The notes below the pieces were generated by a model, which was not told the origin of the DNA, searched no databases, and saw only the letters and a list, made by a program, of their open reading frames with translations. From a virus: 20,120 nucleotides of DNA. Positions 1 through 20,120 of the stretch are shown here, one piece after another. Position 1 is the first letter of the stretch, and each line of letters starts with the position of its first letter. Made by a program: the position numbers and the translations under genes. The stretch lies in the IMG/VR virus record IMGVR_UViG_3300044911_001461, positions 1 to 20,120 of that record. One strand, 5' to 3'.

Positions 1-23
1 GTTCATTCTAATCAATTTATACC

Positions 24-212
24 ATGCAAAAGTTAAACGAAAAACAAGTATTGGTGCAAAACACCAAAACGGGCAAGCAGGTAATCTTGTCTAAGCATTT
101 CTTCGAGCGTCAAAAGGCATTGAAGAAAAACGGGTTCAGTGATTTCGAAATCGTTCCGAGCGTGTCCGCTACGACTGAGAAGCCAAAGAAGTCAAAAGAA
201 GTAACCGAGTAA
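24..212 (+). CDS. Small basic late protein, unknown function
   Basis: A 62-residue protein that I do not recognise. The N-terminal half alternates polar and hydrophobic residues (QVLVQNTKTGKQVILSK, residues 8-24), which looks like a small beta-rich fold. The C-terminal 15 residues are charged and probably disordered (EKPKKSKEVTE). It sits 25 nt upstream of the scaffold-like gene on the same strand, so it is probably a co-transcribed head-module gene. The ATG at 24 has an A/T-rich upstream region and no Shine-Dalgarno sequence, as expected in Bacteroidota. Function is open. Confidence 0.7.
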   Translation: MQKLNEKQVLVQNTKTGKQVILSKHFFERQKALKKNGFSDFEIVPSVSATTEKPKKSKEVTE

Positions 213-237
213 CAACCAAACCAAGTCAGCAACTATT

Positions 238-1062
238 ATGAGTAAAGCAATCGAATTTCTAAAACTTATGGGAGTACCAGAAGATGTGGTTACTTCAATC
301 GAATCTGCCGATGACCAAACAGACCTTTCCGGCTTTGTCGAATCGACCGAGACACACTTCACCAACTATTACAAAGAGCGTGTTAAGGACGAGATACACA
401 AGGCTGGAAAGGGTTCGGCTTATGCCGAGGCAAAGAACTTTGTTAAGAAGCAATTCGGATTAACCGAAGCGGAAATTAAAGAACTCGACTTTCAAGGCGT
501 GTTGAAATTAGTCAATGACCGCATCAGCGAGAAGTCAGGCAACAAAGAAGTATTAGAGCAACTGAACAACGCCAAGCAGACGATTATCGACTATGAAAAC
601 AAGGTCAAGGAGTTTGAGGAGAGCGTAATTCCCTCGATTAAATCCGAATCGGAAAACGCCATCAGGTCTTTCAAAGTAAATCAGGCAATTCAATCCGAGG
701 TGAGCAAACATCCTTTGATTGGTGCGAGCCAGTATGTCGTGCCGGGATTTACATCAGACTTCAACAAGAAGTACAAAGTCGATGTAGATGATTCAGGCAA
801 TGCCGTTGTAACTGATTTGAACGGGGCAAAGGTGTACGACAAGAATAAAAAGGAATTGACCTTGTCTGAACTAATCGTTTTGGAGGGTAAAGAAGCCAAG
901 ATATTCAAAGAGTCGAATGGCGACCCACAGCCACCGAAGCCGGGCAATCCAACGCCACCTGCACCAACGCCTGCACCTGCGAAGAATCAGGTCAGCAAGT
1001 GGCAACAAGAGCAGGCAGAACGAGTCGCTCAGATGAAACAGCGTGCCGGGCTTGCTGGCTAA
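238..1062 (+). CDS. Putative capsid scaffolding protein
   Basis: A 274-residue, highly charged and mostly helical protein directly upstream of the putative major capsid protein, the usual place for a scaffold. Residues 100-150 form a likely coiled coil (repeated EVLEQLNNAKQTI / YENKVKEFEESV pattern). Residues 229-249 are a Pro-rich linker (QPPKPGNPTPPAPTPAPA). The last 20 residues form a basic amphipathic helix (KWQQEQAERVAQMKQRAG), like the C-terminal capsid-binding helices of known phage scaffolds. Size, charge and position fit a scaffold that guides procapsid assembly and is then lost. I see no protease motif, so a fused maturation protease is unlikely. The assignment is inferred from architecture and neighbourhood. 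It is followed by an intrinsic terminator. Confidence 0.6.
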   Translation: MSKAIEFLKLMGVPEDVVTSIESADDQTDLSGFVESTETHFTNYYKERVKDEIHKAGKGSAYAEAKNFVKKQFGLTEAEIKELDFQGVLKLVNDRISEKSGNKEVLEQLNNAKQTIIDYENKVKEFEESVIPSIKSESENAIRSFKVNQAIQSEVSKHPLIGASQYVVPGFTSDFNKKYKVDVDDSGNAVVTDLNGAKVYDKNKKELTLSELIVLEGKEAKIFKESNGDPQPPKPGNPTPPAPTPAPAKNQVSKWQQEQAERVAQMKQRAGLAG

Positions 1063-1087
1063 AATTGATTCTATTCATCTGCAACGA

Positions 1088-1112
1088 AACCCGGCTTATG
1101 TCGGGTTTTTTG
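1088..1112 (+). terminator. Intrinsic terminator after scaffold-like gene
   Basis: AACCCGGC (1088-1095) pairs with GTCGGGTT (1100-1107): 8 bp including one G-T pair, with loop TTAT. A run of T follows directly (1106-1111). It starts 25 nt after the scaffold-like stop codon. The -33 element of the next promoter overlaps the T-run, so the capsid gene is transcriptionally separated from the upstream head genes. Confidence 0.85.
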
Positions 1113-1139
1113 TTTTATCGAATATTTTTTTTATCTTTG
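1109..1139 (+). promoter_or_regulatory. Bacteroidota-type promoter for the capsid gene
   Basis: TTTG at 1109-1112 and TATCTTTG at 1132-1139 are separated by 19 nt. This matches the known Bacteroidota primary-sigma pattern (TTTG near -33, TAnnTTTG near -7). Transcription should begin near 1145, giving a leader of about 105 nt before the capsid ATG at 1251. A dedicated promoter fits the very high expression needed for the capsid protein. Confidence 0.75.
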
Positions 1140-1143
1140 TCAT

Positions 1144-1216
1144 GTCTGATGCCAATCAGGCTTAGGTGGCGACCTTCCGCATTAGGGTTATACCCTCGAA
1201 CCCATAAATGACGAGG
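1144..1216 (+). promoter_or_regulatory. Structured 5' leader of the capsid gene (hairpins plus possible pseudoknot)
   Basis: The leader contains a hairpin GTCTGAT/ATCAGGC (1144-1150 with 1155-1161, one G-T pair, loop GCCA) and a small hairpin AGGT/ACCT (1164-1167 with 1172-1175). An H-type pseudoknot is possible further down. Stem 1 is GGGTT (1185-1189) with AACCC (1199-1203). The loop segment CCTCG (1194-1198) pairs with CGAGG (1212-1216). Loop lengths of 4, 0 and 8 nt are typical of such knots. A competing hairpin AGGGT/ACCCT (1184-1188 with 1192-1196) excludes stem 2. The pairing is read from the sequence; a role in translation control or mRNA stability is inference. Confidence 0.55.
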
Positions 1217-1250
1217 TATTTCAAACGCAAACAATTCATTTTAATTTATC

Positions 1251-2282
1251 ATGTCATTTTCCGCAATTTGCCCGGCTATTAACGAGCAACTTTTGAACTT
1301 GGCTAACGAGCATACACCTGCCCTGAAATCTTCTCAGGTTGGTACGCTCCGTGCCGTATCTGACCAGTACAACAGATACAATGTAAACATCGTACCTTTG
1401 AACAGACAGAATGGTCAAATCAAAACCGTTCAGGTCATGTACCAAAAGCGTTCAACTATCAACGAGGTAACATCCACCGTTGATTCTTGTTTGAACGGAC
1501 CATTCGATGAAAGCGACAACTTCGCTGAGAACATCACTATCGGATTTCAAGCCGGTCAGCAATTCAAGTACACGGAAGAGAACATTCGTGAACTTTGCGA
1601 AGGTCGTAACTCTTGGGTGACCAAAGACATTGCTAATCGTCTTGATGCTATGCGTCAGTACATCAACAACGACATCATCACCGAGATGATTGCCAACGCT
1701 GGTAACTACGCTGGTGGTACTAACTCTGGTACTACTCCTGCTGCATTGAACTTACTCGACCCAATCGCAACAGGCGGTATCACTGTAGGTAACTACATCG
1801 GCGAGGCTACAATGTTAAACGCATTGAGCGATGCCCGTGTGTCTGGTCTGCCAATGGCAATCGGTAACGGTGACCTCCGTACCTACACCAAGATGCAAAA
1901 AATCGGATGTTGCAACAACGGCGGTATCGACATGATGCAGGCTGGTCAGTTTGCTTATTTCGAAGATGACCAATTGACAACTGCTCTTGCTAACAACAAC
2001 TTCTATGTGTTAGAGGCAGGTGCATTGCAGTTCATCCCAGTACCGTTTTACTTGGGCGAATACGAAACATTGACCGAGACAGAAACTCGCTCGACCATCG
2101 TTGACCCATTAATTCCCGGATTGGTTTATGACTTCAAAATCTACAAGCCACAAGGTTGTGACGAATGGAATGCTCAGTTGTCACTTCACTACGCTATCTC
2201 TGCCCTTTACAACAACAACTACCGCACTGGTGACCCATTGTTGGGTGTAAATGGTATCTTCCAATTCAACGCCGCTACCTAA
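1251..2282 (+). CDS. Putative major capsid protein
   Basis: A 343-residue protein with its own promoter and structured leader, directly after the scaffold-like gene. No signal peptide or transmembrane segment. Residues 110-150 hold a charged helix (NIRELCEGRNSWVTKDIANR, then DAMRQYINNDIITEMI) followed by a Gly/Asn/Thr-rich stretch, resembling the spine helix and P-domain region of HK97-fold capsid proteins. The C-terminal half is beta-rich. Codon use is visibly smoother than in neighbouring genes (many GGT, AAC, GAC, TAC codons), as expected for a very highly expressed protein. The start at 1251 is the first ATG after the leader; the region before it is A/T-rich with no Shine-Dalgarno. Assignment rests on position, size and expression signals, not on a database match. 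Confidence 0.75.
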   Translation: MSFSAICPAINEQLLNLANEHTPALKSSQVGTLRAVSDQYNRYNVNIVPLNRQNGQIKTVQVMYQKRSTINEVTSTVDSCLNGPFDESDNFAENITIGFQAGQQFKYTEENIRELCEGRNSWVTKDIANRLDAMRQYINNDIITEMIANAGNYAGGTNSGTTPAALNLLDPIATGGITVGNYIGEATMLNALSDARVSGLPMAIGNGDLRTYTKMQKIGCCNNGGIDMMQAGQFAYFEDDQLTTALANNNFYVLEAGALQFIPVPFYLGEYETLTETETRSTIVDPLIPGLVYDFKIYKPQGCDEWNAQLSLHYAISALYNNNYRTGDPLLGVNGIFQFNAAT

Positions 2283-2288
2283 TCGGTA

Positions 2289-2729
2289 ATGGTTCTTAAT
2301 TGGACAGACAAAACGGTAAACATCCGGGTGGCTTATGTCACTCGGATGGTTGCTGACACACTCGAAGGACAGGGGTATCATATCCGTATGTTGCCCCTGC
2401 CCAACGAGGGTCAGTTTAAGGCGTTATGCAAGGCTGGAAAGGATTTGAAGAAATACAATGTCGCACGCATTGACGCTGGTATGTGGGCGGTCACACCTGA
2501 ATTTAATGTACCTGTTGTTGATAAAACTTGGAACGGATTACACGATGGCTCAGGCGTTTATTTCACGCTACATTGGTACAACTCGATTCACATTAAAGAG
2601 TTCTTGCCTGACGAGTTGTTTGACAAGATATACGAACTCGCAACGGCTCAGGGCAAGTCAGTTGAGGTGTTGCATAACAAAGAATATTCTGTAATCTACC
2701 TATATGAACCTGATAAACTGCCTGCGTAA
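2289..2729 (+). CDS. Late protein of unknown function
   Basis: 146 residues starting 6 nt after the capsid gene, so translated from the same transcript. It is an alternating alpha/beta sequence with a short aromatic motif (YFTLHWYNSIHIKEFLP, about residues 91-107). No transmembrane segment or catalytic motif is apparent. The last 26 nt overlap the start of the next gene, which suggests translational coupling. Position between capsid and neck genes suggests a head-decoration or head-completion role, but I do not recognise the family. Confidence 0.75.
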   Translation: MVLNWTDKTVNIRVAYVTRMVADTLEGQGYHIRMLPLPNEGQFKALCKAGKDLKKYNVARIDAGMWAVTPEFNVPVVDKTWNGLHDGSGVYFTLHWYNSIHIKEFLPDELFDKIYELATAQGKSVEVLHNKEYSVIYLYEPDKLPA

Positions 2730-3699
2730 TATCATCGGGTCTAACAATCCGCAATGGAATGTGCCGAGTGACTTCAATCTTTATGTTGAGTCATTGCCCG
2801 GTCTTAGCCGTGCGGATATTGTTGCAATGGCAGATAGCGACTATCAAACTACGGGCGATTTCATTCAGGACAAAGTAAGTTTTGCAATGAATATGGTCGT
2901 GGCTGAATTGTCGCAATGGATTATTCAGGACTTTCGCCAGAATAGCGTCTTAGACCGCATGAAAGCGGGTAAGTACCCGACTGGGGTGATTGCATACAAT
3001 ACGCCTCAACCGCTTAACAGAGGCATCAAATTTACCCGTAGGAAGAATGATGAATACGGATTGTTAGTTATTCCATATGTCAAAGTATTAGTTAATAATT
3101 CAGGGTTAAATACCATAACAATAACCGACAATATCGGTCAGGTTAAGAGTGTTAATTTTACTGCCATTGGTGGTATTCCAACCGAGGTAAATGTTGACTT
3201 CATCACCGATGGTGGCGAGGCGTATCTAACGCTTGATAACGCAAGTCTTGCCACTGCTGAATTGAAAGTCGGCGGTTGTTGCAATCGCCCTTACAACGAA
3301 TCGAATGTCGGCTTATGGCGTGTGTCTGGTTGGGATGGTTCAAACGAGGTTGATAATACATTTGGCTTCATTGCAGAGGCTCAATATCAATGCGACCAAT
3401 CACAGATTGCTTGTATCTTCCGCAATAGCGTATCATTCCAGCAGGCGTGCTTATATCGCTTAGGCGTGGATTTGTTGGACGAGTTGATTAATACCGTCCG
3501 AGCCAATTCAAAGACGATACACAATAAAGAAGAAAAAATCGAACTGCGCGCTAAGTTTGAAAACGACTACGAACGCAGGATGGAGATATTAAGGGTTGAA
3601 GCGAGAACAATGCTATCACGCCCCAGAACGAATTGCATCGCTTGTAACGGTACAAGATATGCAGAAACTCAAAGACAATCCAAAGGATATTACCGATGA
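2704..3699 (+). CDS. Putative structural protein with C-terminal CxxC
   Basis: A 331-residue protein I cannot place in a named family. Residues 1-85 are helical. A beta-rich middle follows (about 125-215, with GLLVIPYVKVLVNNSGLNT). A Cys-containing region covers about 192-250 (GGCCNRPYN). The C-terminal part is a charged helix (about 255-310) ending with a Cys pair (NCIACNG). It begins inside the end of the preceding gene and its TGA overlaps the ATG of the next, so it belongs to a tightly packed late operon. Size and position fit a head-tail connector or neck protein, by inference only. Confidence 0.75.
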   Translation: MNLINCLRNIIGSNNPQWNVPSDFNLYVESLPGLSRADIVAMADSDYQTTGDFIQDKVSFAMNMVVAELSQWIIQDFRQNSVLDRMKAGKYPTGVIAYNTPQPLNRGIKFTRRKNDEYGLLVIPYVKVLVNNSGLNTITITDNIGQVKSVNFTAIGGIPTEVNVDFITDGGEAYLTLDNASLATAELKVGGCCNRPYNESNVGLWRVSGWDGSNEVDNTFGFIAEAQYQCDQSQIACIFRNSVSFQQACLYRLGVDLLDELINTVRANSKTIHNKEEKIELRAKFENDYERRMEILRVEARTMLSRPRTNCIACNGTRYAETQRQSKGYYR

Positions 3700-3827
3700 A
3701 AAATCAAATGCTTCCAATGTATGCAGGTTGTTCAACTTGCGGTGGGTCTCGCCCACAACCAAGACCAAGCACAGGCAGACCTGCACCAAGACCGGGAACG
3801 GTTAGGATTCCCGGCATCAAACGCTAA
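3696..3827 (+). CDS. 43-residue Pro/Arg-rich micro-protein with CxxC
   Basis: A small gene whose ATG overlaps the TGA of the previous gene (ATGA at 3696-3699) and which ends 3 nt before the next ATG at 3831. The peptide begins MKNQMLPMYAGCSTCGGSRP and continues as a Pro/Arg/Gly-rich basic tail ending RIPGIKR. The CSTC pair could bind metal or form a disulphide, and it echoes the CIAC pair at the end of the preceding protein. No transmembrane segment. The overlap and exact fit between neighbours are the main evidence that it is translated. Confidence 0.7.
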   Translation: MKNQMLPMYAGCSTCGGSRPQPRPSTGRPAPRPGTVRIPGIKR

Positions 3828-3830
3828 GTC

Positions 3831-4082
3831 ATGGGCAAGATAAAACCAAGTTCAGCAAAGGGCAAGAAGTGGTCTGTTGAAGTCGGTGGCAAAGTATATC
3901 ATGCTGGCGATGATAACGCCAAGGTCAGTCCCGGAACGCCACGAGGTGATGCGTATTGTGCAAGGTCGATGAAGATACCCGGTTCAGGCGTACCGAATAA
4001 ACTCGCTCGGCAGATGTGGGGTTGTGTTGGGTCGAAGTCAGTAGCGAGCAAAGCAAAGAAAATTGGAGATAATTTTAAATAA
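3831..4082 (+). CDS. Small conserved-looking phage protein
   Basis: 83 residues, basic. It begins with a Lys/Ser-rich stretch (MGKIKPSSAKGKKWSVEVGG), then a short beta hairpin and a motif DAYCARSMKIPG, and ends with LARQMWGCVGSKS. I recall similar small proteins with an 'YCARS ... MW.C.GKKS' pattern in late regions of Bacteroidota phages, but with no established function. Two Cys residues (43 and 65 approximately) might pair. It starts 3 nt after the preceding micro-gene and ends 8 nt before the holin-like gene. Confidence 0.7.
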   Translation: MGKIKPSSAKGKKWSVEVGGKVYHAGDDNAKVSPGTPRGDAYCARSMKIPGSGVPNKLARQMWGCVGSKSVASKAKKIGDNFK

Positions 4083-4090
4083 TAACGATT

Positions 4091-4348
4091 ATGAGCAAAT
4101 TGACTTTTGGGCAAATGTCCGCCCCGACTCCGTTATGGGCGAAGAAAATCCGCAACACAGCATTGAAAGTGGGCGGTGCGTTAGTATTGATTGGCGGGGC
4201 GATTGTGGCTCTGCCTGTATCACTTCCGGCATCAGTCGTGACGATTGCGACAAATGCAGTCATCTATGGGGGGAGTCTGACTACTCTTGTTAGTGCGATA
4301 TCGCAGGCGTTTGGAGTTGAGGAGAAAACAAACGAAGAAATTATATAA
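4091..4348 (+). CDS. Putative holin
   Basis: 85 residues with a soluble amphipathic N-terminus (about 1-24, containing APTPLWAKKIRN), a first hydrophobic segment (about 25-48, VGGALVLIGGAIVALPVSL), a short turn, a second hydrophobic segment (about 49-72) and a charged tail EEKTNEEII. Two membrane segments, small size and a charged C-terminus fit holins, which form lesions in the inner membrane at lysis time. The adjacent DUF5675-like gene could be the lytic partner. The holin label is inferred from topology and neighbourhood; any small phage membrane protein remains possible. Confidence 0.55.
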   Translation: MSKLTFGQMSAPTPLWAKKIRNTALKVGGALVLIGGAIVALPVSLPASVVTIATNAVIYGGSLTTLVSAISQAFGVEEKTNEEII

Positions 4349-4351
4349 TCC

Positions 4352-4501
4352 ATGCCACTCAAAAAAGGTTACTCGCAAAAGACAATATCCTCGAACATCA
4401 AGACCGAGATGAAAAGTGGAAAGCCACAAAAACAAGCAGTTGCAATCGCTTTATCAGTCGCTTCAAAGGCTAAATCTGCTCGAAAAGGCAAGAAGAAGTA
4501 A
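4352..4501 (+). CDS. 49-residue Lys-rich micro-protein (KQAVAIALS motif)
   Basis: Begins 3 nt after the holin-like stop and ends 1 nt before the next ATG. The peptide starts MPLKKGYSQKTISSNIKTEM and has the motif GKPQKQAVAIALSVASKAKS followed by a KGKKK tail. Short basic proteins with a 'KQAvAIAls.A' motif are common in phage structural regions; their function is not known to me. Strongly cationic, so binding to DNA or RNA is possible. This gene also settles the start of the next one: an upstream in-frame start of the DUF5675-like gene would overlap it almost completely. Confidence 0.75.
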   Translation: MPLKKGYSQKTISSNIKTEMKSGKPQKQAVAIALSVASKAKSARKGKKK

Positions 4502-4502
4502 A

Positions 4503-4931
4503 ATGAAGAAAGACAACTTGGAGTTACACCTCGAAAGGGATATAATGCTACCCAATCGCACATTGGGCAAGTTGTCTATTAATGGCGTTCATGAATGTTT
4601 TATTTGCGAGGATGCGGTTCGACCACAAAAGGTTCAAGGCATGACGGCTATTCCAGCAGGGCGGTATGAGATTGTAATAACTCTATCAAACCGCTTCAAG
4701 CGGGAACTGCCACTGCTTTTGAATGTGCCGAACTACGCAGGCATTCGTATTCATTCAGGCAACACCGAGGCACATACAGAGGGTTGTTTATTGCCCGGTC
4801 GCACTCGAAACGATACGGGCGTGTTCAGTTCCATTCCTGCCACCAACGATTTAATTCTTAAGATTCGCAAAGCATTAACCGAGGGGCGCAAGGTCTTTAT
4901 CACGATTGTCAATGGCAAACCTAACGCCTGA
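4503..4931 (+). CDS. DUF5675-like protein, possible cell-wall enzyme
   Basis: 142 residues. The pattern AIPAGRYEIVI (about 49-59), then IRIHSGNTEAHTEGCLLPG (about 81-99) matches what I remember of the DUF5675 family found in phages. The second motif, with His84, His91 and Cys95, recalls the H-x-G...GC signature of YkuD-type L,D-transpeptidases, which act on peptidoglycan through a catalytic Cys; that link is my inference. Next to a holin-like gene, a role in lysis or in cell-wall penetration is plausible. The ATG at 4503 is chosen because it lies 1 nt after the previous gene; an in-frame ATG at 4416 is rejected. No signal peptide. Confidence 0.7.
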   Translation: MKKDNLELHLERDIMLPNRTLGKLSINGVHECFICEDAVRPQKVQGMTAIPAGRYEIVITLSNRFKRELPLLLNVPNYAGIRIHSGNTEAHTEGCLLPGRTRNDTGVFSSIPATNDLILKIRKALTEGRKVFITIVNGKPNA

Positions 4932-6045
4932 GCAATTCGAGAAGGCTTTGAATAATGCAAAGCAGGCGTTGAATGCCAATATGGGGAAGATATTAATCAA
5001 CGCCACTAACTTGGGGTCGGCTGAGATGCAGACGAGGGTGTTTAATCGTGGCTTGACGACTGCGGGCAAACGGATGGAATACCGAAACGCCCCATCTAAC
5101 TACACCAATTTAAGGTTAGATGCTGGGTTACAAATCAGTTACAAAGATTTGACCTTTACGGGCAATTTGTTCTATTCGATGAACATTCTATCGACTGCCG
5201 AAAAAGAAGTCACCTACGGCTTTAATAATAGCGATACTGCCCAGATTGCCGAATGGCAACAGACAAGCGATAAACAAGTCAATGAGCCTATCTTTGAACT
5301 GAACGAAAAAGAAAAGGCAAAGATGGAAAAGCAGATGGCTCTCGATGCCTATGCTATCTTGCAAAGTGCGATTGATAATTTTCCAAGCGTGCCGACCGCA
5401 AAAACAATTCAAAAGCGTGATGCCGTTTCGAAGTCTATAAGTCGCCAACAGCAGAAGAAAGCCAAGCGAAGAAAGTTTGAACGGAAGCAAGCGTTGAAGA
5501 AAAAAGCACAACAGGCACAGGTCAGTTATGCAAAAAAACAAACAAGACTTGAAATTCAGCAAAAAAGTCTCAACAAAACTAACCTTAAAACAAGTGAAGC
5601 AATTAAGAAAAAGCAGTCGGCAGAAAAGGCATTAAAAGCCAATCAATTTAGAAGAATTGACACTAAAAAGCGTGCCGATTATCTTCAAGGAGTTATTAAG
5701 CGAAAACAAGCCTATGCCGATGCTAATGCTCAAAAACTAAGCAAGTCAAGACCGGGTAGTAAGGCAAGCAAAGAGTACGCTCGTAAGTTGGCACAGCAGA
5801 AAAAAGAAATTGATATGGCTAAAAAAGCCTTATCAGAAGTTAAGCAGGTCAATCAATTAAAAAAGACAATAGCAACCAGTTCTAAGCAGTTGCAAAAATC
5901 GAGGGAGAAATATAAAACTCAAACAGCAAAGAGTAAGGCATACAAGAAAAAAGTGATGAAGAAAGAGCGGATAAAAAAAGTTGAACTCCGAGCCAAGCAA
6001 TTACGCATGGGAACTTACAAACCTAAAAAACGCAAGAAAAAATGA
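4912..6045 (+). CDS. Neck-like protein with long Lys-rich coiled-coil tail
   Basis: 377 residues from ATG 4912 (a TTG two codons upstream is also possible), overlapping the end of the DUF5675-like gene by 20 nt. Residues 1-100 look globular, with the segment ATNLGSAEMQTRVFNRGLTT then YTNLRLDAGLQISYKDLTF, a pattern like small tail-completion or neck proteins (gp10-like). After about residue 130 it becomes a long helical, extremely Lys/Arg-rich region rich in KKxxK heptad-like repeats, ending KPKKRKKK. This second part is a predicted coiled coil and could bind DNA. The two halves have very different composition, which suggests a fusion. The TGA overlaps the next ATG (ATGA). Function is inferred. 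Confidence 0.75.
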   Translation: MANLTPEQFEKALNNAKQALNANMGKILINATNLGSAEMQTRVFNRGLTTAGKRMEYRNAPSNYTNLRLDAGLQISYKDLTFTGNLFYSMNILSTAEKEVTYGFNNSDTAQIAEWQQTSDKQVNEPIFELNEKEKAKMEKQMALDAYAILQSAIDNFPSVPTAKTIQKRDAVSKSISRQQQKKAKRRKFERKQALKKKAQQAQVSYAKKQTRLEIQQKSLNKTNLKTSEAIKKKQSAEKALKANQFRRIDTKKRADYLQGVIKRKQAYADANAQKLSKSRPGSKASKEYARKLAQQKKEIDMAKKALSEVKQVNQLKKTIATSSKQLQKSREKYKTQTAKSKAYKKKVMKKERIKKVELRAKQLRMGTYKPKKRKKK

Positions 6046-6599
6046 CCTCAGAAACAATCCATATTATCTCCTCCATCCGTCAGCACATTGAGCAAAACAA
6101 TGTCATATTCCCGAGCGGATATGATTTTTGTTTTCGTGAACCTGATACGGGTTACATTTACCTCCGCAGGATGGACGACAACTCCGAGTTGGTGCGGTTT
6201 CCAAATATCGACACGAACGGGAATTTCTTTTATCTTAGATACGAGGAACTCGAGAAATCAACATTCCGCCCCATGCCTCGATTCGGATCGTGTCAGGAAC
6301 GCTTCGAGCAGTCGTTTACGCTTCGTGGCGTGTTTGTGTTTACTGGAAATAACCAATACGAGGTTGGCGACTATACGCTGAACACCATCATGGGGACTTA
6401 TATTCCCGACTTCCCCCAAGTCGATACTATCAAGGTCGATTTGGCATCAATCCAATACGATTATTTCAACTTCAATGACGAGGATACCGGCAATGAGTTA
6501 CGCTCGTATATGCCCGAGTTGCAATCCTTCGCCATTGATATAAATGTTATCTTTGCAAGAGAGTTTTCCGAATGTCGCAATCCTCCTGAACTAATATAA
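6042..6599 (+). CDS. Late protein of unknown function (neck/tail candidate)
   Basis: 185 acidic residues starting in an ATGA overlap with the Lys-rich gene. It contains several beta-like stretches: TGYIYLRRMDDNSELVRF near 38-55, then FTLRGVFVFTGNNQYEVGDY near 92-111 and VDTIKVDLASIQYDYFNF near 127-144. No transmembrane or catalytic motif. Its pairing with the preceding neck-like gene and its size suggest a tail-terminator or head-tail joining protein, but this is position-based only. Confidence 0.75.
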   Translation: MTSETIHIISSIRQHIEQNNVIFPSGYDFCFREPDTGYIYLRRMDDNSELVRFPNIDTNGNFFYLRYEELEKSTFRPMPRFGSCQERFEQSFTLRGVFVFTGNNQYEVGDYTLNTIMGTYIPDFPQVDTIKVDLASIQYDYFNFNDEDTGNELRSYMPELQSFAIDINVIFAREFSECRNPPELI

Positions 6600-6601
6600 A
6601 C

Positions 6602-6907
6602 ATGAACACATACAGCACACTTAATTTAGGCAATTTTCCGTCCAATCAGACGGCAATAACGCTTCCCGCAATGGTTTTCCCGTTCTCGGGTAATTTCGGC
6701 ATTGAGGCGTTGATAAACGGGCAATTCTATATCAATACATTGGCAGGCACAGCAGGCAATCCGATTGTATTGGTAAACGGCTATCCGAATGACGCAACGG
6801 TCATGGTTCGCATAAAATTGCCCGTAGCAAATCGAATTGATACGAACTCGTACATCAACGACCCAAGCGGTCATATCTGGTTTCAGTGGACGAATATACC
6901 CGCTTGA
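6602..6907 (+). CDS. Small beta-rich late protein, unknown function
   Basis: 101 residues, beginning 2 nt after the preceding stop. It is rich in Asn, Ile, Pro and small residues with alternating hydrophobic strands (TAITLPAMVFPFSGNFGIEA, then NPIVLVNGYPNDATVMVRIK), ending in an aromatic segment HIWFQWTNIPA. The pattern resembles an Ig-like or jelly-roll beta sandwich, which would suit a decoration or tail-surface protein. No signal peptide, no membrane helix. Family not recognised. Confidence 0.7.
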   Translation: MNTYSTLNLGNFPSNQTAITLPAMVFPFSGNFGIEALINGQFYINTLAGTAGNPIVLVNGYPNDATVMVRIKLPVANRIDTNSYINDPSGHIWFQWTNIPA

Positions 6908-6908
6908 T

Positions 6909-7220
6909 ATGTTTGACTTTGCGATAAATTTATTCGTCCTGCTGGCGTTCAGTTTTGCCGTATCATGCGTGTCCTATGCATTCGAAGTCTGGATACAGCC
7001 GGGGCATATCTTTCAAAGATATGGCAGATGGCTACAACAGCACCACGATAAGCATTGGTCAAAGCCATTAGGGCTATGCGTATTGTGCCAAAATGTTTGG
7101 CTGGAAGTGATTGCCTTCAACATTGCGTTAATCGCTCTGGGGCAGGTAGAATCGTCTTGGTGGATGGTGTTAGTTGCCCCGTTCGTGGGGAATGCTTGGT
7201 TACGGGTGGTGTTGAAATAA
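6909..7220 (+). CDS. Membrane protein with CxxC motif
   Basis: 103 residues with three hydrophobic segments at about 6-28, 62-80 and 83-102. Between the first and second lies a basic loop (FQRYGRWLQQHHDKHWSKPLG) followed by CVLCQNVWLE, a CxxC pair at 57/60. Such small 'PLGxCxxCxNxW' membrane proteins occur in phage late regions; the role is unknown to me, possibly lysis or superinfection control. The start is the ATG at 6909, one nt after the previous TGA; an in-frame ATG at 6837 would overlap the previous gene. The C-terminus VGNAWLRVVLK is duplicated as a ghost at 7489-7524. Confidence 0.75.
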   Translation: MFDFAINLFVLLAFSFAVSCVSYAFEVWIQPGHIFQRYGRWLQQHHDKHWSKPLGLCVLCQNVWLEVIAFNIALIALGQVESSWWMVLVAPFVGNAWLRVVLK

Positions 7221-7221
7221 A

Positions 7222-7248
7222 AAACCCCTACTGGTTAGGCAGGGGTTT
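7222..7248. terminator. Bidirectional terminator at the convergent junction
   Basis: AAACCCCT (7222-7229) pairs perfectly with AGGGGTTT (7241-7248) around an 11-nt loop. On the - strand the hairpin is followed by a run of T, making a strong terminator for the leftward accessory operon. On the + strand the downstream sequence is less T-rich, but the hairpin would still help end the late operon, whose last stop is at 7220. Confidence 0.8.
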
Positions 7249-7278
7249 GATACGATTTTACTCCGGTTTTGGTTGCGG

Positions 7279-7470
7279 TTAATCTTTATCCTCTCCAAGT
7301 ATATAAAAAACAAAAGCAAATAACATAGCAACAATCGTTTCGGGAATAAGTAAAGAAGAATCAGAAATACTCCATTTTAATTCTGCCATCCATAACCCGT
7401 AATTGTGTATTAACTGGAAAACAAGGAATGCCAAAAAGAACGCAAATATACTTTTAAATAATTTTTTCAT
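7279..7470 (-). CDS. Small two-helix membrane protein A
   Basis: 63 residues. A short basic N-terminus (MKKLFKS) leads into a hydrophobic segment (about 7-27), then a polar loop (about 28-42) and a second hydrophobic segment (about 43-58), ending with acidic GEDKD. No recognised family. It is the last gene of the leftward operon, 30 nt before the convergent terminator. Its ATGA start sits on a 24-nt sequence identical to the one that precedes membrane protein B (7731-7754), and the overall topology resembles B, so A and B look like diverged copies of one gene. Confidence 0.65.
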   Translation of the reverse strand: MKKLFKSIFAFFLAFLVFQLIHNYGLWMAELKWSISDSSLLIPETIVAMLFAFVFYILGEDKD

Positions 7471-7490
7471 AACTTACTTACTCCGGTTGT
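7467..7490 (-). pseudogene. 3'-end remnant of a copy of the 59-residue gene
   Basis: A 24-nt stretch identical to 7731-7754. At the second place it encodes the C-terminus TTGVSKL of a 59-residue protein, whose TGA overlaps the start of membrane protein B. Here the same seven codons and the overlapping stop are kept in front of membrane protein A, but the rest of the gene is missing: the sequence runs straight into the ghost of the + strand membrane gene at 7489. Seen directly; interpreted as one edge of a tandem duplication. Confidence 0.7.
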
Positions 7491-7524
7491 GGGTAATGCG
7501 TGGTTGAGAGTTGTTCTAAAATAA
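7489..7524 (+). pseudogene. C-terminal ghost of the CxxC membrane-protein gene
   Basis: Twelve codons that translate to VGNAWLRVVLK plus stop, exactly the last eleven residues and stop of the gene ending at 7220. The two DNA copies match at 27 of 36 positions by my hand count, and all nine differences are synonymous. A weaker match (Pro, then a hydrophobic residue) extends one or two codons further upstream. The copy has no start or upstream coding sequence. The fully synonymous pattern implies both copies were once under selection as protein, so this is a remnant of a paralogue or of a related phage's gene brought in by recombination. Confidence 0.75.
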
Positions 7525-7575
7525 AACATCCCCACATTAAGCAGGGCTGTCCTCTTTCGTTCCGGAGAAATCCGG

Positions 7576-7734
7576 TTAATCGCCTCCGTATCTTATGCTT
7601 GCTATTCCAGCAGATAACATTACCATACCAAAAAGTACGGTAATTTCGAATCCAACAGAATGGTAAAATCCAATCATTGAAACAGAAAAGAAAAAGGTTG
7701 TTGTCAATACATATTTTAATCTGTTTTTACTCAT
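7576..7734 (-). CDS. Small two-helix membrane protein B
   Basis: 52 residues, starting MSKNRLKYVLTTTFFFSVSM, then a short polar turn (GFYHSVGFE) and a second hydrophobic segment (about 31-46), ending IRYGGD. Its ATG overlaps the TGA of the upstream 59-residue gene (ATGA). Both A and B end with the same trinucleotide context (GAT TAA CC on the coding strand), have a basic N-terminus and two membrane segments, and share the same leader, so they are probably diverged paralogues. Function unknown. Confidence 0.65.
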   Translation of the reverse strand: MSKNRLKYVLTTTFFFSVSMIGFYHSVGFEITVLFGMVMLSAGIASIRYGGD

Positions 7735-7910
7735 AACTTACTTACTCCGGTTGTTCGTCCGGCAACGATAGTTCTTTGCAAATTATTATAGTGCATCAAC
7801 ACATTCCTTGCTGTATTAATTTCCGCATCGGTGCAGGTCGGCTTGTCCGCTTTGCCAAGTTTATGGCGGTGCAGGTTCATTAGTATGTCAACGGCTTTTT
7901 GGAGTTCCAT
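7731..7910 (-). CDS. 59-residue protein of unknown function
   Basis: The peptide begins MELQKAVDILMNLHRHKLGK, continues through CTDAEINTARNVLMHYN and ends RTTGVSKL. It looks like a small all-helical protein. It overlaps the previous gene by 31 nt at its start and the next by 4 nt at its end (ATGA), typical of the compressed accessory operon. A truncated copy of its 3' end exists at 7467-7490. Not recognised. Confidence 0.6.
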   Translation of the reverse strand: MELQKAVDILMNLHRHKLGKADKPTCTDAEINTARNVLMHYNNLQRTIVAGRTTGVSKL

Positions 7911-8224
7911 AAAATAGTATTTATTGCTTCTGTTAGAATTTTTGGTTCTGTTTTTTCGGCATACTCATCCCCAAGTCTCCATTTTTGGTGTGATTCCAAA
8001 ACTAATAATGCGTGGCTAAGCGACATTTTGTTTACTTGTTTTTCTAAAATTTCTTTTACTTCATGCCAGTATTTATAAGCATATTCACGCTCTAATGGCT
8101 GTAAGACTTGCAATAACGAATCGACTGTCCTAATTGAACATAGGACTGCTTCTTCGTAGTTGAGTGAAGTAATTGTTAATTGATAATCAACAATCATCTG
8201 AGATGCTTTTTCTTGTGGTATCAT
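7880..8224 (-). CDS. Accessory protein of unknown function, helical
   Basis: 114 residues, nearly all helical by pattern (LCSIRTVDSLLQVLQPLERE, then YWHEVKEILEKQVNKM). No catalytic motif, signal peptide or transmembrane segment. It starts in an ATGA overlap with the preceding gene and its 3' end overlaps the 59-residue gene. Context is a leftward string of phage accessory genes. Not recognised. Confidence 0.7.
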   Translation of the reverse strand: MIPQEKASQMIVDYQLTITSLNYEEAVLCSIRTVDSLLQVLQPLEREYAYKYWHEVKEILEKQVNKMSLSHALLVLESHQKWRLGDEYAEKTEPKILTEAINTILWNSKKPLTY

Positions 8225-8472
8225 TTGTTGCCTCCTTTGTATGTTTCATTGTAGTAATCATCAAAGTCATCATAGGCGCGCATAACATTCCATGCTCTAT
8301 TTTGACCAGCGTCTAAAGCAGAATCCCAAGTTTTGCCATGTTGATCCCGTTCCTTCTCTTTGCATATCGCATAAAGGAACATAACCGATTCCAACTTGTC
8401 TCCATCGTGTTCAAAATTGGACTTAATCTTATCAAAGAAATAGTCCACTGCTGTTTGTTGTTTATTTTCCAT
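8221..8472 (-). CDS. 'KQQT' small phage protein, copy 1
   Basis: 83 residues beginning MENKQQTAVDYFFDKIKSNF. The start is set at 8472 because this ATG overlaps the end of the next upstream gene by 11 nt and aligns with the start of its paralogue (MGSKQQTVVEWLWDKL). The C-terminal half contains a Trp/Tyr/Asp-rich segment (WNVMRAYDDFDDYYNETYKG). Small 'KQQTAVEWL' proteins are frequent in Bacteroidota phages and have no known function. Together with copy 2 it forms a tandem paralogue pair. Confidence 0.75.
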   Translation of the reverse strand: MENKQQTAVDYFFDKIKSNFEHDGDKLESVMFLYAICKEKERDQHGKTWDSALDAGQNRAWNVMRAYDDFDDYYNETYKGGNK

Positions 8473-8710
8473 AGGTTTGTTCGTAATATTGTTCAGATTC
8501 AATATATGGCACACCATTTATTTTCCATTTAGGAACGAATTCATTCCCTTTTATAAAGGCTTGCTCTATCTGCTCTCGGTTCATTTGGAGGGCTTCCTCA
8601 AAAACTTTTACTACATCGTGTTTCAGGTGATATCTAAGCTCACCTGTTTCTGTTTCTTCAAGAAGTTTATCCCAAAGCCACTCAACTACGGTTTGTTGTT
8701 TACTTCCCAT
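8462..8710 (-). CDS. 'KQQT' small phage protein, copy 2
   Basis: 82 residues. The N-terminal MGSKQQTVVEWLWDKLLEE matches the start of the adjacent gene, and the end of the protein (ESEQYYEQTYGK) also resembles the neighbour's (DDYYNETYKG), while the middle differs. Tandem duplication followed by divergence is the simplest explanation. It overlaps both neighbours (11 nt at its 3' end, 11 nt at its 5' end with the 39-residue gene). Function unknown. Confidence 0.75.
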   Translation of the reverse strand: MGSKQQTVVEWLWDKLLEETETGELRYHLKHDVVKVFEEALQMNREQIEQAFIKGNEFVPKWKINGVPYIESEQYYEQTYGK

Positions 8711-8819
8711 ACTTTACAATTCGTTCAACATAATATTCAGGCAAATTATACGCCTGAGCGAGTGCCGGTATGGTTATCCCCACCGAGTAAAATGCTTTGA
8801 TGTAGTCGTTCCGTTTCAT
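8700..8819 (-). CDS. 39-residue helix-turn-helix-like micro-protein
   Basis: The peptide starts MKRNDYIKAFYSVGITIPAL and continues AQAYNLPEYYVERIVKYGK. The segment 'yxxGitipaLAqaYnlpeyyVeriv' has the spacing of a resolvase- or sigma-4-type HTH: helix, Gly turn, Ala in helix 2, Val/Ile in the recognition helix. It starts in an ATGA overlap with the preceding gene and overlaps the following one. It could be a minimal DNA-binding protein; dimerisation would be needed to bind well. HTH reading is by eye. Confidence 0.65.
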   Translation of the reverse strand: MKRNDYIKAFYSVGITIPALAQAYNLPEYYVERIVKYGK

Positions 8820-9004
8820 AGGACAATCATCTCTTTGAAACTATCATCTGCCCCACTGATTCGGTTCTGCCAGAATTGAACAAACGCTTGCAGGTCTTGG
8901 TTGGGTCGGTTCTTGCTGAACCACCTCGCCAATCGTTCAAGGTCGTAGCCGGTGAATAGGTCGGCACTGACGAAGTATTCGGTGTTGTTAATCCAGATTG
9001 TCAT
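8816..9004 (-). CDS. Small accessory protein, unknown function
   Basis: 62 residues from the ATG at 9004, which overlaps the TGA of the preceding gene (ATGA). The peptide starts MTIWINNTEYFVSADLFTGY and then has a helix with WFSKNRPNQDLQAFVQFWQ. Rich in Trp and Phe for its size. An in-frame start at 9031 is rejected because it would add residues that merely re-read the end of the upstream gene. Not recognised. Confidence 0.65.
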   Translation of the reverse strand: MTIWINNTEYFVSADLFTGYDLERLARWFSKNRPNQDLQAFVQFWQNRISGADDSFKEMIVL

Positions 9005-9327
9005 GGTCGTGTTGTTTTGGATAATTTCCAATCAAGTCCGGTGGGGAGGGTGAAGTTAGATTCCAACCAGTCTAAATACCAATTGTTCCTATATTTTTTG
9101 AAACCACCCCAGTTACCCGTACCGTCATCATTAAAACAATGGCTATCCGCCCACTCAGGAGCATTACTCCAATCAACAGCGTATGGGTTCGGTTCGCAAC
9201 TATTCGGTTTTTCCGACAAGTTCGATTTGATTGGCATAGCAAAATAATCGGGGTGTACTAACCCTAATTCATTTTCAATTCGTTCAATTCTGAATTGAAG
9301 CCTGTTGATTTGTTCTTGTTTGTTCAT
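9001..9327 (-). CDS. DWSNAPEWA-domain protein, short paralogue
   Basis: 108 residues. A coiled-coil N-terminus (MNKQEQINRLQFRIERIENE) is followed by a C-terminal domain with NPYAVDWSNAPEWADSH, an acidic GTGNWGG turn and the ending TLPTGLDWKLSKTTRP. The same domain and the same last residues occur in the adjacent longer gene. 'DWS.APEWA..H..D..G.G.W' domains are common in Bacteroidota phages and have no assigned function. The start at 9327 is supported by its ATGA overlap with the upstream gene. Confidence 0.75.
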   Translation of the reverse strand: MNKQEQINRLQFRIERIENELGLVHPDYFAMPIKSNLSEKPNSCEPNPYAVDWSNAPEWADSHCFNDDGTGNWGGFKKYRNNWYLDWLESNFTLPTGLDWKLSKTTRP

Positions 9328-10058
9328 GGTCGTGTTGTTTTGCTTAATTTCCAATCTAATCCGGATGGGAGGGTGAAGCCGGATGGTGCGAAACAGCCGT
9401 TCCAAAAACAACCTCTCGTAACCCACCCTTTAAAATAGCCGCTTTTAGTCTCATCGTACATATGAAATTCCGCCCACTCAGGAGCATTTGACCAATCAAC
9501 GCTGTATGGGTTCGGTTCAGCCGTTACCGCTTCGTGTACGGCTACATGGTATTGTATTTTGCGAATGGGGCGGTAAAATGGTTTCCATTTATTATCAGGT
9601 GTTCCATATTCCCATACAAACCCCAATTCGGATTGGATTGGATTGTTGTAGACATTCATTAACTCCACCTTCACCCAATCTTCCGCTTGTTCCTCTGTGC
9701 AAAACTCGTAGCCATCTGGAAGTAGGTGGGTGCGGTCTGATTTCCATTCTTTATTGCTGTCTTTGCCGAATGGAATGATTCTGCCATCCATCCTGCGACA
9801 ATACGCCCAGTCTGAGGTGATGTAATTTTTCCCGAGCAAATAGTTCTTGGTCGTGTTGGATTTGTTCTCCCACACGCATTTGTACGGGGAAGAATTGAAG
9901 CCAAGGAACTTGATGAAGATTCGCTTGTGCCACTCTTCTAAGTCGTCAGATACCCAGACAACTTCGCCCGGTTCGGGGAAGTAAGTGTCGGCGTCTTTGA
10001 GTTTGTCCAACTCGGCTTGGAGTTGATTGATTTGGTTTTGGATTTCGTTTGGTGTCAT
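9324..10058 (-). CDS. DWSNAPEWA-domain protein, long paralogue
   Basis: 244 residues with three parts: a short coiled coil (MTPNEIQNQINQLQAELDKL), a unique middle of about 140 residues with many Trp/Tyr (about 22-165, including EVVWVSDDLEEWHKRIFIKF and DGYEFCTEEQAEDWVKVELM), and a C-terminal domain NPYSVDWSNAPEWAEFH ending TLPSGLDWKLSKTTRP. The last domain is nearly identical to that of the next gene downstream. The middle may bind a ligand or nucleic acid, but no catalytic motif is seen. Starts 7 nt after the upstream stop. Confidence 0.75.
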   Translation of the reverse strand: MTPNEIQNQINQLQAELDKLKDADTYFPEPGEVVWVSDDLEEWHKRIFIKFLGFNSSPYKCVWENKSNTTKNYLLGKNYITSDWAYCRRMDGRIIPFGKDSNKEWKSDRTHLLPDGYEFCTEEQAEDWVKVELMNVYNNPIQSELGFVWEYGTPDNKWKPFYRPIRKIQYHVAVHEAVTAEPNPYSVDWSNAPEWAEFHMYDETKSGYFKGWVTRGCFWNGCFAPSGFTLPSGLDWKLSKTTRP

Positions 10059-10065
10059 ATCTGGT

Positions 10066-10413
10066 TTAATTAGTTTCTTTCCTTATTGCCCACCCTGCCT
10101 CAATCGCTCCGAATGTGTCGATGTGGATAGACCATAGGTAGCGGAGGTATTTGGTAGCCATATCAATGACCTCCGTAGTGCTATCCCATATTTCATATAC
10201 ATTACCCAACTCCTCCTCCGTCATATCGTTCGGGTGGCGCAGGATGGGTTGAACTGATTTAAAGCCTTGTTCCGACTCGACTATGTCGTGAAATGTGCAA
10301 GTGCCATCTGAATAAACAGAGTGCATTTGTGCCGTAATTGTGCCATCTATAAGGCATTCCACCCCATACGGCAAATACGCACACAGGATTTCGAGTTTAG
10401 TTTGTTCGTTCAT
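10066..10413 (-). CDS. LPYG-type phage protein, unknown function
   Basis: 115 residues starting MNEQTKLEILCAYLPYGVEC, later SVQPILRHPNDMTEEELG. The combination of an N-terminal 'YLPYGl' and a central 'ILRp.sDlT.E' is one I recall from hypothetical proteins of Bacteroidota phages. No known role. A copy of the CCCGTATAAAG boundary sequence lies immediately upstream of its ATG (10414-10435). Confidence 0.7.
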   Translation of the reverse strand: MNEQTKLEILCAYLPYGVECLIDGTITAQMHSVYSDGTCTFHDIVESEQGFKSVQPILRHPNDMTEEELGNVYEIWDSTTEVIDMATKYLRYLWSIHIDTFGAIEAGWAIRKETN

Positions 10414-10435
10414 ATTACTTTATACGGGTTTGGTG
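10414..10435 (-). repeat. Gene-boundary repeat, copy A
   Basis: The whole 22-nt spacer between two genes. On the coding strand it contains AAACCCGTATAAAG followed by four nt (TAAT) and the ATG at 10413. The same core at the same distance from an ATG is found at 13049-13070, 13861-13881 and 14080-14100. May be a translation-start element or a recombination linker. Confidence 0.7.
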
Positions 10436-10696
10436 TTACTTTGTTACATTATTTACAAACTCATTCGCCTCAGCCATTGCCTGAATTATATCGGCAAGGG
10501 CGTTGATGTAGTCCGATACATTGTCCATGTAGTAAGTTTCAATTTCGAGCGTCCTGTTGGTAAATGAAAACTCGTTCCTTGTTGAGTTATACCATAGCAG
10601 ATACATCGGGTTGTTCTGATTCGATATTGACACGCCACAATTAATCGACCTGTTGTCGTCAATGCGGATGCCACTGGATAGGGTTTTAGTTGTCAT
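10436..10696 (-). CDS. Small protein of unknown function
   Basis: 86 residues: beta-rich N-terminal part (IRIDDNRSINCGVSIS, then MYLLWYNSTRNEFSFTNRT) and a C-terminal helix (DYINALADIIQAMAEANEFV). No membrane segment or recognised motif. Its ATG overlaps the TAA of the methyltransferase gene (TAATG), so it is translationally coupled to that gene, although its base composition is closer to the surrounding accessory genes. Confidence 0.7.
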   Translation of the reverse strand: MTTKTLSSGIRIDDNRSINCGVSISNQNNPMYLLWYNSTRNEFSFTNRTLEIETYYMDNVSDYINALADIIQAMAEANEFVNNVTK

Positions 10697-11676
10697 TAGA
10701 ATAGGGTTTGTTCTTGCGACTCTTTAAATCTTAATTTGGCATCTTTTAAATTTAAGACTGCCTGCTTAAAATAACTATCTTTTAATTCAATTCCAATCGC
10801 TTTTCTTCCAAGTGAAACAGGACTATAAACTTCTGACCCAACGCCCATAAAAGGAGTTAATACCAATTCATCCGGGTTGCTATATAACTCAACAATTCTG
10901 TCTATTACATCAAGTTGAAGCGGATGCACATGTTTTTCGTCGTCATCCTCTTTGCTGTCTTTGAACGGAAGAACATTATCGATTCTAATATCATCCCAGA
11001 CACTCGAAGCATATCTTTGCCAAATAAGGTGACTCATTTTGTTTTCTCTTGGGTCGCCTTTAAAGTTTTTCCACTTCTTTTTAAAGTCTGAATAATTTCC
11101 ATAAGTTTCAATATGAGCAGGAAGAAATGGCGTTTCTCCAAAATAATCTTTTAATCCAAATGGATGCGTTACAGGAACTTCGTTTTCTCCAGCCTTTGTA
11201 AATATTAAAACATAATCAGGCATAGCAGTAAAGCAACGGGTAGTATCTTCTACGATAAATTTGTGCATCAAAGACTGAACCATCGTTCTCATTCTTACTT
11301 TTAATGGCTCTTTCCATATTGTAATCCTGTTTCTATAATGAAATCCATGTTTTTCATGAATCTTAATAACTTCATGAGGAAAGTCCCATAGATAACATTT
11401 GTTATCGTGAATATCGGTGCAATGTACTGCTGTAATTCTTCCCGGCTTAGTTACTCTTGCAATTTCTTCCACAAGAAAGTCGTACTGCTGTAAAAATTGC
11501 TCTTTTGATTCACAGTTTGAAAAATCGTTTTCAGAACTTGAATAATTGTAAAGTCCTGCAAATGGGGGAGAATATACTGACAAGTCAATGCTCGAAGTTG
11601 GCAAAGTTGGCAATACATACATGCAATCTGAATTATAGAGTGCATAATTTTCTGTTACTACTTGGTCTTTTATCAT
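10696..11676 (-). CDS. DNA methyltransferase (SPPF type)
   Basis: 326 residues. The catalytic motif IV reads SPPF (36-39), the variant usually seen in N4-cytosine or some N6-adenine amino-methyltransferases. The AdoMet-binding motif I, TPFMGVGSE (274-282), comes after it, and HPLQL (251-255) resembles motif X. This order is that of the beta group. It transfers a methyl group from AdoMet to a DNA base; target sequence unknown. It lies 4 nt downstream of the helicase-like gene, and both are visibly richer in A and T than neighbours. Likely roles are protection of phage DNA from host restriction or, with the helicase, a modification system. A nuclease domain is not visible. Confidence 0.85.
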   Translation of the reverse strand: MIKDQVVTENYALYNSDCMYVLPTLPTSSIDLSVYSPPFAGLYNYSSSENDFSNCESKEQFLQQYDFLVEEIARVTKPGRITAVHCTDIHDNKCYLWDFPHEVIKIHEKHGFHYRNRITIWKEPLKVRMRTMVQSLMHKFIVEDTTRCFTAMPDYVLIFTKAGENEVPVTHPFGLKDYFGETPFLPAHIETYGNYSDFKKKWKNFKGDPRENKMSHLIWQRYASSVWDDIRIDNVLPFKDSKEDDDEKHVHPLQLDVIDRIVELYSNPDELVLTPFMGVGSEVYSPVSLGRKAIGIELKDSYFKQAVLNLKDAKLRFKESQEQTLF

Positions 11677-11680
11677 GGTT

Positions 11681-13048
11681 TTAATTTAAAAATGATGGAA
11701 GTTGAATTTCTTTGTTAAACTCTTTTTTCTGAATTTTAAAATCAGAATTTGTTTGCGATGTAAGGTTTTCAAACATTTGAATCGCTTTGTCTTTTTTTAT
11801 CATAAGGCTTTCCATAATTCTTGTCTGACCATCTGATAAAATCAAATCGACATATACATTTCTTTTCTGTCCGAATCTCCAAAATCTTCTTATCGCTTGG
11901 TAATATTGCTCATACGAGTATGTTGGAAAATATGTTGCATGGTTGCAATGTTGCCAATTCAATCCGAATGCGGTTATGGATGTCTTGGTTATTAGTTTTT
12001 TAATATCTCCTGAACTGAAAGCAAGAAGTATTTCTTCTTTTTCGTCTATGTTCATTTTCCCTTTTACTTCAACTGCATTTTTATCAAGTTGTAGGATTAA
12101 ACTTGCCTCATCGTTTAGGTTTACCCAATACACTGAGCAGTCGTGGTTTTTTGCTTTTTCATATGCCATTTCGCATCGCTCATGAATAGTCGCCCGTACT
12201 TCTGCTTTGATTTCAAAAAAGTTTTGTGCAGGAAAATTAAACATGGATGTTTGACCATTTATTGCAAGTGGTGTTTTATTTGGAATAACAGTTTCTTGCT
12301 CTATTAAGGCAGGCAAAATATGTAATTCATCTGAAAATCCTAAGTCGCTTGGTTTTCTCATGGATATACTCCAAGATGAAATCCATTGCCAAAATGAATT
12401 TTCGGCATGCGGTTTTAAATACATTTCATCTCCAGCCCTTCTGACATCTACCGCATTGTTATTCTTTTTGAAAAAACGAGAAATCATATCGGCATATCCC
12501 ATATATCCCAATGCCTCAGAACTTGTCCCTAATTCGATATAGTCGTTTGGTGATGGAGTTGCAGTAAAAAGATACCTATACTTAACTTTCTTTAAAAAAG
12601 AAGTTATCTGGGATTTTATTGCACCATCAAAGTTTTTTAAAATACTGCTTTCATCAAGAATGACACAATCAAAATCAGATGAATTAAAATGTTCTAATCT
12701 TTCGTAATTGCATACAACTATTTTGGTTTTATACTTCCCATCCTTAGAATATGAAATATCGTCTATTCCAAACTTTTCAGCCTCTTTCACAAATTGAAAA
12801 GCAACTGCCAACGGGCAAATAATCAATACAGACTTATTTGTTTCATTGACATAGTTTTTTGCAATAGTTAGTTCTATTATGGTTTTGCCAAGTCCTGTGT
12901 CAAGAAAAACAGCACATCTGCCTTTTTTTATAGCATATTGAGAAACATGCTTTTGATAATCAAACATTGAATCAGGAATGAAATTAGTATTTATACCAAA
13001 ATCTACTGACGAATGCTTTTTTCGTTCTAAAAATTCTGTGTAGTTCAT
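11681..13048 (-). CDS. SNF2/DEAD-like helicase
   Basis: 455 residues of superfamily 2. Walker A is DTGLGKT (50-56), motif II is DESS (132-135), motif III TATPSPND (162-169), and motif VI QAIRRFWRFGQ (384-394) is of SNF2/Rad54 character. A Q-like motif (FDYQKHVSQYA) precedes Walker A. ATP-driven translocation or remodelling of DNA is expected. It is smaller than typical SNF2 proteins and lacks an obvious nuclease. Immediate linkage with the methyltransferase suggests that they work together. The start at 13048 is preceded by a boundary repeat (13049-13070). Its DNA is notably A/T-rich, which suggests acquisition as a cassette. Confidence 0.85.
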   Translation of the reverse strand: MNYTEFLERKKHSSVDFGINTNFIPDSMFDYQKHVSQYAIKKGRCAVFLDTGLGKTIIELTIAKNYVNETNKSVLIICPLAVAFQFVKEAEKFGIDDISYSKDGKYKTKIVVCNYERLEHFNSSDFDCVILDESSILKNFDGAIKSQITSFLKKVKYRYLFTATPSPNDYIELGTSSEALGYMGYADMISRFFKKNNNAVDVRRAGDEMYLKPHAENSFWQWISSWSISMRKPSDLGFSDELHILPALIEQETVIPNKTPLAINGQTSMFNFPAQNFFEIKAEVRATIHERCEMAYEKAKNHDCSVYWVNLNDEASLILQLDKNAVEVKGKMNIDEKEEILLAFSSGDIKKLITKTSITAFGLNWQHCNHATYFPTYSYEQYYQAIRRFWRFGQKRNVYVDLILSDGQTRIMESLMIKKDKAIQMFENLTSQTNSDFKIQKKEFNKEIQLPSFLN

Positions 13049-13070
13049 GTGTCTTTATACGGTTTACAAG
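13049..13070 (-). repeat. Gene-boundary repeat, copy B
   Basis: The 22-nt spacer upstream of the helicase gene. On the coding strand it contains AAACCGTATAAAG, then ACAC, then ATG. It has one C fewer than copies A and D. With copy A it brackets the block of helicase, methyltransferase and the 86-residue gene. Confidence 0.7.
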
Positions 13071-13385
13071 TTAATTAGTTTCATTCCCATGTCTCTTTGC
13101 ATGTTCCAACTTAAACTGCCTGATGTGTTCGCAGTATATTTCGCATATTCCAGATTCCTGAGCGGTAATAACATCAATCAAAATATCATTCTCCCGTATG
13201 GAATAGTTCAGCATCGCCCGACTTTCAATGTAGCCGGAACGCCAAAACATCTCCATATCTCTCGATTTGTCACGGCTGATACTTGTACCTATCCATAGGC
13301 AGGATAATGCAACACAAAGCACCGCAAGGGCGAATGTGGCTATCTTGTATCCGAAGCGGTATGAGTATAAATTATTTCGATTCAT
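13071..13385 (-). CDS. Membrane-anchored small protein
   Basis: 104 residues. A basic N-terminus is followed by one hydrophobic segment (about 14-34, KIATFALAVLCVALSCLWIG), after which a soluble domain begins (SRDKSRDMEMFWRSGYIESR) that is charged and helical with a Cys pair near residues 81/85 (GICEIYC). The segment may be a signal anchor. The first 14 nt overlap the preceding gene. Function unknown; an envelope role such as exclusion of other phages is possible but unsupported. Confidence 0.65.
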   Translation of the reverse strand: MNRNNLYSYRFGYKIATFALAVLCVALSCLWIGTSISRDKSRDMEMFWRSGYIESRAMLNYSIRENDILIDVITAQESGICEIYCEHIRQFKLEHAKRHGNETN

Positions 13386-13860
13386 CTTGCACCTCCTTAT
13401 CTACAATTATCCCAATCCACCAGCCGTCTATTCCGGTATAATTCCGCTCGATATTATCAACCTTGAAGCAGGTATGCCCGTACTCGTTGCGGTATAGTTT
13501 GAATGCGTTATGCCCTTTATAGTCAAACTCGGTTTCCATTCTGAGCAGTTCGTCTATCTCCCATCCATCCCGAATCAACTCGGGCATGATAAGTTGAAAG
13601 AAGTATTGCCGGTCGGTGTAGTACGGCATAACGAACCAATCCCGATACACTTGTTTCGGAGTGATGATGCCTTGCCGAATTTCCAGAACCTCGCCTGACT
13701 TCAAGTTGTTGAGCAGGAACGAATGATACTGGTACGGATTGGCGTGGTCGATTAATGTTGGCTCAATGTAAGCCGTGCGACCATCGGGAATTTCGAACTG
13801 ATACAGCCAGTCTAAGTTAGTTTCTGGCGTCTCGGTGATAGTGGTGTTGAAAGGTGTCAT
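13372..13860 (-). CDS. Accessory protein of unknown function
   Basis: 162 residues, acidic and rich in Tyr/Trp. Segments visible: GRTAYIEPTLIDHANPYQYH (about 28-47), then VMPYYTDRQYFFQLIMPELI (about 76-95) and DGWWIGIIVDKEV near the end. Mixed alpha/beta; no catalytic motif I can name. Preceded by a boundary repeat and overlapping the next gene by 14 nt. Confidence 0.7.
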   Translation of the reverse strand: MTPFNTTITETPETNLDWLYQFEIPDGRTAYIEPTLIDHANPYQYHSFLLNNLKSGEVLEIRQGIITPKQVYRDWFVMPYYTDRQYFFQLIMPELIRDGWEIDELLRMETEFDYKGHNAFKLYRNEYGHTCFKVDNIERNYTGIDGWWIGIIVDKEVQDESK

Positions 13861-13881
13861 ATTGGTTTATACGGGGGTAGT
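13861..13881 (-). repeat. Gene-boundary repeat, copy C
   Basis: The 21-nt spacer before the 162-residue gene. On the coding strand it contains CCCCCGTATAAAC, then CAAT, then ATG. It differs from the others at the ends but keeps the CGTATAAA core and the spacing to the start codon. Confidence 0.65.
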
Positions 13882-14079
13882 TTAAAAAAGTTGTTCCGGA
13901 ATTTCAATATCAATATTATCAAGGATTTTATCGAGTGCCCTTACATTTCCTTCACAGGCAACTATTGCAGACAATACCACATCCTGAGTTTTTGGATTAA
14001 TCAATACTTGACGGCATTTGTCATCATCGAATTTCCCAACAATTACTATGTGTTTTAACTTCGGTTCTTTTTTTGCCAT
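13882..14079 (-). CDS. Small protein of unknown function
   Basis: 65 residues. Basic start (MAKKEPKLKHIVIVGKFDDD), then one beta-alpha-beta-like stretch (CRQVLINPKTQDVVLSAIVA) and an acidic helical end (DKILDNIDIEIPEQLF). No recognised motif. It is a single-gene cassette flanked by boundary-repeat copies C and D. Confidence 0.65.
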   Translation of the reverse strand: MAKKEPKLKHIVIVGKFDDDKCRQVLINPKTQDVVLSAIVACEGNVRALDKILDNIDIEIPEQLF

Positions 14080-14100
14080 GTTACTTTATACGGGTTTAAT
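14080..14100 (-). repeat. Gene-boundary repeat, copy D
   Basis: The 21-nt spacer before the 65-residue gene. On the coding strand it contains AAACCCGTATAAAG, then TAAC, then ATG: practically identical to copy A although 3.7 kb away. Confidence 0.7.
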
Positions 14101-14535
14101 TTATTTATGTTTCACAAAATCCATTAATCTTTGCCACGCCTCGATTGTATCTGGGTCGCCTATATCCAAGCGATTACAAGCCTCCTGATATGCGTGGCGT
14201 ATGGTGCTTTGGTCTTTGCCTCCGAAAACCAATCCAATCATATTGAAGTCGTAGTGCGGATAGTTCTCAACGAAGTATTTTACCAGCACGAACCGGACAT
14301 TCACCGCATCGTATCGTTGAGAAGTAATTACATCCTCCATCGTCATTTTGCGTTCTGGAATACGAACTACCTCGTATTGTCTTGTGGTGCGTTTGGTTAC
14401 ATCGAACGACCTTATGAAGCCGTTAAACATATCGAGTTGAATCGTTGGCGGTGGTATCTCTTCCATCTTGCTCAGAAGCCATTGGTCTACGGTGGCTTGT
14501 CCGTACAATTTTACGCAGATTTGGTAAGTGGTCAT
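14101..14535 (-). CDS. DnaA domain-IV-like DNA-binding protein
   Basis: 144 residues. The segment MIGLVFGGKDQSTIRHAYQE (about 99-118) closely parallels the DnaA signature (iG..FGGRDHSTVlha), including the GG-K/R-D-x-S-T core that contacts DnaA boxes. Upstream helices (VRFVLVKYFVENYPHYDF, about 80-97) fit the rest of the domain. There is no AAA+ ATPase: the N-terminal 50 residues are short and unrelated. Stand-alone DnaA-IV proteins could act as transcription regulators or compete with host DnaA. The TGA overlaps the next ATG upstream in the Xre gene (ATGA), indicating a two-gene unit. Confidence 0.75.
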   Translation of the reverse strand: MTTYQICVKLYGQATVDQWLLSKMEEIPPPTIQLDMFNGFIRSFDVTKRTTRQYEVVRIPERKMTMEDVITSQRYDAVNVRFVLVKYFVENYPHYDFNMIGLVFGGKDQSTIRHAYQEACNRLDIGDPDTIEAWQRLMDFVKHK

Positions 14536-14729
14536 TTGCTCAATTTTATCTCAATACCCAATTTCCTAAATATGTTGAGCATCCTGAACACGGGCAGTTG
14601 GGTCTTGCCCTGTTCAAGTCGCTGGTATGCCAACAAATTCATGTTGAGCATTTCAGCCATGTCGGTTTGCTTATACCCCCTTTCGGCTCGGGTGGTGCGG
14701 ATTAGGTGGATGATGTCGAATTGTGTCAT
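14532..14729 (-). CDS. Xre/Cro-type helix-turn-helix regulator
   Basis: 65 residues, almost entirely one HTH domain: TRAERGYKQTDMAEMLNMNL (about 13-32) then AYQRLEQGKTQLPVFRMLNI. Typical HTH_3 features are the conserved Gln at the start of helix 2, Ala in the turn and a hydrophobic core. It probably binds an operator as a dimer and regulates nearby early genes. It is coupled to the DnaA-IV-like gene and lies directly downstream of the tRNA-like block, with only 16 nt between its ATG and the RNA 3' end. Confidence 0.85.
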   Translation of the reverse strand: MTQFDIIHLIRTTRAERGYKQTDMAEMLNMNLLAYQRLEQGKTQLPVFRMLNIFRKLGIEIKLSK

Positions 14730-14745
14730 TTGTTTTTATCTTTAG

Positions 14746-14841
14746 TAGTCAGAACAGGATTCGAACCTGTATACTATGAGGATTACCCCATTTTACGTTC
14801 CTTGTACTTCGGAACAACGTCTACCATTGCGCCACCTGACT
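14746..14841 (-). tRNA. tRNA-like element 1, no canonical anticodon loop
   Basis: 96 nt. Acceptor AGTCAGG pairs with TCTGACT (7 bp, one G-T), discriminator A, no encoded CCA. T-arm ACAGG-TTCGAAT-CCTGT is perfect. The D-arm is GCG/CGT with AATGGTAGA in the loop. Between D- and T-arms are 46 nt instead of the usual 23 (class I) or about 35 (class II). They form a hairpin GTTCC/GGAAC with a 9-nt loop (GAAGTACAA) and a second hairpin ATGGGG/CCTCAT with loop TAAT, in the position of a long variable arm. The first loop lacks U33 and a purine at 37, so I assign no amino acid (a GTA triplet is present but not in a credible context). Possibly a decayed tRNA, a processing signal or a decoy. Confidence 0.6.
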
Positions 14842-14846
14842 ATTTT

Positions 14847-14928
14847 GAGGATGAGAAGTCCTCTGTGTTGTAGGGTTTCCTCCATTTGCCCTATATGGTA
14901 TTAAATTCCTTTCTCAAGGGAACAACAC
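14847..14928 (-). ncRNA. Structured RNA element between the tRNA-like elements
   Basis: On the transcribed strand a perfect 7-bp stem GTGTTGT/ACAACAC (14928-14922 with 14871-14865) encloses 50 nt containing a hairpin CCTT-GAGA-AAGG with a GNRA-type tetraloop and a short stem AGGG/CCCT next to the outer stem. Just downstream is a perfect 5-bp, 7-nt-loop hairpin GAGGA-CTTCTCA-TCCTC (14863-14847). The size and closing stem resemble a tRNA, but there is no TTCRA T-loop. Its GTTGTTCC-9nt-GGAA part is similar to the anticodon-position hairpin of tRNA-like element 1, so they may share ancestry. Confidence 0.45.
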
Positions 14929-14932
14929 TTTG

Positions 14933-15053
14933 CAGTCAGAACAGGATTCGAACCTGTAGTGTAGGGAGTGGAGACCTTCCAACTTTATTATTATAACCTC
15001 CACATTCTGTTTTTTTGTTGCCCCATAGCGTCTACCAATTCCGCCACCTGACT
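14933..15053 (-). tRNA. tRNA-like element 2, anticodon region replaced
   Basis: 121 nt. Acceptor, T-arm and D-stem region are almost the same as in element 1: AGTCAGG with TCTGACT, T-arm ACAGG-TTCGAAT-CCTGT identical, D-arm GCG/CGC with a class-II, Leu-like loop (GAATTGGTAGA). Discriminator G. The 70 nt between D- and T-arms hold an A-rich stretch (CAACAAAAAAACAG) and a hairpin GTGGAG/CTCCAC with a 24-nt loop. No 7-nt loop with U33 closed by a 5-bp stem can be found. It lies 6 nt after the zinc-ribbon gene. The 330-nt gene-free stretch 14730-15059 is explained by these three RNA elements. Confidence 0.55.
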
Positions 15054-15059
15054 ATTTAT

Positions 15060-15239
15060 CTACCACCCATCATTAGCCTGAACAGGTCGACATTCACCAC
15101 ACCGCCCCATATCGTCAATATCTTCGGTCTCCCATACCAATCCGCACTCGCCACAAGTGCATTCGGGGAGATTCGGTTCGCCATAGTCAATACTTGGGTC
15201 TGGCTGTTTCGGGTAAGGTTTAAGGTTTTGCATATCCAT
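15060..15239 (-). CDS. Small zinc-ribbon protein
   Basis: 59 residues from the ATG at 15239. Cys residues 27, 29 and 32 (CTCGEC) and 47 and 50 (CGEC) form a probable zinc ribbon with a 14-residue acidic spacer (ETEDIDDMG). A single zinc ribbon of this size usually mediates contacts with nucleic acid or RNA polymerase. Starts at 15266 or 15233 are alternatives; 15239 overlaps the upstream gene by 20 nt. It is followed directly by the tRNA-like elements, so their release by RNase P/Z would also cut this mRNA. Confidence 0.75.
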   Translation of the reverse strand: MDMQNLKPYPKQPDPSIDYGEPNLPECTCGECGLVWETEDIDDMGRCGECRPVQANDGW

Positions 15240-15477
15240 ATTCTTTTTTGATTTGTTCAAGTTCATTTATCGTGCCTTTGCCTGCGATGCTTTTCAGTTC
15301 GGGAATAAATCGCAGTTCTTCTAAGTCAAACGCAATTAGGTCATACAATGTTACAAGGTTAAGGTCGTTTATTATCCGCTTTGCCCTGCTCGACAGCAAA
15401 ACGCTATCGAGCAGGACTTTTTTCTGGAGACGAACGATTACAGCCTTGTTGTGTCGGTGTATTTCGTAACTGGTCAT
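15220..15477 (-). CDS. RNA polymerase alpha-CTD-like protein
   Basis: 85 residues. From about residue 26 it reads VLLSSRAKRIINDLNLVTLY, then a helix and GKGTINELEQIKKEYG. This follows the alpha-subunit C-terminal domain: 'LS.Ra.n.L...gi.Tl.dL......L..i...G..s..Ei...L...G', two helix-hairpin-helix motifs. In the polymerase this domain binds UP elements and activators. A free copy could mimic or compete with host alpha-CTD, or serve as an HhH DNA-binding module. Stop to next start overlaps with the zinc-ribbon gene, suggesting a joint task. Confidence 0.7.
   Translation of the reverse strand: MTSYEIHRHNKAVIVRLQKKVLLDSVLLSSRAKRIINDLNLVTLYDLIAFDLEELRFIPELKSIAGKGTINELEQIKKEYGYAKP
15385..15423 (+). 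terminator. Terminator-like hairpin antisense to the alpha-CTD-like gene
   Basis: On the + strand CCTGCTCGA (15385-15393) pairs perfectly with TCGAGCAGG (15407-15415), 9 bp, loop 13 nt, followed by AC and a run of 7 T. This has all features of an intrinsic terminator, but on the strand opposite to the gene. It could stop antisense transcription, or be a by-product of the repeated Leu/Ser codons there. Confidence 0.4.
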
Positions 15478-15480
15478 AGA

Positions 15481-15834
15481 TTAAAATGGCAGGTCTGAAC
15501 CGGTTTGACTTGGTGCTGGTGCAGGTGTTGTCGGTGCAGGCGGTGTCGCCTTAACTTTGACCTCGACTTTCCAGATTGATAAGGTGTTGAACACCTTGAC
15601 CACATCGTACTGCCCCGACCATTCCCGACCTCGCAGGTTGATTTCGAATGACACGATGTCGTTTGGGTTGATGCCATCGAGCAGACCGACTTTATCGCCT
15701 TGAGCCTCGAGACCGATGACTTGCGGATACTTGCTGTCTCCATCAATCTCAACATGGATTTCACGCTTTTGAAATCCCTTTTCGCCTACCATCTGAGTCG
15801 GTAGGACTCGTACTACTTTACCTTGAATATTCAT
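15481..15834 (-). CDS. SSB-like protein (DUF3127-like) with DLPF tail
   Basis: 117 residues from the ATG at 15834. An OB-fold-like beta-rich body (NIQGKVVRVLPTQMVGEKGF, then REIHVEIDGDSKYPQVIGLE and VSFEINLRGREW) is followed by a Pro/Thr/Ala linker (about 95-110) and the last residues GSDLPF. This build is that of single-stranded-DNA-binding proteins, where a DxPF tip binds partner enzymes. It recalls DUF3127 proteins of Bacteroidota. It sits 5 nt after the exonuclease gene and near DnaB, so it probably coats ssDNA during replication and recombination. A longer in-frame start at 16002 is rejected: it would overlap the exonuclease by more than 150 nt. Confidence 0.75.
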   Translation of the reverse strand: MNIQGKVVRVLPTQMVGEKGFQKREIHVEIDGDSKYPQVIGLEAQGDKVGLLDGINPNDIVSFEINLRGREWSGQYDVVKVFNTLSIWKVEVKVKATPPAPTTPAPAPSQTGSDLPF

Positions 15835-15839
15835 AAAAA

Positions 15840-16466
15840 TTAAAATGTTACTTGTTGATGATACTTCTCGAATTTTGCCCAGAACTTGAGCAAGGCGGTC
15901 ATGGTTTCGTTTAGTTCGACTATGATGTCGTTCCGCTCGACTCGATAAATGTATAATGGTTTCGGTGCGAATCGGGGGTCGTAACTGATGAAGTCGAGCC
16001 ATTGCAACTTCTCATTTACCAAAAAATATTGGTACACTTGCCATTTGTGTTCGTTTGGAAGTCCACCCATGCGAATTGTGCGTACATGGGTCTTCGTGCT
16101 GGGACATTTCACCTCAACCGCACCGATATGGTCTGGAGTTAATCCATCTGGGGACATCCCTAACCAATCCAACTCATCGTGAATGCAGAACGCCACATCG
16201 ATTAATTCTATGCCGGTCTGTGCGGAGTATTTCGCCTTTGCCTCAGGTTCTTGCTCTGTCCCCCACTTCATCGCATCGGACTCGTAATTGTTCTCGAGAG
16301 CGTCCCAAAGGTGGTCATCGAAACATTCCCGCTCGGCAATGAGTGCATCCACTACGGGCAGGTTGTCCGACTTCATGATGTCTTTGGTTCTGCTTGAAGT
16401 TACCCGTCCGATACGCAAGGCGTGCCACTCCGGACTGCCCTGTCGTGTGTTGTCAATTACTTTCAT
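15840..16466 (-). CDS. YqaJ/lambda-exonuclease-like recombination nuclease
   Basis: 208 residues. Start motif RQGSPEWHALRIGRVTSS (8-25), MKWGTEQEPEAKAKY (66-80), catalytic SPDG (105-108) and EVK (118-120) are the hallmarks of the YqaJ family of PD-(D/E)xK nucleases. It should degrade one strand from double-stranded ends to yield 3' overhangs for strand annealing, with Mg2+. Flanked by an annealing-like accessory gene and an SSB-like gene, it forms a phage recombination set. It overlaps the preceding gene by 14 nt. Confidence 0.9.
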   Translation of the reverse strand: MKVIDNTRQGSPEWHALRIGRVTSSRTKDIMKSDNLPVVDALIAERECFDDHLWDALENNYESDAMKWGTEQEPEAKAKYSAQTGIELIDVAFCIHDELDWLGMSPDGLTPDHIGAVEVKCPSTKTHVRTIRMGGLPNEHKWQVYQYFLVNEKLQWLDFISYDPRFAPKPLYIYRVERNDIIVELNETMTALLKFWAKFEKYHQQVTF

Positions 16467-16965
16467 TTTCTATCTGGTTTTTGCGTGAATCCTTATACGA
16501 TAACATTGCCGATTTTGTTTCGGCGTCAAAACTTTGCCACAACGCGACCAGAGACGGCATATCTGCACAGGCATTTATCGCCTCGATTTGCTTCGTCCAG
16601 TCTTTTGGTTTGTCCGGTGTGGGCTTGGTCGCCTTGACCCGAATCGCGTCCGTTACATCGCCAAACGCTTTGACACGCTCGACGCCTACGATAATTTTTT
16701 GACCTGCCCAGCGTTCGATGATTGGAGTACCCAATACTTTGGTGATGGTCTTGCAGTTGGTACGGTTTAAGATTATCGGCTTAGTTTCCTGCGTTCTGGC
16801 TACGATACAATTCGAATCTTTGCCGTCTGAACCTTTTACCTTCTCTTGTGCCACCGATGCGATGGTGACGGTTATTTGACCATAAGAGCCGTCATTTTGA
16901 ACGAGGTCGTGACTTCCGAAGTAGTCGGGGTTGGTCATTTTTTTCCAGTGTGTTGATGTTGTCAT
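16453..16965 (-). CDS. Recombination-associated phage protein
   Basis: 170 residues. The N-terminal part has NPDYFGSHDLVQNDGSYGQI, then VTIASVAQEKVKG and PIILNRTNCKTITKVLGTPI, followed by ERWAGQKIIVGVERVKAFG. This 'npdYlGa.dl....vTi..v..E.V...gk......pmiLN.tN...i.k..Gt..ie.W.gk.i' pattern is one I associate with uncharacterised proteins beside exonucleases in many phages. The C-terminal 50 residues are a separate helical part. A role in ssDNA binding or annealing is possible but not shown. It starts in an ATGA overlap with the 37-residue gene. Confidence 0.7.
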   Translation of the reverse strand: MTTSTHWKKMTNPDYFGSHDLVQNDGSYGQITVTIASVAQEKVKGSDGKDSNCIVARTQETKPIILNRTNCKTITKVLGTPIIERWAGQKIIVGVERVKAFGDVTDAIRVKATKPTPDKPKDWTKQIEAINACADMPSLVALWQSFDAETKSAMLSYKDSRKNQIENESN

Positions 16966-17075
16966 TGTCCGAAGTGAATTAAGATGTTGTGAAAGATAAG
17001 CATGCCGATTCCCATTAGAATCGCTACGAGCAGGACGGCTGAGACCTTCTCGAAAAAGTTTGGTTGTTGTTTCAT
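16962..17075 (-). CDS. 37-residue single-helix membrane peptide
   Basis: The peptide starts MKQQPNFFEKVSAVLLVAIL, then MGIGMLIFHNILIHFGQ: one membrane helix at about 12-34. It starts with an ATGA overlap with the preceding 25-residue gene and ends with an ATGA overlap with the 170-residue gene. Fitting both overlaps exactly is strong support for a real gene. Function unknown. Confidence 0.65.
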   Translation of the reverse strand: MKQQPNFFEKVSAVLLVAILMGIGMLIFHNILIHFGQ

Positions 17076-17149
17076 TTGTCTTTGTAAAATATAAGTGGGA
17101 GATATACGGTTGTGATGAAGAGCCAGATAACTTTGATGTAGCGTGTCAT
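17072..17149 (-). CDS. 25-residue membrane peptide
   Basis: A tiny gene encoding MTRYIKVIWLFITTVYLPLI followed by FYKDK: positive start, a hydrophobic stretch of about 16 residues and a charged end. It begins 4 nt after the preceding stop and its TGA overlaps the ATG of the 37-residue peptide gene. It could be a small membrane effector or mainly a device for translational coupling. Confidence 0.55.
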   Translation of the reverse strand: MTRYIKVIWLFITTVYLPLIFYKDK

Positions 17150-17153
17150 AGTG

Positions 17154-17360
17154 TTAAGCGATTTCAACATACACGATGTAGTCACGGCAGTCGAAGAATT
17201 GACCATTTTCGAGTTGTTCAGGAACTTCTGCGTCAAATTCTAATTTGTCGAGCCATTCCAAAAGGTACTGGCGTGCTTGTTTGTCGTTTGAAAATACCTC
17301 AGTACGATTGTAAAAGGTGATGTGGCTTTGCTGGCTTTGAATTTTGATTGTTGTTGTCAT
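17154..17360 (-). CDS. Small acidic protein of unknown function
   Basis: 68 residues: MTTTIKIQSQQSHITFYNRT, then a helix with KQARQYLLEWLDKLEFDAEV and a beta end YIVYVEIA. One Cys. No recognised motif. It lies first in the small-gene string that leads into the recombination genes. A hairpin (17384-17402) lies in the 57-nt gap upstream. Confidence 0.65.
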   Translation of the reverse strand: MTTTIKIQSQQSHITFYNRTEVFSNDKQARQYLLEWLDKLEFDAEVPEQLENGQFFDCRDYIVYVEIA

Positions 17361-17383
17361 TGTCTGATGTGTTTAAGTTTATT

Positions 17384-17402
17384 GTGCGTACCGGATGCGC
17401 AC
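17384..17402. other. Hairpin in gap between two small genes
   Basis: GTGCG (17384-17388) pairs with CGCAC (17398-17402), with a further T-G pair and a 7-nt loop. No T-run follows on either strand, so it is not an intrinsic terminator; it may be a processing or stability hairpin, or chance. Confidence 0.3.
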
Positions 17403-17417
17403 CCCCCTGTGTGAATG

Positions 17418-17570
17418 TTATGCGGTCATGTATAACGCCTTTTCTCTTGCTGTTTTCAAGTATTCGACTTGATTCCAGAATTTAGCGATAAGCGTCTTAG
17501 CCTGCTCAACTGAATAACCCATTTTAGTTAATTCATTTTCTGTTCTTGTTTGCATTGTTGTCGTTGTCAT
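17418..17570 (-). CDS. 50-residue protein, unknown function
   Basis: The peptide starts MTTTTMQTRTENELTKMGYS and continues with a helix VEQAKTLIAKFWNQVEYLKT. The segment 'el.kmGys.eqAk.li' looks like a UBA-type three-helix fold, by eye only. The start at 17570 follows a good promoter (17596-17628); an in-frame ATG at 17627 lies upstream of the predicted transcription start and is rejected. Confidence 0.6.
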   Translation of the reverse strand: MTTTTMQTRTENELTKMGYSVEQAKTLIAKFWNQVEYLKTAREKALYMTA

Positions 17571-17595
17571 ATCGTGTTGTTTAAATTTGATGAAG

Positions 17596-17628
17596 CAAAG
17601 ATACAGCATTGTTTTGTTCCAATGCAAA
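17596..17628 (-). promoter_or_regulatory. Bacteroidota-type promoter inside the replication region
   Basis: On the - strand TTTG (17628-17625), 21-nt spacer, TATCTTTG (17603-17596), matching the Bacteroidota -33/-7 pattern. Predicted start of transcription near 17590, about 20 nt before the ATG at 17570. It separates the recombination and regulatory genes from the DnaB/initiator block upstream. Confidence 0.7.
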
Positions 17629-17662
17629 TATTTTTTTTACTTTTCTCATAACTTGCTGATTT

Positions 17663-17971
17663 TCACAGAGAAATTTTTTTGTAGCAACCGAATAAAAAGC
17701 GTGTAACCTGCCTATCAATCCAGCGTTTCGCCTCGTCTCGCCCGATGATTTCGATTGAATCCGTGGCAATATTGACCATGTTCACCTTGAATAAATCTGG
17801 CGTGTCGGTTCTGGATACGATTGCTACCATCAAGCCGTTCAGGGTTACGCTGGTTCGCCCTGTGTCTTCGTTGCGGTTGTAGTCGTAATTCAAGCCAATG
17901 ATGGCGGGGGCGGATGGTTCGAGTGCGTTTATGACTTGGTTTAAGTCTGCTATTCGTGCGTTCTGTTTCAT
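17663..17971 (-). CDS. Protein of unknown function downstream of DnaB
   Basis: 102 residues from ATG 17971, one nt after the DnaB stop. The middle reads IIGLNYDYNRNEDTGRTSVT then LNGLMVAIVSRTD: two or three beta strands; the end is basic and helical (AKRWIDRQVTRFLFGCYKK). No motif recognised. Its place behind DnaB suggests a replication-linked job, but this is only context. Confidence 0.65.
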   Translation of the reverse strand: MKQNARIADLNQVINALEPSAPAIIGLNYDYNRNEDTGRTSVTLNGLMVAIVSRTDTPDLFKVNMVNIATDSIEIIGRDEAKRWIDRQVTRFLFGCYKKISL

Positions 17972-17972
17972 G

Positions 17973-19475
17973 TTAAAATGGTGCTTTGGTGTTGTCTTGG
18001 TTTTCAAAATCTAATCTTGGTGATGGCAGGTAGTTTGTTTTCGGCTCAGGCATTGGTGGTTGTGCTTGATAAGTCCTAAATGGGGTGTAAGGTGCAAATC
18101 TTGTATAAGCCTTCTCAAATCGCACCATTATCGCCCCTAACCGCCCGTTCCGGTGCTTGGAGATATGTATCTCCGCCATGTCAAGCGATGGCGTACTGCC
18201 GTCCGTCATAAGTTCCTCTTTGTAATACTCAGGTCGGTGCGGGAAAATAACCATATCCGCATCCTGCTCAATCGCACCTGATTCCCTCAGGTCGGACAGC
18301 ATCGGAATACTGCCCCCTTTGCCCCTCGTTTCAACCGAGCGGTTCAACTGGCTCAAAAGCATTACGGGAATGTCGCATTCTTTGGCTATGCCCTTACATG
18401 CTCGGCTTATGCTCGATATTTCCTGCTCACGATTGCCCGAAAATCCATCCCCTGCGTTCATTAACTGGAGATAGTCAATTATGAGCAACTTGATACCATG
18501 TTCCTGAACCATCCTCAGGACTTTCGCTTTCAATTCCAAAACACTGATATTTGCCGAGTCGTCAATGTATAACGGCAGGTCTTTTATCGCCAAACTTGAT
18601 TCCCTGAACTGGTGAAACTCGTCCATCTGGACACGCCCAGACCGAATCTTCTCGCCCTCAATCTCCGCTTCCATGCTTTGCAAGCGGAATACCAACTCAT
18701 GACAACTCATTTCAAGGCTAAAAAACGCCACTGGATAGCCTTGTTTCGAGGCGGTGATAGCAAAGTATAGGGCAAGTGCTGTTTTGCCCATAGCGGGTCT
18801 CGCACCGATAACTATCAATGCCTGCTTCTGCCAACCTGATGTAAGTTCATCAAGTTGATAAAATCCAGTAGGAACGCCCGTAACGCCTTTTTTGGAATCC
18901 ATCCGCTTTGATAATTCCACAATGTTTTCGAGTGCCAGACGCTCAAAAGATACCGCATGTTTCCTGAATATCGACTGGGTCAAATTATACGCCTGTTCCT
19001 GCACATAGTTGAGCAGTTCGAACGCATCGGTAGTCGGGTCAAATCCTTTCAACTTTACATCGTTTGCAATGCGAATCAGGTCACGGGCGACATAGTGCTG
19101 ATGAATAATCTTGATGTGATACGGAAGATTGGCGGAACTAAACAGGCTATCCTTCATCATGGACAACTCGACCACATGCGAAATAAAATAGTTTTCCTCT
19201 TTGCTCTTCAACTCGCTGTAAACGGTTATCAAGTCAATCGGCTTCTCTTCCATGTACATCTGCTCGATTAACTCGTAGATAAACTTGTTTTTGCTGATGA
19301 AGAACCAGTCCGATTTGCAGTTAGCAAATATGTTTGGTAGTTCGTTTGTTTCGTACAGCATCGAGGATATTATCGCCTTTTCCGCTTCCTCGCTGTAAGG
19401 TGGCGTAACGCCCGGCATAAATCCGCTCTGGTCGATTTGCGGTTTCTCTTCGTACTTCTTTTTTCGTGTTGCCAT
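17973..19475 (-). CDS. dnaB: Replicative DNA helicase DnaB
   Basis: 500 residues, full length for the family. N-terminal DnaB domain (about 24-135, PPYSEEAEKAIISSML), then the RecA-like C-terminal domain with Walker A GARPAMGKT (224-232), FFSLEM (251-256), Walker B LIIDYLQLM (331-339), LLSQLNR (373-379) and SDLRESGAIEQDAD (394-407). Hexameric 5'-3' helicase that unwinds the fork. It follows the initiator gene, whose TAA region touches its start at 19475, as in many phages where the initiator loads the helicase. The C-terminal 40 residues are Pro-rich and variable. Confidence 0.95.
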   Translation of the reverse strand: MATRKKKYEEKPQIDQSGFMPGVTPPYSEEAEKAIISSMLYETNELPNIFANCKSDWFFISKNKFIYELIEQMYMEEKPIDLITVYSELKSKEENYFISHVVELSMMKDSLFSSANLPYHIKIIHQHYVARDLIRIANDVKLKGFDPTTDAFELLNYVQEQAYNLTQSIFRKHAVSFERLALENIVELSKRMDSKKGVTGVPTGFYQLDELTSGWQKQALIVIGARPAMGKTALALYFAITASKQGYPVAFFSLEMSCHELVFRLQSMEAEIEGEKIRSGRVQMDEFHQFRESSLAIKDLPLYIDDSANISVLELKAKVLRMVQEHGIKLLIIDYLQLMNAGDGFSGNREQEISSISRACKGIAKECDIPVMLLSQLNRSVETRGKGGSIPMLSDLRESGAIEQDADMVIFPHRPEYYKEELMTDGSTPSLDMAEIHISKHRNGRLGAIMVRFEKAYTRFAPYTPFRTYQAQPPMPEPKTNYLPSPRLDFENQDNTKAPF

Positions 19476-20120
19476 TATTCTTGTGGTTCGGGGTTGTAAA
19501 ATTGTGTTGTTCCTAATTGGTTTGACTTGTTAAATTCATCTGCCATCAATTGCTGTTTTCTCATTTTGTCATAGGTGAATGAGTTTTTTGCGTTCAAAAT
19601 TTTCATAGCATTATCAACCACCCATCCCTCCTGAACGCCAGAAAAATCATTTACATAAGCCTTTACACCACCTTTTTTCAATTTCCAATTATTGTAGACC
19701 TTAATCATTTCAATCAATAGTCCTTCAACGGGAAATCTCTTTTTAAGTTGCTCCCAATGGTCAAGGCTAAGCAATACGAGTGGAGAATCAAATTTAACGC
19801 AAGGCATTATTCCCTTTTTTGCCATTTCTTGAACAAACTCTTCGTCTGTTAATTTTTTGGCTAAATCAGTACGCTTTGGTTTTCTTGGTTTTGAAACTTT
19901 GTTTACAGGTAAACTTTGTTCTTCAGGGGGTAAACTTTGTTGACCCAATAATATACTATAAGAAGTATCTATATTAGATATATCTTCTTTTATATTCTTA
20001 TTGGGTAAACTTAGTTTACTCCTTTCGGAAACTTTGTTTACCGGTAAACTTAGTTGACAGTCAACTTTGTTTACTCCTTCAATATTGACCTGTAACCATC
20101 CTTTATCATTACGAATCAAC
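19475..20120 (-). CDS. Replication initiator / helicase-loader-like protein, 5' end outside the window
   Basis: At least 214 residues; the reading frame stays open to the window edge, and the apparent TTG start at 20119 is unlikely to be real. The visible N-terminal half is polar and contains repeated SLPVNKVS / SLPNKN peptides that are the translation of the DNA iterons. The C-terminal half is a compact helical domain (LTDEEFVQEMAKKGIMPCVK, then HWEQLKKRFPVEGLLIEMIK and GWVVDNAMKILN). Layout - an initiator with a flexible, iteron-coding linker upstream of DnaB - parallels lambda O and Gram-positive replisome organisers. A DNA-binding HTH is expected beyond the window edge. Confidence 0.65.
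   Translation of the reverse strand, partial: LIRNDKGWLQVNIEGVNKVDCQLSLPVNKVSERSKLSLPNKNIKEDISNIDTSYSILLGQQSLPPEEQSLPVNKVSKPRKPKRTDLAKKLTDEEFVQEMAKKGIMPCVKFDSPLVLLSLDHWEQLKKRFPVEGLLIEMIKVYNNWKLKKGGVKAYVNDFSGVQEGWVVDNAMKILNAKNSFTYDKMRKQQLMADEFNKSNQLGTTQFYNPEPQE
19893..20074. repeat. Seven iterons of a probable replication origin
   Basis: Seven copies of the pattern GGTAAACTTWGTTKAC, on the + strand at 19893-19906, 19908-19920, 19929-19944, 20004-20019, 20027-20041, 20043-20058 and 20060-20074. The full pattern is an inverted repeat (GTAAAC with GTTTAC around TTA or TTT); the fourth copy is a perfect one. Three copies lie on the left and four on the right of an AT-rich island. They are inside the initiator gene, as in lambda. 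Confidence 0.8.
19945..20003. other. AT-rich island, probable DNA-unwinding element
   Basis: About 59 nt made almost only of A and T (for example ATAATATACTATAAG, then TATATTAGATATATC), between iteron groups three and four. Such islands beside iterons are typical sites of initial strand opening. Confidence 0.7.

Follow-up and report, generated by a model that had tools for sequence, protein, structure and literature searches.

A probable major capsid gene in a 20,120-nucleotide stretch of viral DNA (positions 1 to 20,120 of IMG/VR record IMGVR_UViG_3300044911_001461, hereafter the window) is preceded by a leader predicted to fold into two hairpins, H1 and H2, followed by an H-type pseudoknot with stems S1 and S2. 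Comparison of related leaders indicates that the stems are preserved by matching two-sided changes, and the fold is well supported. Concerning its role, we propose, at about even probability, that this is a cis-acting leader of the capsid mRNA, in which a protective 5'-terminal hairpin is combined with a pseudoknot module probably bound by a trans-acting factor. The fold derives from comparison, whereas the function is our interpretation. The first-pass annotation had drawn attention to the pseudoknot; H1, H2, an invariant core and the promoter are features that it did not contain.

Fold of the leader and its covariation

All elements lie on the + strand. H1 (1144-1161), a 7-bp hairpin with the sequence GTCTGAT-GCCA-ATCAGGC, is situated at the predicted 5' end of the transcript, and H2 (1165-1174) is GGT-GGCG-ACC with an invariant loop. 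Concerning the pseudoknot, the stems GGGTT/AACCC and CCTCG/CGAGG, which had been described as interlocking with loops of 4, 0 and 8 nt, are present in the sequence. S1 (1185-1203) pairs GGGTT at 1185-1189 with AACCC at 1199-1203. S2 (1192-1217) pairs CCTCG at 1194-1198 with CGAGG at 1212-1216, and is extended by a pair between 1192 and 1217, with C1193 bulged. This additional A1192-U1217 pair shortens L1 to 2 nt (AU) instead of 4. The geometry is thus that of an H-type pseudoknot, with an S1 of 5 bp, an S2 of 6 bp and one bulge, an L1 of 2 nt, an L2 of 0 and an L3 of 8-9 nt. L3 (1204-1211) is A-rich, crosses S1 and is 8-9 nt long in all leaders of the group closest to the window (clade I). The register of S2 was taken from RNAalifold. 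A plain 7-bp register considered at first was rejected, as one position was unpaired in three of the ten leaders and the next in eight, while the bulged register pairs all.

Judged from one sequence, the pseudoknot stands only a little above chance. Of 20,000 dinucleotide-shuffled leaders, 250 (1.25%) contained a 5+5 Watson-Crick H-type pseudoknot, several are present on each strand of the 20-kb window, and, with a simple stacking score and a flat pseudoknot penalty, one of 400 shuffles of the region scored as well as the pseudoknot of the window. The pseudoknot scores about -12 kcal/mol, and H1 and H2 jointly -11.2 kcal/mol; their sum, a rough measure in that two scores are added, is near the nested minimum of -22.3 kcal/mol. 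We accepted the pseudoknot on the strength of the comparison of leaders.

For this comparison, the fold comprising H1, H2, S1 and S2 was examined in ten distinct clade I leaders, which are near relatives. As a result, 99.5% of the cells were paired, and five pairs displayed compensated changes, two in H1, one in H2 (U-A to A-U) and two in S2. Cells changed on both sides numbered 14, against a shuffle mean of 4.1, a control that ignores relatedness, and a maximum of 2 in the slid controls. S2 was paired in 100% of the cells; its pair 1192:1217 is C-G in five leaders, A-U in three and U-A in two, and is broken in none of the ten. By parsimony on a poorly resolved capsid tree, the variable H1 pairs require at least 3 changes, pair 3 of H2 requires 5 and those of S2 require 1 to 5, and recombination among leaders could reduce the true number of events. 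The first-pass proposal that an H-type pseudoknot lies ahead of the probable capsid gene is supported, with covariation in S2. As regards covariation in both stems, the outcome was divided: S2 has its two compensated pairs, whereas S1 (GGGUU/AACCC) does not vary in clade I and draws its support from a more distant group, clade II, in which it is replaced by AGGG/CCCU.

Several other foldings and readings were discarded. The nested minimum-energy fold, which leaves out H1, showed no greater covariation than shuffles. A tRNA-like T arm (GGGTT..CGAACCC) is absent from clade II, and a kissing contact between the loops of H1 and H2 (GCC/GGC) is contradicted by the H1 loops of the other clades, which are GCTC, TCCCA or GCAA. 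A leader peptide starting from the ATG in H1 was also rejected, as the leaders of clades II and III, by reading, have no ATG. GCG in the H2 loop (1169-1171) could pair with CGC at 1178-1180; these letters are kept in all three clades and do not covary.

Relatives, downstream gene and promoter

Relatives of the capsid protein with 95-100% identity were present in 15 other viral contigs, and in a few further contigs the leader is located close to a contig end; for clade I, eleven distinct leaders were read. Clade II consists of the loci L047, L095, L108 and L114 and the contig-end copy L104, with capsid proteins 51-53% identical, and clade III of one record, L117, with a capsid 54% identical. 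In L104 (5447-5797), the capsid frame follows its relatives for about 40 codons only and then departs from them where the contig ends, possibly reflecting a chimeric assembly.

The letters of H1 differ in clades II and III, and its location is unchanged. In clade II, H1 is GTTACC-GCTC-GGTAAC or GTTACA-TCCCA-TGTAAC, the core is unchanged, and the pseudoknot is another one, with stems AGGG/CCCU and UCCCG/CGGGA, which 0 to 1 of 400 shuffles equal. In clade III, H1 (GUACU-GCAA-GGUAC) is followed by TAGGTGGCGACC, CGCA and a weak pseudoknot, with 18 of 400 shuffles as good. The distant clades thus appear to rebuild the same layout with different letters, convincingly in clade II and weakly in clade III, and both retain a core. 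The invariant core CTTAGGTGGCGACCTTCCGCATTA (1161-1184) is identical at 24 of 24 positions between the window and L047, whereas the fourfold sites of the capsid gene are only 0.45 identical between the two. A conserved single-stranded tail, TTTCAAACGCAAA (1219-1231), is predicted to be mostly unpaired from 1224 and is partly kept in clade III. The distance from S2 to the start codon is ~33 nt, an A/U-rich stretch in which 1224 to about 1243 is predicted to be mostly unpaired.

The element is found directly 5' of the probable capsid gene in every case and before no other gene. It occurs once per record searched, with the exception of one 39-kb record (contig IMGVR_UViG_3300043436_002351) that has the gene and leader near both ends in two slightly different variants, L012 and L014; perhaps the genome is circularly permuted and its assembly drew on mixed strains. 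Among annotated phage records, we found no relative of the capsid or portal protein with tblastn and no relative of the leader with blastn, and genome contigs contained no relative of the capsid. Two pattern matches in genome contigs were judged on reading to be due to chance, their surrounding sequence being unrelated.

The downstream gene (1251-2282, + strand) encodes a protein of 343 aa without a sequence match in Pfam or PDB. Structure prediction gave low confidence both times; the best structural matches of a model were capsid proteins, the P22 procapsid (E 0.36) and an HK97-family capsid (E 4.5e-3). In a related 39-kb record, G004, the gene comes after those for terminase and portal and another placed where a scaffold gene usually lies. 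Gene order and these weak structural matches make the product a probable major capsid protein. In the same record (L045/L046), an additional ORF of 153 aa (30524-30985, reversed orientation) separates the scaffold-position gene from the capsid leader; it is absent from the window.

A terminator-like hairpin with stem, loop and T-run (1086-1109) is present 3' of the upstream ORF (238-1062), and by reading also precedes the leaders of the other clades. It is followed by TTG (1110-1112), a possible -33 element, and, 19 nt further, by TATCTTTG (1132-1139), which fits the consensus TAHHTTTG of Bacteroidetes-type -7 elements (PMC6847099). Among the + strand boxes in the window, only this one has a TTG at 19 nt. 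A second TATCTTTG box, at 17603 on the - strand, has a TTG 21 nt upstream and a predicted leader without predicted structure.

A matching -7 box lies exactly 4 nt 5' of H1 in all three clades. In Flavobacterium johnsoniae, the -7 element occupies -12 to -5 (PMC6847099), and by this spacing the predicted transcription start of the capsid gene is G1144, the first base of H1. The 4-nt distance would thus place a hairpin at +1 and leave few unpaired bases, if any, at the 5' end, as in 5'-terminal stabilizers. A start downstream of 1185, which would have told against the pseudoknot, is not what the promoter predicts, as 1144 lies upstream. From G1144 to the start codon, the predicted leader measures 107 nt, long beside the median of 24 nt reported for F. 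psychrophilum (PMC9723704). Judging from the -7 promoter box alone, the host of these uncultured phages apparently belongs to the Bacteroidetes, and what we assume of its decay enzymes has the same basis.

Proposed function and alternatives

Taken together, the comparisons suggest that the leader very probably governs the lifetime of the capsid messenger or the efficiency with which it is used. H1, whose sequence is free and whose place at +1 is fixed, would shield the 5' end from decay enzymes. In E. coli, RppH and RNase E depend on single-stranded 5' ends and 5' structure stabilizes mRNA, and protection of mRNA 5' ends by such structures is documented in both E. coli and Bacillus (PMC3997798). 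The core and pseudoknot would constitute a specific module that further tunes stability or translation; their invariance suggests a specific ligand, most simply a protein. The module would leave the start region open, with the A/U-rich stretch leading to the start codon, and the net effect would be a long-lived, well translated capsid message. A protective leader agrees with the covariation of H1, H2 and S2, which rival folds lack, with the recurrence of the layout in other letters in clade II and more weakly in clade III, with a core conserved far beyond fourfold sites, with the constant 4-nt spacing from box to hairpin H1, taken together with the F. johnsoniae start rule, and with the restriction of the element to the capsid gene. 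On the other hand, a plain protector would need no invariant core, S1 is constant throughout clade I, and the pseudoknot is weak in clade III.

The core might instead serve an autogenous translational operator, in which the capsid (or scaffold) protein would block initiation by attaching to the core and pseudoknot, and free capsid protein would stop its own synthesis, a reading that we put forward tentatively. A precedent is gp32 of phage T4, which shuts off its own synthesis on gene 32 mRNA (PMC535899). An element placed before the capsid gene only, an invariant core suggestive of a specific ligand, and a pseudoknot from which, as in the T4 operator, a mostly unpaired A/U-rich tail extends to the start codon would all suit this reading; it is countered by a gene product that is not a single-strand binding protein, by the high output required of capsid mRNA, and by the literature searched, which shows no established case of a major capsid gene repressed by its own product. 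A more elaborate form, which we consider rather unlikely, is a new family of phage riboregulators of tandem pseudoknots (with the GCG/CGC pairing), to which the capsid or scaffold protein of the phage itself would bind, thereby setting capsid output where the host has no Shine-Dalgarno sites.

The first-pass annotation had also raised a switch between two forms, the pseudoknot and a competing AGGGT/ACCCT hairpin; as a riboswitch might, the leader would shift between them in response to a signal. The window does permit this hairpin (-5.0 kcal/mol), which includes three invariant pairs, and AGGG and CCCU double as the S1 strands in clade II. However, its closing pair is broken in seven of the ten leaders with no compensated change, the invariance of the three pairs is accounted for by S1 and S2, and there is no terminator-like alternative 3' of the pseudoknot. 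With no covariation beyond controls in the competing hairpin, switching is not supported, and we consider it improbable. Equally little speaks for an element other than a leader, such as a ribozyme, a processed small RNA, or a site acting at the DNA level in packaging or protein binding. A compact fold with an invariant core would be in keeping with these, and inverted repeats in DNA could also covary, but no Rfam family was matched, known ribozymes included, interlocked stems are sensible only in a single strand, and in the window no terminator-like site separates the fold from the capsid gene. As for complementarity arising by chance without function, the frequency of such pseudoknots in shuffled leaders (~1.25%) and their presence elsewhere in the window are outweighed by covariation and conservation across clades; the compensated changes make it very unlikely indeed.

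Relation to known RNA elements

The capsid leader of phage T7 gene 10 carries a 5'-terminal stabilizing hairpin on an abundant mRNA. The stabilizing hairpins of the ompA type (PMC3997798) resemble H1 in that they too begin an mRNA that is needed in abundance; here the hairpin precedes a conserved core and pseudoknot, and its stabilizing role is putative. The nearest functional model is the gene 32 operator of T4 and RB69 (PMC535899), also a phage leader pseudoknot, with a less structured, A/U-rich region of approximately the same length between it and the start codon. The likeness is one of layout, with no sequence relation claimed. The leader described here adds H1, H2 and the invariant core, and has no Shine-Dalgarno context. 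The pseudoknot and unstructured A/U-rich stretch are both found here, but the product of gene 32 is a single-strand binding protein, while in our case, judging by gene order and structural matches, the product is a probable capsid protein, with no Pfam match. For this reason, we do not class the leader with gene 32-type operators, though it may work like one.

The manA and wcaG (in cyanophages) and STAXI (repeated pseudoknots) elements, which come from comparative genomics, are likewise RNA domains supported by covariation, some phage-borne and some pseudoknots, and differ from the capsid leader in sequence, fold and gene context (PMC2864571). No Rfam 15 family exceeded its gathering cut-off in the leaders of the window, L047 and L117, representing the three clades. 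Elsewhere in the window, a tRNA match above the Rfam cut-off (32.4 bits) was obtained at 14746-14841 on the - strand; it spans 96 nt with a stretched middle part, was not called by ARAGORN, and may be a tRNA gene whose variable arm is long or that contains an insert. The literature searched, in which few subscription journals are represented, names no comparable RNA in a capsid leader. Pseudoknots in phage mRNA leaders are not a new idea; the present family, together with the gene that it precedes and the layout anchored to a promoter, appears to be new.

Little is known of structured leaders that act on tailed-phage capsid genes. Bacteria without Shine-Dalgarno sites must adjust initiation by other means, and a compact leader supported by covariation and tied to one capsid gene provides a direct, testable case. 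The capsid leader may also prove a useful expression part for Bacteroidetes genetics.
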